From positions 62,001 to 126,000 of the forward strand of contig CANNCA010000003.1 in assembly GCA_947503005.1 (NCBI GenBank): a stretch of DNA of 64,000 nt. The letters are read 5' to 3'. Source of the DNA: an uncultured Flavobacteriaceae bacterium. Its GTDB lineage: Bacteria > Bacteroidota > Bacteroidia > Flavobacteriales > Flavobacteriaceae. Each line of letters opens with the position of its first letter. The first letter of the stretch is position 1. Under the pieces are notes generated by a model, which was not told where the DNA came from, made no database searches, and worked only from the letters and a program-made list of their open reading frames with translations. Position numbers and translations under genes: made by a program. Positions 1 to 64,000 of the stretch are shown piece by piece.

Positions 1-1079
1 AAAGCGACCCAAAAAGCTAATCTTGTATTCAAGAAAAGTGACAGGAAAATCAACACCAACAACATTCCCTGCCATGCGTTCTTGATTAGCAATTCCGTTC
101 TTCCGTTTAGGGTCTCAGAAAGGTCGCGGACAATACTTAATTTTACATTGTCATACTTTTGATTAAACTCTTCAATATATTCTTTAACCTTATCTGCAGA
201 GCCAATTAAATCTTCTGTATTGGTACTGGTAATCGTCGTATTCACAGCGAGATTCCCGTTGAAATAAGATGCATTGGGCGTTTCTGAAAAACGGTCCCGA
301 ATGGTAGCAACGTCTTTTAATCGCACCGTCTGGCCAGAAGGATCAGCCCTTACAATTATATTTGAAAGTTCATCACCATAATAAGCGCGGTTGTTCGCAC
401 GTATCAAATACTCCTCAGCACTAGTTTTGATATTTCCGCCGGTGACCAATATATTAGCATTAGCGACAGCTTGCGCCACCTCGGCAAATGAAATATTATA
501 GGCCAATAGGTTATTTTCATTTACCGCTATTTCAATCTCTTCATTAGGATATCCTTCAATATCTATTTGGGAAATACCATCAATAGCACGAATGTCATTT
601 TCTATATCACGACCAATTTGTTTCAGCGTAACGAGCGGTATGTTTTCACCACTTATGGCAAAGCTAATTGTCTGGCGAATCGCTTCGAGTTTAGAAACCA
701 CCAACGGTTCCATTCCTGTTGGAAAAGTGGGTACACGATCTACGGCATTCTTAACTTCAAGAAGCATGAAATCGATATCTCTTCCCTTTTCAATTTCCAC
801 ATTGATGGTGCCACTGTTCTCCCGTGACGTAGAAGTGACTCTATCTACCCCTTCTAGACCTTTTAAATTATCCTCTATTTTCAGTACAATACCCTCTTCA
901 ACCTCTTGAGGAGAAGCCCCAGGATAAGTAATGCTTATAAGGATATTTTTAGAATCGGTTAGAGGAAAAAAAGATGATTTCAGAGATTTGGCCCCAACAA
1001 TACCAAAAACTGCAAAGGCAATAATGATAACATTTACTGCAACGTGATACCGAATGAAATACTCTATTACTTTTCGCAT
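1..1079 (-). CDS. RND efflux permease (AcrB/HAE1 type), N-terminal part, cut by window edge
   Basis: The reverse strand is open from an ATG at 1077-1079 to the window edge, giving about 359 residues. It starts with a short cytoplasmic stretch and a first membrane helix, then porter-domain sequence rich in RND-type motifs (for example SITYPGASPQEVE near residue 50 and a helix beginning again near residue 340). Such permeases form the inner-membrane, proton-driven part of tripartite efflux pumps. The start codon overlaps the stop of the upstream adaptor gene by one base (TAATG), so the two are translationally coupled. The C-terminal two thirds and any TolC-like outer-membrane gene lie outside the window. 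The substrate cannot be told. Confidence 0.9.
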   Translation of the reverse strand, partial: MRKVIEYFIRYHVAVNVIIIAFAVFGIVGAKSLKSSFFPLTDSKNILISITYPGASPQEVEEGIVLKIEDNLKGLEGVDRVTSTSRENSGTINVEIEKGRDIDFMLLEVKNAVDRVPTFPTGMEPLVVSKLEAIRQTISFAISGENIPLVTLKQIGRDIENDIRAIDGISQIDIEGYPNEEIEIAVNENNLLAYNISFAEVAQAVANANILVTGGNIKTSAEEYLIRANNRAYYGDELSNIIVRADPSGQTVRLKDVATIRDRFSETPNASYFNGNLAVNTTITSTNTEDLIGSADKVKEYIEEFNQKYDNVKLSIVRDLSETLNGRTELLIKNAWQGMLLVLIFLSLFLNTRLAFWVA

Positions 1080-2209
1080 TATCCTTCAGTGTTGGTTTCT
1101 TTCTCTTGATATACTTTGACAGCCATTCCCGTATAGGCTCCGAGCAATGGTTTAGACATAATTACTGTGCCATCGGGCACTTCTTTGAGCACAACGCTTT
1201 TTTCTGAAAAATATACCGGTTTTACATCAATTAAGTCCAAAATCGTGTCTCTTACCACAAAAATCTTATCCCCTTCGAGTAACAAGTTTCTATCTACCTC
1301 AATAGCATCCTTTTCTTGTTTGGCATCCAATTTGGCCTCCAAATACATGCCCTCTCTAAGACTGCTATCCTTAACTTCTATAAAAGCTTTGATAGTCTGT
1401 GAAGCTTGATCCACTCTACCATTGATTCTGGCCACCTCACCGACGTACGTTTTGGAATCATCTAAAGCGGACAATTCTACACTCTCGCCTACTTTGAGCA
1501 AATCACTGAACTTCTTACTTACCGCTACTTCCAATTCATATACATCAGTATTGATAAACTCACCCAATTTTTGTCCGGACCTTACCAAAGTTCCTTCCGT
1601 TACCAATGTTTCGGTCAATACTCCATTAAATGGAGCGGCAATACGATACTTGGAAAGCCGCTGTTCCAGATTCTTGACATTGTAAAAGCTGGTTAAAATA
1701 CCACGGCCACTAATAAAAAACTTCTCTTTTTCTGAGGTCATTTCCGGTAACTGAGGAGTAGGTTTTGACATGTCAAAACTATTCAGATAGGCTTGCCACT
1801 TCGGAAAGAATTCCGGATAATCTAAACGTAAATCGGGCATGATAGAGGTAAGTTCATTGAAGAGATTACTCTTTGCGGATTGCACACTTGCGCCATATTC
1901 TGAAGCATCGATACGAATAATTGTTTCTCCTTTATTATAACGCTCCCCTGTTTTGAACAACTGACCTCCTTTTCGAAATACCCCTTGTACTTCGGCGTAA
2001 AGTTCCACTCGATTTTTGGCAACAAGATTTCCGTTCGCTGGTACCACAATAGGGACGGTACCGTTCTGGACAACTTCCGTAAAAACAGTCTTAATTACTT
2101 TTTCAGCCCTTGGCTTAAAGCTCTTTTTATTTGCGATGATCGCTTGGGCACCAAAAAAGCCACCGATAATCAATAAAATCCCTAAGACGGATAGTATTAT
2201 TTTTCTCAT
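1079..2209 (-). CDS. Periplasmic adaptor (HlyD/RND membrane fusion protein)
   Basis: This 376-residue protein has an N-terminal membrane anchor (about residues 5-25), a barrel-sandwich/lipoyl region with the typical phrase VELYAEVQG near residue 68, a short helical hairpin, the returning half-lipoyl (YRIAAPFNGVL) and a C-terminal beta-barrel/membrane-proximal region. Members link an RND permease to an outer-membrane channel. It is second in a marR-adaptor-permease run, 112 bases after marR and overlapping the permease by one base. The helical hairpin appears shorter than in classic AcrA proteins, as in many Bacteroidota adaptors. Confidence 0.9.
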   Translation of the reverse strand: MRKIILSVLGILLIIGGFFGAQAIIANKKSFKPRAEKVIKTVFTEVVQNGTVPIVVPANGNLVAKNRVELYAEVQGVFRKGGQLFKTGERYNKGETIIRIDASEYGASVQSAKSNLFNELTSIMPDLRLDYPEFFPKWQAYLNSFDMSKPTPQLPEMTSEKEKFFISGRGILTSFYNVKNLEQRLSKYRIAAPFNGVLTETLVTEGTLVRSGQKLGEFINTDVYELEVAVSKKFSDLLKVGESVELSALDDSKTYVGEVARINGRVDQASQTIKAFIEVKDSSLREGMYLEAKLDAKQEKDAIEVDRNLLLEGDKIFVVRDTILDLIDVKPVYFSEKSVVLKEVPDGTVIMSKPLLGAYTGMAVKVYQEKETNTEG

Positions 2210-2321
2210 AAGTTGGTAATTGTATAATATTTTTGACTAAAGTCTCCTGATGTTCTGTAAGGTCATTTTAATAGGACTGCAACATTCGCCAATAGTTTAA
2301 TCAAAAGGTGTTAACGATTTA

Positions 2322-2783
2322 TTAAAAAGTTATCTCCTCTTCAAAATTTCTTTGCACTTTTTTAAGAAGCGTTATCATTTGGCCCTTTTCTTTATCGTTG
2401 ATATTCCGTTCCATTTTATCAATTAGTTCCTTGATAACCGGTCTTGTCTTGTTATAGACTTTTTTTCCTTCCGAAGTTAAAAATACTTGATTCATTCTTT
2501 TATCATCTACGCTTTGCTTTCTCCTAATATATTTTTTCGACTCCATTTTCGTCAAAAGTCGAGCAAGAGAAGATTTGTCCCTATAGGTCAAGAATGCCAA
2601 TTCATTTTGATTCAAACCATCATTCTCATCTAATTTCTTTAGTACCACCATCTGCTCTTTGGTCAAATCAAGTCCTGCATTTGCAAATGACTCGTTCATG
2701 TGGTAATCAACAAGCTTCATAGTTCTTCCCAGCCAGGGTCCTATAGATTTCTCAAAATCGATAAAAACAGTATTGGACTTCAT
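2322..2783 (-). CDS. MarR-family transcriptional regulator
   Basis: The 153-residue protein has the MarR winged-helix layout: an N-terminal dimerisation helix, a helix-turn-helix around residues 50-90 (LNQNELAFLTYRDKSSLARL), the wing with a DKR-type turn (VDDKRMNQVFLT) and C-terminal dimerisation helices. MarR dimers usually repress their own operon and release DNA when they bind small phenolic or drug-like ligands. It is the first gene of the run that continues into the efflux adaptor and pump, and a perfect palindrome sits 29 bases upstream of its start, so autoregulation of the pump operon is likely (inference). Confidence 0.92.
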   Translation of the reverse strand: MKSNTVFIDFEKSIGPWLGRTMKLVDYHMNESFANAGLDLTKEQMVVLKKLDENDGLNQNELAFLTYRDKSSLARLLTKMESKKYIRRKQSVDDKRMNQVFLTSEGKKVYNKTRPVIKELIDKMERNINDKEKGQMITLLKKVQRNFEEEITF

Positions 2784-2811
2784 TTGGCGAAGCTACATAA
2801 AATAATAATTA

Positions 2812-2825
2812 GTTGCATGTGCAAC
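2812..2825. promoter_or_regulatory. Palindromic operator candidate for the MarR regulator
   Basis: GTTGCATGTGCAAC is a perfect inverted repeat (GTTGCA, 2-base centre, TGCAAC). It lies 29 bases upstream of the marR start codon, on the side from which marR is transcribed. Size, symmetry and position match MarR-family operators. The binding itself is an inference. Confidence 0.6.
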
Positions 2826-2903
2826 CATTGTTAATTGTTTATTAATTTTTTTTAATCATTAAACAAAATATTCTTGTTAAGATGTTCAACCCTGTATATA
2901 CCG

Positions 2904-2934
2904 TTTGTCTATAAACACAAATCGGTTATCTTTA
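2904..2934 (+). promoter_or_regulatory. Bacteroidota-type promoter for the symporter-sulfatase pair
   Basis: TTTG at 2904-2907 is followed after 19 bases by TATCTTTA at 2927-2934, close to the consensus TTTG - about 19-21 bases - TAnnTTTG. The predicted transcript start lies about 20 bases before the ATG at 2963. One mismatch in the -7 box keeps this tentative. Confidence 0.5.
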
Positions 2935-2962
2935 AACCAACTACCATACTAAACTTACGTAC

Positions 2963-4588
2963 ATGAAAGGATTAGATACTTTTGACTGGGTGGTCATTGC
3001 CCTCTACTTTATAATACTCCTTGGTGTAGCTTGGTGGGTTATCAAACAAAAGCAGAAAAATACGGAAGACTATTTTCTGGCTGGCAGAAATATAGGTTGG
3101 TTCATGGTGGGAGCCTCAATTTTTGCCTCCAATATTGGTTCCGAACATGTAGTTGGTTTGGCAGGAAATGGTGCAGGCGATAAAATGCCCCTACTCATAT
3201 ATGAACTTCACGCTTGGATAGTATTAATGTTAGGGTGGGTCTTTCTTCCCTTTTATGCACGAAGTGGAGTTTTCACCATGCCGGAGTTTTTAGAAAAGCG
3301 TTTCGATGCACGGTCGAGATGGGTGCTTTCTATTATTTCTTTGGTCGCCTATATTCTCACCAAAGTTTCGGTAACTATTTATGCGGGCGGCGTAGTTGTT
3401 TCCGCATTGTTGGGAATTCCTTTTTGGATCGGAGCGGTAGCCACGGTAGTCCTTACTGGGCTTTATACTGTTCTTGGAGGGATGCGTGCTGTTGTTTATA
3501 CCGAAACCATTCAAGCTATCGTACTTGTATTAGGGGCAGGTATTCTCACCGTATTAGGTTTGGATGCCGTTGGCGGCTGGGGTGAACTTAAAGCAACCGT
3601 AGGTGCCGACTATTTTAATATGTGGCGCCCCAATTCCGATCCAGATTATCCTTGGCTGCCCCTGTTCATTACAAGTACTGTAGTAGGTATTTGGTATTGG
3701 TGTACCGATCAGGTCATCGTGCAAAGGGTATTGACAGCCAAAAATATTAAAGAAGGAAGACGTGGCAGTATTTTCGGTGCACTTCTAAAACTTATGCCTG
3801 TGTTCCTGTTTTTGATTCCTGGTGTCATCGCACTCGGATTAAAGATGCAAGGAAAGTTGGATTGGGATAGTCCCGATGAGGCTTTTCCTGTGTTGATGAG
3901 CAATATTATGCCCTCAGGATTGAGAGGATTGGTAGCAGCTGGCCTTTTAGCGGCTCTCATGAGTTCATTGGCATCGGTTTTCAATTCGTGTTCCACCTTA
4001 TTCACTTTGGACATTTACAAAAAGCTCAAACCCAACAAGCCGGAAGAGCAATTAGTCAAAACAGGAAAAATTGCAACCTTTTTCATTGTAGGTCTAGGCC
4101 TACTGTGGATTCCCATAATAACAACTCTTTCAGATGGGCTCTATGAATACCTACAAAATGTTCAGGCCTATATTTCACCGCCCATCGCCGCTGTTTTTCT
4201 TCTAGGTATTTTCTATAAACGAATCAATGCCAACGGAGCTATCGCTACCTTGGTCGGGGGTTTTATCATTGGATTTACAAAGCTGACACTGGAAATCTTA
4301 AAATCAAGTTTTGCTGAAGGTGGTTTTCTTTTCAATATTGCCGACATTAACTGGCTGGTTTTCGGGGCCTACTTTTTTGCCATGTGTATAGCGATTGCCA
4401 TTGTAGTCAGCATGTTCTACCCCGCTCCATCACAGGCACAGCTGGCAGGCTTGACTTTCGGAACAGTAAGTGACGAACAGAAAGTCGCTAATAAATCAAG
4501 TTATAACATTTGGGATATTATTGCCTCCGCTGCCGTCATTATTATTGTTTTGTATATCATGATATCCTTTAGCACATTGTCTTTATGA
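2963..4588 (+). CDS. Sodium:solute symporter (SSS/SGLT family)
   Basis: This 541-residue polytopic protein begins with DTFDWVVIALYF and carries about 13-14 hydrophobic segments. The phrase YFLAGRNIGWFMVGASIFASNIGSE near residues 34-58 is the signature of the SSS family; SGLT-like members import sugars, sugar acids or related solutes with sodium. Its stop overlaps the start of a sulfatase gene by four bases (ATGA), so uptake of a desulfated sugar product is the simplest reading of context. The substrate is not identifiable from sequence alone. Confidence 0.9.
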   Translation: MKGLDTFDWVVIALYFIILLGVAWWVIKQKQKNTEDYFLAGRNIGWFMVGASIFASNIGSEHVVGLAGNGAGDKMPLLIYELHAWIVLMLGWVFLPFYARSGVFTMPEFLEKRFDARSRWVLSIISLVAYILTKVSVTIYAGGVVVSALLGIPFWIGAVATVVLTGLYTVLGGMRAVVYTETIQAIVLVLGAGILTVLGLDAVGGWGELKATVGADYFNMWRPNSDPDYPWLPLFITSTVVGIWYWCTDQVIVQRVLTAKNIKEGRRGSIFGALLKLMPVFLFLIPGVIALGLKMQGKLDWDSPDEAFPVLMSNIMPSGLRGLVAAGLLAALMSSLASVFNSCSTLFTLDIYKKLKPNKPEEQLVKTGKIATFFIVGLGLLWIPIITTLSDGLYEYLQNVQAYISPPIAAVFLLGIFYKRINANGAIATLVGGFIIGFTKLTLEILKSSFAEGGFLFNIADINWLVFGAYFFAMCIAIAIVVSMFYPAPSQAQLAGLTFGTVSDEQKVANKSSYNIWDIIASAAVIIIVLYIMISFSTLSL

Positions 4589-6180
4589 ATTGTAAATCCA
4601 TTATTACGCTGTTAATTTTGACAATAACCAATTTGGTTATCTCACAAGAAGTGAAACGCCCGAATGTCTTGGTCATCATGTTCGATGATGCCGGGTTGGA
4701 TATGTCAGCATATGGTTGTTCTTATGTCAATACACCTGGGTTTGATGCCATCGCAACTGAAGGTATTCTTTTCAACAGGGCCTATACCCCCAATGCCAAA
4801 TGTGCTCCTTCAAGGGCTTCAGTAATCACAGGTAGAAATTCATGGCAATTGGATGCCGCGGCAAATCACGTGAATTACTTTCCGGCCAAATTTAAAACCT
4901 ATCAAGAAGTATTGTTGGAGCAAGGATACTTCACTGGACATACAGGAAAAGGGTATGGCCCTGCGATTACGTTAGCCGATGATGGTACCCAAAGAGAAGT
5001 ATTGGGGCCACCTTTTAATAAAAAAACACTCACTCCTTCTACAAGCGGAATCGGACCAAATGACTATAGTGCCAATTTTGAAGATTTTTTAAACCACGCT
5101 CCTGACGGAAAACCTTGGAGTTTCTGGTTGGGTACGATTGAGCCGCATCGCGGATATGAATATGGCAGCGGTGCACGCTTGGCGGGTAAGTCGACCGATA
5201 TGATAAAGGACTTCCCACCCTATTGGCCCGACAATGAGATTACCAGAAATGATCTGCTTGACTATGCTTATGAAATAGAGGATACCGATAAACATGTTGT
5301 AAAGGTTTTAGAAATCCTCAAAGCTCGCAATCTGATGGAAAATACTTTGATTGTTTTTACAAGTGACCATGGAATGCCCTTTCCGAGGGTAAAAGGGAAT
5401 CAATATGAGAATGCGAACCACATTCCGATGGCACTGTTATGGAAAGGGAAATCGAAAAACAAGATAGTGAATGATTATGTGAGTTTTATTGACCTCGCGC
5501 CTACTTTTCTGGAAGCTGCGGGTATCGACTGGAAGTCATCAGGCATGCACCCGGCTGCAGGAAAAAGCCTTCTGAACATCATCGTTTCTGAAAAATCAGG
5601 TCAAGTCGAACCCGAACGAAATTATGTTTTAGTTGGAAAAGAGAGGCATGATACGGGGCGACCCAATGATGTAGGTTATCCCATTCGGGGAATGTATAAA
5701 GACAGCATGCTGTATATCAAAAACTACGAAATCCATCGTTGGCCCTCGGGAAATCCGGAGACCGGATACCTCAATACGGATGCGAGCCCAACAAAAAGTG
5801 AAATCCTTAGATTGCGAAGAGAAAATAGCGATAAGACCTATTGGAAGCTAAATTTTGGAAAGAGAGTTTCAGAGGAAGTCTACAATATAAAAACAGATCC
5901 TTTCTGCACTAAAAACCTTGCAGATGATTTCGCCCTCCGTACACTAAAAAATGCACTGCGAACAGAAATGGAAAGCAAATTATTGGAGCAAGGTGATTTG
6001 CGAATGCAAGGTTTCGGGCATTTGTACGAACAGTATCCATTTACAAGAAACGGAAACTTTTATGGCCGTTACATGGCAGGAGAGCAAACCAGTTCAGGCT
6101 GGGTAATAGACTCAGATTTTGAGGAATACTATTTGGATGGAGATGGCAACACCCTTGAGAAAGTAATTAGAGGCCAATAA
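4585..6180 (+). CDS. Secreted sulfatase, Cys-type (S1 family)
   Basis: 531 residues with a signal peptide (about residues 1-20), then the sulfatase core: metal ligands Asp34-Asp35 in MFDDAG and the maturation motif C-A-P-S-R with Cys73, followed by ASVITGR. That Cys is normally converted to formylglycine and becomes the nucleophile. A second metal site is visible in TSDHG around residue 260. S1 sulfatases remove sulfate esters or N-sulfates from glycans; the heparan N-sulfatase-like group is possible but unproven. The gene is translationally coupled to the symporter upstream. The maturase is not obvious in the window: the SUMF1-domain protein at 17126-18181 lacks the required cysteines. Confidence 0.9.
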   Translation: MNCKSIITLLILTITNLVISQEVKRPNVLVIMFDDAGLDMSAYGCSYVNTPGFDAIATEGILFNRAYTPNAKCAPSRASVITGRNSWQLDAAANHVNYFPAKFKTYQEVLLEQGYFTGHTGKGYGPAITLADDGTQREVLGPPFNKKTLTPSTSGIGPNDYSANFEDFLNHAPDGKPWSFWLGTIEPHRGYEYGSGARLAGKSTDMIKDFPPYWPDNEITRNDLLDYAYEIEDTDKHVVKVLEILKARNLMENTLIVFTSDHGMPFPRVKGNQYENANHIPMALLWKGKSKNKIVNDYVSFIDLAPTFLEAAGIDWKSSGMHPAAGKSLLNIIVSEKSGQVEPERNYVLVGKERHDTGRPNDVGYPIRGMYKDSMLYIKNYEIHRWPSGNPETGYLNTDASPTKSEILRLRRENSDKTYWKLNFGKRVSEEVYNIKTDPFCTKNLADDFALRTLKNALRTEMESKLLEQGDLRMQGFGHLYEQYPFTRNGNFYGRYMAGEQTSSGWVIDSDFEEYYLDGDGNTLEKVIRGQ

Positions 6181-6215
6181 AAAAAGTTAGATTTCAAACC
6201 CGAATTGGAATTAAT

Positions 6216-7874
6216 TCAATTAGCTATTTTCATTAGCGGTTCTTTGTTGCCACTCATTTGCCAATTGCCTAATGAAATGGGAATATTTCCGATAGCATTG
6301 AGTTCATCAAAAAAGTTGCCAACCTTAAAAGGTTCGTTCTTAATTTCCTTCATTTTGGCGAAATCCATCATCGCCTGTTCCAAAAGATACTTTCCAGTAA
6401 TATAACTACTACCATAACCAGGTTGTCTCATGTAGAGGTGTTGTTCGAACAACAATAATTCTTTTTCGGTCTTCATCCAACCACGTGGCGTGTATTCGGA
6501 GTGAATACTACCCGCTTCTTCCATGGTCATTTCATTGGCATGGGCATAAAGCGACCCAAGTCCGCGAGCGGCACGTTGCGCAATCATGATATAAACAATT
6601 TCCCGCACTCTTGGATTGTCATCATATAGTCCGGCTTGCATGAACATTTCCTCAACAGCCGTTGCAGTACCCTCGTTTCGAGAATCAAAAATGTTGTATA
6701 GCAGCGGTCCTTTTCTGATTTCACTTGCATTCGGCTCCAAATCCATTCGTGCCAATTCGAACCAGTGGTAAAAATGAGTATAAAGTGGGCGCTGATCATA
6801 GTGGGCTGTAATCCAGAAAAAATTACGTTTTTCTTTGGGAACATAAGCACCCAAATGCGCCCTGAGCGCTGGATCAAAATATTCTTTTACCGTTACGATT
6901 TCATTATGCTCCAAAAAGTTTATTAGGCTTTTTGCAGCTTCATCGGCTCTTTTGTCGTATGCCTCGGGCGAATCTGCATCAGTCAAATTAGGAAGGTTCC
7001 GATTTCGATGCTCTTCTAATTTCAAAGAAGCCCAAGCACGGGCAAGCTCACGTTTTAAAATCATGACTTCATCTTCCCAAGTCAATGGAACAAGATGTAC
7101 ATTTTGTAGATACCATGTGTAATTTTCCTTGCCAATTCCGGAGGCACCTGTTTTGTTTTTTGCTTGCACTTCTAACCAAGCTACTAAATCATCCGTGGAG
7201 GCAATAGCGGCTTCAACTGCCTTGACTATTTTCTTATCCTTAGCTACACCCTCCAAATTTAATATGGATTTCAATTCCACACTCTGGTTTCGAATCGTTC
7301 GAATACCTGCAATCCAAAGTTCTTTTGCATTTCCTGTCAAATTAAGTTTTGCCTGTTTGTTCAATGCTGGCATAACCGCTAAGTCCTCTAAAAATTGAAC
7401 TCTTTTATCTTTGCTTAAGGGAAAGCTATAAGTCCATAGTTCTGTAGTTCCATGATGGGTTGGACCCTCGTGTGCCGGCACGTCGCTACGAGCCACCCAA
7501 AGTGATGTATAAAATGCCGGATCCCGTTCCCAAGGTTTCAGTATTCGATAATTAAAATCATAGCCATTCATTTCAGCTCTTACAATATGCCAATCTATTT
7601 GTTGGGCTATGGTCATTCCGGTAGTATCGATGTTGGCAAAAGTCGCCCGAAGTTTTTCAAATTCAGGTTGGCGGTTTCGAAAGGTTTCCTTCCTATAATC
7701 CGGAGCACCTTCAAGAAGGAGTGGCGTTTCAAAGGCACGCCATTCTTGAAAAAAATCAACTAAATCTGTGTAACTAGCTTGATTGCTTTGTGCAATTTGG
7801 GCCATAGTAAAGTTTAGCACGAAAAAAGCCAGTAAACTAAAAGTAAGTAAGATATTTTTTGATAGAGATTTCAT
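6216..7874 (-). CDS. Secreted DUF885-like protein, possible metallopeptidase relative
   Basis: 552 residues with a signal peptide (about 1-25). The C-terminal half carries the pattern [20 protein letters not shown], resembling the EGWA..E.L..E.GLYDD motif of DUF885 proteins, and [12 protein letters not shown] resembles their PG..SY.xG motif. The usual HExxPGH zinc motif ahead of it is not recognisable; instead there is [11 protein letters not shown]. An isolated HEGPTHHG occurs early (residues 135-142). I therefore call the family with moderate confidence and the catalytic status as unknown. It converges on the sulfatase gene (35-base gap). Confidence 0.6.
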
Positions 7875-7980
7875 CCTTGAACTAAATTATGATTTTAACT
7901 AGAAAGACAAATTATGAAATAAAATCTAAGCAAGTGTATAAAATATTATATAGCTCATCATGGTGCACTTATATTTCCTT

Positions 7981-8026
7981 TAATAACAAGAAACCACGCC
8001 AAAATAGGCGTGGTTTCTTGTTATTA
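7981..8026 (-). terminator. Strong terminator after tRNA-Arg
   Basis: A perfect 20-bp stem (7981-8000 with 8007-8026) closes a six-base loop. It lies immediately after the 3' end of the tRNA on the strand being transcribed and before the start of the divergently placed DUF885-like gene. Confidence 0.85.
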
Positions 8027-8027
8027 G

Positions 8028-8101
8028 TGATCGCGACAGGATTCGAACCTGTGACCGTCTGCTTAGAAGGCAGATGCTCTATCCAGCTGAGCTACGCGAC
8101 C
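8028..8101 (-). tRNA. tRNA-Arg(TCT)
   Basis: The reverse strand folds as a 74-base cloverleaf. The acceptor stem GGTCGCG (8095-8101) pairs with CGCGATC with one G-T pair; the D arm is GCTCAGCTGGATAGAGC; the anticodon arm TCTGC-CTTCTAA-GCAGA gives anticodon TCT; the T arm ACAGG-TTCGAAT-CCTGT is canonical. Discriminator A, no encoded CCA. It reads AGA codons, which suit this AT-rich genome. Confidence 0.97.
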
Positions 8102-8119
8102 GTTTTTCAAATGTGGGTG

Positions 8120-8127
8120 CAAACTTA
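8120..8127 (-). promoter_or_regulatory. -7 box of the tRNA-Arg promoter
   Basis: The reverse strand reads TAAGTTTG, a perfect TAnnTTTG box, ending 18 bases before the tRNA 5' end. No convincing -33 TTTG is present. It implies that the tRNA has its own promoter and does not depend on read-through from the upstream operon. Confidence 0.5.
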
Positions 8128-8179
8128 CTAAAAATTCTAGTTTCCGTAACTCATAAATCGAGCTAAAATTAAATAGAAT

Positions 8180-9040
8180 TCAATCTTGACCGTAAGCTCT
8201 TGCCACTTGCTTTGAAGTTCCTAATCCTTCAATACCTAACTCTACTACATCGCCGGCTTTTAAATAGCGAGGAGGATTAAAACCGAGGCCAACGCCAAAA
8301 GGTGTTCCGGTAGAAATAACATCGCCGGGAAGCAATGTCATAAACTGGCTGATATAGCTAATAGACTCAGGAATGTTAAAAACAAAATCAGAAGTATTGC
8401 TGTTCTGCAATTGCTCTCCATTGACATTGAGCCAAAGATTAAGATTATGCGGATTATCAATTTCGTCTGCGGTCGCTATAAAAGGGCCCAAAGGTGCAAA
8501 CGTATCGCAACTTTTGCCCTTTACCCACTGCCCTTCTCTTTCTATTTGAAAAGCGCGTTCACTATAATCATTATGCAAAACATAGCCTGCGACATGATTC
8601 ATGGCATCTTCTTCAGAAACATAAGAAGCTTTCTTACCGATGACAACGGCCAGTTCTACTTCCCAGTCCGTTTTTTTGCTCCCCTTTGGTATCACTACAT
8701 CATCATTGGGGCCTACCATTGCTGATGTTGCCTTAAAAAAAAGCACAGGTTCTTTTGGAATCTCCATACCCGCCTCTTGTGCATGTTTGGCATAATTCAA
8801 GCCTATACAGACTATTTTAGAAGGTCTGCATAGCGGTGCTCCCAATCGAGTATCCTCTGTAATTTTTGGACAGCTATCGGCATTTGAACTAAGCCAAGTT
8901 TTTAGTCTTGATAGTCCATCGCCACCAAAGAAATTTTCATCATAATCTTGGCCAAAGGAAGAAACGTCAAGCCGTGTACCATCTTCCAATTGCACACCTG
9001 GTTGTTCTTCACAAATGCTTCCAAATCGTATTAACTTCAT
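8180..9040 (-). CDS. Fumarylacetoacetate hydrolase (FAH) family protein
   Basis: 286 residues with the FAH-fold C-terminal domain: IGLNYAKHA near residue 80, metal ligands Glu127 and Glu129 in DWEVEL and Asp158 in HNDYSER, and the closing STGTPFGVG motif. The family cleaves carbon-carbon bonds of diketo acids (fumarylacetoacetate, acylpyruvates, 2,4-diketo-3-deoxy sugar acids). Its length and its neighbour, an SDR dehydrogenase 23 bases upstream, match the pair that oxidises and then cleaves 2-keto-3-deoxy-L-fuconate in non-phosphorylated sugar catabolism. The specific substrate is an inference. It is the last gene of a likely eight-gene operon. Confidence 0.88.
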   Translation of the reverse strand: MKLIRFGSICEEQPGVQLEDGTRLDVSSFGQDYDENFFGGDGLSRLKTWLSSNADSCPKITEDTRLGAPLCRPSKIVCIGLNYAKHAQEAGMEIPKEPVLFFKATSAMVGPNDDVVIPKGSKKTDWEVELAVVIGKKASYVSEEDAMNHVAGYVLHNDYSERAFQIEREGQWVKGKSCDTFAPLGPFIATADEIDNPHNLNLWLNVNGEQLQNSNTSDFVFNIPESISYISQFMTLLPGDVISTGTPFGVGLGFNPPRYLKAGDVVELGIEGLGTSKQVARAYGQD

Positions 9041-9063
9041 ATCAATTGATTTACTTAAGTATG

Positions 9064-9840
9064 TTAATTTCCATTTAATTTGATGAATCCGCCATCAATC
9101 GGATAATCGGTTCCGGTTGCGAAAGAAGCCTCATCTGAACAGAGATAAAGTGCCAAATTTCCGATTTCTTCGGGAGTGCCCATTCGTCCTATCGGCTGTG
9201 TTTTTGATAGCTTTTCGAACATTTTTTCTTCTTCTCCCGGAAAATTATCCTTTAGATATCCATCTACGAAAGGTGTATGAACCCTACCAGGTGAAATACT
9301 ATTGCAGCGAATATTATACTCCAAATAATCTTTGGCCACTGAATAGGTCATAGTAAGTACCGCTCCTTTTGACATACAGTATGCGAACCTGTCTCTTATA
9401 CCCACTGTGGCGCCTATAGATGCCATATTCAAAATCACGCCTCCTTTATTCTTCATGTAGGGTATAACTGCGTTGATACAATTATAGACTCCTTTGACGT
9501 TTACCTGATACACCTTATCCATGTCAGCTTCCGTGGTTTTTTCCACATTGCCGATGTGTGCTATTCCTGCATTATTGATTAAGATATCGATGGATGAATC
9601 ATGCCCTATTTCATCTACGAGGGTTCTGACCTGATCCTGTATTGCCACGTTACAAGAATATGTATGGGCAGTACCCCCATCTTTTTCAATTTCAGATACA
9701 ACTAACAGTGCCTCCTCCTGTTTCAAATCAAAAATATGCACCTCCGCGTGGTTTCCGGCCAATGCCTTTGCTATGGCCCTACCAATACCGCTACCACCTC
9801 CGGTTACAATTGCTTTTTTGCCTGTTAAATCGAATTTCAT
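9064..9840 (-). CDS. Short-chain dehydrogenase/reductase (SDR)
   Basis: 258 residues, classical SDR. The cofactor motif TGGGSGIG is at residues 13-20, NNAG near 90, and the catalytic Ser plus Tyr-x3-Lys (AYCMSKGA) near 150-160; the C-terminus GTDYPIDGG is typical. A basic/acidic pattern after the second strand (IFDL) favours NAD over NADP. With the FAH-family gene downstream it fits a 2-keto-3-deoxy-sugar-acid dehydrogenase (inference). Gap to the next upstream gene is 36 bases. Confidence 0.92.
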   Translation of the reverse strand: MKFDLTGKKAIVTGGGSGIGRAIAKALAGNHAEVHIFDLKQEEALLVVSEIEKDGGTAHTYSCNVAIQDQVRTLVDEIGHDSSIDILINNAGIAHIGNVEKTTEADMDKVYQVNVKGVYNCINAVIPYMKNKGGVILNMASIGATVGIRDRFAYCMSKGAVLTMTYSVAKDYLEYNIRCNSISPGRVHTPFVDGYLKDNFPGEEEKMFEKLSKTQPIGRMGTPEEIGNLALYLCSDEASFATGTDYPIDGGFIKLNGN

Positions 9841-9876
9841 TTCTTATTAGCCTGTTAATATGCACTTAAATATAGT

Positions 9877-11307
9877 TCAGTTTTTTGGAATGGAATCGGA
9901 ACCAACAAACGAAGCCTGCAGTTCTTCATCAATACCAGAATCAATGAAGAGTGCTGGTTTCTCCTTTTGCAAATCTCGAAGCGCATCAACAGACATGGCG
10001 GTATTCCATAAATAAACTTGTTTCAATGCTTCCATTTTTTTCAGGACGGGGATACTTTGATCACCAATAGGCGTGTTATACACCTTCAACATTTTTAATT
10101 TGGATAATACTTTTAAGGTGTCCATTTCGACATCGGTTATTGGAGTTTGGTCAATTTCAAGCCATTCCAAGTTAGGGCAAGAGGCGAAGAAGTTCATTTC
10201 CTCTTGGCCGATAGGAAGTCCGCTGGCATCCAATTGAACAATATGTTCCGCAATGGATTGTAAACTTGTCAATTGTGCTAACCTATAGGTAGGTGATTTG
10301 TATAAATTGACACTTACAGCATTGATTCCAGCAGCAACACGGCGTATCGTAACATAATCGGAACTTAATCTCCGCAAAGTACTATCCGCAACAATTGGAA
10401 GCTTTGCCCATTTTTCCATAGGATCAGGCATCATCAATTCATTTATTAAATCCACCAGAGGTTCTGATGGTTCTAAATGCTGTATGCGTAGGGTGTCGGA
10501 TGCGCCTAACGAAATCCACCGTTCTAGAATTTGAATTTCATTCGGATCAAGAGGTTGTTTCCCTTCTGGCGGCATGTGTTCCTCATCTTCAAAGGGTAAA
10601 TGTAATCTACGGATGATTTCACTTTCTTGAGGATTTCCGGGAACAACTGTATTTCTTACCTCACCACCAGCTAAAAGATTATCTAGAGAAGTCATTAATA
10701 ATTCTCCTTTTTTCTTATTCGGATTATGGCAAGAAACACATTTCTTATCCAAAATACGCGCAACAACATCGTCGTAAATCAATGGGTTTTCAGGAATTTC
10801 AGCTTCTCTTTTCTCAATAGGAAGAGCCAAAAAGTCTTCCCCATGGGTCACCATACCGCCGTAATGTCCAGTAAAAATGATCAATCCAACCAATATTACT
10901 TGTAATGCTTTGTTGAAAATCGGTTTGTCGAATTGTATTCCTTCCAGCCAATACCAAACCGCAGCAAGAAGTGCCAACGCACCACCCAACCATTGATGCC
11001 AGAATAACAGTTCACCATTAGCACTGTTTTCTTGGCCAAGAAAAAACCCTGAAATCGCTGTCAACAAAGCGGTCAGCACTGAAAAGGTCAGTAATACTTT
11101 GGGAATCTTCTTATTCATCAATCCCAAAAACGCGCAAATCAGTAATAATACAATCGGGAAATGAATTAAGAGTGGGTGCCACCGTCCTACCCATGCTACC
11201 AGTCTGGGAAGCTCGATATACGATTCAAAAATCAAGCAAAATAAGAGAAACAAGGATAGCCCAAAAACTAAATAATCGACCCACCTATTTTTAAAATTTT
11301 TCGTCAT
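9877..11307 (-). CDS. DUF2231-type membrane protein with planctomycete-type cytochrome c domain and LRR-like tail
   Basis: 476 residues in three parts. Residues 10-150 hold about five membrane helices with the DUF2231-like WHPLLIHFPIVL. Next is a planctomycete-type cytochrome c domain with haem motif CVSCH at 190-194 and the family phrases GELLMTSLDNLLAGGE and MPPEGKQPLD. The C-terminal part (about 330-476) has short leucine-rich-like repeats. The haem side is expected in the periplasm. It is cotranscribed with DUF1501 (one-base gap) and DUF1549/DUF1553 proteins; electron transfer for an oxidation outside the cytoplasm is the likely role, but the substrate is unknown. Confidence 0.88.
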   Translation of the reverse strand: MTKNFKNRWVDYLVFGLSLFLLFCLIFESYIELPRLVAWVGRWHPLLIHFPIVLLLICAFLGLMNKKIPKVLLTFSVLTALLTAISGFFLGQENSANGELLFWHQWLGGALALLAAVWYWLEGIQFDKPIFNKALQVILVGLIIFTGHYGGMVTHGEDFLALPIEKREAEIPENPLIYDDVVARILDKKCVSCHNPNKKKGELLMTSLDNLLAGGEVRNTVVPGNPQESEIIRRLHLPFEDEEHMPPEGKQPLDPNEIQILERWISLGASDTLRIQHLEPSEPLVDLINELMMPDPMEKWAKLPIVADSTLRRLSSDYVTIRRVAAGINAVSVNLYKSPTYRLAQLTSLQSIAEHIVQLDASGLPIGQEEMNFFASCPNLEWLEIDQTPITDVEMDTLKVLSKLKMLKVYNTPIGDQSIPVLKKMEALKQVYLWNTAMSVDALRDLQKEKPALFIDSGIDEELQASFVGSDSIPKN

Positions 11308-11308
11308 T

Positions 11309-12772
11309 CTAGGCTAAAAGGTCTTTAATGACATTACCCGCCACATCGGTCAGGCGAAAACGGCGACCTTGATATTTATAAATGAGTTGTTCATGGTCTA
11401 GACCCATTTGATGCATCAAAGTAGCATGAAAATCATTAATGTGCACCGGGTTTTCCACCACATTATATCCAAATTCGTCAGTTTGCCCGTAGTTGAGACC
11501 AGGTTTGATCCCGCCGCCTGCCATCCAAATACTAAATGCTTTAGGATGATGATCACGGCCATAATTTTCAGGGTCGAATTTACCTTGGGCATAGTTTCCT
11601 CTTCCAAACTCACCGCCCCAAACTACCAAAGTATCGTCCAACATGCCACGTTGTTTCAAATCGAGTACCAGAGCCGCGGAAGCCTGATCGACATCTTTGG
11701 CTTGCCCCGCCATTTCATTGTGCAAATTGCCATGTTGATCCCAACCTTGATGATAGAGTTGAATGAACCGAACACCATTTTCCGCTAGGCGTCTTGCTTG
11801 TAACGCATTGGCAGCATAGGTACCTGGAACTTGGCAATCTTCACCGTATAAATCGATAATTGATTGGGGCTCTTTCGAAATATCCATCACATCGGGCACT
11901 GACATCTGCATACGATATGCCATTTCATATTGTGCTATTCTCGATTCTATTTCATCGTCACCGGTCTCCACATGGTGCAATTTGTTCAATGAGGAAACAT
12001 GATCCAACAAATGTCGCTTGTCAGATCTGGAGATTCCGTCAGGGTCATTTAAGTATAACACAGGATCTTTCCCTGAACGCAAAAGAACCCCTTGGTGCTT
12101 GGAATCCAAGAATCCACTTGACCAAAGTTTAGAATATAGTCCTTGACTGTTACCTTTTCCTCGTGAAGTTAACACTACGAAAGAAGGAAGATTTTTATTC
12201 TCACTTCCGAGTCCGTAGCTCAACCAAGAGCCCATACTCGGGCGACCGGATATTTGACTCCCTGTTTGAAAAAAAGTAATTGCCGGGTCGTGGTTAATTG
12301 CCTCGGTGTGCATGCTTCGTACTACAGTAATATCATCTGCAATTTTAGCGATGTGCGGAAAGAAATCGCTGATCCATGTTTGGCTTTGCCCATGTTGTTT
12401 AAAACCAATTTTTGGTGGCATCAACGGAAATTTATCTTGATTTGCCGTCATATTGGTCAAGCGCTGCCCTTTACGGATACTTTCGGGCAAATCTTCACCC
12501 ATGCGTTTTCTCAATATGGGTTTGTAGTCGAATGTTTCCAATTGCGACGGGGCGCCCGCTTGAAATAAGTAAATAATACGTTTGGCTTTTGGAGCAAAAT
12601 GTGGAATACCCAAAGGCTGTTCCAATGCCAAATCGTTAGATGCTCCTTTGAATAAATCAGGAATCAACAATGACCCTAACGCCAACGAACCTATACCAAC
12701 ACTCAATTGCGAAAAGAAATGCCTGCGATTGACTTTTAAAGGGTTCTCTGATTTGTCTTGCTGCTCCTTCAT
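11309..12772 (-). CDS. DUF1501 exported protein
   Basis: 487 residues. The N-terminus carries a twin-arginine-like signal (NRRHFFSQLSVGIGSLALGS, residues 15-34), followed by the DUF1501 body with the alkaline-phosphatase/sulfatase-superfamily-like features IIYLFQAGAPSQLETFDYKP and VVWGGEFGR, and the C-terminal DFHATLMHQMGLDHE. The family occurs almost always beside DUF1549/DUF1553 cytochrome proteins, as here: gaps are one base downstream and four upstream. No enzyme activity is established for DUF1501. Confidence 0.92.
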   Translation of the reverse strand: MKEQQDKSENPLKVNRRHFFSQLSVGIGSLALGSLLIPDLFKGASNDLALEQPLGIPHFAPKAKRIIYLFQAGAPSQLETFDYKPILRKRMGEDLPESIRKGQRLTNMTANQDKFPLMPPKIGFKQHGQSQTWISDFFPHIAKIADDITVVRSMHTEAINHDPAITFFQTGSQISGRPSMGSWLSYGLGSENKNLPSFVVLTSRGKGNSQGLYSKLWSSGFLDSKHQGVLLRSGKDPVLYLNDPDGISRSDKRHLLDHVSSLNKLHHVETGDDEIESRIAQYEMAYRMQMSVPDVMDISKEPQSIIDLYGEDCQVPGTYAANALQARRLAENGVRFIQLYHQGWDQHGNLHNEMAGQAKDVDQASAALVLDLKQRGMLDDTLVVWGGEFGRGNYAQGKFDPENYGRDHHPKAFSIWMAGGGIKPGLNYGQTDEFGYNVVENPVHINDFHATLMHQMGLDHEQLIYKYQGRRFRLTDVAGNVIKDLLA

Positions 12773-12776
12773 TGCA

Positions 12777-15119
12777 TTATTCTTTGGTTATGGTTTCGTC
12801 TAAATTGTAAATTACCTGGGCAGTTAACATTAACGCAGCTGTTTTTGCAGGATCAACATCCAATTGTTCGTACTCACCTATTGCGATTAATTTTTTAGCT
12901 TCCTCTAAATCATTTTCATACAACTTGACGGCATCATAATAGTAATTATTCAATGTCAACAATTCCTCTTCCTTTGGTGTTCTTACCAAAATGCGTTGAA
13001 AAACATTTTTTATTATTTCCGATTCATCTCCTTTTTCTGCTAAAGTACGTTGCGCCAAAACCCTTGCAGCTTCCAATACTTGAACATCATTTTGCAAGGC
13101 CAATGCCTGAAGCGGCGTATTGGTTTTTTGCCTACGGACCTCACAAAAATCACGAGTAGGGGCATCAAAAATGGTCATCGTTGGAGGCGGCAGCGTACGT
13201 TTCCAAAATGTATATAGCGAACGACGGTATAAATCTTCGCCCTCATCTTGCACGTAGTTGGTCAATACACCTCTATTCTCGCCGGCATTGGTTTCCGCCC
13301 ACAGTCCGGGTGGTTGATAGGGCTTGACACTCGGACCACCGACCTCATCATTTAACAAACCACTGGATGAAAGAATATAGTCTCGAATCATTTCTCCACT
13401 CATCCTAAACCGTGGAGCACGTGCCAGTAATCTGTTTTCGGGATCAGCTTTCTTAAGGTCAGGGCGCAATATTGACTTTTGTTGGTAGGTGGCTGAAAGG
13501 AGTATCTTTTTCAAAAGGTACTGGATATCCCAATTGTGTTCCATAAAATCTACAGCAAGCCAATCTAAAAGTTCAGGATGGGTCGGCAAGCTTCCTTGAA
13601 CGCCGAAATCTTCAGAGGTTTCCACGAGTCCTCGTCCGAAAAGCATTCCCCAAACACGATTTACAAAAACCCGAGCCGTCAAGGGGTTGTTCTTATCAAC
13701 AATCCATTTCGCTAAACCCAATCGATTTCTCGGCAATTCTTCAGAAAACGGATAAATAATTTCAGGCGTATCGGCAACTACCGAATCGGTGGGTTGGTCA
13801 TATTCTCCTCGGTTCAAGATAAAAGTTGTTTTTGGAGCCGAATCATTCATTACCATAACATTGATTTCTTGACCCCTATCTAGATTCACAAAATCTAATA
13901 CTCCGTCAACTTCTTTTGAAGTCAGCTTAATAAAGGGTGGGTCAGCAAAGAATTTTTGATTTTTTGCCTGAACGGCATCCATCTGTAAACCTTTTTCGTT
14001 TACTTGATTAAAAAAAGCAAAAAACTCGAAATAGTTTTCCTGCGAAATCGCATCATATTTATGATCATGACATCGTGCGCATTCTAAAGTAAGACCTAAA
14101 ATTCCTTTACCCAACGTGTTAGTTCTATCTAAAACATAATTGGTTCGATATTCTTCTTGGATTACGCCCCCTTCTTGGGTAATGGGATGGTTTCGATTAA
14201 AACCTGTTGCCAATACCTGTTCTTTCGTAGCGTTGGGCAACAAGTCTCCTGCCAATTGCCAAGTCAGAAATTCGTCATAGGGTAAATTTTTATTAAAGGC
14301 ATGAATGACCCAATCGCGCCAAGGCCACATGGTACGGTAACTGTCATCTTGATACCCGTGAGAATCCGCATATCTAGCGAGATCAAGCCATGACTGAGTC
14401 ATTCGCTCGCCATAAGCCTGGGTAGATAAAAACCGATCAATTGCTTTGGGTATAACCTCTTCGGATGGAAGGTCTAGCAACATTTTGGTCTGATCGATTT
14501 TTGGGGGCAAGCCGGTCAGGTCAAGACTTATTCTTCGAATCAAAATTTCTTTAGAGGCTCTTTCAGAAGGTTGAATATTGTTTTCTTCAAGCTTTTTCAA
14601 GACAAAACCATCGATTTCATTTTGGACCCAATCAGAATTTTCGATTTTCGGAACTTCCTTTTTTTCAGGGGAAAGAAAGGACCAGTGCTTTTCAAATTTT
14701 GCTCCTTGTTGAATCCATTTTTCAATCAAGCGCTTTTCGTAGGTGTTCAGACTTAACTTCGAATCGGCCGGAGGCATTACCTCATCGGGATTATCTGTTA
14801 CTATATGCCAGTACGCTTTACTTTTATTCGGTTTGCCAGCGACAAACGCATACTGACCGGGCGTTTCTTTTAATTCTTGAAAAGCCGATTCTTCCAAATC
14901 CAATCTCAAATTGGCCTTGCGTTTGTTGGCATCGGGACCATGACACGTATAACAATTATCAGATAAGATAGGTTTGATATGGAAATTGTAATCGACAGTT
15001 TCAGGTAGTTTCAAACTAGCATACTCGTCTTCTGAAATGCTGAAAAAACCCGATTTGAAAGCATAAAGTAATACTATCGCTAAAATCAGTATAACCGTAA
15101 TGTAGATGTTCTTCTTCAT
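12777..15119 (-). CDS. PSCyt1-DUF1549-DUF1553 cytochrome protein
   Basis: 780 residues from the ATG at 15117-15119, chosen over an upstream TTG because it opens directly into the signal/anchor helix (about residues 5-22). A planctomycete-type cytochrome c domain follows with CYTCH at 56-60. DUF1549 then spans roughly 150-360, including a second haem-like motif CARCH, and DUF1553 lies around 480-740 with [14 protein letters not shown] and [17 protein letters not shown]. It belongs with the DUF1501 gene (4-base gap) and the DUF2231-cytochrome gene. The 127-base gap upstream to yceI is the largest inside this run and could hold an internal promoter. Confidence 0.92.
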
Positions 15120-15246
15120 GGGCGACAATCGAAAGAAGCCTCTGCAGGCTCATTCTTTAAATTTACTTAATTTTCTAAACAATGAACCATTTCAATTATC
15201 TGCCCGCAATACTCTTTTCAGTAATAAGACAATAGCAAGTTTGTAA

Positions 15247-15780
15247 TTATTCTTTCACAAAGATCAAATCAAAATTAACTGTGACATCATCGCCCACGAT
15301 AACCTGACCAAACATTGCCGTTGGCGGCTCTATTTGAAAATCTTTGAGGGCGATACCATATTCACCTGATATTTTAAGGTTATCATCTGAGGATTCTATA
15401 TTACCCGCTATTTCTACATCCACGGGTATTCCTGCAACAGTTAAAGTGCCGGATAATGTAGACTCTTCTTTTATTTCCTTCAGGACGAACATTACCTTTG
15501 GATGAGATTCTTTTTGTAATGCGTCATGCATTTTTTTATCCATGGTTGCACCACGCTCACTAATAATATCTGCGACCACGACTTCAAGAGTTATTTCTTT
15601 TGGAGAACTTCCTTCGACTATTAATGCCCCGGACATCGAATTCGCGGTGACGGTCCAATCATGAATTGTGGAGGTACCATCAATGGTGAGTTTGCTTTCT
15701 TGACTCAAGGTATAGGAGTCTTGGCCAAAACCTGTAGCTACAAAAAGGACAATAAAACTAATTTCCAATAATCTTATCAT
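15247..15780 (-). CDS. YceI-family periplasmic lipid-binding protein
   Basis: 177 residues from the ATG at 15778-15780; the upstream TTG adds three residues and is less likely. After a signal peptide (about 1-20) the protein shows the YceI lipocalin-like barrel: TIDGTSTIHDWT near residue 35, KKMHDALQKESHPKVMF in the middle, and GTLTVAGIPVDVEI. YceI proteins bind isoprenoid or other lipids in the periplasm and often accompany cytochrome modules. Gap to the Gfo/Idh gene is 20 bases. Confidence 0.9.
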   Translation of the reverse strand: MIRLLEISFIVLFVATGFGQDSYTLSQESKLTIDGTSTIHDWTVTANSMSGALIVEGSSPKEITLEVVVADIISERGATMDKKMHDALQKESHPKVMFVLKEIKEESTLSGTLTVAGIPVDVEIAGNIESSDDNLKISGEYGIALKDFQIEPPTAMFGQVIVGDDVTVNFDLIFVKE

Positions 15781-15800
15781 TTTAATCAATTTAATATGTT

Positions 15801-17099
15801 TTACAAAACGGGTATTCCCGGCCTAGGAATTTGGTAATTTCCATCTTCCAATGGAGCATTGGGCATTTTCGTATCCCAAGAAAATTCTGTCGGCACAATA
15901 CTTAAGTTGGACTCTTTTGCTTTTTTTAACTCGATTTGCTGTCCTGACTCAATGGCCATGCGCCCGAGTATTGTGGTCATTGTACTTTCTGCTCCATATT
16001 TGGTATTATTGACATAAGGTTTAGTTCCCAAAACAGCTCCAATAAAGACATCTTGTTCGATTTGTGAGGATGAGGAGTCGTCTTCATCACGATAGCGCCA
16101 AAGTACTTCTCCCCCATTATCAATAATTTGTAGCCGTTCATCCGCCCTTGCCTTGCTTCCTTGAATATTGAAACCCATGCGGTTCGCACAATTGTCCATC
16201 TGACGACATTGAACATGCAACTTTGTACCGTCACTATACTCAAATTCTGCATAATGGTGGTCAAATATTTCTCCGTGTTCTGGACCTTTAAGCATTGCCC
16301 TACCTCCCATTCCACTTGCCTTTATGGGATAGTCTTTTTTTATCCAATTGACGACATCTATTTGATGAATGGCTTGACCTGCTAATTGGCCACCCCATAA
16401 CCAATTGAAGTAGTGCCAGTTACTAATTTGGTATTCTAGTTCAGTTTGACTCGGTTTTCGAGGGTGAACTGTCGCCTTGCCCACATTGTAGTAGACATCC
16501 ATCGAAAGTATATCACCGATTTCACCGGAATGGATTTTCTTGACCATTTCATTGAGACCGATTTCATATCTTGACTGAAGGCCGACTACAACGTTCAACT
16601 TTTTTGTGGTAGCCATTTCACCAACATTGATTACTTTTCTATAACCTGGTGCATCAACCGCTAGTGGTTTTTCCATGAAAACGTGCTTGCCAGATTCAAT
16701 TGCGTATTCGAAATGATCAGGCCGAAAACCCGGAGGTGTACCCAAAATAACCGCATCACAGGAGTCAATCACGGCTTTGTAAGCTTCCAAACCTAGGAAT
16801 TGTCTTTCCCTAGGGACATCAACCTGAGCTGCAAATTCTTTTGAAACGAGTTGAAAACAATTGTCTAGTTCGTGTTGAAAGACATCGCCCATAGCAACCA
16901 ATTGAACAGATTTTGATGCTGTCAACGCTTGAAAAGCAGCACCAGTGCCACGCCCTCCACAACCGACCAGTCCCAATTTTATTCTTTCCTGCCCAAGAAC
17001 ATTTTCAGTGGCGAAAGACGGAAGTTGGCTAAAAACCAGTCCAGCGGCTACTGTTTTAGAAGTATTCTTGATAAAGGTTCTTCTCGTATTTTTTTCCAT
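15801..17099 (-). CDS. Gfo/Idh/MocA oxidoreductase with twin-arginine signal
   Basis: 432 residues. The N-terminus has a twin-arginine signal (RRTFIKNTSKTVAAGL), so the enzyme is exported folded with its cofactor. The Rossmann motif GLVGCGGRGTG begins near residue 42; EKPLAV near 150 is the family's conserved Lys-Pro site. Exported Gfo/Idh/MocA proteins act on sugars or sugar-like polyols, usually with tightly bound NAD(P). Placement in the same run as cytochrome proteins suggests that both act on a common extracytoplasmic carbohydrate (inference). Confidence 0.9.
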   Translation of the reverse strand: MEKNTRRTFIKNTSKTVAAGLVFSQLPSFATENVLGQERIKLGLVGCGGRGTGAAFQALTASKSVQLVAMGDVFQHELDNCFQLVSKEFAAQVDVPRERQFLGLEAYKAVIDSCDAVILGTPPGFRPDHFEYAIESGKHVFMEKPLAVDAPGYRKVINVGEMATTKKLNVVVGLQSRYEIGLNEMVKKIHSGEIGDILSMDVYYNVGKATVHPRKPSQTELEYQISNWHYFNWLWGGQLAGQAIHQIDVVNWIKKDYPIKASGMGGRAMLKGPEHGEIFDHHYAEFEYSDGTKLHVQCRQMDNCANRMGFNIQGSKARADERLQIIDNGGEVLWRYRDEDDSSSSQIEQDVFIGAVLGTKPYVNNTKYGAESTMTTILGRMAIESGQQIELKKAKESNLSIVPTEFSWDTKMPNAPLEDGNYQIPRPGIPVL

Positions 17100-17125
17100 C
17101 CGTAACTAAATTATATCCAAAAAAA

Positions 17126-18181
17126 CTACTCGTCTAGAACTGCTTGCCAAAATTTTTTTTGTTCTTCAGAAGAAGGTTGCACTGCCGGACTCACCAATCG
17201 AAACCCGATATAATTAGAGTCTGTGAACCACCAAAAACTTTTAGGTATTTGTGGATCTCTTTTCTGTAGTTTCAAACTTGATCCGGTTCTTGAAGCAGAT
17301 CGCAATTTGTCAGGAGTATCATCCCAAGAACCGCCTCGAAATACTCTGGGGTGAATTACCATAGGTGTCGCCCATGGGTTTTTGGCCCCTAAAGTTGAAT
17401 AGGCGTCCTCCTTAAATTCATCTAGTGTCCATTCAGCGGCATTACCATGCATATCATATAAGCCCCAGGCATTAGGTTTCTTCGTACCTACTTTGGCGTA
17501 TACATTGTTCGAATTAGCACGGTAAACCGCATATTCGTTTAAAAGGGCGGGGTCATTACCAAAACTATAGGCGGTGGCACTTCCAGCTCTCGCAGCGTAT
17601 TCCCACTCTGCCTCTGTTGGAAGTCGATAGAATTTTCCGGTTACCGTACTCAACCATTTACAATATACCAAAGCTGAATAGGTTGACATGCTTACGGCTG
17701 GATATCCTTCTTTGCCCATGCCATAAGATGGGTCTTCATAGGGCGGACTGGGTCGTGTTATCGCATCGACCTTCATTACCTTGTCATTCTCAAGTTTGAC
17801 GAAAAGCTCTTTATTTTGTTTAAAGAACAATTCAAATAGTTCCCAAGTGAGTTCGTACTTGCCGATATAAAAAGCATCTAGCTCAACCTCCCTCACGGGA
17901 CCCTCATTTTCTCTGCGGTTTTTCTCGGAGGCCGGACTCCCCATCATAAACTTGCCCTTGGGAATACCAATCATTTCAAACGAAAATACCGTTCCGGGCA
18001 CCGTTTCCGTATAACTTTTTTCCTTTTTAATTTCGAGATTGTTTGAAGCCTGCGTGATTTTGTCTGTGGAAGAATTATCTTTTTTAGTAATACTGGATGC
18101 CGATTTACAGGCTTGGTTAAAAACTAGCATACCTGCCAAAACATAGAGGTACAAAGTAATTTTTTTATCGTTGATTGTCAT
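17126..18181 (-). CDS. SUMF1/FGE-sulfatase-domain lipoprotein without FGE cysteines
   Basis: 351 residues from the ATG at 18179-18181 (a TTG one codon earlier is less likely). A lipobox-like signal ends at Cys25. The SUMF1 domain runs from GIPKGKFMMGSPASEKNRRE to GFRLVS near the end, with YRLPTEAEWEYAARAG in the centre. Genuine formylglycine-generating enzymes need two cysteines near the C-terminal RGGSW; here the segment is RGGSWDDTPDKLRSASRTG, without any Cys. So it is unlikely to mature the sulfatase at 4585-6180. It is a paralogue in fold of GldK. It heads the eight-gene run ending with the FAH gene. Confidence 0.85.
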   Translation of the reverse strand: MTINDKKITLYLYVLAGMLVFNQACKSASSITKKDNSSTDKITQASNNLEIKKEKSYTETVPGTVFSFEMIGIPKGKFMMGSPASEKNRRENEGPVREVELDAFYIGKYELTWELFELFFKQNKELFVKLENDKVMKVDAITRPSPPYEDPSYGMGKEGYPAVSMSTYSALVYCKWLSTVTGKFYRLPTEAEWEYAARAGSATAYSFGNDPALLNEYAVYRANSNNVYAKVGTKKPNAWGLYDMHGNAAEWTLDEFKEDAYSTLGAKNPWATPMVIHPRVFRGGSWDDTPDKLRSASRTGSSLKLQKRDPQIPKSFWWFTDSNYIGFRLVSPAVQPSSEEQKKFWQAVLDE

Positions 18182-18282
18182 CAATTCAGATTTTCTTTAA
18201 ATGTATTAAATATTTTATTGCCATGGCTAGAGGTGGTATTCAAGGCACAAACCAATTCTTACGAACTTTTTACAAATTGTTC

Positions 18283-18290
18283 TAAATTTG
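18283..18290 (+). promoter_or_regulatory. -7 box upstream of the DUF2807 gene
   Basis: TAAATTTG is a perfect TAnnTTTG match, 50 bases before the ATG at 18341. No clear -33 element was found, so the call is tentative. Confidence 0.4.
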
Positions 18291-18340
18291 GTATACTTCA
18301 TGATTAAATACATCGAATCAAAGAATAAATTAAGAACATT

Positions 18341-19024
18341 ATGAAAAAATACCTTGTTTTCTTAATCTTGACATTTGTCACATTTACCGGTTTAGCGCAA
18401 CGGGAAACTACAAAAGACTTAGAACCCTTTACCGAAATTAAGGCGTTTGACCGAATCCAAACGATACTCATAAAAAGCAATGAAGACAAAGTGGTCATCA
18501 GTGGTGATGACCAAGATGACGTCAACATTTCAAACAAGGGCGGACTTCTGAAAATTCGGATGGAATTTGAAAACCAAATGGACGGGGACGACGTCACCGT
18601 AAAAGTTTATCACACCGAAACGTTGACTTTAATCGACTCCAACGAAAATGCTGATATCACCTCTGAAGATATCATATCTGGTTCAGAGGTCAAGATAGCG
18701 GCCCAGGAGGGTGGAAATATCACTTTGAAAATAGATATCGAAAATCTTTATGTAAAATCGACGTCGGGCGCCGAAGTTACACTAACCGGAATTGCAAACA
18801 AACAGGAGGCAGTTGCCAATGCGGGTGGTAAGGTACTTAATGACGAATTGAAAACAATGGATACCAAAGTAACCGTAAACGCGGGCGGAACGGCTAGGGT
18901 AAACGCAACAGATAAAATGGATGCAAGAGTCAGAGCTGGAGGTTCCATTTATATTTATGGCAATCCCAAAGATTTAAAACGGGATAAGGTATTTGGAGGA
19001 AAAATAAAAGTAATGGATGAGTAA
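18341..19024 (+). CDS. Secreted head-GIN/DUF2807 adhesin-like protein
   Basis: 227 residues with a signal peptide (about 1-19) followed by repeated short beta strands with alternating small residues, such as AGGTARVNATDKMDARVRAGG, the parallel-beta-helix style of the DUF2807 (head GIN) family. These proteins are exported and are named after putative autotransporter adhesins, but function is unproven. It is a single gene between two minus-strand groups and shares a terminator with the LRR gene that converges on it. Confidence 0.85.
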   Translation: MKKYLVFLILTFVTFTGLAQRETTKDLEPFTEIKAFDRIQTILIKSNEDKVVISGDDQDDVNISNKGGLLKIRMEFENQMDGDDVTVKVYHTETLTLIDSNENADITSEDIISGSEVKIAAQEGGNITLKIDIENLYVKSTSGAEVTLTGIANKQEAVANAGGKVLNDELKTMDTKVTVNAGGTARVNATDKMDARVRAGGSIYIYGNPKDLKRDKVFGGKIKVMDE

Positions 19025-19060
19025 GCTTAAAACCAGTTCTTTAACTAATTCACCCTAAAA

Positions 19061-19085
19061 AAAGGAAGCGCAATAGGCTTCCTTT
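19061..19085 (-). terminator. Terminator between DUF2807 and LRR genes
   Basis: A 9-bp stem (19061-19069 with 19077-19085) and seven-base loop. On the minus strand the stem runs straight into a run of seven T, the classic intrinsic form, so it mainly serves the LRR gene at 19106; it may also stop the plus-strand gene. Confidence 0.75.
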
Positions 19086-19105
19086 ATGGTGTGTACCACA
19101 TGTTA

Positions 19106-19984
19106 TCAGTTATTATCTTCAAATTTGGTGTCCGCCATTCGAGTACGACTCAAAGGTAGTTTCGAATACTTTCTGTTTAACTTATCATCATCACTATCAA
19201 AAGCAACTAATTCTTTACTACCCATATTTTCAAGACCTTTTGATGTATCAAATCGATTACCTTGTAACTGCACGAACTTAAGTTTCGAAAGTCTTTCAAT
19301 ACTTTTAGGTAAAGCTCCATCAAATCTGTTATGCGATAATATTAACTCAAAGAGATTTGACATATTCGCAAAATCGATTTGTATTTCACCCTCAAATTTG
19401 TTTCCTAGAACGCCTAGGCTTTCAAGTTTGGTAAGTCTTTCAATCGATTTTGGAAGATTTCCGGTAAAATTATTACTGGAGAGGTTCAGTATTCGTAAGT
19501 TTTTAGCTAGTCCAATAGTTTCGGATACCTTTCCATCCAAAAAATTATTGAACAAGGTCAGTTCTTCTAATTTGGACCAGTTTGAAAAATTCCATGGTAA
19601 ATCACCCTTGATATCGTTCATCTCAAGTTTCAATACCTTTAAATTTTCCAATTGGGTAAGGGTACTGGGCAATAAGCCTGTAATCTTGTTAAAGGAAAGG
19701 TTTAGTACTTCGAGGTTTTCCAACCTTTTTAGTGTATAGGGTAAATTGCCTTGCAAGTTATTCTTTGGCAACTCAATACCAACTACATGGTTATCTTCAA
19801 TTTGTACTCCGTACCAGTGTGCAACCTCAGACTCTAAATTCCATGAATTAGTCCAAGAATCTCCATTCAAAGCCTCATATAAATCAATTAGAACGGCTTT
19901 TTCTTTTTTTGATATTTGTGCTTGGACACCGCTTACTAAGGAAAAAAGGAGAAAAATGGTAAAATAGTGTAGTATTCGTTTCAT
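19106..19984 (-). CDS. Secreted leucine-rich-repeat protein, paralogue 1 of 3
   Basis: 292 residues with a signal peptide (about 1-22), an N-terminal cap (KAVLIDLYEALNGDSWTNSW), then about seven LRR units of 23-24 residues in the plant-like form LxxLxxLNLSxNxxxGxLPxx, and a conserved tail ending MADTKFEDNN. Such LRRs make a curved protein-binding surface outside the cell. No type IX sorting domain or cell-wall anchor is visible, so it may be periplasmic or released. It is 268 bases from its next paralogue, with a hairpin in the gap, and may be transcribed separately. Confidence 0.88.
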   Translation of the reverse strand: MKRILHYFTIFLLFSLVSGVQAQISKKEKAVLIDLYEALNGDSWTNSWNLESEVAHWYGVQIEDNHVVGIELPKNNLQGNLPYTLKRLENLEVLNLSFNKITGLLPSTLTQLENLKVLKLEMNDIKGDLPWNFSNWSKLEELTLFNNFLDGKVSETIGLAKNLRILNLSSNNFTGNLPKSIERLTKLESLGVLGNKFEGEIQIDFANMSNLFELILSHNRFDGALPKSIERLSKLKFVQLQGNRFDTSKGLENMGSKELVAFDSDDDKLNRKYSKLPLSRTRMADTKFEDNN

Positions 19985-20150
19985 TCAATTGTCATTTATC
20001 CATTGCGCCCATTCTATCTAGCACCTAATTGAAAGTGGTTTCTAAGTATATTCAGGGGGACGCAAATACATTTAGTAAGGTCTTAACGAAGAATTATAGG
20101 TTTTCTGATACATAAAGGGCAATATTTTGACAAAAACGTACAAAACCCAA

Positions 20151-20174
20151 TAGGGGATGCTCTCGCACCCCCTA
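20151..20174. other. Stem-loop in the gap between LRR paralogues
   Basis: A 10-bp stem with one mismatch (20151-20160 with 20165-20174) and a TCTC loop lies downstream of the LRR gene at 20253-21161. It could end that gene's transcript, but the following T run on the minus strand is weak. The remaining 268-base gap (19985-20252) shows nothing else. Confidence 0.4.
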
Positions 20175-20252
20175 AAACCAAACTACTAACTAGAAAAAAG
20201 AATTACTACTCCTTTTGCTTTAAATACTTTTAAAACTCAATCATTACTGGCA

Positions 20253-21161
20253 CTAATTATCATTATCATCATCTTCGAATTTAGTGTCCGCCATTCTTGT
20301 CTTTGTCGTGTTGATATTCTTAAAATCGTATTTTAAACTCTTATCATCATGGTCAAAAGCAAGAAGCTCTTTAGCATTTACCAATTGAAGATTGTCAAAA
20401 GAATCGAAATTGTTATTTTGAATTTGCAAAACTCGCAGGCTGGCCAGTTGGCCAAACTCAGCTGGTATAGCCCCGCCCAGCTGATTATTGGCCAAAACCA
20501 GTTCTTTTAATTTTGCAAGCTTTCCCATTTCTGCGGGAATCGAGCCCTCTAAAGCGTTTTCGAATAAACCTAAACTTTCCAGTTTTTCAAGACTCCCCAA
20601 TGACTTGGGAATTAGTCCTTTTAAGCTATTACTCGATAAATTAAGAATACGTAAGTTTTTAATTTCCCCTAGACTCTCAGGTAGCGAACCTGATAAGAAG
20701 TTGTTAAAAGCTGTGAATTCTTCTAGCCTTTTCATATTTCCAATTGCTTCGGGCAAACCTCCTTTTATTCTGTTCATCTCTAACTTTAACGTTTTCAGAT
20801 TCGTAAGATTGACAATATCTTTTGGCAAAAGCCCTGTTAACGAATTGAATGCCAGGTTTAAATGGGTCAATTCTTTCAATTTTCCTATACTTTCTGGTAT
20901 ACTTCCTTCCAAATTATTCCTGAAAAGATTTATTCCGGTCACTTTTCCTTCTACAATTGTTACACCGTGCCATTTATCTACACTTTCAGATAAATTCCAT
21001 GTATTGGTCCATCCCTCTCCATTCGTACTTTCATAAAATTCAAGTAAAACTGCCTTCTCACTTTCGGAAATCTGCGCAAGTACCAATTTGCCATATAGCA
21101 ACAAGCAGAAAAGACAAAGTAACAGCAACCTCATTTTCTTATATGGATTTTCTAAATTCAT
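20253..21161 (-). CDS. Secreted leucine-rich-repeat protein, paralogue 2 of 3
   Basis: 302 residues from the ATG at 21159-21161; a second ATG nine codons in (21132-21134) would give a more standard signal peptide and cannot be excluded. Cap sequence KAVLLEFYESTNGEGWTNTW, then about eight plant-type LRR units such as LTHLNLAFNSLTGLLP, and the tail MADTKFEDDDNDN. It begins five bases after the stop of paralogue 3, so those two are cotranscribed. Confidence 0.88.
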   Translation of the reverse strand: MNLENPYKKMRLLLLCLFCLLLYGKLVLAQISESEKAVLLEFYESTNGEGWTNTWNLSESVDKWHGVTIVEGKVTGINLFRNNLEGSIPESIGKLKELTHLNLAFNSLTGLLPKDIVNLTNLKTLKLEMNRIKGGLPEAIGNMKRLEEFTAFNNFLSGSLPESLGEIKNLRILNLSSNSLKGLIPKSLGSLEKLESLGLFENALEGSIPAEMGKLAKLKELVLANNQLGGAIPAEFGQLASLRVLQIQNNNFDSFDNLQLVNAKELLAFDHDDKSLKYDFKNINTTKTRMADTKFEDDDNDN

Positions 21162-21166
21162 AACTG

Positions 21167-22057
21167 CTAGTTGTCATTATCATCTTCAAACTTCGTGTCA
21201 GCCGTTCTGATATCACGATTCGAATAAATCTTATTAAAGCCCTTTTCATCCATTCTATCTTGAATGTCATCAAACTCGAACAACGCCAAATCTGTTTCTA
21301 ACGGGATACTATTTCTTAAATGGTTTTTATCAAAATCATTATTCTGTAATTGCAAAACCCTCAACTTTGGCAGTGAAAATACAGTAGCAGGAAACTTACC
21401 CGTAAATCGATTCTCCGCTAAGACCAGCATACTAAGGTTAGAGAGTTTGCCTATTTCATCGGGAACACCACCTTTAATTTGGTTGTCCGCCAATTCAAGT
21501 CGTTCAAGTGATTTTAATTTCCCCAATGTTTCAGGGATTGTACCTTTAAGTTTATTGTTGGAAAAAGAAATCACTTTTAAATTCTTAATGTCTCCAAGAC
21601 TCCTCGGAATTTCACCAGAAATATTATTACTGAAAAGATCCAATATCACTAATTTTCTCAAGTCTCCAATATTCTCAGGTATCTTGCCCGTTAATTTATT
21701 TTTTCCGAGTCGGAGCACTATTAGACTTTTGAGCTCTACAAGGGTATTCGGCAATTCACCTTTTATGGCATTGAATGCCAAATTCAATACTCTAAGGTTT
21801 TTTAAATCACCTATTGAACTAGGAAGCCCACCAGATAAATTATTATTCATTAAACTTATCGAAACAACTTTACCCTGTTCAACTTCAACTCCAGTCCAAT
21901 TTGAAATAGGAGTTGATAAATCCCATTTCTCGGTCCAATCCGACCCATTAGTACTATGGTAAAGGTCAATGAGTGCTTGCTTTTCTAGCATCGGCACTTT
22001 TCCGCTAAGCGTACCCAGCGCCGTAAAAAAAGTTACTATGTATAACAGTTTTTTCAT
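21167..22057 (-). CDS. Secreted leucine-rich-repeat protein, paralogue 3 of 3
   Basis: 296 residues, signal peptide about 1-19, cap QALIDLYHSTNGSDWTEKW, about eight LRR units with the GxIPxxLGxLKxL spacing, and a tail ending TADTKFEDDNDN. It is the first gene of the LRR pair transcribed toward lower coordinates. Together with the genes at 20253 and 19106 it forms a tandem triplet in which the cap and tail are better conserved than the repeat surface. The ligand is unknown. Confidence 0.88.
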   Translation of the reverse strand: MKKLLYIVTFFTALGTLSGKVPMLEKQALIDLYHSTNGSDWTEKWDLSTPISNWTGVEVEQGKVVSISLMNNNLSGGLPSSIGDLKNLRVLNLAFNAIKGELPNTLVELKSLIVLRLGKNKLTGKIPENIGDLRKLVILDLFSNNISGEIPRSLGDIKNLKVISFSNNKLKGTIPETLGKLKSLERLELADNQIKGGVPDEIGKLSNLSMLVLAENRFTGKFPATVFSLPKLRVLQLQNNDFDKNHLRNSIPLETDLALFEFDDIQDRMDEKGFNKIYSNRDIRTADTKFEDDNDN

Positions 22058-22217
22058 TTATCAATATAAATTCCAAAATATTTATAAGAATTACCTTACA
22101 AAGAAACGTGAATTTTAAGATAAATTGCAAAAGATATCGATGAATTGACCTCAAAGAAGCTAGATTTGTTGTGAAATCGTCAAAAAGTGTTGTAAGTTTT
22201 AACTTACTTCAAGTTTT

Positions 22218-24131
22218 TTATTTCATACCATCCAATTCTATGCTCAATCGTTCCCAACTTTTCATAAGCACTTCTAAATCTCTTTTCTTTTTTTGGTACT
22301 TGTCGAAAAAGTCAGGCTTGGCGATTGTAGTATCGTAATCAAGATGAAGTTCATGGTCTATTTCAGCAATTTCTTTTTCAAGGGAAGAAATATCACTTTC
22401 AACACTACTAAGTTTATTCTTGAGTGATTTAAGCTTTTTTTGATTTTCGAAGCTATTGGATTGTTTCTTTGTTTTCTCTTTGACCGGCCTGACTTCGTTC
22501 TTTTTTTCAATGGCCCTAAAATCTTCTACTTTTCTTTGGTCCAGATAAAAATTGATGTCGCCTAAGTACTCTTTTATTCTTCTATCCTTGAATTCATAAA
22601 CTTTATTTGTAAGGCCTTGCAGGAAATCTCTATCATGAGACACCAAAATCAAGGTACCCTCAAAGCTCTGCAAAGCCTGCTTTAAAACATTCTTTGATTT
22701 TATGTCAAGATGGTTGGTTGGCTCATCCATGACCAATACATTAAAGGGCTGCAATAACATCTTTGCCAAAGCCAAACGATTGCGCTCGCCTCCTGAAAGT
22801 ACTTTCACATACTTTTCGACTTCATCTCCCCTAAAAAGAAAAGATCCCAGAATATCACGGACTTTACTTCTGTTCTTTTCATTGGCGGCATCGATCATCG
22901 TATCCAAAACAGTTTTCGAACCGTCTAAATACTCAGCTTGATTTTGAGCAAAGTAACCAAGCTGCACATTATGCCCCAATTTTAAATGGCCCTCATACTC
23001 CAATTCTCCGACCAGAACTTTAGCCAATGTAGATTTCCCTTGTCCGTTCTGACCTACAAAAGCGGTTTTGCTATCTCGTTCTATTAGTAGATTGATATCT
23101 TCTAAAACCTTATTTTCTCCATAGCTTTTTGATAGATTTTCAATCTCCGTCACCACCTTACCGGGGGTAATTGAAATAGGAAACCGAAGGCTCATGACAC
23201 TATTATCATCTTCATCAACTTCGATCCGTTCGATTTTATCCAACTTCTTTATGAGAGACTGTGCCATGGAGGCTTTTGTAGACTTCGCCCTAAACTTTTC
23301 AATTAAGCGTTCCGCCTGTTGAATTTCTTTCTCTTGATTTTTTTGAGCGTTTAGTTGTTGCTGTTTTATTTCATTGCGCAACAACAAATATTTTGAGTAC
23401 GGCTTATTAAAGTCATAAATACGCCCCAATGAAATTTCAATAGTCCGGTTGGTAACATTGTCCAAAAACATTTTATCGTGTGAAACAATGACCACCGCTC
23501 CCGTATAACCATTCAAAAACTGTTCAAGCCAAATAATCGATTCAATATCCAAATGGTTTGTAGGCTCATCCAATAACAGGACATCATTACTTTGCAAAAG
23601 TAATTTCGCCAGCTCGATACGCATTCGCCATCCGCCGGAAAAGGTATCTGTCTTTTTTTTGAAATCATCCCTTTTGAACCCAAGACCCTGAAGAATTTTT
23701 TCAGTCTCACCTTGGTAATTGTATCCGCCCAAAATCTCATAGTGATGGGTCACATCACTCAGATCTATCATCAACTGATTATAAACCTCGCTCTCATAGT
23801 CAGTTCGTTCGGCAAGTTGTCGATTGATTTCGTCTAGTTTCAGCTCCAACTTTTTAATTTCCTCAAACGCCTGATAAGATTCTTCCAAAACCGTTCGACC
23901 TTGTTCAAAATCAATATCTTGACGAAGGAAACCTATCTTGATATCTTTCTCCATGGCTATGGTTCCTGAATCTAGCTGCATATCCTTTGAAAGCAGCTTT
24001 AGCAGGGTAGATTTGCCTGCACCGTTCTTTCCGATAAGACCTACCCGATCGCCACCATTTAGTCGAAAGGATATTTCTTCAAACAAATATTCTCCCCCAA
24101 AGGAGACAGAAAGATTATGGATATTTAGCAT
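22218..24131 (-). CDS. ABC-F family ATPase
   Basis: 637 residues with two ABC domains and no membrane segments. The first has Walker A GKNGAGKST near residue 36, signature SGGWRMRIELAK and LLLDEPTNHLD; the second has GQNGQGKST, LSGGERNRLALAK and LVMDEPTNHLD. Between them is the linker rich in charged residues, and a C-terminal coiled coil (about 540-637) follows. ABC-F proteins bind the ribosome E site and modulate translation, or resist antibiotics. The overall form is like YdiF/Uup/YheS; a resistance role cannot be read from sequence. It is divergent from the DUF983 gene. Confidence 0.95.
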   Translation of the reverse strand: MLNIHNLSVSFGGEYLFEEISFRLNGGDRVGLIGKNGAGKSTLLKLLSKDMQLDSGTIAMEKDIKIGFLRQDIDFEQGRTVLEESYQAFEEIKKLELKLDEINRQLAERTDYESEVYNQLMIDLSDVTHHYEILGGYNYQGETEKILQGLGFKRDDFKKKTDTFSGGWRMRIELAKLLLQSNDVLLLDEPTNHLDIESIIWLEQFLNGYTGAVVIVSHDKMFLDNVTNRTIEISLGRIYDFNKPYSKYLLLRNEIKQQQLNAQKNQEKEIQQAERLIEKFRAKSTKASMAQSLIKKLDKIERIEVDEDDNSVMSLRFPISITPGKVVTEIENLSKSYGENKVLEDINLLIERDSKTAFVGQNGQGKSTLAKVLVGELEYEGHLKLGHNVQLGYFAQNQAEYLDGSKTVLDTMIDAANEKNRSKVRDILGSFLFRGDEVEKYVKVLSGGERNRLALAKMLLQPFNVLVMDEPTNHLDIKSKNVLKQALQSFEGTLILVSHDRDFLQGLTNKVYEFKDRRIKEYLGDINFYLDQRKVEDFRAIEKKNEVRPVKEKTKKQSNSFENQKKLKSLKNKLSSVESDISSLEKEIAEIDHELHLDYDTTIAKPDFFDKYQKKKRDLEVLMKSWERLSIELDGMK

Positions 24132-24151
24132 TCTTTGTGATGATTGTTACA

Positions 24152-24180
24152 TTGAAAAATTGGGCAAAACAGTACTTTTG
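24152..24180 (+). promoter_or_regulatory. Promoter of the DUF983 gene
   Basis: TTG at 24152-24154, an 18-base spacer and TACTTTTG at 24173-24180 fit the Bacteroidota promoter. The transcript would start close to 24186, which supports translation from the ATG at 24196 and not from the longer upstream reading frame. Confidence 0.55.
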
Positions 24181-24195
24181 AACAAAGTTGTGCAA

Positions 24196-24585
24196 ATGTT
24201 AAAAAAAGGAAACAAACTCTACAGCATTTTAACAGGAAGTTGTCCAAAATGCCATGATGAAAGCATGTATGTAGCCAACAACCCTTATAAACCGGGTCAT
24301 CTCTTCAAAATGAACGAACGCTGTTCCACTTGCAACACCAAATATAAAATTGAACCTTCTTTTTTTTATGGTGCCATGTATGTTAGTTACGCTGTGGGAA
24401 TTGCGTTTGCGGTAGCAGCTTTTGTGATTGCAAAGCTTTTATTGGGTGCTAACCTGATAACTACATTTATTGCTATTGTCGTAACCATGGTCTTGTTCAT
24501 GCCTATCATCATTCGATTATCACGGAATATTTGGATTAACTTCTTTTTCAAATATGATCCTCAGGCCGCTAAGGCGAATTCTTAA
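24196..24585 (+). CDS. DUF983 membrane protein with zinc ribbon
   Basis: 129 residues from the ATG at 24196. The reading frame is open 86 codons further upstream, but that part overlaps the start of the ABC-F gene and lies before the promoter. The N-terminal half has two Cys pairs, CPKC and CSTC, a zinc-ribbon arrangement; two membrane helices follow (about 60-82 and 85-105). This is the DUF983 family, often encoded near haem-copper oxidase genes in other groups; function is unproven. Its 3' end overlaps the convergent FAD oxidoreductase gene by 17 bases. Confidence 0.88.
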   Translation: MLKKGNKLYSILTGSCPKCHDESMYVANNPYKPGHLFKMNERCSTCNTKYKIEPSFFYGAMYVSYAVGIAFAVAAFVIAKLLLGANLITTFIAIVVTMVLFMPIIIRLSRNIWINFFFKYDPQAAKANS

Positions 24586-25630
24586 AATATTTCTTTTGAA
24601 ACCGACTGATGTCGACCTCGATATCCAAAGGTTTTTGCCGTTCTATATGATCAAACAACGTCAATGAAGCATAGGGGGCTATCAAAACTCCTCGCGAACC
24701 AAAACCATTTAAAACAAACAGTTTTTCATTTGCAGGGTGTTGCCCGATCAATGGTTTTCTATCAACTACGGTAGGTCGAACTCCCGCGACCTGATCGATT
24801 ACTTTGAAGTCGCAGTTTATAAACTGATCCATCTTTTGCAGCAATTCCTTTTTTGTATTTTCAGTAGGAGTGTTGGAAGTATCGTTGCGGTTGTAATTTG
24901 CCCCTATCTTGTACTTGTTTTTTCCCAAGGGAATACAGAAAATACTTGACTTGATCGCTTTCTTTTCATTTAATTCTGGCGCTTCGATGATTAGGTATTC
25001 TCCTTTATTTCCATTCATAGGAAGGTAATTGAAAAATGGATTTTCCTTTAGGCCAAAGCCTTCGGCAAACACAACTCTTTTCGATTTCAATGATTTATAT
25101 AAAACTGTTCCATTTTCCATATATAATACTTTGTAATCGAATTTATCAAGAGAGAGTCTATTTCTTTCCATCAAATATTCGGAATACTTCGAGAGTAGTT
25201 TTTCTGTAGCTATTCTACCTGTCTTTAGAACTGTTCCAAAGCCATATGGCGCATCGATATGCGGATTTGTATTGGATTGGATATCTGCCGATAAAAAGTC
25301 TCTCAAAAAAGGTTTATCCGTTGCCTCGAACCAGAGGTTTTGTTCTTCGGTTGAATAAAACCTTCTGACAATTGGAAGTTGATAGTCAAGTGTGACACCC
25401 AGCTTCTTTTCTAAGTTTCGATAAAATGGCTTTGCCAATTCAATTAACTCATTTGCCTTCCACGCCATCGTAAACCTTTTCAATATGACAGGATTATAGA
25501 GCCCTCCCGCTACGGAGGATGATGTTTGAGAACTATCTGAAATTACATGAAATGTTTTTCCATTTTCTTCTAGGTGCTCACAGAAGGATATTCCAGCTAG
25601 TCCAAGGCCAACCACAAGGTAATCTAACAT
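24569..25630 (-). CDS. FAD-dependent oxidoreductase (DAO family)
   Basis: 353 residues. The dinucleotide-binding motif GLGLAGISFCEHLEENG starts near residue 7, and the C-terminal GVRPTVVDRKPLIGQHP and NGFGSRGVLIAPYAS match glycine/D-amino-acid oxidase-type FAD enzymes. It probably oxidises an amine or amino acid; the substrate cannot be told. It follows the gldKLMN terminator, so it is a separate unit, and converges on the DUF983 gene. Confidence 0.85.
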   Translation of the reverse strand: MLDYLVVGLGLAGISFCEHLEENGKTFHVISDSSQTSSSVAGGLYNPVILKRFTMAWKANELIELAKPFYRNLEKKLGVTLDYQLPIVRRFYSTEEQNLWFEATDKPFLRDFLSADIQSNTNPHIDAPYGFGTVLKTGRIATEKLLSKYSEYLMERNRLSLDKFDYKVLYMENGTVLYKSLKSKRVVFAEGFGLKENPFFNYLPMNGNKGEYLIIEAPELNEKKAIKSSIFCIPLGKNKYKIGANYNRNDTSNTPTENTKKELLQKMDQFINCDFKVIDQVAGVRPTVVDRKPLIGQHPANEKLFVLNGFGSRGVLIAPYASLTLFDHIERQKPLDIEVDISRFQKKYFKNSP

Positions 25631-25652
25631 AATTCAAAGGTAGAGACGGTAA

Positions 25653-25688
25653 ATTAAAAAACCACATCTTTCGATGTGGTTTTTTAAT
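25653..25688 (-). terminator. Terminator of the gldKLMN operon
   Basis: A perfect 16-bp stem (25653-25668 with 25673-25688) with a four-base loop and A/T runs on both flanks lies 31 bases after the gldN stop. It can act on both strands. Confidence 0.9.
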
Positions 25689-25719
25689 ATCTTGAATTGG
25701 AATGTATTCACTTGTTTGC

Positions 25720-26634
25720 CTAGTAGGCCCACATATCTTGCTCCCTATCTCGGATGACCTCTTTGATTCTTTTAGCCTCCAATAATTGGAACAAGGCATT
25801 ATCAGCTATATAATCGTTTACCTTACGATCGCCATGTACGTTATCTTCTCTATAGATAACACCGTTAAAGCGTCGTGCGTTCAACAACATATCAAAAGAA
25901 ATTGGTTGCGCTGAATTGCGTTGATTGAATACTTTGGCATCATGTAAAATCTGCCTAGCACCTGGGTACCATACCCAGAAAAGCTCAACCTTTGCATCAG
26001 ATGGGTCCATAGACTCATCATCAATAAAGTTAACGTCTGGTGCAACTGGTGCAATTCCTAAAAGTCTGTACTTCAATTCACCTTGACGCTTGTCAAAGTA
26101 CCAGATACCTTTTATACGATACTCTTCAATATCCGCTGCCGAAAGTTCTCTCTCCATCACGTATTCAGGAGAAAGCTCCTCACCGGCGTTAATCTGTTCG
26201 TAACCGTACTCTAAAGTATCTACTTTTCGAAGTGTTGAACTTAAATCTTCGAACTTTCTTTTTTCCGTAAAGTACGAATCAACATAAACGTCTTCCAGTT
26301 TGCCATTTTTGATGTTCTTGATCAAAACATCGTAAAGCGATCTTCTGTCCGCTCCAATATCAATGGTATCCGTAGGATAGTATAACGGAAAGTTCACACG
26401 CTCATCAAGATCGATTACTTCCCAAATGGTCTTTGACCAAAGAATATCACGATCATCAACGTAACCATACTCCAAGGGAGCATCGTTATCCATTGCTTTC
26501 TGAGCTTCAGTCTTAACTCCTATTTCCTGTGGCTTCTTGGCATTCAAAATGTTTGCCTGGGCCATCATAGAAGCAGGTAGTAAACTAACGGCTCCGATTA
26601 TTAAAACATTCTTCCAATTCATTTTTCTAATCAT
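25720..26634 (-). CDS. gldN: Gliding motility / type IX secretion protein GldN
   Basis: 304 residues with a signal peptide (about residues 5-26; a second ATG four codons in is also possible). The sequence holds the GldN/PorN phrases DDRDILWSKTIWEVIDLDERVNFPLYYP (residues about 57-84) and IKEVIRDREQDMWAY at the C-terminus. GldN forms a periplasmic ring with the lipoprotein GldK beneath the outer membrane in the type IX secretion machine. It is last in gldKLMN, separated from gldM by 51 bases that contain an RNA hairpin. Confidence 0.95.
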   Translation of the reverse strand: MIRKMNWKNVLIIGAVSLLPASMMAQANILNAKKPQEIGVKTEAQKAMDNDAPLEYGYVDDRDILWSKTIWEVIDLDERVNFPLYYPTDTIDIGADRRSLYDVLIKNIKNGKLEDVYVDSYFTEKRKFEDLSSTLRKVDTLEYGYEQINAGEELSPEYVMERELSAADIEEYRIKGIWYFDKRQGELKYRLLGIAPVAPDVNFIDDESMDPSDAKVELFWVWYPGARQILHDAKVFNQRNSAQPISFDMLLNARRFNGVIYREDNVHGDRKVNDYIADNALFQLLEAKRIKEVIRDREQDMWAY

Positions 26635-26644
26635 TTAAAAGTAA

Positions 26645-26671
26645 CCGGGCAGACTATAAAAGTCTACCCGG
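26645..26671 (-). other. Intercistronic hairpin between gldM and gldN
   Basis: The minus-strand transcript can form an 11-bp stem (26645-26655 with 26661-26671) with a five-base loop. The only imperfect pair is a U-G wobble in that RNA and would be a C-A mismatch in the opposite strand, which argues for function in the gld mRNA. No long T run follows, so partial termination, processing or stability control are all possible. Confidence 0.6.
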
Positions 26672-26685
26672 CAATTTTATAGTTA

Positions 26686-28248
26686 TTAATTTGTAATCTC
26701 AATAATTACTGGAGATACTTTTTTCAGTTTGTAAGCCTTGTTGTTGGTAATATAACCATTGATATCAAAGATCTGAACTGCATCACCTCGCTTCGCTCTT
26801 TTCAAAGCAGACTTGGCTTGACCGTTCAATTTATTACCACTAACACTAACCGTAGGTTGACCTGGCACTTTGAACTTAAAGCCACTAACAGCTAGGTTCA
26901 AATCAAAATCAAAGTCTTCCAACATAGCGCCAACTGTAGCGATTTCAACATTCCTACGCGGTAATTTTAAACTACCCGTTTGCTTGCTAAGAGAACCTGA
27001 AGGTCTTGGAATATCCTTAATTCTGAATTCAGATCTAGAAGATACTTTTTGTCCATCAGGCAACGTACCTGAAGCAGTAATCGTAACAGTTCTTCCTTTT
27101 CCTGGGTTCATGATATATTTACTACCCTCTCTTCTCTTTAAACCTGTTGCAGAAGCAGTTACCTTATTGTTAGGTATACCAGGTATAGAAATAGACATTG
27201 GGTTAGCTACACCACGATAAACAACGTTCATCTTATCAGCAGCAATCAAAGCAGCGTTCGGCTTAGAAATGGTTGCGAATGAGTTCTTTACAGGAACTTC
27301 GATTTCATTACCATCTTGCTTAAAGTACAATGTACCTGCAACTTCATGGTCACCAGCGTTTCCAGAACCTATTAGCATCTTAACACCACCGGCTTCGATT
27401 TTATAATCTTTGCCTTCAGTTAATTTTCTACCATCTAAAGTTAAATCAGCTCTAACAGGAGTGGAAGAATTATCAGTTTTGCTGATAATAATTTTACCGT
27501 CATATTTTTCCCCTGTATAATAGGCAGACTTGCTAGCGAAAAGAGAAGTGGCAAAGTTCTTCAATGAAACTTGCTCTGTCAATTCACCTGCTAACATGGT
27601 TTTCAAAGCATCTTCTTCAGTTGCTTTAATATCGGCTTGTAATGCAGTCAACTTGGTCAAAGAAGCAACTAAAGGAAACCTTTCATAATGATAGTTGATC
27701 CAGTCAACTTTCTCACCACTGCGGTTTTCAACTTTTCCATTCTCGTCTCCGGTCTGAAAACGTGCAATAACTGAAGATTGAACTTCTTTATCTTTTACAA
27801 GTTTTATGACACCTTCACGGTAATCATTTATTCTTTTCAAGAAATCTTCTCCTTCTGGAGTTAAATTATCTCCTTGAAAAAATTTACCATCTAGAAAATC
27901 AGACTTATCCATTACTTGGTAATCTTTCGGGTCTTCAACACCCTCCATCATACCGTCTTTAAGAGTCTGCAAGTAATCGAAATACTCTTGAGACATCGCC
28001 TTAATTTTCTTAGCATTATCATAAAGAGGGCCGTATTTAGCCGCATCTTCAGATGCTTTTGTCGCCAGACCATCTAAGAAAGCTAGGTTACTTTCTGTAG
28101 TCTTTACGTTAGAAGTCTCCATCTTTTCGTTCATTAAACCGAACGCAGCTAGAACTTCTTTACTCATATTTAGAGCCAACATCGCGATGAAGATCAAATA
28201 CATTAAGTTGATCATCTTCTGACGTGGCGTTGCTTTTCCTGAAGCCAT
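26686..28248 (-). CDS. gldM: Gliding motility / type IX secretion motor protein GldM
   Basis: 520 residues. One membrane helix near the N-terminus (INLMYLIFIAMLALNMS, about residues 13-29), then a large periplasmic part with a helical segment to about residue 220 and several beta domains to the C-terminus. GldM dimers pair with GldL in the proton-driven inner-membrane motor and reach up to the GldK/GldN ring. The length and helix position match characterised GldM. Follows gldL by 58 bases. Confidence 0.96.
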   Translation of the reverse strand: MASGKATPRQKMINLMYLIFIAMLALNMSKEVLAAFGLMNEKMETSNVKTTESNLAFLDGLATKASEDAAKYGPLYDNAKKIKAMSQEYFDYLQTLKDGMMEGVEDPKDYQVMDKSDFLDGKFFQGDNLTPEGEDFLKRINDYREGVIKLVKDKEVQSSVIARFQTGDENGKVENRSGEKVDWINYHYERFPLVASLTKLTALQADIKATEEDALKTMLAGELTEQVSLKNFATSLFASKSAYYTGEKYDGKIIISKTDNSSTPVRADLTLDGRKLTEGKDYKIEAGGVKMLIGSGNAGDHEVAGTLYFKQDGNEIEVPVKNSFATISKPNAALIAADKMNVVYRGVANPMSISIPGIPNNKVTASATGLKRREGSKYIMNPGKGRTVTITASGTLPDGQKVSSRSEFRIKDIPRPSGSLSKQTGSLKLPRRNVEIATVGAMLEDFDFDLNLAVSGFKFKVPGQPTVSVSGNKLNGQAKSALKRAKRGDAVQIFDINGYITNNKAYKLKKVSPVIIEITN

Positions 28249-28306
28249 ATTTTCTAATTAGATTTTAATTAATAATTGATTTGGGGTTATTTAACTAAAG
28301 TTCTAA

Positions 28307-28957
28307 TTAGTTTCGGTTCATTGCAGTTAACATACCACCGTATACACCGTTTAAGGAAGAAAGGTTGGTAGCCAAAGACTCCATTTGGTCTTTTAAAGCA
28401 CTTGCATTCTGAACTACTTCTTCGTTAACAGAAGCTTGTTTGCTCGCACTTTCTAACTGTACTTTATATAAGCTGTTCAAAGATTCCATTTGAGCTGCAG
28501 CGTGTACCATTTCGTCAGAGTATTTCTTAGTAGACTCCATAGCATCAACTGTAGGAGCGATACCTTTGGCAGCACCTTCAAAGTTTCTGATACTGTCACC
28601 CAAGCTTTCCATAAGACTTGCGTCAACACCGGCCTCTTTTAAAAGGTTGTCCAATTTAGCAGATAATGAAGCTTCAGCTTCTTTCATTTCAGCAACCTCG
28701 TTGCTTTTCCCTTGAGATGCACCTCCGCCTAGCTCTGGATATACCAAAGACCAATCGTATTCGTCATCTACTGGTTCAAACGCACTGATCGCGAAAATAA
28801 GTGCTTCTGTAATAAGACCGACAGCAAGAAGAAGACCACCTGTAAGTGGACCGAACTCCCAGTGAAGGATTTTAAATAATGCACCAATAATTACTACCGA
28901 TGCTCCAAGGCCGTAGGCCATGTTGAATAATTTCTTTGTTGATTTTGACTGTGCCAT
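28307..28957 (-). CDS. gldL: Gliding motility / type IX secretion motor protein GldL
   Basis: 216 residues with two membrane helices (about 12-30 and 37-58) that include the conserved FKILHWEFGPLTGG loop and Glu in the second helix (LITEALIFA), then a cytoplasmic coiled-coil tail. GldL is the stator-like half of the type IX secretion motor. A small palindrome lies in the 175-base gap between gldK and gldL. Confidence 0.96.
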   Translation of the reverse strand: MAQSKSTKKLFNMAYGLGASVVIIGALFKILHWEFGPLTGGLLLAVGLITEALIFAISAFEPVDDEYDWSLVYPELGGGASQGKSNEVAEMKEAEASLSAKLDNLLKEAGVDASLMESLGDSIRNFEGAAKGIAPTVDAMESTKKYSDEMVHAAAQMESLNSLYKVQLESASKQASVNEEVVQNASALKDQMESLATNLSSLNGVYGGMLTAMNRN

Positions 28958-29030
28958 AATAAAAGTTTAATTAAAATTTAATGTTAATAAAAGATTTGGT
29001 TTAACGTTTGTATTTGGATTTGTATTTGAC

Positions 29031-29044
29031 CCCGAATGTTCGGG
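29031..29044. other. Palindrome in the gldK-gldL gap
   Basis: CCCGAATGTTCGGG is a perfect inverted repeat (six-base arms, two-base centre). It sits in an otherwise AT-rich 175-base gap that also shows three TTTGnATTTG-like units. It may be a protein site or a small hairpin in the gld transcript; the evidence is only its symmetry. Confidence 0.35.
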
Positions 29045-29132
29045 CATGTATTTAAGCTTTTTAAAATTAGATAGAACATTTACGAAATGCAATACCCATT
29101 TGGATGTATTTTTATTTAGTGGTTTTTTTAAA

Positions 29133-30497
29133 CTATAATCCGCCTTGTGTTGAATCTTCTTCACCCATGTAATCTTGTACGGTTCTAAAGCCAACATAAC
29201 TACGAGCAGAATCAGCATATTCATAATCTCTTGTACTCACTTGTAGGAAATATGCAACATCTTTCCAAGACCCTCCACGGATTACTTTTCTAGCATTTGA
29301 ACCATCGCCACCGTTCGGGTTCATCGTTGAAACATAATCATATGAACTTGGGTCGTAGCTAGAGTTTGTCCATTCCGAAACATTTCCCGCCATATTGTAC
29401 AAGTTGAAATCGTTTGGTTCGTAAGACTTAGCTTCAACAGTATATAAAGCTGCATCGGCTGCATAGTCACCACGTTGTGGTTTGAAGTTCGCCATGAAGC
29501 AACCTGTGTCACTTATCACGTAAGGACCACCCCATGGATATGTTCCTCCCTCGATTCCACCTCTTGCCGCATATTCCCATTCCGCTTCTGTTGGCAACCT
29601 GAATTTATTTACGAATTGTCTACCTCTACTTTTCTGATCATCGTTTTTGAACTTCGTCCTCCAGTTACAGAAAGCTTGTGCTTGTTTCCAAGAGATACCA
29701 ACAACTGGATACTCGCTATAAGCATCGTGCCAGAAATAGTCATTGTGCATCGGTTCGTTGTACGAATATTCAAAATCACGAATCCAAACTGTTGTATCAG
29801 GATAGATTTCCAATTCTTCTTGACGGATGAAATCTTTTCTTCTGCCTGTTTTAGATCTAGCGGCAGCTTCAATATCCATCCAGCTGTATTTGTATTTTAA
29901 TTTAGTTACGTCGATGGTACGTTGACCATTATAAGATTCCTCTTCAGGAATATACAATGAATCCATAACCTCGGTATAATATTCATCTGGATATTCAGAA
30001 GTATCCCAAATCAGATCTTCATCTTTATTCAAAGCTCGACCTTCGAAACCGGTCTCACCCATACCAGAATAATTATCCAACATGTATTTGTCATAAACGG
30101 AGGCCTTGGTAGTATCCGCATCTTTAAATGCAAACTCACCGATACCTTCATCTTCTGGTCCTAAACCTAACTCATCTGCAAGAATCGCCAGACGCGTTCT
30201 TACAATAGAATCTTTTACCCATTCAACGAATTGACGATATTCACTATTCGTAATTTCCGTATCATCCATGTAGAAGGAACGTACGGTTACTGTCTTTGTC
30301 GGGGCGTTGAGAACTTTGGCTTGGTCTTCTTCTGACTTACCCATAATAAAAGAACCTCTTGGAATGAGCTCCATTCCGTAAGGCTTCTCAGGGTACCATT
30401 TTTTTCCTTGGGCGCCGACTAGTTCTCCTTTTGTTTTAGACCCACAACTTGTGAGTAAAAAAACAAACGCTATAGATGATAACAATAGCTTCTTCAT
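29133..30497 (-). CDS. gldK: Gliding motility lipoprotein GldK (SUMF1 domain)
   Basis: 454 residues with a lipobox ending at Cys18 (LLTSC). The SUMF1-like domain runs from LIPRGSFIMGKSEEDQ to YVGFRTVQDYM, with FRLPTEAEWEYAARGG in the centre. GldK is the outer-membrane-attached lipoprotein of the periplasmic type IX secretion ring. It has no formylglycine-generating cysteines beside RGGSWKD, as expected for a structural member. First gene of the gldKLMN group, 123 bases after the arginase-fold gene. Confidence 0.96.
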   Translation of the reverse strand: MKKLLLSSIAFVFLLTSCGSKTKGELVGAQGKKWYPEKPYGMELIPRGSFIMGKSEEDQAKVLNAPTKTVTVRSFYMDDTEITNSEYRQFVEWVKDSIVRTRLAILADELGLGPEDEGIGEFAFKDADTTKASVYDKYMLDNYSGMGETGFEGRALNKDEDLIWDTSEYPDEYYTEVMDSLYIPEEESYNGQRTIDVTKLKYKYSWMDIEAAARSKTGRRKDFIRQEELEIYPDTTVWIRDFEYSYNEPMHNDYFWHDAYSEYPVVGISWKQAQAFCNWRTKFKNDDQKSRGRQFVNKFRLPTEAEWEYAARGGIEGGTYPWGGPYVISDTGCFMANFKPQRGDYAADAALYTVEAKSYEPNDFNLYNMAGNVSEWTNSSYDPSSYDYVSTMNPNGGDGSNARKVIRGGSWKDVAYFLQVSTRDYEYADSARSYVGFRTVQDYMGEEDSTQGGL

Positions 30498-30620
30498 ACT
30501 TTAGGTTAAATTTCGATTAAGGTTATAAACTGCAAACTCAATTATTTATTCTACACTCTAAAACTACGTTTTGTGCAAATTATTGTATTGAAAGCAATTA
30601 TACTTTAAAATATTTTTTGA

Positions 30621-31778
30621 TTAGTTAAAGCCTTTCTTATAAGCTTTAAACCAACGTTCGGGAATGATCTGATTGCATGTATCCAGATAGTCCTTTTCAG
30701 TGCACGGTAATAACGAAGTTGTTTCCGTTTTAGTATTCGAGGGAAGTATAGATGGCACCTCAACCCACCAACGATCGGTGAAATGACTCTTATAATAGAT
30801 TAACTGCTCAGTTTCGGTGGGTACAGTATATTTTGTAAAGTATTTACTATTAGAACGAGGAGACTCCATTATCCTAAAATTGGTGCCTTCGATGAAGTAC
30901 CAAATAATCTGTGCCATGAGTTGGTTCGATTGGGGTGTATTCTCCATTTCGTAAAGTCCAAACACACACACTGTATCGCTAATACCTGCGTATCTAGCAA
31001 TAGCGCAAATTTCACGGCCTGTAAATCCGTTGGGAGAGAAATTTTCGGAATACCCAATCTCACTGGCTTTTATGGATCGAGCATCCATACTGACCATATG
31101 TGCATTGCGCAGAACCGGCTCGGCCAATTTGATATCATTAATTAACTCTCCGAGTCGATAAGCATCAAAAAAAAGACGCTCCATTAAATCAATTTCTTCC
31201 TGAGCATTGAAGTAACTCTGATAACCAATGTTCGAAAAATTGAAAAGGTTGTTGGGCTTGTCAGTGATAATTTTGCTCATATAGGAATTTGAAGATATCA
31301 ATTCATCATCCATTCCGAAATCAAAACGACTATCTACGGCTACGAGATTTATCATATCCTTGATACCATCAAAAGCACGATATGCAGGATACGTGATATC
31401 TTGCGTAGCTCCAATAATAATAGGTATAATATTTTCCTCTAAAAGTCCGGCGACGATTTCCTTAACGATAAAATAGGTATCATCTACCGTTTCGCCTTCT
31501 TCGATATCGCCCATATCGACAATTGTAGAGTTCCAATTGCCCATTGACAATTTATAAAGTTGAAGACGAATACCGGAGACATCGAGCGTTTCCATCTTCT
31601 TCTCGTAAGCATTTCTCGATTCTTTTACACCGATGATTGCAACGGATGCAATTGCCAGAACGGGAAGCCCGTCTCTTATTGTATGTCTGTGTATATTTCT
31701 CCCCAAAGACTGCGCCGGGAGCAACTCACAATGAGCTAATACTTTGTCTTCCACAGGAACTAGAAAATCGAATGCCAT
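30621..31778 (-). CDS. Arginase/formimidoylglutamase-fold protein with degenerate metal site
   Basis: 385 residues with the ureohydrolase fold order: strand plus IIPIIIGATQD (residues 117-127), LVAVDSRFD (145-153), VSMDARS (229-235). In catalytic members these read GGDHS, DAHxD and SxDxD. Here His to Gln126, His to Arg151 and Asp to Arg234 replace three of the six usual manganese ligands, while Asp149, Asp153 and Asp232 remain. Databases are likely to label it formimidoylglutamase, but catalysis looks doubtful. It sits between topA and gldK on the same strand, so a link to gliding/secretion is possible. Confidence 0.8.
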   Translation of the reverse strand: MAFDFLVPVEDKVLAHCELLPAQSLGRNIHRHTIRDGLPVLAIASVAIIGVKESRNAYEKKMETLDVSGIRLQLYKLSMGNWNSTIVDMGDIEEGETVDDTYFIVKEIVAGLLEENIIPIIIGATQDITYPAYRAFDGIKDMINLVAVDSRFDFGMDDELISSNSYMSKIITDKPNNLFNFSNIGYQSYFNAQEEIDLMERLFFDAYRLGELINDIKLAEPVLRNAHMVSMDARSIKASEIGYSENFSPNGFTGREICAIARYAGISDTVCVFGLYEMENTPQSNQLMAQIIWYFIEGTNFRIMESPRSNSKYFTKYTVPTETEQLIYYKSHFTDRWWVEVPSILPSNTKTETTSLLPCTEKDYLDTCNQIIPERWFKAYKKGFN

Positions 31779-31865
31779 CGAGTCAGGTTTTCGGTTATAT
31801 GTTCTTTTTTGTTCTTTGATTAGACTACTTTTTTTACTGTTTCGTATATTTCAAATCAAAATTGT

Positions 31866-34358
31866 TTACTTCTTTTTCGCCTTAGATTTCGCCTTTGCCT
31901 TTTTCTTAGGGGCCTTCTTCTCGATCAAGGCTTTTGCTTCTTCCAAAGATACCTTTGTAGCATCCACCGTCTTAGCTAATTCAACTTTAATTTTACCTTT
32001 CAAAATATTGTGTCTGCCCCATCTTGCTTTCTCGATTCGAATGCCTTCTTCAGGCCATTCTTGAATCAATTTATCAATCTCCTTTTGCTTCTTAACTTCA
32101 ATTAATTCTTCAATATCAGATTGTGACAAGTTATCAAAATCATACTTTTTATTGACGTTGATGAACATCCCGTCCCATTTGATAAACGGCCCGAAACGGC
32201 CCGTTCCTTTCGTGACATCTTTACCCTCATATTGTGCAATCGGCGCATCGGCTTTCTCTTTGGCAACAATTAATTCAATGGCCCTGTCCAATTCGATCTC
32301 CATCGCATTTTCTCCTTTATCCATCGAAATGAACTTCGCTCCAAACTTCACGTAAGGACCAAATCTACCTACATTGGCCAATATTTCTTCACCCTTATAG
32401 ACGCCCAATTTTCTTGGAAGTTTAAAGAGGTCCATTGCCTCTTCATATGTGATTGTATTCAAAGATTGTTCTGGAAGTAAACTTGCAAAAGTGGGCTTTT
32501 CCTCGTCATCTACGGTGCCAATTTGCACCATCGGACCAAACCTTCCCAATCGAACGGCAACCCGTTTTCCAGTCTTGGGATCTTCACCCAAAATGCGTTC
32601 ACCGCTTGCTCGATCTGCGTTCTCTTCGACATCAAGAACATTGGGATGAAAGTCTTTGTAAAAATCTTTCATCACCTTTTGCCAGTCTTCATCTCCTTCG
32701 GCAATACTATCAAAATCTTCCTCCACCTTGGCCGTAAAATTATAGTCGAGAATATTTGAGAAATTACTGACCAAGAAGTCATTAACGATCATTCCAATAT
32801 CCGTCGGAACCATCTTTCCCTTATCGGAACCGACCATTTCGGAAAGCTCTTTCTCTTGAACCGAGCCTGCCTCTAAAATCAATTGGGCATATTTACGCTC
32901 GGTACCTTCGATGGTACCTTTTTCGACATATCCTCGATTCAAGATTGTCGATATTGTTGGCGCATAGGTAGAGGGTCTTCCGATACCTAGTTCTTCTAAT
33001 TTTTTAACCAGAGAAGCTTCCGTAAAACGGTATGGCGGTCTTGAAAAACGTTCAGTAGCGGTAATAAAGTTATTCGATAATGTATCTCCGACCTTCATCG
33101 CAGGCAACATGCCTTCTTGTTCCTCGGCTACATCCTCATCATCCAGTCCTTCCATGTAGACTTTTAAGAAACCATCAAATTTGATGACCTCTCCGTTTGC
33201 GCTGAACTCTTCGCCATGACCACTACTCTTTATCTTTACATTGGTACGTTCCAATTGCGCATCGCTCATTTGAGATGCGATGGTTCGCTTCCAAATCAAC
33301 TCGTACAATTTTGACTGATCACGCTCCAAAGAGGGAGATTGACGCGTCATATCCGTTGGGCGAATTGCCTCATGTGCTTCTTGAGCTCCTTTCGATTTTC
33401 CTTTAAAATTTCGAACGTTGCTATATTCCTCTCCGTAATTCGAAACAATTGCATCTTTGGCTGCGTTGATAGCCTCACCCGAAAGGTTTACACTATCGGT
33501 TCTCATATAGGTTATCAAACCGGCTTCGTATAGTCGCTGGGCAACCTGCATCGTTCTCCCCACCGAAAAGTAAAGTTTACGAGAGGCTTCTTGTTGCAAG
33601 GTAGAAGTCGTAAATGGTGCAGATGGTGATTTCTTAGCAGGTTTCTTATCTAAACTACCAACTGAAAAATCACTGCCGATATTCTGTTTTAAAAAGGTTT
33701 CCGCTTCAGCTTTTGAAGCAAACGTTTTGTTCAATTTCGCTGTAAAAACATTACCATCAGCTGTTTTGAATTGCGCCGAAATCTTAAAGGACGCCTCTGC
33801 AGTAAAGGCTTCGATATCGCGTTCTCTTTCAACAATCAAACGCACAGCAACCGACTGCACGCGACCTGCCGAAAGGCCTGGTTTTATCTTCTTCCATAAA
33901 ACTGGAGAGAGTTGATATCCTACCAAACGATCCAACACTCTTCTGGCCTGCTGGGCATTGACCAGGTTATAATTTATTTCTCTCGGATTTTCTATCGCTT
34001 TCTGAATGGCGGACTTTGTAATAGAGTTAAAAACGATCCGCTTCGTCTTGTCTTTTTCCAATCCAAGAGTCTCTGCCAAATGCCACGATATGGCCTCCCC
34101 TTCTCTATCTTCATCACTGGCCAACCAAATCATATCCGCCTTTTTGGCCAGGTCTTTCAACTTCTTGACCAAGGCCTTCTTATCAGTATCGACAATATAC
34201 TTGGGCTTGAAATCATTGTCCACATCAACGCCAAGCTCTTTCGAGGGAAGGTCTGCGATATGACCAAAACTTGATTCTACCTTAAAGTCCTTTCCTAAAA
34301 ATTTCTCTATCGTCTTCGCCTTTGCTGGCGACTCTACTATTACTAAATTCTTAGCCAT
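31866..34358 (-). CDS. topA: DNA topoisomerase I
   Basis: 830 residues. The TOPRIM domain opens with VIVESPAKAKTIEKFLG and has DEDREGEAI near residue 83; the active tyrosine is in GLITYMRTDSVNLS near residue 290. The C-terminus has topoisomerase C-terminal repeats (GRFGPYVKFG, GRFGPFIKW) in place of Cys4 zinc fingers, and a Lys/Ala-rich tail of about 25 residues. It relaxes negative supercoils. It precedes the arginase-fold gene and gldKLMN on the same strand. Confidence 0.98.
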   Translation of the reverse strand: MAKNLVIVESPAKAKTIEKFLGKDFKVESSFGHIADLPSKELGVDVDNDFKPKYIVDTDKKALVKKLKDLAKKADMIWLASDEDREGEAISWHLAETLGLEKDKTKRIVFNSITKSAIQKAIENPREINYNLVNAQQARRVLDRLVGYQLSPVLWKKIKPGLSAGRVQSVAVRLIVERERDIEAFTAEASFKISAQFKTADGNVFTAKLNKTFASKAEAETFLKQNIGSDFSVGSLDKKPAKKSPSAPFTTSTLQQEASRKLYFSVGRTMQVAQRLYEAGLITYMRTDSVNLSGEAINAAKDAIVSNYGEEYSNVRNFKGKSKGAQEAHEAIRPTDMTRQSPSLERDQSKLYELIWKRTIASQMSDAQLERTNVKIKSSGHGEEFSANGEVIKFDGFLKVYMEGLDDEDVAEEQEGMLPAMKVGDTLSNNFITATERFSRPPYRFTEASLVKKLEELGIGRPSTYAPTISTILNRGYVEKGTIEGTERKYAQLILEAGSVQEKELSEMVGSDKGKMVPTDIGMIVNDFLVSNFSNILDYNFTAKVEEDFDSIAEGDEDWQKVMKDFYKDFHPNVLDVEENADRASGERILGEDPKTGKRVAVRLGRFGPMVQIGTVDDEEKPTFASLLPEQSLNTITYEEAMDLFKLPRKLGVYKGEEILANVGRFGPYVKFGAKFISMDKGENAMEIELDRAIELIVAKEKADAPIAQYEGKDVTKGTGRFGPFIKWDGMFINVNKKYDFDNLSQSDIEELIEVKKQKEIDKLIQEWPEEGIRIEKARWGRHNILKGKIKVELAKTVDATKVSLEEAKALIEKKAPKKKAKAKSKAKKK

Positions 34359-34377
34359 TGATTGGTTTTTGAAGCAA

Positions 34378-34385
34378 CAAAAGTA
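34378..34385 (-). promoter_or_regulatory. -7 box of the topA promoter
   Basis: The reverse strand reads TACTTTTG, a perfect TAnnTTTG box, 20 bases before the topA start codon, implying a leader of only about 13 bases. No clear -33 element. The rest of the 211-base gap (34359-34569) shows nothing further. Confidence 0.45.
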
Positions 34386-34569
34386 GTTGAATTTTTTAAT
34401 TTCCTATTATACCTTAATATATAGTATACTGAATCGGTTAAATAAAAGAGATGTTGAAAGCCTGTCACAGCTGTTATCAAGGAACTCATTTTTCATTAAT
34501 TTTTTACTTATTTTTAAGAACATCTATAATAAGGTATAATCTTATCAAGATTTAGTTAATCCAACCTGT

Positions 34570-37500
34570 ATGAAAACTACTTATCTAATTCCACTTTTAC
34601 TACTTTTCGTTTTTCCAATCCAATCAAATCAAGCACAACGCAAAAATAAAAAAGCTGAAAACCTAGTCTACGATGAGTCGCTTTATAGTGGAATGGAATG
34701 GCGATTGGTCGGTCCGTTCAGAGGTGGTCGTGCAGGAACCGCTACGGGAGTTGTCAACAACCCAAACCTGTATTATATGGGTACTGCTGGAGGGGGAGTT
34801 TGGAAAACAACTGATGCCGGCGGCACGTGGGAATGTATTTCAGATGGATATTTTGGAGGATCTATAGGCGCGGTTGCCGTATCAGAATCAGACCCAAACG
34901 TTATTTATGTTGGGGAAGGTGAACAAACGCTACGGGGAAATGTGTCTTCAGGAAATGGTGTTTGGAAAAGCATGGATGCAGGGGAAACTTGGCAATTTAT
35001 CGGACTGGAAGGTTCCGAGCATATTTCAAGAATCAGGATCCACCCTAAAGACCCAAACTTGGTTTATGTTGCCGCTATCGGAAATTTATGGAAACCTAAC
35101 GAGACCCGTGGCGTTTACAGATCTAATGATGGTGGAGCGACTTGGGACAAGGTGCTTTATGTTAGTGATAAAGCGGGTGCTGGCGATTTGATTTTAGATC
35201 CGAACAATCCTAGAATTATGTATGCGGCAACTTGGCAAATGAAAAGAAACGGGTATCGAATGGATAGTGGTGGTCCGGACAGCAAGCTTTTCAAAAGTAC
35301 TGATGGCGGAGATACTTGGTCCGATATTTCAAAATTACCAGGCCTACCCAAAGGGCCTTGGGGCATAGTTGGCATAGCAGTTTCTCCAGTAGATTCAAAT
35401 CGAATTTGGACAATCATTGAGGCAGAAGAAGGTGGTGTTTACCGTTCTGATGATGGGGGCAAGACCTGGAAAAAAATAAATGAAAATCGCGCATTACGAC
35501 AAAGAGCTTGGTATTACAGTCGCATCACCGCCGATCCACAAAACATTGACAAGCTTTATGTAATGAACGTTAGTTATGGCGTATCCACCGACGGAGGTAA
35601 AACCTTTACCTTGAAAAATGCACCTCACGGCGACCATCACGATCTGTGGATAGATCCCAATAACAATAATAGAATGGTCATTGCCGATGATGGTGGAGCC
35701 CAAGTCTCAAACGACGGCGGCAATAATTGGACAACCTATCACAATCAACCAACCGCACAATTTTATCGAGTTTCAACAGACAATGAATTTCCTTACCGTA
35801 TTTACGGAGCGCAACAAGATAACAGTACGGTTCGCATTTACCATAGAACTTCGGGTAATTCCATTACCGAAAGCGATTGGGAAGATACCGCGGGTGGCGA
35901 AAGTGCACATTTGGCACCCGACCCAAAAAACAATGACATTGTCTATGGAGGAACGTTCAAGGGTTATATGATGCGCGAAGATCATGAAATTGGTCAGATA
36001 AGGTCAGTAAATATTTGGCCCGATAATCCTGCGGGCTCCGGTGCGGAAGTGATGAAGTATCGATTCAATTGGAATTTCCCGGTCAAATTCAGTATTCATG
36101 ATTCGAACAAATTGTATGCAGGATCAAATTATTTGCATGTGACTACCAACGAGGGGCAAAGCTGGCAGAACATTTCCCCTGATTTGACAAGAGCACTTCC
36201 CGAGACAATTGAATCCTCAGGTGGTCCGATAACCCAGGACAATACGGGGGCCGAATTTTATTCCAACATTTTTGTTATCAACGAATCGCCCAATGAAGAA
36301 GGTGTAATTTGGATAGGCACTGATGACGGACATATTCAAATCAGTAAAGACAATGGTACAAACTGGGAAAATATTACTCCACCCGCAAGTATGTCTCCCA
36401 AACTAAACATGATCAACAGCATCGATCCAAGTCCGTTCAAAAAAGGAACGGCTTATGTTGCCGCAACATCCTATAAATTTGGAGATTATACCCCTTATTT
36501 ATATAAGACGACCGATTATGGCAAAACATGGACTTCAATTACCAACGGCATAAAAAGGAACCATTATACGAGGGTTGTTCGTGCGGATAAATTTCGCGAA
36601 GGCCTTTTATATGCCGGTACAGAATGGGGTATGTATGTTTCTTTTAATGATGGGGCAAGCTGGCAATCTTTTCAACTGAACCTACCGATTACTGCGATTC
36701 GTGATTTGGAAGTACGTGATAATGATTTAATAGCCGCAACCCACGGAAGAAGTTTCTGGATGATTGATGACCTTACCCCTCTACATCAATTATCATCAGA
36801 ACTCAAGAACAAGGAAGCATTTCTTTTCAAACCGGATAAAGCGTACCGCATGCAACAGTCAGGATGGGGAAAAGCAAATCCAAAATTAGAAGGTACAAAT
36901 CACCCCACTGGGGCTATCATCAATTACTACATTGCTAAAAAGAAAGAAACCGATACTATTCATCTTGACATTTTAGACCAGAACGGAAAGTTGATTCAGC
37001 AATTTTCTACGGCTGCAAAAGAAAGTAAGAATGACCCAAGTGCACCAAAAAAATTGAAAGTGAAATCTGGGGGAAATCGATTCATTTGGAATATGAGATA
37101 TCCGGGCTTTAAATCTTTTGATGGCATGGTTTTATATTCCTCACCAAATGTTGGGCCAAAAGCAACACCCGGTAATTATCGAGTTAGACTGACATATAAT
37201 GGAAAATCACAAGAACAAGAATTTACCGTAGTAAAAGATCCCAGGCTACCCAATACGGATGCAGATTTTCAAAATCAATTTGATTTCCTCATAAAAGTTC
37301 GAGATCAGGTGAGTAGGGCCAATCAAGCGATTACAGATATACGCACAGTGAAAAAAGATTTGAAGTATGTAACCGAAAAAGCAAAGGACAATGCTGAATT
37401 GAAAGAATTGGTTTCCGATTTCAAAACCAAATTGGAGGTCATTGAAAATAACATTCACATGACCAAAAACCAAAGTAGACAAGACCCGTTGAACTATGGT

Positions 37501-37710
37501 ATTCGAATTAATAATCGTCTAGCATTTTTATTGGCGGATTCACAGCGTGGTGATTACCCCCCAACGGATCAATCAAAGGAATTTTTCGTTGAAATAGAAA
37601 AAGAATTGGATGTTGAAATTGAAGCCCTGAATTCATTAATGAAAGAGTACGTATCCAAAGTAAATAACAAAGTCACCGAAACCAAAATTAAGATGATTTC
37701 TTTGGAATAA
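34570..37710 (+). CDS. Large secreted Asp-box (sortilin/BNR) beta-propeller protein
   Basis: 1046 residues with a signal peptide (about 1-22). From residue 40 to 730 it carries about eleven Asp-box turns of the type S-x-D-x-G-x-T-W (STDAGGTW-like variants TTDAGGTW, SMDAGETW, SNDGGATW, STDGGDTW, SDDGGKTW, SNDGGNNW, TTDYGKTW). These define sortilin/VPS10- and BNR-type propellers, probably two. A beta domain and a C-terminal helical segment (about 890-1046) follow. Often annotated as glycosyl hydrolase, but no catalytic set is evident. It is a single gene; the role is unknown. Confidence 0.88.
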   Translation: MKTTYLIPLLLLFVFPIQSNQAQRKNKKAENLVYDESLYSGMEWRLVGPFRGGRAGTATGVVNNPNLYYMGTAGGGVWKTTDAGGTWECISDGYFGGSIGAVAVSESDPNVIYVGEGEQTLRGNVSSGNGVWKSMDAGETWQFIGLEGSEHISRIRIHPKDPNLVYVAAIGNLWKPNETRGVYRSNDGGATWDKVLYVSDKAGAGDLILDPNNPRIMYAATWQMKRNGYRMDSGGPDSKLFKSTDGGDTWSDISKLPGLPKGPWGIVGIAVSPVDSNRIWTIIEAEEGGVYRSDDGGKTWKKINENRALRQRAWYYSRITADPQNIDKLYVMNVSYGVSTDGGKTFTLKNAPHGDHHDLWIDPNNNNRMVIADDGGAQVSNDGGNNWTTYHNQPTAQFYRVSTDNEFPYRIYGAQQDNSTVRIYHRTSGNSITESDWEDTAGGESAHLAPDPKNNDIVYGGTFKGYMMREDHEIGQIRSVNIWPDNPAGSGAEVMKYRFNWNFPVKFSIHDSNKLYAGSNYLHVTTNEGQSWQNISPDLTRALPETIESSGGPITQDNTGAEFYSNIFVINESPNEEGVIWIGTDDGHIQISKDNGTNWENITPPASMSPKLNMINSIDPSPFKKGTAYVAATSYKFGDYTPYLYKTTDYGKTWTSITNGIKRNHYTRVVRADKFREGLLYAGTEWGMYVSFNDGASWQSFQLNLPITAIRDLEVRDNDLIAATHGRSFWMIDDLTPLHQLSSELKNKEAFLFKPDKAYRMQQSGWGKANPKLEGTNHPTGAIINYYIAKKKETDTIHLDILDQNGKLIQQFSTAAKESKNDPSAPKKLKVKSGGNRFIWNMRYPGFKSFDGMVLYSSPNVGPKATPGNYRVRLTYNGKSQEQEFTVVKDPRLPNTDADFQNQFDFLIKVRDQVSRANQAITDIRTVKKDLKYVTEKAKDNAELKELVSDFKTKLEVIENNIHMTKNQSRQDPLNYGIRINNRLAFLLADSQRGDYPPTDQSKEFFVEIEKELDVEIEALNSLMKEYVSKVNNKVTETKIKMISLE

Positions 37711-37725
37711 AAGAAGTGATGATAT

Positions 37726-37792
37726 AAGAGGAGGTAGTCTCAAAAGACTTTATTAACTTTCTGTAATATCGGACTTTTAAGACCGCCTCTTT
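37726..37792. terminator. Imperfect inverted repeat between convergent genes
   Basis: Segments around 37726-37746 and 37774-37791 pair over about 16 positions with mismatches and a bulge around a 27-base loop, between the propeller gene and the Kunitz gene. It may serve as a weak bidirectional terminator. Confidence 0.3.
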
Positions 37793-37825
37793 TATGCTAA
37801 AATATAAGTACTCAAAGTTAAACCT

Positions 37826-38059
37826 TCATTCACACTCCTTACAATCTTCTAGGGTGTCGAAGGGTACGATTCCATCACAACCTCCCCAAAGGAATTCTTT
37901 GCACTTTTGCTCTTCTTGGTCAAAATAGTACTTGGGTATAGCTGCTTCGCAGGGTCCGGTCTTAGGTAATAACTCGCATCTTGGCGTGTCATTATTGGTG
38001 CAGGAAGTACTATAGTAAATGATGCCAATGACGAACAACGCTTTAAAAAATATTTTCAC
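37826..38059 (-). CDS. Kunitz/BPTI-type protease-inhibitor lipoprotein
   Basis: 77 residues from a GTG start (no ATG is available before the lipobox). A signal ends at lipobox Cys20 (YSTSC). The rest is one Kunitz domain with six cysteines at 28, 37, 53, 61, 73 and 76; spacing 9-16-8-12-3 compares with 9-16-8-13-4 in BPTI. Typical features are GPCEA, KYYFD, CKEFLWGGCDG and a Phe six residues before the fifth Cys. The P1 position after the second Cys is Glu38, where trypsin inhibitors have Lys or Arg. Expected to sit on the membrane and bind a protease with acidic preference, if it inhibits at all. It follows the propeller lipoprotein gene by five bases. Confidence 0.88.
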   Translation of the reverse strand: MKIFFKALFVIGIIYYSTSCTNNDTPRCELLPKTGPCEAAIPKYYFDQEEQKCKEFLWGGCDGIVPFDTLEDCKECE

Positions 38060-38064
38060 CTTGT

Positions 38065-39312
38065 CTAGTTCAAATCAAGCGTGCTCAACAATTGAATATT
38101 ATCTGCCAAGTATTTATATTGATATAAAACACCATCGCCAACCATCAATAAGGTCTCTTCCAATGGAATGACATCAAATGTATTAATATCCTTAAAATGG
38201 TCTAGGGCGACCAAATTTTCCACATCGGTCTTGTCGTATACCTTTAAACCTGACTCACCATCGCATACGAACAACTTTTCATCTTTAATTCCGAGACCAT
38301 ATGGTCCATCCATAGGGTAGGAAATTTTCAGTTCAGGACTTGAAATATTGGATATATCAACGATGAACAAACCACTTTCGGTTGCCCCACAACCATTACC
38401 TCCACGCAGGGTTACGTATGCATAATCTCCGTCTACTACAACCGGATCACAGGCCGTTCCATGTTGAAATTCGGATACGAACTGCGGTTTATCAGGCGAA
38501 GAAATATCATAAATATACATACCTCGCATACTACCTAAGAAAAGGTGTTCGCCCCGATTAAATATGGTTTCGATGTCGAATCCGGCATATACATCCTCTA
38601 AATCCAACGGGTTTTCCAAATCTGAAATCTCAAAAATATTAATGTTATGGCTGTCGACAGCATACAGAAAATCACCAACTATCTTAAACCTGGCCAATGA
38701 ACCTCCCTGACCTGTATCTCCAGATTCAGCATTTGCCATATCAAAAGCTACATCTATTTGTGGATTAAGGAATCTATCCTCATACTCGGCAATTAACATT
38801 CGCTCCGTACGAGTCTCCCAACCCACCTGAATTGTTTCGTTGTGGTCGACTCCTTCCCAATCAAAAATATCGGCCTCAACAGGCCAAGCCAAATACCCTT
38901 GAAGTACATTTTCAAGTCGTTTTACAATTACAATATTATTTATATCCGAAATATCGAAAATCACTAAATCCATAATACTATCGGCATACAGAATATCATC
39001 CTTAACAGAAATATCGACATTACCTGCAATCTCAATAAATGAAATTTTACGCGGATCTTCAGGATTCGAATTGTCAATGACATGAACCCCCCGATACTTG
39101 TCGTTAACAAAAATGAAATCCTTGTAGGTATATATCTTTCCTGACTCGTCAATGGGTCGTGGTGGTAGAACATCAACACTGTTTCTGAATTCCGTTTGAC
39201 TCATCATCAGCGGAGTCGCGACTAAATAATCAGCGTAGTCTTTCTCATCGTTTTTTTCACAGGAAACTGAAGTCAAGGCAATGACCATCAGCAATAGAAC
39301 TATCTTTTTCAT
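38065..39312 (-). CDS. LVIVD-type beta-propeller lipoprotein
   Basis: 415 residues from the ATG at 39310-39312; the longer frame from 39360 adds 16 residues ahead of the signal and is rejected. Lipobox ends at Cys18 (LTSVSC). The body has repeats of about 42 residues containing short beta strands with I-D-I-S-[DN] turns, for example VIDNSNPEDP, VIFDISDINN, IFEISDLENP, IYDISSPDKP and IVDISNISSP, the LVIVD repeat style of surface beta propellers. Ligand unknown. It is cotranscribed with the Kunitz lipoprotein gene. Confidence 0.85.
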   Translation of the reverse strand: MKKIVLLLMVIALTSVSCEKNDEKDYADYLVATPLMMSQTEFRNSVDVLPPRPIDESGKIYTYKDFIFVNDKYRGVHVIDNSNPEDPRKISFIEIAGNVDISVKDDILYADSIMDLVIFDISDINNIVIVKRLENVLQGYLAWPVEADIFDWEGVDHNETIQVGWETRTERMLIAEYEDRFLNPQIDVAFDMANAESGDTGQGGSLARFKIVGDFLYAVDSHNINIFEISDLENPLDLEDVYAGFDIETIFNRGEHLFLGSMRGMYIYDISSPDKPQFVSEFQHGTACDPVVVDGDYAYVTLRGGNGCGATESGLFIVDISNISSPELKISYPMDGPYGLGIKDEKLFVCDGESGLKVYDKTDVENLVALDHFKDINTFDVIPLEETLLMVGDGVLYQYKYLADNIQLLSTLDLN

Positions 39313-39391
39313 TTGCCATTTATTTATTGGGTTGTACAAACTAGATATAATTACTAACAATTAGTTGCGTGCAATATCCGTTAAAGTCATT

Positions 39392-40138
39392 TCATTCTTG
39401 AACGGATACCTCATCGTTTTCCAAAAACCCCACGCCATCTTTGTATATATAATACACCGGAATCTTAGCCAACATTGCCGTAAAGAATACACCAATGAAG
39501 CAGAGAATAAAGCCCAACTCCGCAACAATGCCCATGATTATGAGCAATCCAAAGATGACCAACCAGTTTTTGTTTCCTAAGCTAAAACTTGCTTTGACCA
39601 TCTCCATTGGAGTGAGGTCTTCATTAAAAGCGAGAAAGACGGGAATTAAAGACAGTGGTACAATCAAATAAAACAGACCCACAACACAGGCTGCCATACC
39701 AATAACCGTAAGCCCAAAATAAATGGCAGCCAATATGATTACCTTTCGAAGTCGTCCATTTTTAAAGTAATAAAGGTAATCGTCGTTTTCATTTTCATTT
39801 AAGTCCTTATTCCTGCAGATACGGTAAAAAGCCGCCATCAATGCCAAGGTAATTGTCAAAACACCCATCAAAAACACGGGCAAGATTGTTAGCATCCCAA
39901 TAACTACAGAAGTCGGCATTTCTTCTTGTTGCAACATCTCGGGATCCGTAATTCCTGCAGCGATAAAGGGAATATAAATCAAAACATAAAAAGGCAACAT
40001 ACAGATAAAGGTCAACAATAGGGTGATAAAACCTTGAACCCAGACCTTTTTAAACAATTCTATAGCACGACTAAAAATACTTCCGAAATCTAAAGGAGCA
40101 TTATTCTCGATTTTTTTTATGGTGTTTTTTAAATTCAT
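39392..40138 (-). CDS. Polytopic membrane protein of unknown function
   Basis: 248 residues with about six membrane helices between residues 30 and 230 and short soluble ends; the N-terminus has LDFGSIFSRAIELFKKVWVQG, a layout seen in DUF975-like and GDPD-membrane-domain proteins. I do not recognise a specific family. It is divergent from miaB, with a 143-base shared upstream region that holds the miaB promoter. Confidence 0.7.
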   Translation of the reverse strand: MNLKNTIKKIENNAPLDFGSIFSRAIELFKKVWVQGFITLLLTFICMLPFYVLIYIPFIAAGITDPEMLQQEEMPTSVVIGMLTILPVFLMGVLTITLALMAAFYRICRNKDLNENENDDYLYYFKNGRLRKVIILAAIYFGLTVIGMAACVVGLFYLIVPLSLIPVFLAFNEDLTPMEMVKASFSLGNKNWLVIFGLLIIMGIVAELGFILCFIGVFFTAMLAKIPVYYIYKDGVGFLENDEVSVQE

Positions 40139-40215
40139 AAGCTAAAATTTTACCTAAAAATACCACCTTTCGCAGTCACGAAGACCTACAAAATAGTATT
40201 AAAGTTTACTGTCAA

Positions 40216-40248
40216 TTTGTCATAAAATGGGAATTTGCCCTATCTTTG
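40216..40248 (+). promoter_or_regulatory. Promoter of the miaB transcription unit
   Basis: TTTG at 40216-40219, a 21-base spacer and TATCTTTG at 40241-40248 give a full match to the Bacteroidota consensus. The transcript would start near 40254, after the TTG at 40246, so translation begins at the ATG at 40282. Confidence 0.75.
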
Positions 40249-40281
40249 CAAACCCTTTTAGGGCGGAATTATTGTCTTTTT

Positions 40282-41730
40282 ATGGAAAAAATAGTTGACG
40301 AAGCACTTCAAGGAACCTCTCTTGAAATCGAGAAAAGGAAGGCCAACACTCGTAATCTGTACATAGAGAGTTATGGTTGCGCCATGAATTTTTCGGATAG
40401 CGAGATCGTTGCTTCTATTTTATCCGAGGAAGGCTTTAATACCACACAGAACCTTGAAGAAGCCGATTTGGTTTTAGTGAACACCTGCAGCATCCGAGAG
40501 AAGGCCGAGCTAACCGTCAGAAAACGTTTGGAAAAATTCAATGCCATCAAAAAAGACCGCCCGCACATGAAAGTCGGGGTTTTGGGCTGTATGGCTGAAC
40601 GGTTGAAAAGTAAACTACTAGAAGAAGAAAAAATAGTGGATATGGTCGTAGGCCCAGATGCCTACAAAGACCTGCCCAATCTTATCAAGGAAGTTGACGA
40701 AGGGCGCGATGCCGTAAATGTTATACTATCCAAAGAAGAAACCTATGGCGATATTGCTCCCGTTCGCTTGCAGACCAATGGTGTAAGCGCGTTGGTTTCC
40801 ATTACTAGGGGTTGTGATAATATGTGCACCTTTTGTGTTGTGCCGTTTACAAGAGGCCGTGAACGAAGCCGAGACCCACAATCTATTTTAAAGGAGGTAA
40901 ACGATTTATGGGAAAAAGGATTTAAAGAAATCACCCTCCTAGGTCAAAATGTGGATAGCTATTTATGGTACGGTGGCGGACTAAAGAAAGATTTTGTCAA
41001 GGCATCAGAAATGCAAAAAGCTACGGCAGTCGATTTTTCAAATCTTTTGGCCATGGTCGCTGAGGCCCAACCCCGAATGAGAATTCGATTTTCAACTTCG
41101 AACCCACAAGACATGACCTTGGATGTAATAAGAACCATGGCCAAATATGCTAATATTTGTAACCACATTCACCTGCCCGTTCAAAGTGGAAGCAATCGCA
41201 TTTTAAAGGAAATGAACCGTTTGCATTCCATTGAAGAATATTATGAACTTATTGACAATATTCGAGAAATCGTACCTGACTGCGCGATTTCACAGGATAT
41301 GATATCAGGCTTCCCGACGGAAACTGAAGAAGACCACCAAGCCACCTTGGCCGCTTTGAACTATGTGAAATACGATTTTGGCTATATGTATCAGTATTCC
41401 GAAAGACCGGGAACAATGGCTGCACGAAAACTGGAGGATGATATACCGATGGAAGTCAAACAAAGAAGACTTTCTGAAATTATAGCCTTACAGCGCGAAC
41501 ATTGTAAGTTCAGAACGGAAAAACATATCGGCAACATTGAAGAAGTGCTCATCGAGGGAACATCAAAAAAATCGGATGCTCATTTTATGGGGCGAAATTC
41601 TCAAAATACCGTAGCGGTTTTCCCAAAGGAAAATTATAAAGTTGGTGATTTTGTGATGGTACGGATGGACAGCTGCACCTCGGCCACCCTGATCGGAGAA
41701 GCGGTCGGGTTGAGTGAAAACAACAATTAA
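40282..41730 (+). CDS. miaB: tRNA-2-methylthio-N6-dimethylallyladenosine synthase MiaB
   Basis: 482 residues from the ATG at 40282. The UPF0004 domain has Cys33 in [13 protein letters not shown], plus [10 protein letters not shown] and GVLGCMAE for the second iron-sulfur cluster. The radical-SAM motif is [14 protein letters not shown], and a C-terminal TRAM domain is present. It adds a methylthio group to i6A37 of tRNAs. It starts a plus-strand run that continues to groEL. Confidence 0.97.
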
Positions 41731-41761
41731 AATTTAGAATCCCTTATTTAGGATTACATAT

Positions 41762-43030
41762 ATGGAAAACATCCAATCAATAAAACAACGCTTCGAGATC
41801 ATCGGTAACGATGTTAAATTAAACCGTGCCATTGAAAAAGCAATTCAAGTCGCACCAACCGATATTTCAGTGCTCGTTACCGGTGAAAGCGGTGTGGGTA
41901 AGGAGTCAATACCGAAAATCATACATTCCCTTTCGCACAGAAAGCATGCAAAATACATTGCAGTGAACTGCGGGGCCATACCCGAAGGCACCATAGATAG
42001 TGAACTTTTTGGTCACGAAAAAGGTGCTTTTACAGGAGCCACCTCAACGCGTAGCGGCTATTTTGAAGTTGCAGATGGTGGTACTATTTTTTTGGATGAA
42101 GTTGGCGAGCTTCCTTTAACCACCCAAGTGCGATTACTTCGTGTGCTGGAAAATGGTGAATTCTTGAAAGTAGGCTCTTCTCAAGTTCAGAAAACCGATG
42201 TGCGTATTGTAGCTGCTACAAACATTCAAATGTTCGAAGCAATTAAAAAAGAGAAATTCCGAGAAGACCTGTATTACAGATTAAGTACCGTAGAGATTAA
42301 TATTCCCCCTCTGCGTGAACGTAAGGAAGATATTCACTTACTTTTTCGAAAGTTCGCTTCCGACTTTGGCAGAAAATATAAAATGCCCACCATTCGCCTA
42401 ACGGATGATGCCATTCAATTATTATTGAAATACCGCTGGCCAGGAAATATTCGGCAACTTCGAAATATTGCGGAACAAGTTTCAGTACTTGAGGAAGGAC
42501 GTACGATTTCAGGAGCTACCTTGCAAGGATATTTACCAAATGCCAGTAGCACAAATCTGCCTGCCGTGATAGGTGGTGAGAAAAGAGAAGGCGATTTTGG
42601 TACTGAACGCGAGATATTATATAAGGTATTGTTCGACATGAAAGGTGACTTGAACGACTTAAAAAAATTGACCCTTGAGTTACTCAAGAATAACGACACC
42701 GAAAAAGTCCAAGAGGAAAACGAAAATCTTATCAGAAAAATATACGGCGAAGATGGTGAAGAGATGCCAAGCGAAGAGCGTACTCCTTTAGAAGTATTAC
42801 ACCTTCCTGAACCCCATGTAGAACAGCAGGTTTCGCCTACTTTTCTAGAAGACAAGTACCATTTTGCAGAGGAAATCGAAGAAGAAGAAACCCTATCTTT
42901 ACAGGAAAAAGAGATTGAATTGATCAAGAAATCATTGGAACGAAATCGAGGAAAACGAAAAGCAGCAGCTAACGAGTTGGGAATTTCCGAACGAACGTTA
43001 TATCGAAAAATTAAACAGTACGATTTGTAA
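41762..43030 (+). CDS. Sigma-54-dependent activator without sensor domain
   Basis: 422 residues. The AAA+ domain starts almost at once: Walker A GESGVGKE at 41-48, the sigma-54 loop GAFTGA at 88-93, Walker B TIFLDEVGEL near 110, and the R-finger region DLYYRLSTVEI. No receiver, GAF or PAS domain precedes it. An acidic low-complexity linker (about 280-380) leads to a Fis-type helix-turn-helix (RKAAANELGISERTLYRKI). It follows miaB by 31 bases and overlaps the lptE start by one base. In this phylum such proteins sit in this same neighbourhood; its signal is unknown. Confidence 0.92.
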   Translation: MENIQSIKQRFEIIGNDVKLNRAIEKAIQVAPTDISVLVTGESGVGKESIPKIIHSLSHRKHAKYIAVNCGAIPEGTIDSELFGHEKGAFTGATSTRSGYFEVADGGTIFLDEVGELPLTTQVRLLRVLENGEFLKVGSSQVQKTDVRIVAATNIQMFEAIKKEKFREDLYYRLSTVEINIPPLRERKEDIHLLFRKFASDFGRKYKMPTIRLTDDAIQLLLKYRWPGNIRQLRNIAEQVSVLEEGRTISGATLQGYLPNASSTNLPAVIGGEKREGDFGTEREILYKVLFDMKGDLNDLKKLTLELLKNNDTEKVQEENENLIRKIYGEDGEEMPSEERTPLEVLHLPEPHVEQQVSPTFLEDKYHFAEEIEEEETLSLQEKEIELIKKSLERNRGKRKAAANELGISERTLYRKIKQYDL

Positions 43031-43551
43031 TGAAGGTAAAGAACATCATTTTTTTAATGGCAACCTCATTGCTCTTTTTCAATTGTGGGGTGTATAACTT
43101 TACGGGGGGTAATCCCGGAACGGCAACTTCATTTCAGGTCAATTATTTTCAGAATTATGCGTCTCAAAGTCCGGGTTCTATATTCGAACCTGGCATGGAT
43201 CGTGACTTCACTTTGGCCCTTCAAGATCGCATACTCAATCAAAGTAGTCTTGATTTAGTTAATAATTTGGGAGACCTACTTTATGAGGGTGAAATTGTAG
43301 AATATCGAATTTCGCCGATGACCGCAACCGCTCAACAAACCGCCGCCCAAAACCGACTTTCGATTGCGGTGAAAGTTCGATTCACCAATAATACCATTGA
43401 AGACGGTTCCAAAGACTTCGATCAGCGTTTTTCGTTCTTTTATGACTATCCGGCAAACTCGCAATTATCCGCGGTAAAAACCGAAGCCCACGAAATTATT
43501 TTTGAGCGAATTACCCAAGATATTTTTAACGCTTCGTTGGCCGATTGGTAA
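43030..43551 (+). CDS. lptE: LPS-assembly lipoprotein LptE
   Basis: 173 residues, lipobox ending at Cys19 (FFNC), then the small LptE fold with FTGGNPGTATSFQV near residue 25 and amphipathic strands. LptE plugs the LptD barrel and helps insert LPS in the outer membrane. The start overlaps the stop of the sigma-54 activator (TAATG). Assignment rests on size, lipobox and the well-conserved position before the TPR protein and secG. Confidence 0.85.
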   Translation: MKVKNIIFLMATSLLFFNCGVYNFTGGNPGTATSFQVNYFQNYASQSPGSIFEPGMDRDFTLALQDRILNQSSLDLVNNLGDLLYEGEIVEYRISPMTATAQQTAAQNRLSIAVKVRFTNNTIEDGSKDFDQRFSFFYDYPANSQLSAVKTEAHEIIFERITQDIFNASLADW

Positions 43552-43657
43552 AACAAAATTCGATGTACAAAGAAAGAAGTGTGATACTAAAATATAATGC
43601 ATGAACACTAGTCAGGATTTAGGACCGAACATCTAATAACCAGCATTAAGCAAATCA

Positions 43658-44581
43658 ATGAACGTTCAAGATTTTACACATCTTTTGCAAAAGCCCAACG
43701 AAGTAGTTTCGGCTGCCCAAACCCAACAATTGGAAGAGGTTTTGTCCGAATACTCCTATTTTCAAGCGGCAAGGGCAATTCATCTAAAAGGGCTAAAAAA
43801 TTTGAACAGTTTCAAATACAATAACGCTCTTAAGGTCACTGCTGCTTACACTACGGATCGCGATATTCTCTTTGAGTTCATTACCTCAAAAGATTTTTTG
43901 CAAAACTCAATTGCAGATACCATTTCAGGTAAATCAACACCTGTAATAGAAACCGAAATCGTATCAGAAGAAATTATACCTGATTCACAAATTGAAAAGA
44001 CACTTATCGAAGTATCGGAAGACCAGCCATTACCGCAAACAATTACCGACGCCGATGCAATTTTGAATCCCAAATTGTTTGCTTCGAAAGACCCTGGCAT
44101 CGATAAGATAATCGAGGCCGAAAAAGTGAAAGCGGCTCGATCCCTTGAAATCGGGAAGCCATTGACTTTTACCAAAGATGAAAAATATTCCTTTAGCGAA
44201 TGGTTGCAATTGACCTCATCAAAAACAATTAAAAGAAACGATTCTGAAGCGCCTAAATTAGAAGAAAACCACTCTGAATTTAAGTTGGAGGAAGATGTTC
44301 TGAAAAAGAAGAAATTCGAACTCATCGATAAGTTCATTGCCAGCAATCCTAAAATAGTTCCTAAGGAAAAAATCGAAATTCCTGTTGGAGCAAAAGAGTC
44401 GGTCAAGTTCGACCAGAAAGAGTTGATGACGGAGACCTTGGCAAAGGTTTATTTAGAACAAAAAAAGTATAAAAAAGCCATACAGGCTTACAAGATTTTA
44501 AGTTTGAAATATCCGGAAAAAAGTGGTTTCTTTGCAGACCGAATTAAAGCGGTACAGAAAATACAACAAGAAAATAGCTAA
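43658..44581 (+). CDS. TPR-containing cytoplasmic protein
   Basis: 307 residues, no signal peptide. The N-terminal half is helical and the middle is charged and low in complexity; the C-terminus has a recognisable TPR unit (LAKVYLEQKKYKKAIQAYKIL, near residue 268) followed by a second helix pair. It lies six bases before secG and 106 bases after lptE, a placement kept in many flavobacteria. Partner unknown; envelope assembly or secretion is suggested by neighbours only. Confidence 0.8.
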   Translation: MNVQDFTHLLQKPNEVVSAAQTQQLEEVLSEYSYFQAARAIHLKGLKNLNSFKYNNALKVTAAYTTDRDILFEFITSKDFLQNSIADTISGKSTPVIETEIVSEEIIPDSQIEKTLIEVSEDQPLPQTITDADAILNPKLFASKDPGIDKIIEAEKVKAARSLEIGKPLTFTKDEKYSFSEWLQLTSSKTIKRNDSEAPKLEENHSEFKLEEDVLKKKKFELIDKFIASNPKIVPKEKIEIPVGAKESVKFDQKELMTETLAKVYLEQKKYKKAIQAYKILSLKYPEKSGFFADRIKAVQKIQQENS

Positions 44582-44587
44582 GTAGCA

Positions 44588-44956
44588 ATGAGCACATTTA
44601 CAATATTCTTGATTTTGATCATCATCGTTTGTTTTTTATTGATGTTGGTCATCATGGTACAAAACCCAAAAGGTGGAGGACTTTCCTCTTCCTTTGGTGG
44701 AGGCGGAAGCCAAGTAGTTGGTGGTGTTAAAAAAACAGGTGACTTTTTAGATAAAAGCACATGGACCTTAGGCATCATGTTAGTGGTCTTGATTCTTGCA
44801 TCCAACGTAGCTTTAAAAGGAAACTTTGGTAGTGCTGATTCTAAGTTATTGGATGGGGATGGAGTAGAAGAAGTTGTACCGGAGACAATTCCAGAAGCGA
44901 CACCAGAAATCGTTCCAGAGCCAGTAAGTGATGGTGTAACCAACGACAGTCTTTAA
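44588..44956 (+). CDS. secG: Preprotein translocase subunit SecG
   Basis: 122 residues with two membrane helices (about 3-22 and 56-74) and the SecG loop MVQNPKGGGLSSSFGGGGS between them. An acidic, Pro-rich tail of about 40 residues is typical for the phylum. SecG assists SecYE-mediated export. A terminator follows the gene. Confidence 0.95.
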   Translation: MSTFTIFLILIIIVCFLLMLVIMVQNPKGGGLSSSFGGGGSQVVGGVKKTGDFLDKSTWTLGIMLVVLILASNVALKGNFGSADSKLLDGDGVEEVVPETIPEATPEIVPEPVSDGVTNDSL

Positions 44957-44977
44957 GAAAATACTTATATGAAATCA

Positions 44978-45012
44978 AAAAATGCCAGCTCGAATGACAA
45001 GCTGGCATTTTT
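44978..45012 (+). terminator. Terminator after secG
   Basis: A perfect 13-bp stem (44978-44990 with 45000-45012) with a nine-base loop, ending in a T run, 22 bases after the secG stop. It separates the miaB-secG unit from groES. Confidence 0.9.
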
Positions 45013-45102
45013 ACTTTTACAAAATGTCAGTTTGTACACAATGGCATAATTTCTGTCAAAAGAAGAAACGAAAATATTTAAATCAATTTAAAACTGAATA
45101 CT

Positions 45103-45381
45103 ATGGCTAAAGTTAGCATTAAACCATTGGCAGATAGGGTTCTTATCGAGCCGATGGCCGCCGAGACCAAAACTGCATCTGGCATATACATACCAGACAC
45201 TGCAAAAGAAAAACCACAAAAGGGCAAAGTAGTAGCGGTTGGTCCTGGAACCAAAGATGAAGCCGTTACTGTAAAAGTTGGCAACACGGTTCTTTACGGA
45301 AAATATGCAGGTACCGAACTAAAGTTAGAAGGTACCGATTATCTAATGATGCGTGAGAGTGATATATTGGCTATTATTTAA
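45103..45381 (+). CDS. groES: Co-chaperonin GroES
   Basis: 92 residues with the full GroES core: [12 protein letters not shown] near residue 5, the mobile loop [20 protein letters not shown] and the C-terminal [13 protein letters not shown]. It caps the GroEL ring. The groES-groEL gap is 127 bases and holds two hairpins. No CIRCE-type operator was found upstream. Confidence 0.98.
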
Positions 45382-45385
45382 TTTC

Positions 45386-45405
45386 ATTCCTGCGCAGGCA
45401 GGAAT
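45386..45405. repeat. REP-like palindrome in the groES-groEL gap
   Basis: ATTCCTGC-GCAG-GCAGGAAT, an 8-bp stem with a four-base loop. The same architecture, with a compensatory change at one stem position, occurs at 52857-52876. Confidence 0.6.
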
Positions 45406-45469
45406 CTTCTAAATAATAGAAATAGATTTCTTTCTAAACGAAAATGAGAACAAAACAATTTTAAAAAGA

Positions 45470-45487
45470 TTCCCGCCTTTGCGGGAA
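45470..45487. repeat. Second hairpin in the groES-groEL gap
   Basis: TTCCCGC-CTTT-GCGGGAA forms a 7-bp stem with a four-base loop, 22 bases before the groEL start. It resembles a shortened REP-like element and could also affect groEL mRNA. Confidence 0.5.
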
Positions 45488-45496
45488 AGAAAATAA

Positions 45497-47140
<1,644 letters not shown>

Positions 47141-47172
47141 TGGCTAGCCACCACAGGCATTATAATTACTTT

Positions 47173-47208
47173 AAAACCCGCTTTGGAAAATTCTTAAGCG
47201 GGTTTTTT
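47173..47208 (+). terminator. Terminator after groEL
   Basis: An 11-bp perfect stem (47173-47183 with 47196-47206), 12-base loop and T run. It lies between convergent genes and probably acts both ways. Confidence 0.9.
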
Positions 47209-47227
47209 CATTCTCGAGGGATTTTTC

Positions 47228-48289
47228 TTAATTGCCGTATACTTCCGTTTCATAAAAAGCCGGTATCGAAAACCAATAGCCCATAAATGAAGTCGATGTG
47301 TTCAATTGTCCAGACCCTGCGACAGCCTCTCCGAATACATTGTATTGTGTTCCTAGACTATCTTCAAAGACCGCAGAAGACGAGCCATCATAGACAAAGG
47401 AAAAGTCAAGGTTACTCTGACTGGCGTCCAGCTCAAAGGATGCAATAAAATTTGAATTACCAACCACCAAATAGTTCTTTCCGTTAAAAGTATCTTTAAG
47501 TATCCCAGAGGAATCAAATTTAGAGAATTGATATACCTTCGCATCTCCACCATCGACTATAGCATGAACTCTTTCTTTCAATGGCAGTCGTGAATCTTTT
47601 GGTGTAGGAAACAAAAAGAAACTATTATTGGTTTTATAGTCCACATAAGGATAGACGCCATAGGTTCTTGCAAAACCCGTATTCAGGCTCATAAGCTTTG
47701 TATCCGGAAACATGGTTTTCCATGTTTTCCAATCGGTTTCAACCAGTGTTATTACCTCAGCCTTTTTACCACTCAAACTTCCATTTACCGATTCGTTCAG
47801 TAGCTGTGACCAATTACTTTTTGTTGCCCTATCAAATGGAATTAGGTTGGTCTGATATAGCAAGCCAGAAACGCCAAAAGTGGTTCGCTTTCCATCAATA
47901 AACCTATTCCAACCAATTCCTGTTCCAGTCAAAGGACAATAGGTTATTGCCAATGAAACATCACCAACATCATCATTCACTATCTCATGCCAGTCTAAAA
48001 TGAAATGTTGATAGGCCCTAATGTCATTACCGTTTTTATATCCAAGTATCAAATCACTATCCCCAATTATTGAAGAATTATCGGCACTGACCATTACAGG
48101 ATTCTCCAAGGCGGGAATTCCATCACGCCCTGGCCCGCCATCCAAGACCTCCGCCAATGGAATACTCCATTCCGTTGAAGTATTTTCCATTTCACCTGCA
48201 TCTTGATTTTGTGGTGTGTCTTGGGTACTTGAAGTGCTACAGGATAGTATTGTCGTAATAAAAGCCAGTAATAAAATAGTATTTTTCAT
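47228..48289 (-). CDS. DUF3179 lipoprotein
   Basis: 353 residues, lipobox ending at Cys17 (TTILSC). DUF3179 features are DGGPGRDGIPAL, DDVGDVSLAITYCPLTGTGIGWNR and TFGVSGLLYQTNLIPFDR. The family is exported and of unknown function; the single Cys in the YCPLTG motif is conserved. It is last in a minus-strand run and starts four bases after the outer-membrane barrel gene ends, so the two probably act together. Confidence 0.9.
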   Translation of the reverse strand: MKNTILLLAFITTILSCSTSSTQDTPQNQDAGEMENTSTEWSIPLAEVLDGGPGRDGIPALENPVMVSADNSSIIGDSDLILGYKNGNDIRAYQHFILDWHEIVNDDVGDVSLAITYCPLTGTGIGWNRFIDGKRTTFGVSGLLYQTNLIPFDRATKSNWSQLLNESVNGSLSGKKAEVITLVETDWKTWKTMFPDTKLMSLNTGFARTYGVYPYVDYKTNNSFFLFPTPKDSRLPLKERVHAIVDGGDAKVYQFSKFDSSGILKDTFNGKNYLVVGNSNFIASFELDASQSNLDFSFVYDGSSSAVFEDSLGTQYNVFGEAVAGSGQLNTSTSFMGYWFSIPAFYETEVYGN

Positions 48290-48293
48290 AGCG

Positions 48294-49262
48294 TTAATTT
48301 AGTATTATTGATTCTTTCTTTTTAAATCTTAAAGAAACCCCTACTGTAAAACGCAAGGTAGGGGTCAGTTGAGTGCCATCCACGTAACTATAAATGGGAA
48401 TTTCAACCTTAGTCGTCAACAGAACATTTGTAGCAATTTGAACGCCTAATTCTGGACGAACGAAGACCCAATCGCCCCCTGTATTAGGTATTTCAGAAGC
48501 ATCTATTTTATCCTTAACGGCCTTTCTATACTTAACAATCAGTCCTGGATTAAAAATGACATTGTAGAGCAAAACTTGGTCCGTATATCCCAAATTGCCT
48601 TGCCAAACATTGCCAAATTCATATACCGAACTATTATTCAGATACGAATTATTCTTGCCTGTGGCACGATATGTCAAACTTCCTGAGAGTATTGCGGAGG
48701 GTCTGAAATTCAACACTTTTGAAACTGACAACCATCCTAATAGATCCCAAGCACCGCTACCGGGTTGCAAATCGGCCGTAAGTTGAAATCCTTCGGAAGT
48801 GTTCAAATCAGATTTTCCAAAGGGCACCTTGGTTCCCAAGCCGAGATTCAAAACCGTATTTGCTCCTAAGATATCATGAAAGGCATATTTGGCCAAAAAA
48901 ACTGCATCTCCCACTCCTGATGTTTCTGAAAAATTTTCATTGCTAAATTGCGAAATGGTACGGGTTTGATTGACCCAAGTAAAAAGTGACTCTATGGAAA
49001 GTCTATCTGTAAAAGCATAGCCAACATTTAACAATATGGAATTTGTTATCCGTAGTCGCGAGTCGTCATTTAATCGCTCCGAGCCCGCATTCAAAGTATT
49101 CAGATTATTGTAATCGTAATTTAGACCTACAATCAGTGATTTCTTTCCTTCATTAGGTAAACCAAGATTATTTGACAAAGGAACTCCACCTGAACAACAG
49201 GTTTGTGAAAACGCAAATTGCCCAGTACTTAGAAGCAGGGTAAAAAAAAGAATCCGTATCAT
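48294..49262 (-). CDS. Outer-membrane beta-barrel protein with N-terminal Cys pair
   Basis: 322 residues. After the signal peptide (about 1-19) the mature protein begins with TCCSGGVPLS, so a Cys-Cys pair (22-23) sits at its exposed N-terminus. The rest alternates beta strands with aromatic girdles and ends in a strand with Phe near the terminus (TLRFTVGVSLRF), typical of 12-14-strand transporter barrels of the MetA-phenol type. Function unknown; the Cys pair and neighbours suggest metal or thiol chemistry (inference). Confidence 0.75.
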   Translation of the reverse strand: MIRILFFTLLLSTGQFAFSQTCCSGGVPLSNNLGLPNEGKKSLIVGLNYDYNNLNTLNAGSERLNDDSRLRITNSILLNVGYAFTDRLSIESLFTWVNQTRTISQFSNENFSETSGVGDAVFLAKYAFHDILGANTVLNLGLGTKVPFGKSDLNTSEGFQLTADLQPGSGAWDLLGWLSVSKVLNFRPSAILSGSLTYRATGKNNSYLNNSSVYEFGNVWQGNLGYTDQVLLYNVIFNPGLIVKYRKAVKDKIDASEIPNTGGDWVFVRPELGVQIATNVLLTTKVEIPIYSYVDGTQLTPTLRFTVGVSLRFKKKESIILN

Positions 49263-49329
49263 TTTTATTTCAAGAGGATACGGATTTAGTATTGTAAAAT
49301 GGGCTTTCCTTACGAAAAGACACCTTTAA

Positions 49330-49686
49330 TTAGTTCTCATGACTTTTCACGACCTCATCATCGCGATACTTGCAACAGGGCATCACTTTGTTATAAGCTT
49401 CTTCTGTTGCCTTTAGCTCTTTGGTATCGTGACCAACAGCCACCAATGCGGTTTTCACCTCCATGGTATTTGTTTTGCGTTCGTCCATTATCAATGATAA
49501 CTGATGGGATGGGATGTCCCACAGGGCATACTTCACTCCTTTAACACCCAAGGCGGCTTTCTCGATGCGAATCTTGCACATCTCGCAAACGCCATCAACC
49601 TCCATAGTAACTTTTTTATTCTTTTCCTGAGCGAAGCTTGTTGCTGTAAAGAATACTAATACCAGTACTGTAATTACTTTTTTCAT
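49330..49686 (-). CDS. Secreted heavy-metal-associated (HMA) protein
   Basis: 118 residues, signal peptide about 1-19, then one HMA domain with the metal-binding loop GVCEMCKIR (Cys34 and Cys37) and ferredoxin-like order. A C-terminal extension has another CC pair (MPCCKYRDDE) and a His. HMA domains bind Cu(I), Hg or Zn by CxxC. It lies 49 bases after the TonB receptor gene and belongs to the same run. Confidence 0.9.
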   Translation of the reverse strand: MKKVITVLVLVFFTATSFAQEKNKKVTMEVDGVCEMCKIRIEKAALGVKGVKYALWDIPSHQLSLIMDERKTNTMEVKTALVAVGHDTKELKATEEAYNKVMPCCKYRDDEVVKSHEN

Positions 49687-49735
49687 CGTTATACTTTATT
49701 TATTTAGGTCTCGACTGTGCTCGACCTGACAATTA

Positions 49736-52009
49736 TTAAAGTTTATATCTAAATCCTCCGTAAAACATCCTACCCATAATCGGAGCATATACGATACTTG
49801 TATCAAAATTTGCGCCAAACGGATTTTCCGCACCCAAAACAGGGTTATTTTGCCTAAAATTAGTCAAATTTTCTCCGCCGACATAGATTTCGAATTTCTT
49901 TGAAAACACTTTTGTGATTTGTGCGTTCATTAAACTATATCCATCGGCGAAATCTCCCAAACGAAATTCTACAGGATTGACATCGGTATTCGGCAAACGC
50001 TGTTTTCCAAGGGTGTGCAAGGTATAGTCAAACTTCCATTGCCCTCCTTTCTCGGTTAGTTCCGTTTCATAGCCTATGTTGGCAAAAAATCGATGTTGTG
50101 CTTGTAAGGGTTTCTGCAAATTGCCCGAACGATAATCAGTGTTCACATCATAATATTTATAGGCCGTACGAAGCTCAAGGCTGGGTAAAATCTCGTGATT
50201 TACTTCTAACTGGAAGCTACTTGCTGAACTTTTTCCATCCAAATTATAAAAAGATATCGCTCTAGGGTTCTCCCAATCCACAACAACTTGATTTTCGAAA
50301 TCCGTTTTATAGAAATCAATGGTTATGTTTCCCGGTCGGTCGAGAAATGTGAACCCTTGTAGAAAACTCACACCATAGTTCCAGGCATCTTCAAAATCTA
50401 AACCGTAAATACTTCCTTCCGAATCTAAAATTTGAATTTGTCTGGAAGAAGCGAATAGTTGTTGGTTTTCAGCAAAGATATTAGCCGCCCTTCTACCCCT
50501 TCCAAAAGAACCCCTAAGACTTCCTTTTTCCCAAGGGGAATAGCGAATATGGAATCTTGGGGTAATAAATGTACCTAACCTATTATGGGTATCAACTCGA
50601 AGTCCGGCCGTCAAACTCACTTTCTCCAGATTATCAAAACTATATTCAAAGAACGCACCGGCCGAAGCATCATCCCTAGAAAAACTAGTAGTGTTTACCA
50701 GTTCTTCATAACCATCGTAAGCAAAGGTCAGTCCTGTTTTAAATTTGTTTTGGGTGTCTCCAATAATGGAATTAAAAATCAAATTCGAATACACACTCTC
50801 ATGATTAATATCATATCTATTAATTCCGAAATAAGATTCTTGATCATGATTGCTATATGATGCCTGAAAACCAAAACTTTGGTAAGGTAGTTCAGGAAAA
50901 ACGTAACCCAGTTTTACTGATGAATCAAAACGTCGCGTTGCAATTTCACTACCCCATGGTTGCTGGCTCGCAGCAAATATATTTGGGTTACCAAAACCAC
51001 GGATGGCGTTTGGCGCATCGGGGTCAAAATCAAGCTGACCTACTTGTTTTTCGTCATTCAAAAATCGAATGTTGAAAAAACTTACCCAACCCGTTTGCGC
51101 ATTCTGGAATTGCCATCGGTTCATTACATTGATTTGATTGGCAAGTGGAGCATCTAGGAAACCATCGGCGTTATTGTCCTCTTTTTGGGTTCGGGCATTA
51201 CCATGAATATATAATCCAGTGCTCCATTTGTCGTTCAGTTTGTGATTGACATGGGTATTCAATTCCATGCGCCCGTTTATGTTATAATAGCCATTGACAA
51301 ATAATTCATTGTCTGTAAAAGGTTTTACCAGTTCGGCATTAATTTGGCCCGATATACTTTCATAACCATTGACCACACTACCCGCACCCTTCGTTATTTG
51401 GATGCTTTCGACCCAAGTGCCGGGTGTAAACGTCAACCCAAATGCTTGAGAAGCGCCGCGAACCATCGGAATATTCTCTTGAGTAATCAACAAGTACGGA
51501 CTCGTCAGACCCAACATTTGAATCTGTTTGGTGCCAGTCAGCGCATCGGAAAAATTGACATCGATTGCCGGGTTAGTTTCGAAGCTTTCTGACAAATTAC
51601 AGCATGCAGCCTTCAAAAGCTCTGCGCTATTAACGGTTATGACATTTTGAGAACTGAAATACGCTTTCTGAACTGCTTCCCTTTCTTGCTGAACCACCAC
51701 TTCATCTAATTGGCTTGAGGGTTGTAAGGTATGGTGTAGCATTTTTGGTTCATTGATGGTCAATGTATCCGATTTGAATCCAACATAACTGATAATCAAC
51801 TTATTGTATTCTTGTTTAAAAGGAATGGAAAAAAGTCCCTCATCGTTTGTGATTGTCCCGATTTGGGAATCCATCCAATACACATTCGCACCCGGAAGCC
51901 CGATATGTTTGTTCTCAGCATTGCCTTCCATGACCATGCCTTCAACCTTTTCTTGCGAAAGGGAAAACAATGGAAGTATTAATAGTACTATATATATGTA
52001 TGTTTTCAA
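49736..52009 (-). CDS. TonB-dependent receptor with carboxypeptidase-like N-terminal domain and Cys pair
   Basis: 757 residues from a TTG start; no ATG precedes the signal peptide. Order: signal (about 1-18), a carboxypeptidase-regulatory-like beta domain (20-95), a plug domain with LLKAACCNLSESFETNPAID, and a 22-strand barrel closing with an aromatic C-terminal strand (FYGGFRYKL). The CC pair (136-137) in the plug is not typical for siderophore receptors. Flanking genes for an HMA membrane protein and a secreted HMA protein point to metal uptake through the outer membrane, copper being the likely candidate (inference). Confidence 0.88.
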   Translation of the reverse strand: MKTYIYIVLLILPLFSLSQEKVEGMVMEGNAENKHIGLPGANVYWMDSQIGTITNDEGLFSIPFKQEYNKLIISYVGFKSDTLTINEPKMLHHTLQPSSQLDEVVVQQEREAVQKAYFSSQNVITVNSAELLKAACCNLSESFETNPAIDVNFSDALTGTKQIQMLGLTSPYLLITQENIPMVRGASQAFGLTFTPGTWVESIQITKGAGSVVNGYESISGQINAELVKPFTDNELFVNGYYNINGRMELNTHVNHKLNDKWSTGLYIHGNARTQKEDNNADGFLDAPLANQINVMNRWQFQNAQTGWVSFFNIRFLNDEKQVGQLDFDPDAPNAIRGFGNPNIFAASQQPWGSEIATRRFDSSVKLGYVFPELPYQSFGFQASYSNHDQESYFGINRYDINHESVYSNLIFNSIIGDTQNKFKTGLTFAYDGYEELVNTTSFSRDDASAGAFFEYSFDNLEKVSLTAGLRVDTHNRLGTFITPRFHIRYSPWEKGSLRGSFGRGRRAANIFAENQQLFASSRQIQILDSEGSIYGLDFEDAWNYGVSFLQGFTFLDRPGNITIDFYKTDFENQVVVDWENPRAISFYNLDGKSSASSFQLEVNHEILPSLELRTAYKYYDVNTDYRSGNLQKPLQAQHRFFANIGYETELTEKGGQWKFDYTLHTLGKQRLPNTDVNPVEFRLGDFADGYSLMNAQITKVFSKKFEIYVGGENLTNFRQNNPVLGAENPFGANFDTSIVYAPIMGRMFYGGFRYKL

Positions 52010-52027
52010 TTTTTGAATTTTAGATAA

Positions 52028-52753
52028 CTAATTTATACTGTTGATTAACATGCTTATCGCCATGACAAGCATTATGGCATTTTCAATAAAAGTGGCTTCG
52101 GTCATCGGAAGCTTGAGCGCCGTACCTAAACAAGCGCAACGAATACTTTTTTTATCAAGTAGCGTCTTGGTCACCCCGAACGTTGTGATGCCTAAGATTA
52201 CAACAGTTGCGATTAGCGCAACCGTAATTTGAAATCGCATTAAGAACATTAGACCTAGGCCAAGTTCTACGAAGGGATAAAGCCATCCGTAAGTTGGAAT
52301 TGCCTTTGCCAGCGGATCGTACGTGCGAAAACTCTCAGGAAAACCTTTTAAATCAAGTAGCTTGAAAAAGCTGAATACGATATAGAAAAGCCCCATAAAG
52401 TCAAGCATGGCTTCCACTGTATTCCAAGCTTTGAAATTTAAAAGGAAAGCTGCTGAAAAAAGATATAGAAAAATCAACAGCAGCGGTTTGAGTTGTTGTA
52501 ATTTTGATTTTTCATCTTCGATACTAGTCGCTATTTCGGAACTAAAATTTCCTTTTTCGCTAATTCCATATTTATTAGGCAAGGCAGCCGTAATAGTCGC
52601 TAATGGAATATGCTTTTCCATAACGATTTCTGCTTCCCCCTTTTCCAAACTTACATCAACTTTAGTGATGCCTTCTATTTTGGAAAGCTCGTCGACAACC
52701 GATGCTACACAGTTGTTGCAAGTCATCCCTGTTATATTATATGTATGTTTCAT
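52028..52753 (-). CDS. HMA domain fused to a MauE/DoxX-like membrane domain
   Basis: 241 residues. The N-terminal HMA domain has GMTCNNC with Cys12 and Cys15; the remaining part (about 85-240) has four to five membrane helices of the MauE/DoxX redox-membrane type, with a further CxC in RCACLGTALKLPMTE. Such fusions are predicted to pass a metal ion or electrons across the inner membrane. Eighteen bases separate it from the TonB receptor downstream. Confidence 0.9.
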   Translation of the reverse strand: MKHTYNITGMTCNNCVASVVDELSKIEGITKVDVSLEKGEAEIVMEKHIPLATITAALPNKYGISEKGNFSSEIATSIEDEKSKLQQLKPLLLIFLYLFSAAFLLNFKAWNTVEAMLDFMGLFYIVFSFFKLLDLKGFPESFRTYDPLAKAIPTYGWLYPFVELGLGLMFLMRFQITVALIATVVILGITTFGVTKTLLDKKSIRCACLGTALKLPMTEATFIENAIMLVMAISMLINSIN

Positions 52754-52770
52754 GATGAATTAGATTTATT

Positions 52771-52879
52771 GTCATTCCGGCGTATGCGGAAACCATTTTT
52801 AATTCGCGGGCATCATCAACATCCCTATTTATTAGAAATGGTGACGACATCGACAGATTCCGGCGAAGGCCGGAATGAC
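52771..52879. repeat. Pair of REP-like palindromes in inverted orientation
   Basis: The segment opens with GTCATTCCGG (52771-52780) and closes with CCGGAATGAC (52870-52879), an inverted repeat pair about 110 bases across. The right element is a perfect hairpin ATTCCGGC-GAAG-GCCGGAAT (52857-52876); the left one has a 5-bp stem. It fills the gap between the HMA-MauE gene and the HYC_CC_PP gene. Confidence 0.6.
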
Positions 52880-52885
52880 GTTAAA

Positions 52886-53302
52886 TCAAATAAGGAATAC
52901 TTCGTCAAGCAACTGTATGTTCTTGACCAAAATAGGGGGTGGGTATTGTTCATGGGGAACTGGTCGTTCCTCCAAATTCGAAAACAAGTTAATATAAGAG
53001 TAGGTGTAGGCGAACAAAAATGATTGATGATCTACATCTATATCATTGAAAGTAATCTTTAAATCATCTTGCCCTTCCAGGATGACAACTTCATCATCAC
53101 AACACGGGTTTTCCTTTTCCGATTCTGAATTGGCAATGCTTAAAAACGCCATGTCCATTCCGCAATCTTCGACATCAACGAAAAGGGCGACATCCATCAA
53201 ACGGCCCATACAAAAATGCTTCTCGACCTTCCACGAAATGGTGGATAGTAAGAGCAACAAAGCCATCGTGATAGAAATTGATTTATGAAATACTTCTTTC
53301 AT
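52886..53302 (-). CDS. HYC_CC_PP family exported protein
   Basis: 138 residues from the ATG at 53300-53302 (a GTG two codons earlier is also possible). Signal peptide about 1-22, then the family marks: HFC at 29-31, CC at 67-68 (NPCCDDE) and a PPP motif near the C-terminus (EQYPPPILVK). The family is restricted largely to Bacteroidota and occurs with TonB receptors and HMA proteins, as here. It is the first gene of the minus-strand run ending at 47228. Function unproven; metal binding by the His/Cys motifs is likely. Confidence 0.85.
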   Translation of the reverse strand: MKEVFHKSISITMALLLLLSTISWKVEKHFCMGRLMDVALFVDVEDCGMDMAFLSIANSESEKENPCCDDEVVILEGQDDLKITFNDIDVDHQSFLFAYTYSYINLFSNLEERPVPHEQYPPPILVKNIQLLDEVFLI

Positions 53303-53547
53303 TTGCACAAAAATACGAAATAATCAATTTTCAGGACTGTTATCCTTTCTTTTAACGAAAGTTTAAGCTACATCGTATGAAAAAAATCTTCTCCCTTTTT
53401 TCACTAAAAACTAACACTTCTTATCAAAAAAAATGTGTCTCTTGTATACTTTATTCCCCTTTTCTTAGTTAAGGTCTTGAACTAACCATTAAGTGTAGTT
53501 CATCGAAGATTTTTAACAATTTATCTATAAAACTCAAAAATGCAATT

Positions 53548-54645
53548 ATGAAAAAAACCTTAAAATCAAATTTAAAGTTCGGATTTCTAATATTCACTAT
53601 GGCGCTCTTCGTAGTTAGCTGTAGCTCAGATGATGGGTCTATTTTTGACACACCTTTACCAGATGAAACTGGAGACGACGACGACAATGAACCAGAAGTT
53701 GCCACCATTATTTTTGACGAAGCAAATTCATCGAATAATGTAACATCTGCTAGTGCTAGTGGTCAAGTAGGCACCACGGTACCCGGTCGAATTATTTTTA
53801 CGTCCGATGCCACCACCCAACGTAGAATGTATATAACTCAAAACATCTCAGGTCAAGGCGATATGCCCTTCAATAGTTTTGCTTTAGACAGCGATGATTT
53901 GAATAAAGTTCTTAACGCAGACGGCTCTATTGATTTAGATGGTGCCACAAAAAAAGAAATCGATTTTACGTTCGAACTTCCTGTACCCGATATCGATAAT
54001 GGACAAATTGTTTATACCTTCTGGACCACAAGAGGTAAAGGAGATTTTAGGGATGTTTCTAAAAGACTTGCCCTAGGTGCTGGTACTATTACAGTTACTG
54101 TAGGTACGGGAACCAACCCTGCAGCTGCCGTACGCGAATTCACAGATATTAAGTTGTTCGCCCCTGCCGTAGATGGTTCTACGGAAACCTTTTTCTCGGT
54201 ATTGAACAAAGAAGTCTATAGAATCAATGAGGGGCCAGAATTTAGGGCTTTTTGGGATTTTGGCTATTATTTTGGAGCGTCCGGAGTTTCTATCGATGAT
54301 AATGCATCATTCGCATCTACCGCGACATATGATGAATCATTCGGATTTCCGGTACAAGGTTTAAAGCCAGGTGACGATGAAGATGATTCAGAAAATGAAA
54401 CCTTGAACGAAGCTTTCTTTGCAACGTCAACTATGGTCGCAGCAGATTTCGACACCATTCTTTTATCTGGAGAACTTGATCTGATCGTTAAATCGAACGC
54501 ACAGAAAATTACCAACCTGCAAGTAGGGGATGTTATTGAGTTCGTTGACAACTATGGTAAAAAAGGCCTTATCAAGATTACAGATATTGAAGCAGGTTTT
54601 AACAATAATGACTTCATAGTATTTGATGTGAAGATACAGCCCTAA
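53548..54645 (+). CDS. Lipoprotein of unknown function
   Basis: 365 residues, lipobox ending at Cys25 (FVVSC) followed by an acidic stretch (ETGDDDDNEPEV) that could act as a surface-export signal of Bacteroidota lipoproteins. The rest looks like beta-rich immunoglobulin-like sequence, with ITVTVGTGTNP in the middle. No enzyme motif was seen and I do not recognise the family. Single gene with its own terminator. Confidence 0.75.
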   Translation: MKKTLKSNLKFGFLIFTMALFVVSCSSDDGSIFDTPLPDETGDDDDNEPEVATIIFDEANSSNNVTSASASGQVGTTVPGRIIFTSDATTQRRMYITQNISGQGDMPFNSFALDSDDLNKVLNADGSIDLDGATKKEIDFTFELPVPDIDNGQIVYTFWTTRGKGDFRDVSKRLALGAGTITVTVGTGTNPAAAVREFTDIKLFAPAVDGSTETFFSVLNKEVYRINEGPEFRAFWDFGYYFGASGVSIDDNASFASTATYDESFGFPVQGLKPGDDEDDSENETLNEAFFATSTMVAADFDTILLSGELDLIVKSNAQKITNLQVGDVIEFVDNYGKKGLIKITDIEAGFNNNDFIVFDVKIQP

Positions 54646-54671
54646 CGACTGTAGCTTGCAATTATGTATTG

Positions 54672-54703
54672 AAAAGGATGTCCGGTGGGCATCCTTTTTT
54701 TTT
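54672..54703 (+). terminator. Terminator after the unknown lipoprotein gene
   Basis: A 9-bp stem (54672-54680 with 54690-54698), nine-base loop and a run of T, 26 bases after the stop. Confidence 0.85.
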
Positions 54704-54745
54704 GTTTTTTTGGTTAAACGAATACGTTCAATGTTTCCGATATCT

Positions 54746-54753
54746 TATTTTTG
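54746..54753 (+). promoter_or_regulatory. -7 box of the GAF-domain gene
   Basis: TATTTTTG, a perfect TAnnTTTG match, 15 bases before the ATG at 54769; implies a leader of about ten bases. -33 element not clear. Confidence 0.45.
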
Positions 54754-54768
54754 TGAAAAGATTGTCCC

Positions 54769-55221
54769 ATGTTAAAAAGGTTAGAACCACAAGTAATTGC
54801 GATAACTCAAGATGCCACGAAAACAAAAGATGAAAAGTTACAGGAAATCTGTGAGCTGTTGAACCGATCTATCGACTATTATAATTGGGTAGGATTTTAT
54901 TTTAAGAACGGAGATAAAGAAGAATTGAAACTAGGACCCTACGTAGGCGAACCCACCGATCACACTATCATTCCGTTCGGGAAAGGTATTTGCGGACAAG
55001 TCGCCGTTTCTAATCAGAATTTCGTGGTACCGGATGTGCGGGCACAGGACAATTACATTGCCTGTAGCATCAACGTAAAAGCGGAAATCGTTGTTCCTTT
55101 GTTCGTCAATGGTGAAAATATCGGTCAAATCGATATAGATTCGAATACTCCAGACCCTTTCACGGAGGAAGATGAGCGGTTTTTAGAATTTGTGAATGAA
55201 GAAGTCTCCAAAATATTGTAG
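54769..55221 (+). CDS. GAF-domain protein, possible free methionine-(R)-sulfoxide reductase
   Basis: 150 residues forming one GAF domain. WVGFYF near 40, FGKGICGQVA (Cys75), IACSINVKAEIVVPL (Cys99) and IGQIDIDS are the layout of the fRMsr group, where cysteines of these two loops perform reduction of free methionine sulfoxide. The third family cysteine is not evident, so activity is likely but unproven. Single gene before purH. Confidence 0.8.
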   Translation: MLKRLEPQVIAITQDATKTKDEKLQEICELLNRSIDYYNWVGFYFKNGDKEELKLGPYVGEPTDHTIIPFGKGICGQVAVSNQNFVVPDVRAQDNYIACSINVKAEIVVPLFVNGENIGQIDIDSNTPDPFTEEDERFLEFVNEEVSKIL

Positions 55222-55285
55222 TAGACGGTTCAAAACTTTACGCCATTTGTTGATAACCTAAAACTTTTTTTCCTGACAAAAAAAG

Positions 55286-55293
55286 TATTTTTG
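55286..55293 (+). promoter_or_regulatory. -7 box of purH
   Basis: TATTTTTG, a perfect match, 34 bases before the ATG at 55328. A transcript start near 55299 excludes the TTG at 55295 as translation start. Confidence 0.5.
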
Positions 55294-55327
55294 CTTGCTT
55301 ATAAATATAACCTCTAGCACGCAAATC

Positions 55328-56857
55328 ATGAGTACCAAAAAAGCCACTTCAGCCCTAATTTCAGTATTTCACAAAGATGGACTAGAACCTATTGTCCGTA
55401 AATTCGAAGAATTGGGAATCACCATTTATTCTACCGGTGGAACTGAAAAATTCATTAAGGAATTGGGTATAGATGTGGTACCAGTGGAAGATGTTACAAG
55501 TTATCCTTCCATTTTGGGTGGAAGGGTAAAAACTTTGCATCCAAAGGTTTTTGGAGGTATTTTAAACCGTCAGGATAACGATAGTGATGTTGCACAATTG
55601 GAAGAATTCGAGATTCCCCAGTTAGATATTGTCATCGTTGACTTATATCCCTTTGAGAAAACCGTTGCAAGTGGGGCCTCTGAACAAGATATAATCGAAA
55701 AAATTGATATTGGAGGTATTTCATTGATTCGTGCTGCGGCCAAGAATTATAAGGATGTTCTTTGTGTTTCTTCTATGGAAGATTATGGCGAAGTGCTTGA
55801 ATTGATTTCCAACGGAAATGGAAGCACTACCTTGGAAGACCGTAAACGTTTTGCAGCAAAATCGTTTAATGTGTCCTCTCATTACGATACGGCCATTTTC
55901 AACTATTTCAATAAAAATCATGATTTGGCCGCATTGAAAATAAGCGAGACGAACGGCAAAGTTTTACGTTACGGTGAAAATCCACACCAAAAAGGTTTTT
56001 TCTTCGGAGATTTCGATGCCATGTTCTCCAAACTACATGGAAAAGAGCTTAGCTACAATAACCTATTAGATGTAGATGCAGCGGTCAACCTAATGCTGGA
56101 ATTCAAAAACGATGCGCCTACCTTTGCCATCTTAAAGCACAATAACGCCTGCGGATTGGCTCAGCGCGACACTTTGCACCAAGCTTATGTAGATGCTTTG
56201 GCTGGCGACCCGGTTTCTGCTTTTGGTGGTGTTTTGATCAGCAATAAAGAAATTGACAAGGCAACCGCTGAAGAAATACACCAACTCTTCTGTGAAGTCG
56301 TAATCGCACCTGGCTACGCTTCTGATGCCCTTGAAATTTTAAAAGGCAAAAAGAATAGAATTATTCTGATCCAGAATGAAGTAGCGATGCCAGAAATGAT
56401 TGTAAGAACTTGTTTGAACGGAATGCTTCTCCAAGAAAAAGACCATAGAACAGATGCTATTTCCGATTTGGCAAATGCTACCATCAAGAAACCCTCCAAT
56501 AGCGAGCTCGAAGACCTTATCTTCGCCTCAAAGCTCTGTAAGCATACAAAAAGCAACACCATTGTTCTGGCTAAAAACAAACAACTATGTGCCAGTGGCA
56601 CGGGCCAAACATCAAGAGTAGACGCCTTGAACCAAGCGATTCACAAGGCAAAATCGTTCAATTTTGATTTGAATGGAGCCGTTATGGCCAGCGACGCATT
56701 CTTCCCTTTTCCAGATTGTGTAGAAATTGCGCATAAAAGTGGTATTTCATGCGTTATACAACCGGGCGGATCGATAAAAGACCAATTAAGTATTGATTAT
56801 TGCAATGAAAACGGTGTTGCCATGGTAATGACCGGCACACGTCATTTCAAGCATTAA
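55328..56857 (+). CDS. purH: Bifunctional AICAR formyltransferase/IMP cyclohydrolase
   Basis: 509 residues from the ATG at 55328. The N-terminal MGS-like IMP cyclohydrolase domain has YSTGGTEKFIKELG and GGRVKTLHPKVFGGIL; the C-terminal transformylase has ILKHNNACGLAQ and DAFFPFPDCVE. It performs the last two steps of purine synthesis. It ends 167 bases before mreB. Confidence 0.98.
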   Translation: MSTKKATSALISVFHKDGLEPIVRKFEELGITIYSTGGTEKFIKELGIDVVPVEDVTSYPSILGGRVKTLHPKVFGGILNRQDNDSDVAQLEEFEIPQLDIVIVDLYPFEKTVASGASEQDIIEKIDIGGISLIRAAAKNYKDVLCVSSMEDYGEVLELISNGNGSTTLEDRKRFAAKSFNVSSHYDTAIFNYFNKNHDLAALKISETNGKVLRYGENPHQKGFFFGDFDAMFSKLHGKELSYNNLLDVDAAVNLMLEFKNDAPTFAILKHNNACGLAQRDTLHQAYVDALAGDPVSAFGGVLISNKEIDKATAEEIHQLFCEVVIAPGYASDALEILKGKKNRIILIQNEVAMPEMIVRTCLNGMLLQEKDHRTDAISDLANATIKKPSNSELEDLIFASKLCKHTKSNTIVLAKNKQLCASGTGQTSRVDALNQAIHKAKSFNFDLNGAVMASDAFFPFPDCVEIAHKSGISCVIQPGGSIKDQLSIDYCNENGVAMVMTGTRHFKH

Positions 56858-56965
56858 AACCGCATCGCTGTTTTGATTTATGCAAGTACGCTTCAAGTCT
56901 TAGCCATTTGGTAACGTTACGGCGTAAATTCACAACATAAAACAAGAAGAAGTCGCTTATTTTAC

Positions 56966-56973
56966 TACTTTTG
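56966..56973 (+). promoter_or_regulatory. -7 box upstream of mreB
   Basis: TACTTTTG, a perfect TAnnTTTG box 51 bases before the mreB ATG. No clear -33 element. Confidence 0.45.
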
Positions 56974-57024
56974 TCGATGAAATGCACCCCACGCATACAT
57001 GTAACATAACCAAACGAATTAACA

Positions 57025-58053
57025 ATGGGATTTTTTGATTTCTTGACCGAGGAAATCGCCATCGACTTAGGCACGGCGAATACCCTTATCATTCATATGG
57101 ACAAGGTCGTTGTCGACAGTCCATCCATAGTTGCCAGAGACAGAATTTCGGGCAAAATCATCGCGGTTGGCAAAGAGGCCAACATGATGCAAGGCAAGAC
57201 CCACGAGAATATAAAAACCATTAGACCTCTTAAAGATGGGGTAATTGCAGATTTTGACGCATCTGAGAAGATGATTAATATGTTCATCAAGAACATTCCT
57301 GCATTGAAGAAAAAATGGTTTCCACCGGCATTACGTATGGTCATCTGCATCCCTTCTGGTATTACTGAAGTGGAAATGCGTGCGGTAAAAGAATCCGCAG
57401 AACGTGTAAACGGAAAAGAAGTTTATTTGATTCACGAGCCTATGGCAGCGGCCATTGGTATAGGTTTGGACATTATGCAACCGAAAGGAAACATGATCGT
57501 TGATATAGGTGGTGGTACCACCGAAATTGCAGTTATCGCCTTAGGCGGAATTGTCTGTGATAAATCGGTAAAAATTGCAGGTGATGTTTTCACCAACGAT
57601 ATTATTTATTATATGCGTACCCAACACAATTTATATGTAGGGGAAAGTACCGCAGAGAATATAAAAATAGACATAGGTTCGGCAACGGAAGATTTACAAT
57701 CCCCGCCGGATGAAAAATCAGTACAAGGTCGTGATTTGTTGACCGGTAAACCAAAGCAGGTACAAATATCATATCGCGAAATCGCAAAGGCGTTGGATAA
57801 ATCCATTCTTCGTGTAGAGGACGCGGTCATGGAGACACTTTCTCAAACACCACCGGAATTGGCAGCTGATATCTATAACACAGGAATCTACCTAGCTGGT
57901 GGTGGATCTATGCTTCGTGGCTTAGACAGAAGACTATCACAAAAAACGGATCTACCGGTTTACATTGCAGAAGACCCTTTAAGAGCCGTAGTAAGGGGTA
58001 CAGGCATAGCGTTGAAAAATTTGGAGCGGTACAAAAGCATCCTAATAAAATAA
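57025..58053 (+). CDS. mreB: Rod-shape actin homologue MreB
   Basis: 342 residues. Actin-fold nucleotide motifs IAIDLGTANT near residue 10, MIVDIGGGTTEIAVI near 157 and YLAGGGSMLRGLD near 285. The N-terminal region is of the MreB type with the amphipathic tip FFDFLTEE. It forms filaments guiding lateral wall synthesis. First gene of mreB-mreC-mreD-mrdA-rodA. Confidence 0.98.
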   Translation: MGFFDFLTEEIAIDLGTANTLIIHMDKVVVDSPSIVARDRISGKIIAVGKEANMMQGKTHENIKTIRPLKDGVIADFDASEKMINMFIKNIPALKKKWFPPALRMVICIPSGITEVEMRAVKESAERVNGKEVYLIHEPMAAAIGIGLDIMQPKGNMIVDIGGGTTEIAVIALGGIVCDKSVKIAGDVFTNDIIYYMRTQHNLYVGESTAENIKIDIGSATEDLQSPPDEKSVQGRDLLTGKPKQVQISYREIAKALDKSILRVEDAVMETLSQTPPELAADIYNTGIYLAGGGSMLRGLDRRLSQKTDLPVYIAEDPLRAVVRGTGIALKNLERYKSILIK

Positions 58054-58128
58054 CGGACTGCGACTGTAGAAATTCATTCTTCTTTCTATAGGCTACAAAG
58101 CTTTTGGGCTACATAAAATTTTAAGTGC

Positions 58129-58950
58129 ATGCAGCAAATCATCAACTTTATCATAAGATATAAGAACTTTCTTCTGTATCTCTTTTTGTTGGCGGTTTCC
58201 TTAGGTTTTACCATTCAATCCCACGCATACCATCAATCAAGCTTTTTCAACTCTTCTAGTTGGCTTACCGGTAATATTTATAATACATCTTATAGCATCA
58301 CTTCTTATTTTGACCTTGATGAGGAAAACAAAAAACTTGTAGAAGAAAATAGGCAGCTACGAAAAATACTTTTTAACTATCCAAAATCAGTGGACACTTT
58401 GGCCTTAGATTCAATTCAGGCTTCTTATACCATTACTTCCGGCCAAGTCATTAAAAATAGTTATGCCGACCGCAGAAATTATATTACCATCAATAAAGGG
58501 GAAAAAGATAGCGTAAAACCTGATATGGGCGTTATCACAACAAAGGGAATCTTGGGTATTATTGAAAATACTTCAAATAAATTCGCCACTGTTCAAAGTA
58601 TTTTGAACGTCAATTCGAACATCAATGCCAAATTGAAAAATACCAATCATTTTGGGTCTCTTGTTTGGAATGAGGAAACATACAACGTGGTACAACTCAT
58701 AGATATCCCGAAATTGGTGCCCTTAAATGTTGGCGATACCATTGTCACCGGTGGAATGAGCAGTATTTTTCCAGAGAACATTCCTATTGGCACAATCAAA
58801 AAATTCGATCTTGATAACGCACAAAGTTTTTGGCGGGTAGATGTTGAACTTTTCAATGACATGACCAATATAAAGAATGTATATATTGTAAATAATGCTG
58901 ATAGGCCTGAAGTATTGAAATTAGAAGAAGAAACCCTTTCAGATGATTAG
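58129..58950 (+). CDS. mreC: Rod-shape protein MreC
   Basis: 273 residues: one N-terminal membrane helix (about 13-30), a coiled-coil segment (DEENKKLVEENRQLRKIL, about 65-82) and the periplasmic beta domain with DRRNYITINKGEKDSV and TGGMSSIFPENIPIGTI. It links MreB to PBP2/RodA. Its 3' end overlaps mreD by eight bases. Confidence 0.96.
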   Translation: MQQIINFIIRYKNFLLYLFLLAVSLGFTIQSHAYHQSSFFNSSSWLTGNIYNTSYSITSYFDLDEENKKLVEENRQLRKILFNYPKSVDTLALDSIQASYTITSGQVIKNSYADRRNYITINKGEKDSVKPDMGVITTKGILGIIENTSNKFATVQSILNVNSNINAKLKNTNHFGSLVWNEETYNVVQLIDIPKLVPLNVGDTIVTGGMSSIFPENIPIGTIKKFDLDNAQSFWRVDVELFNDMTNIKNVYIVNNADRPEVLKLEEETLSDD

Positions 58951-59452
58951 TAATTACTACTTCATAAACGTAGTCCGATTCACACTTCTTGTTTTAGTGC
59001 AAGTTCTCGTATTCAATAGGTTGAACTTTTTCGGGTACATTAACCCAATGGTATACATTTTGTTTTTGTATTGGTATCCCATAAAACAGAATAGAGCTGC
59101 TTTTATTGGTTTGAGCTTTCTATTGGGTCTCTGCATCGATTTCTTTTCTGACACCATGGCCATCAATGCTGCAGCAACAGTGACCATTGCATACTTAAGG
59201 CCTGCTATAATGCGTTTCGTTTTCGGGGTGAATTATGAATTTCAAAGTTTTAAATTAGGTAATGCGACCAAGGTACAACAATTCACATTTTTGGCGTTAT
59301 TAATAGTAGTACATCATCTGGTATACTTTTCGGTGGAAATTTTCAGTTTTGCTAACTTGTTGTTGATTTTGAAAAAGGTATTTTCCATCGGGTTGGCCAC
59401 CTTGGTGCTAAGCTTATTGTTCAGTTCACTTTTTAGTGTTTCAAAGGAATGA
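58943..59452 (+). CDS. mreD: Rod-shape protein MreD
   Basis: 169 residues, about five membrane helices, with the MreD-like LGLCIDFFSDTMAINA motif near residue 60. Overlaps mreC by eight bases and mrdA by four (ATGA), so translation is coupled on both sides. Confidence 0.92.
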   Translation: MISNYYFINVVRFTLLVLVQVLVFNRLNFFGYINPMVYILFLYWYPIKQNRAAFIGLSFLLGLCIDFFSDTMAINAAATVTIAYLRPAIMRFVFGVNYEFQSFKLGNATKVQQFTFLALLIVVHHLVYFSVEIFSFANLLLILKKVFSIGLATLVLSLLFSSLFSVSKE

Positions 59453-61374
59453 AAAAGATTCTACTTTCGTCGATTATCATTATTATCGGTATCACCTTTA
59501 TCGGGAGACTTTCTTATTTGCAGATTTTCAGTTTTTCTCCGGACCAAGTTCTAGAAGACCCTGCCATCAAAGCGATTTATGACTATCCTGAACGAGGCTA
59601 TATCTATGACCGAAATGGAAAGTTATTGGTAGGTAATGATCCCGCTTACGATGTCATGGTTATCCCAAGGGAGGTAAAACCTTTGGATACTCTGGAATTC
59701 TGTTCCTTGCTCGATATCGATATAGAAAAGTTCAGAAAGCAGCTTAGAAGAGCACGGATTTACTCTCCTAGACTTCCATCAGTATTAGTACATCAACTTT
59801 CTAAAGAAGATTATGCGCGACTTCAGGAAAAAATGCGAAGATATCCAGGTTTCTATATCCAGAAAAGATCGCTGCGCTATTATGATATGAAAGCAGGGGC
59901 AAACGTACTAGGTTATATAAGTGAAGTTAATGAGCGTGATCTTCGAAAAAACCCCTATTACGTACAAGGTGAATTAACTGGGCGTACCGGTGTAGAAAAA
60001 GTTTATGAAGATACCTTGAGAGGTCGTAAGGGAGTCCAGTATATTCAAAAGGATCGATTTAACAGGGACATTGGCAAATACAAAGATGGTCTTTTGGATG
60101 TGCAGCCCGTGCAAGGAAAGGAGATAAGCCTCACCATTGATAAAGATTTGCAGGAATATGGTGAACTACTGATGAACGGAAAATGGGGGGGCGTTGTAGC
60201 CATTGAACCTACATCAGGGGAAATTCTAACGATGATTTCCGGCCCCACCTACGACCCTTCGTTATTGGTTGGTCGAAAGCGTTCGGCAAACTATAGCAAG
60301 TTACATTACGATTCCATTTCCAAACCTACCTTTGACAGATCTATTTCTTTTGAAAAAAGTCCAGGTTCACCCTTTAAAGCGATCAATGCACTTATCGCCC
60401 TTCAGGAGGGTGCAATTACGCCCTCTACCACATTTACTTGCTATCATGGATTTTACATTGGTAGAAATAAAAAAGGATGTCACTGCGGAGGAGGCACAAG
60501 AAGACTTAATGATGGTATATACAAATCATGTAACGCCTATTTCGTAGGTGCTTATAAGAAATTATTTGAACAATTCGATTCGAATGCCAAAGCAATGGAT
60601 GTCTGGGAAAAGCATGTTAGAAGTTTTGGGTTGGGCTCATATTTGGGATCCGATTTGCATACAGGAAGACCAGGAAGTGTCCCAAGTACGGCACTTTATA
60701 ACAAATGGTATGGTGAAGGCGATTCAAGGTGGTCAGCGGTTACCACCTACTCAAATGCCATTGGGCAAGGCGAGGTTAATGTAACGCCTATTCAATTGGC
60801 AAATATGACAGCTGCCATCGCCAATAGAGGATTTTACTATACACCTCATATTCTGAAGAAAGTCGATGGCGAGGATATCAGCGATCCAAAATTCGTTAAA
60901 CCTAAGTACACCACAATCGACAAAAGACATTTTGAACCAGTAATTCAAGGTATGGCCGAGGTTTATAAAAGAGGAACCGCACAATATATTCAGGTACCAG
61001 ATATCGAAATTGCTGGTAAAACAGGTACCGTAGAGAACTTTATGGTTATCGACACTGTTAGAACACAACTTACCGACAACTCTGTATTTGTGGCATTCGC
61101 ACCTGTTGACAAACCTAAAATCGCTATCGCCGTCTACATTCAAAATGGATATTACGGTGCACGTTACGCTGGTCATATTGCTTCTTTATTAATCGAAAAG
61201 TACCTTAAAGGAGAGATTACAAGAAAAGATCTTGAAAAAAGAATGTTAGAACGCACACTTGAAAGTGAGTATGCGAAACCTTATAGCGGTGAGGAATTTA
61301 AGATAAATGAATACGATTGGAGCAAACACGCTATAAAACCAGAAAAGGAAAAAGATACCATTTCTTCAAGATAA
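59449..61374 (+). CDS. mrdA: Penicillin-binding protein 2 (elongation transpeptidase)
   Basis: 641 residues: an N-terminal membrane helix (about 4-24), the pedestal domain with PERGYIYDRNGKLL near residue 40, and the transpeptidase domain. Active-site set: SPFK (nucleophile Ser in KSPGSPFK), SCN in YKSCNAYF, and KTGT in AGKTGTVEN. It crosslinks peptidoglycan with RodA during elongation. Six bases separate it from rodA. Confidence 0.97.
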   Translation: MKKILLSSIIIIIGITFIGRLSYLQIFSFSPDQVLEDPAIKAIYDYPERGYIYDRNGKLLVGNDPAYDVMVIPREVKPLDTLEFCSLLDIDIEKFRKQLRRARIYSPRLPSVLVHQLSKEDYARLQEKMRRYPGFYIQKRSLRYYDMKAGANVLGYISEVNERDLRKNPYYVQGELTGRTGVEKVYEDTLRGRKGVQYIQKDRFNRDIGKYKDGLLDVQPVQGKEISLTIDKDLQEYGELLMNGKWGGVVAIEPTSGEILTMISGPTYDPSLLVGRKRSANYSKLHYDSISKPTFDRSISFEKSPGSPFKAINALIALQEGAITPSTTFTCYHGFYIGRNKKGCHCGGGTRRLNDGIYKSCNAYFVGAYKKLFEQFDSNAKAMDVWEKHVRSFGLGSYLGSDLHTGRPGSVPSTALYNKWYGEGDSRWSAVTTYSNAIGQGEVNVTPIQLANMTAAIANRGFYYTPHILKKVDGEDISDPKFVKPKYTTIDKRHFEPVIQGMAEVYKRGTAQYIQVPDIEIAGKTGTVENFMVIDTVRTQLTDNSVFVAFAPVDKPKIAIAVYIQNGYYGARYAGHIASLLIEKYLKGEITRKDLEKRMLERTLESEYAKPYSGEEFKINEYDWSKHAIKPEKEKDTISSR

Positions 61375-61380
61375 ACCCAT

Positions 61381-62664
61381 ATGGTTGGTAAAAGTCTTCT
61401 TAAGCGTCTTGATTGGTTGTCCGTCTTTATTTATTTGGCACTATTGGCCATCGGGTGGGTAAATATATATTCCAGTACGTTCACCGATACTGATGCCTCG
61501 ATTTTTGACTTTGGAACTCTACACGGCAAACAACTCTTTTTTATCGGAGCTAGCTTCGTTTCAATTATCATTATAATGGCATTAGAAGCAGGGTTTTATG
61601 AACGTTTCTCAAGTCTTCTCTATGTAATTGCCATGGTACTCCTTCTAGGTCTGTTTCCTTTTGGAAAGACTATTGCAGGGGCAACTTCATGGTATGACCT
61701 TGGTTTTATCAACCTACAGCCTTCTGAATTGGCCAAAGCCGCCACAGCACTGGCCTTGGCTAAATATCTAAGTGATATTCAAACCGATATAAAAAGGCGC
61801 AAGGATCAGTTGTATGCTTTTTTGGTGCTTTTAATACCCGCAATTTTGATAGTTCCCCAGCCCGATCCAGGCAGTGCTATGGTCTTTTTTGCCATGGCAT
61901 TTGTAATCTTTCGAGAGGGGCTACCATTATATTATCTGGGAATCTTTTTGTTGGCCATACTAATTTTCGTTGCCACTTTGATGTTCGGAACCATTTGGGT
62001 CGGCATCTCTTTGGCACTTCTGATTATTCTCTTTTTATTATTGAAGAAAAAGACGTTTAAAGTGCCAATTTTTCCAATGGCATCAGTTGTGGTTGTTGCG
62101 ATACTTTTCTCCCTTTCTGTAAATTTTGTATTCAATAATGTGTTTGAGCAGCGACACCGAGACCGTTTCAGCCTTTGGCTACGCCTAGAGAAAGACCCGG
62201 CAAAACTGGAAAAAATTCGTAAGACAATCGGCTACAATACCTATCAATCAGAAAAAGCAATTGAGTCCGGTGGATTCTTCGGAAAAGGTTTTTTAGAAGG
62301 AACCAGAACAAAAGGAGATTTTGTACCCGAACAACACTCAGATTACATTTTTACTACCATCGGGGAAGAATGGGGCTTTGTGGGCACAACCACGGTAGTG
62401 TTGTTATTTACACTTCTACTTTTGCGGCTGGTATATCTGGCAGAACGGCAAAAAAATCCATTTAGCAGAATGTATGGTTATGGTGTGATTTCGATTCTGT
62501 TCGTTCATTATTTTGTCAACATAGGCATGGTTATTGGTCTACTACCAACTGTTGGAATTCCTTTGCCTTTTTCAAGTTATGGTGGTTCAAGCATGCTCGG
62601 CTTTACCGCATTGCTCTTCATCTTTCTAAAACTTGATTCCAACCGATTGAAGGAAGGTTTCTAG
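61381..62664 (+). CDS. rodA: Peptidoglycan glycosyltransferase RodA
   Basis: 427 residues with ten or so membrane helices of the SEDS family; marks are GATSWYDLGFINLQPSELAK near residue 100 and the closing VGIPLPFSSYGGSSM near 390. Length is somewhat above the classical 370-residue form because of a loop around residue 265. RodA polymerises glycan strands with PBP2. It ends the rod-shape operon. Confidence 0.97.
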   Translation: MVGKSLLKRLDWLSVFIYLALLAIGWVNIYSSTFTDTDASIFDFGTLHGKQLFFIGASFVSIIIIMALEAGFYERFSSLLYVIAMVLLLGLFPFGKTIAGATSWYDLGFINLQPSELAKAATALALAKYLSDIQTDIKRRKDQLYAFLVLLIPAILIVPQPDPGSAMVFFAMAFVIFREGLPLYYLGIFLLAILIFVATLMFGTIWVGISLALLIILFLLLKKKTFKVPIFPMASVVVVAILFSLSVNFVFNNVFEQRHRDRFSLWLRLEKDPAKLEKIRKTIGYNTYQSEKAIESGGFFGKGFLEGTRTKGDFVPEQHSDYIFTTIGEEWGFVGTTTVVLLFTLLLLRLVYLAERQKNPFSRMYGYGVISILFVHYFVNIGMVIGLLPTVGIPLPFSSYGGSSMLGFTALLFIFLKLDSNRLKEGF

Positions 62665-62685
62665 ACCCTCCTGTAAATTGACAAA

Positions 62686-63507
62686 CTAAAATTGCCAACC
62701 AGAAGTATTCACTTTAGTTTCCATTTCATTCTCAAGATTATCCGGTAGTTCTTCAAAAAAATCTATTCCTGTTCGCTGTTCGATAGTATCAACAGGGACT
62801 AGAAAGGACTTCAAGGGTTTTGAACTTTCTCTTCCCTCTATCAAAAAAGCCAGTACTTTTAAGTTATCCTTACTACCGCGCGCTATTATCTTATAATATT
62901 GCCTTGGCACATCTACATCCTCTTCACCTATTTCTTCCAACCCCTGTTCGAGTACACCTGCAGTAATCACAAATAGTTCGCCGTGTTGTTTTGCCCATTG
63001 TCTCACTTGCAGTTCCAACCGGTTCCACACTCCGGCATTAAAATCGCGGTCTTGTGGACTTATGTTACTGGTATAAAAGGTTTCATTATATGCATATTCC
63101 GAAAATCGACGATCCCCGGCAGGGCAGAGATGTCCACGGTCATAGCCTGAACCTTTATAATTCCTCCAATCTGCTGACTTGGTCTTTACTTTGGGATCTT
63201 CAATGAAATAAGGTCGTTCACGGTCGTCATAGGTCAAATGACTTTTCTTAAGTGTGTAGGCCACCCATTCAGCCTGCTCATGAGGTTCACTATAGGATAA
63301 CAAAAAATGATCGTGCCTAATAATCTCCCCACTGGTGGAACTTGGCTGTATATACTCAGGAAAACTTGTTTGCACACCTGAGCCCTGTGGATTGGAATAG
63401 GTATCTGGCGTATAGAAATTTTCAAATAACCAAAAACCGACAACACAAACTAAAATTAAGATGGTGTAAACGGTTTTATTACTACCATACTTTTTTCGAT
63501 ATACCAT
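62686..63507 (-). CDS. Membrane-anchored DNA/RNA non-specific endonuclease (NUC1 type)
   Basis: 273 residues with one N-terminal helix (about 13-29) and a periplasmic beta-beta-alpha-metal nuclease domain. DRGHLCPAGDRR (catalytic His126) and FYTSNISPQDRDFNAGVWNRLE give the catalytic His and metal-binding Asn of the NUC1/EndoG group. It degrades DNA and RNA without sequence preference; nutrient scavenging or defence at the cell surface are options. Converges on rodA with a 21-base gap. Confidence 0.93.
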   Translation of the reverse strand: MVYRKKYGSNKTVYTILILVCVVGFWLFENFYTPDTYSNPQGSGVQTSFPEYIQPSSTSGEIIRHDHFLLSYSEPHEQAEWVAYTLKKSHLTYDDRERPYFIEDPKVKTKSADWRNYKGSGYDRGHLCPAGDRRFSEYAYNETFYTSNISPQDRDFNAGVWNRLELQVRQWAKQHGELFVITAGVLEQGLEEIGEEDVDVPRQYYKIIARGSKDNLKVLAFLIEGRESSKPLKSFLVPVDTIEQRTGIDFFEELPDNLENEMETKVNTSGWQF

Positions 63508-63511
63508 TTTT

Positions 63512-63544
63512 CAAATTTACTAGAATATGGATTTGTTCAGTCAA
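63512..63544 (-). promoter_or_regulatory. Promoter of the NUC1-type nuclease gene
   Basis: On the reverse strand TTG (63542-63544), a 22-base spacer and TAAATTTG (63512-63519). The transcript would begin at or next to the ATG at 63507, so the mRNA could be leaderless. Confidence 0.45.
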
Positions 63545-63581
63545 TTCACACCAGTAAATTCTTGTCAAATGTCTATAAACA

Positions 63582-63608
63582 AAAAGTCCTGCATAAGACA
63601 GGACTTTT
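63582..63608 (-). terminator. Terminator after the prc-type gene
   Basis: A perfect 10-bp stem (63582-63591 with 63599-63608), seven-base loop, A/T runs on both sides; it stands 31 bases after the stop of the protease gene. Confidence 0.85.
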
Positions 63609-63639
63609 AATGATCATTATGTAATTATAAACTATTTAT

Positions 63640-64000
63640 TTAGCCTTTTACACTGGCCAATTTACCGTTTTTAATATTGTTCATTTTAAGATCTTGCAAG
63701 ACGTTTATCGCTTCTTCTACATATACATCTTTGGCCAAATCTTTATGCCATCGGTCTCTTTTTTCACGTAGTACAGAATCTTGGGTAAATAGTTCTTGTT
63801 CGTATTTCAATGATTCAAAAGTCAATTTAGAATCATATTCTTTCATTTTTTTGAAATATTCAGATTTCTCTTTATCCTTATTCTTCTCCGCTTTATAGCT
63901 TTCATAGTTCAATGAAATCACATCTTCTTCCTGCTGTGCCTTTATCCATTGCGCATTTTCCTCTATTAATTTAATTTGAGGGTTCATCGCCATCCTCGCC
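63640..64000 (-). CDS. prc: Tail-specific protease (Prc-type), C-terminal end, cut by window edge
   Basis: The reverse frame is open through the right edge, so the ATG at 63991-63993 is internal. The visible 120 residues are helical and charged, with ENAQWIKAQQEEDVISLNYE and LREKRDRWHKDLAKDVYVEE, matching my knowledge of the C-terminal extension (DUF3340-like) of carboxy-terminal processing peptidases in Bacteroidota. The PDZ and S41 catalytic parts lie outside the window. Assignment rests only on this tail. Confidence 0.7.
   Translation of the reverse strand, partial: ARMAMNPQIKLIEENAQWIKAQQEEDVISLNYESYKAEKNKDKEKSEYFKKMKEYDSKLTFESLKYEQELFTQDSVLREKRDRWHKDLAKDVYVEEAINVLQDLKMNNIKNGKLASVKG

What the first reader, a model, noticed from the sequence alone, without database searches (positions are those of the whole stretch)
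37826..38059. Bacterial Kunitz/BPTI lipoprotein with Glu at P1
Kunitz domains are mostly animal proteins. Here one complete domain, six cysteines and the GPC, YYFD and FLWGGC marks included, is encoded with a bacterial lipobox and a GTG start. The residue after the second Cys (P1) is Glu, not Lys or Arg, so the target would not be a trypsin-like enzyme; a glutamyl endopeptidase or a non-inhibitory role is suggested. It is cotranscribed with an LVIVD propeller lipoprotein, which could place it on the outer surface. Possibly it guards secreted proteins against proteases of hosts or competitors.
Basis: partly seen in the sequence, partly recalled or inferred. Interest (0 to 1): 0.72.

Follow-up and report, generated by a model that had tools for sequence, protein, structure and literature searches.

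The report
Bacterial surface lipoprotein with Kunitz inhibitor
A marine-type bacterium carries a small membrane-anchored version of the Kunitz protease-inhibitor domain best known from animals, in a conserved gene pair, and the residue that should decide which protease it blocks differs between related species.

Summary
Window 37826-38059 (-) encodes a 77-aa lipoprotein-like protein with a complete Kunitz domain (PF00014, E 2.2e-13; model matches solved Kunitz structures). P1 is Glu. The gene starts 5 nt after an LVIVD-repeat lipoprotein gene. A wider survey changes the interpretation. (1) It belongs to a sparse bacterial branch (12 of 397 family genomes, own included, one doubtful), one residue short between Cys4 and Cys5 in 93 of 93 distinct domains. 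(2) Glu at P1 is common: E 29, K 19, D 10, F 10, N 9, R 8, L 5, Q 2, M 1 of 93. Behind the LVIVD gene P1 is E, D, F, L or N in 19 copies, never K/R; P1' needs no change there. Two Flagellimonas copies differ at three of 49 positions: P6, P3, P1. (3) The LVIVD-Kunitz pair spans several genera, and in that slot the domain also occurs fused to two unnamed lipoprotein domains. Best reading: an outer-membrane-anchored inhibitor of foreign chymotrypsin-fold proteases with changing specificity. A glutamyl-endopeptidase target is possible but unsupported; no activity has been shown.

The parts
37826..38059 (-). Kunitz lipoprotein gene, 77 aa, GTG start
   Evidence: pN well below pS against 8 relatives
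38003..38059 (-). putative lipoprotein signal peptide (residues 1-19, ...YSTS|C20); lipid-acceptor Cys codon at 38000-38002
   Evidence: read by eye and compared with orthologues; no signal-peptide predictor available
37832..37978 (-). Kunitz/BPTI domain, Cys28 to Cys76, spacings 8-15-7-11-2
   Evidence: PF00014, Foldseek to PDB Kunitz structures, spacing
37946..37948 (-). codon of P1 residue Glu38, directly after the second Cys; followed by P1' Ala39
   Evidence: alignment A1
38065..39312 (-). LVIVD-repeat lipoprotein gene, 415 aa (MKKIVLLLMVIALTSVS|CEKNDE), directly upstream; 5-nt gap to the Kunitz start
   Evidence: PF08309 E 4.7e-12; adjacency in other genomes
37715..37800 (-). hairpin (inverted repeat) between the Kunitz gene and the convergent gene, possibly a terminator
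   Evidence: MFE -20.3 kcal/mol, z -3.36, 0 of 200 shuffles as stable; the consensus terminator scan did not list it

Best explanation
The gene makes a small lipoprotein, anchored in the outer membrane and probably facing outward, that carries one Kunitz domain. It works as a substrate-like (standard-mechanism) inhibitor: the loop held by the Cys37-Cys61 bridge (pairing by analogy with the family) offers Glu38-Ala39 to the active site of a chymotrypsin-fold (S1-type) serine protease. Its partner, probably from the same transcript, is an LVIVD-repeat lipoprotein (a surface beta-propeller by family knowledge, recalled). The target is most likely a foreign protease (competitor, predator, grazer or host), because the genome shows only two S1-type proteases and because P1 is swapped between close relatives while the scaffold is kept. 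Shown: domain, fold prediction, conserved pair, P1 turnover, conservation of P1' and scaffold. Inferred: outer-surface location, cotranscription, inhibition, foreign target.
For: Kunitz domain and fold. Loop frame kept in 93 distinct domains: Gly at P4 93/93, Cys at P2 93/93, P1' Ala 88, Gly 4, Ser 1, Gly-Gly before Cys4 93/93. In the 19 LVIVD-linked copies P1 has the lowest mean BLOSUM62 of 44 columns and 8 parsimony steps, tied second of 44, against 0 at P1'. Flagellimonas L024 and L027 differ at 3 of 49 positions: P6, P3 and P1. LVIVD gene adjacent in 9 of the 11 credible family-sample carriers. Own genome: 2 matches to PF00089/PF13365, one an HtrA-like PDZ protein, one of 357 aa without evident signal. 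Orthologue N-termini such as C-SDDDNE resemble the SDDFE export signal (PMC5080379, passages). Bacterial-encoded Kunitz domains were reported to inhibit proteases, with P1 Arg or Leu fitting different targets (PMC11511053, abstract and section 2.5).
Against: No activity was measured. Glu at P1 is, as I recall BPTI mutant work, poor for trypsin, chymotrypsin and elastase, so a good target is not obvious. Domain columns 1, 5 and 6 change as often as P1 or more, and over all 93 domains columns 1 and 3 are less conservative than P1, so fast change alone does not prove an arms race. The window protein's own export signal is weak (C-TNND). Pairing with one LVIVD gene would also fit a structural role. 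P1' conservation can reflect ancestry, and one of the two retrieval patterns covered the residues after P1. Serine proteases outside PF00089/PF13365 were not searched for in the own genome.
Confidence: 0.58

Rival explanations
1. Non-inhibitory binding module: the Kunitz fold serves as a small disulphide-rich adhesive or structural domain that docks on the LVIVD protein or another surface ligand, and P1 is free to drift because nothing is inhibited.
For: Pairing with the LVIVD gene in several genera and agreement of LVIVD and Kunitz similarity (Mantel r 0.56, p 0.0001, n 19). Kunitz domains without trypsin or chymotrypsin inhibition exist, such as those of COL6A3 and COL7A1 (PMC6436896, passages). 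P1 is chemically inconsistent (E/D/F/L/N).
Against: P1' and the Gly-x-Cys and Gly-Gly-Cys loop frame are invariant or nearly so. Two close species differ only at P6, P3 and P1. The Mantel result is expected from plain vertical co-inheritance.
Confidence: 0.25
2. Specific inhibitor of glutamyl endopeptidases (V8-like enzymes of competitors).
For: P1 is Glu in all three copies found in the window's genus (L001, L002 = L022, L003 = L021), and acidic in 11 of 19 LVIVD-linked copies.
Against: F, L or N at P1 in the other 8 of 19, including close relatives. No paper in the library holds 'Kunitz', 'P1 residue' and 'glutamyl endopeptidase' together.
Confidence: 0.12
3. Regulator of the bacterium's own envelope proteases (HtrA/DegP type).
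For: The genome has one HtrA-like protease with a PDZ domain.
Against: HtrA is near-universal in such bacteria (recalled), yet Kunitz genes are rare (11 credible of 397). P1 turnover does not fit a conserved house enzyme.
Confidence: 0.05

Closest known systems
Kunitz/BPTI family (Pfam PF00014; peptidase inhibitor family I2, so mapped in PMC5673224, passage)
   Same: Six Cys, GPC, YYFD, WGGC, predicted fold, reactive-loop frame.
   Different: Cys4-Cys5 spacing 11 in 93 of 93 distinct type-1 bacterial domains against one residue more in the seven animal domains aligned; Trp before GGC in 93 of 93 against Tyr in those seven; lipoprotein context; P1 often acidic.
KABP1-5 of the Acinetobacter baumannii protein F6W77 (PMC11511053; abstract, section 2.5 and passages seen)
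   Same: Bacterial-encoded Kunitz domains; reported inhibition of coagulation factors and elastase, with P1 proposed as the key site.
   Different: Five domains in one exotoxin protein, P1 Arg or Leu; not a single-domain lipoprotein.
SmCI, three-domain Kunitz carboxypeptidase inhibitor (PDB 4bd9; marine worm, recalled)
   Same: Best sequence match in the PDB (94.6 bits over three domains).
   Different: Animal, three domains, solved in complex with human carboxypeptidase A4 (title).
LVIVD-repeat surface proteins (PF08309; PMC2447325, abstract passage)
   Same: The upstream gene product matches PF08309.
   Different: Pairing with a Kunitz lipoprotein appears in no title or abstract start of the listings.

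Membership tests
Kunitz/BPTI (PF00014) | Profile match above curated cut-off | tested here: met
   50.6 bits against 21
Kunitz/BPTI (PF00014) | Six cysteines in Kunitz order allowing three disulphides | tested here: met
   C28, C37, C53, C61, C73, C76, all invariant in the 15-row alignment A1; spacings 8-15-7-11-2. The bridges themselves were not tested
Kunitz/BPTI (PF00014) | Fold: two-stranded hairpin plus C-terminal helix, superposing on known Kunitz structures | tested here: met
   E41-47, E52-58, H70-74; 41 PDB matches at E<=0.001, the 50 chains listed being of the Kunitz fold by title. Disulphide geometry was not measured: no coordinates available
Kunitz/BPTI (PF00014) | Cys4-Cys5 spacing of 12 (BPTI value recalled; seen in seven animal domains) | tested here: not met
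   11 here and in 93 of 93 distinct domains; a length variant inside the family, since the Pfam profile still matches over positions 1-50 of 53
Serine protease inhibitor (family I2 activity) | Measured inhibition of a serine protease | not testable with these tools
   needs a bench assay
Trypsin inhibitor subtype | Lys or Arg at P1 | tested here: not met
   Glu38; K/R link to trypsin-like targets in PMC6436896 (passages)
Bacterial lipoprotein | Signal peptide with lipobox Cys | tested here: inconclusive
   STS|C by eye, similar N-termini in orthologues; no predictor on hand
Surface-exported Bacteroidota lipoprotein | Lipoprotein export signal after the Cys (SDDFE-like) | tested here: inconclusive
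   window C-TNND weak; L024, L027, L044 C-SDDD; consensus from PMC5080379 (passages)

The most novel reading that the evidence does not exclude
Behind the LVIVD gene lies an exchangeable inhibitor slot: a surface platform whose Kunitz module is gained, lost, fused to different lipoprotein bases and re-aimed through P1, so that Flavobacteriaceae track the serine proteases of their neighbours much as venomous animals and parasites do with the same fold.
Probability: 0.3. Interest if true: 0.68.

Novelty: new variant of a known kind. Interest (0 to 1): 0.46.

Why it matters
Kunitz inhibitors are usually treated as animal proteins of blood, venom and parasitism (recalled). A coherent bacterial branch with its own length signature, a conserved gene partner and a fast-changing specificity residue would make this fold a more general shield or weapon against foreign proteases, and it offers a natural series of P1 variants on one scaffold that can be assayed directly. 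If the domain turns out not to inhibit, it is a case of the fold reused as a surface module.

Tried and rejected
P1 Glu as a rare or defining trait: rejected. It is frequent among bacterial relatives, and after grouping at 80% identity (61 groups) K leads slightly (15.3 against 13.9 for E). Nine of the 29 Glu copies (L042, L075, L077, L080, L085, L094, L096, L098, L100) share one downstream gene cluster, so the raw count is inflated by one lineage.

Mobile element or plasmid: tblastn of the window protein against 72,556 plasmid and 50,697 phage records found nothing at E 1e-5.

Own-protease target: two matches to PF00089/PF13365 in the own genome, one HtrA-like, one of 357 aa without evident signal by eye. 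Other serine protease families were not searched.

Identity of the fused domains (CGGP and FGEC are my labels): no Pfam match other than Kunitz and no NCBIfam match for the three proteins tried, both at E<=1. The CGGP protein has no PDB sequence match at E<=1. The model of the CGGP-Kunitz fusion (four-row alignment, mean pLDDT 58.7; CGGP part alpha-beta-beta-alpha-beta-beta) gave no PDB match at E<=0.001; the best were Kunitz structures. The Kunitz part of that model has pLDDT of only 30-38, much poorer than in the window model. The LVIVD protein has no PDB sequence match at E<=0.1 and was not modelled.

Rows dropped before counts: 5 of 100 loci held no domain fitting the type-1 pattern. L007, L018 and L019 are a second type with spacings 9-15-7-10-2, L020 loses its frame, and L017 is a 22.3-bit partial match antisense to a 1035-aa open frame. 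P1 counts cover the other 95 loci (103 domains, 93 distinct). The 80 loci are the best of 166 confirmed stretches, found with two peptide patterns and ranked by likeness to the window protein, so they are not a neutral sample. In one search, 8 secondary LVIVD matches (L122-L129) were left out, and L157 shows only 266 bases downstream. In one search the script picked a wrong Cys in several of the 19 N-termini (for example L014, L028, L046), so the export-signal remark rests on the three named.

Weak points: the Fisher tests (LVIVD presence against Kunitz presence p 0.0018 with the doubtful G219 dropped, 0.0007 with it; basic P1 linked against unlinked p 0.0011) are not corrected for relatedness.

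Full report
What is there. The - strand ORF at 37826-38059 encodes 77 residues: MKIFFKALFVIGIIYYSTS|CTNNDTPR followed by a Kunitz domain from Cys28 to Cys76. GTG is the first ATG/GTG/TTG of that frame. Pfam gives PF00014 at E 2.2e-13; it is the only PF00014 match in the window's genome. 106 distinct PDB sequences match at E<=0.001. The AlphaFold model (15-row alignment, mean pLDDT 74.5, blocks 86-90 over residues 31-77) matches solved Kunitz structures. Against 8 relatives the domain has pN 0.10-0.23 and pS 0.67-1.02, so it is under purifying selection, with synonymous sites near saturation.

Neighbourhood. Five bases upstream ends a 415-aa LVIVD-repeat lipoprotein gene (PF08309) on the same strand. 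Downstream lies a hairpin (z -3.36) before a convergent Sortilin/BNR-repeat gene (34570-37710). A promoter-consensus scan found 6 sites against 6.4 in shuffles. Cotranscription is likely, but inferred.

How common. PF00014 is found in 7 of 59 near relatives, 12 of 397 family genomes and 6 of 395 phylum genomes, each count including the own genome; it rings in none of 14 control genomes. In the window's genus 3 of 14 genomes carry it, own included. One of the 12 family hits (G219, 22.3 bits, partial, antisense to a 1035-aa open frame) is probably false, leaving 11. A pattern scan of one genome per 84,980 species gave 166 confirmed stretches, of which the best 80 were kept; their titles are mainly Bacteroidota, with Neomarinimicrobiota and a few bins labelled proteobacterial, Campylobacterales, Myxococcus or archaeal (bin labels can be wrong).

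The branch has a signature. In 93 distinct domains from 95 of 100 loci, Cys4-Cys5 spacing is 11 in all, the W-G-G-C and P-F residues and the Gly two after Cys4 are invariant, and the last spacing is 2 (50), 3 (34) or 4 (9). The seven animal domains aligned have one residue more between Cys4 and Cys5. The 15 type-1 loci found by the Pfam search (L001-L006, L008-L016) also have 11, so this is not only an effect of the peptide patterns. A second type (L007, L018, L019) has spacings 9-15-7-10-2.

P1 survey. E 29, K 19, D 10, F 10, N 9, R 8, L 5, Q 2, M 1 of 93. Grouped at 80% identity: K 15.3, E 13.9, N 8.5, R 7.0, D 6.3, F 5.2, L 2.3, Q 1.5, M 1.0 of 61 groups. P1' is Ala 88, Gly 4, Ser 1 of 93. 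Among 19 distinct LVIVD-linked copies: E 7, D 4, F 4, L 3, N 1, no K or R, against 27 of 74 basic in the rest. On the LVIVD protein tree P1 needs 8 changes, tied second of 44 columns, P1' none, and P1 has the lowest mean BLOSUM62 score of the 44 columns. Against this reading, columns 1, 5 and 6 of the domain change as often or more, and over all 93 domains columns 1 and 3 score lower than P1. The sharpest case is L024 (Flagellimonas aquimarina) against L027 (F. hymeniacidonis): three differences in 49 residues, at P6, P3 and P1 (names).

The gene pair. LVIVD homologues lie in 26 of the 100 loci held, upstream of the domain on the same strand (19 distinct after removing repeats); titles include Maribacter, Flagellimonas, Allomuricauda, Croceitalea, Croceivirga and Pelagihabitans. 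In the family sample 9 of the 11 credible Kunitz genomes have the pair; G033 and G250 lack it and lack an LVIVD match. LVIVD homologues occur in 139 of 397 family genomes at E<=1e-50. Of 70 LVIVD loci read for what follows, 5 have Kunitz alone, 3 a CGGP domain fused to Kunitz, 2 an FGEC domain fused to Kunitz, 2 the CGGP domain alone, 1 the FGEC domain alone and 57 none of these (tblastn at 1e-4 within 1500 bases, one locus with only 266 bases). CGGP and FGEC are my own labels; neither has a Pfam match. So the same slot holds the Kunitz domain alone or attached to either of two other lipoprotein bases, each of which also exists there without it. LVIVD and Kunitz similarities run together (Mantel r 0.56, p 0.0001), as expected for mainly vertical descent of the pair.

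Location. The F. johnsoniae-derived consensus SDDFE gave surface display in Capnocytophaga (PMC5080379, passages). Orthologues L024, L027 and L044 begin Cys-S-D-D-D; the window protein begins Cys-T-N-N-D and its LVIVD partner Cys-E-K-N-D-E. Surface exposure is plausible, not established.

Function. The reactive-loop frame is intact, and the residue that sets specificity in this fold is the chemically least conservative column in the linked set. The only bacterial Kunitz study found (PMC11511053; abstract, section 2.5 and passages) reports protease inhibition by bacterial Kunitz domains with Arg or Leu at P1 fitting different targets. The own genome shows as S1-type proteases only an HtrA-like PDZ protein and a 357-aa protein without evident signal. 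I therefore favour an outward-facing inhibitor of foreign S1-type proteases. A glutamyl endopeptidase is one candidate, not the conclusion.

Literature. Ten searches were made; those on Kunitz in bacteria, on LVIVD and on Kunitz with P1 residue and glutamyl endopeptidase list no paper whose title or abstract start describes this pair or P1 turnover in bacteria. I saw listings only, apart from the papers named above and passages of PMC6436896, PMC5673224, PMC2447325 and PMC1913526 (reference list only). The library holds open-licence papers only, so this is no proof of absence.

Noticed in passing
L155, L156 (alone); L022, L050, L062, L070, L011 (fused to Kunitz): An unnamed lipoprotein domain of about 95 residues (CGGP motif, predicted alpha-beta-beta-alpha-beta-beta) sits in the slot after the LVIVD gene, alone or fused to Kunitz; no Pfam, NCBIfam or PDB sequence match.
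   Followed up: partly
L111 (alone); L030, L035 (fused to Kunitz): A second unnamed lipoprotein (about 160 residues, FYGECxGEGCIEIF motif) occupies the same slot alone or fused to Kunitz.
   Followed up: partly
L007, L018, L019: A second, divergent bacterial Kunitz lipoprotein type with spacings 9-15-7-10-2 and a YSGC motif.
   Followed up: partly
L063:5727-6864: A Saprospiraceae bin encodes a 379-aa frame with six tandem Kunitz domains bearing K, E, K, E, K and R at P1, downstream of a topoisomerase gene.
   Followed up: no
L041, L064, L078, L081, L099: In these Neomarinimicrobiota/Marinimicrobia bins the Kunitz gene is overlapped by the start of the next gene (longest-ORF starts), a homocysteine S-methyltransferase (PF02574) in the three tested; a recurrent, unexplained coupling.
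   Followed up: partly
L056, L060, L051: Kunitz domains of the same type in bins labelled as archaea (Methanophagales twice, Woesearchaeota once); transfer or bin contamination not examined.
   Followed up: no
L020 around 1407-1611: A Kunitz-like frame that is lost before the third Cys in one class-level relative; decay or a sequencing slip.
   Followed up: no
window 39392-40138 (-): A 248-aa probable membrane protein without Pfam match lies upstream of the LVIVD gene on the same strand and a similar one recurs there in L102, L103 and L107 (by eye).
   Followed up: no
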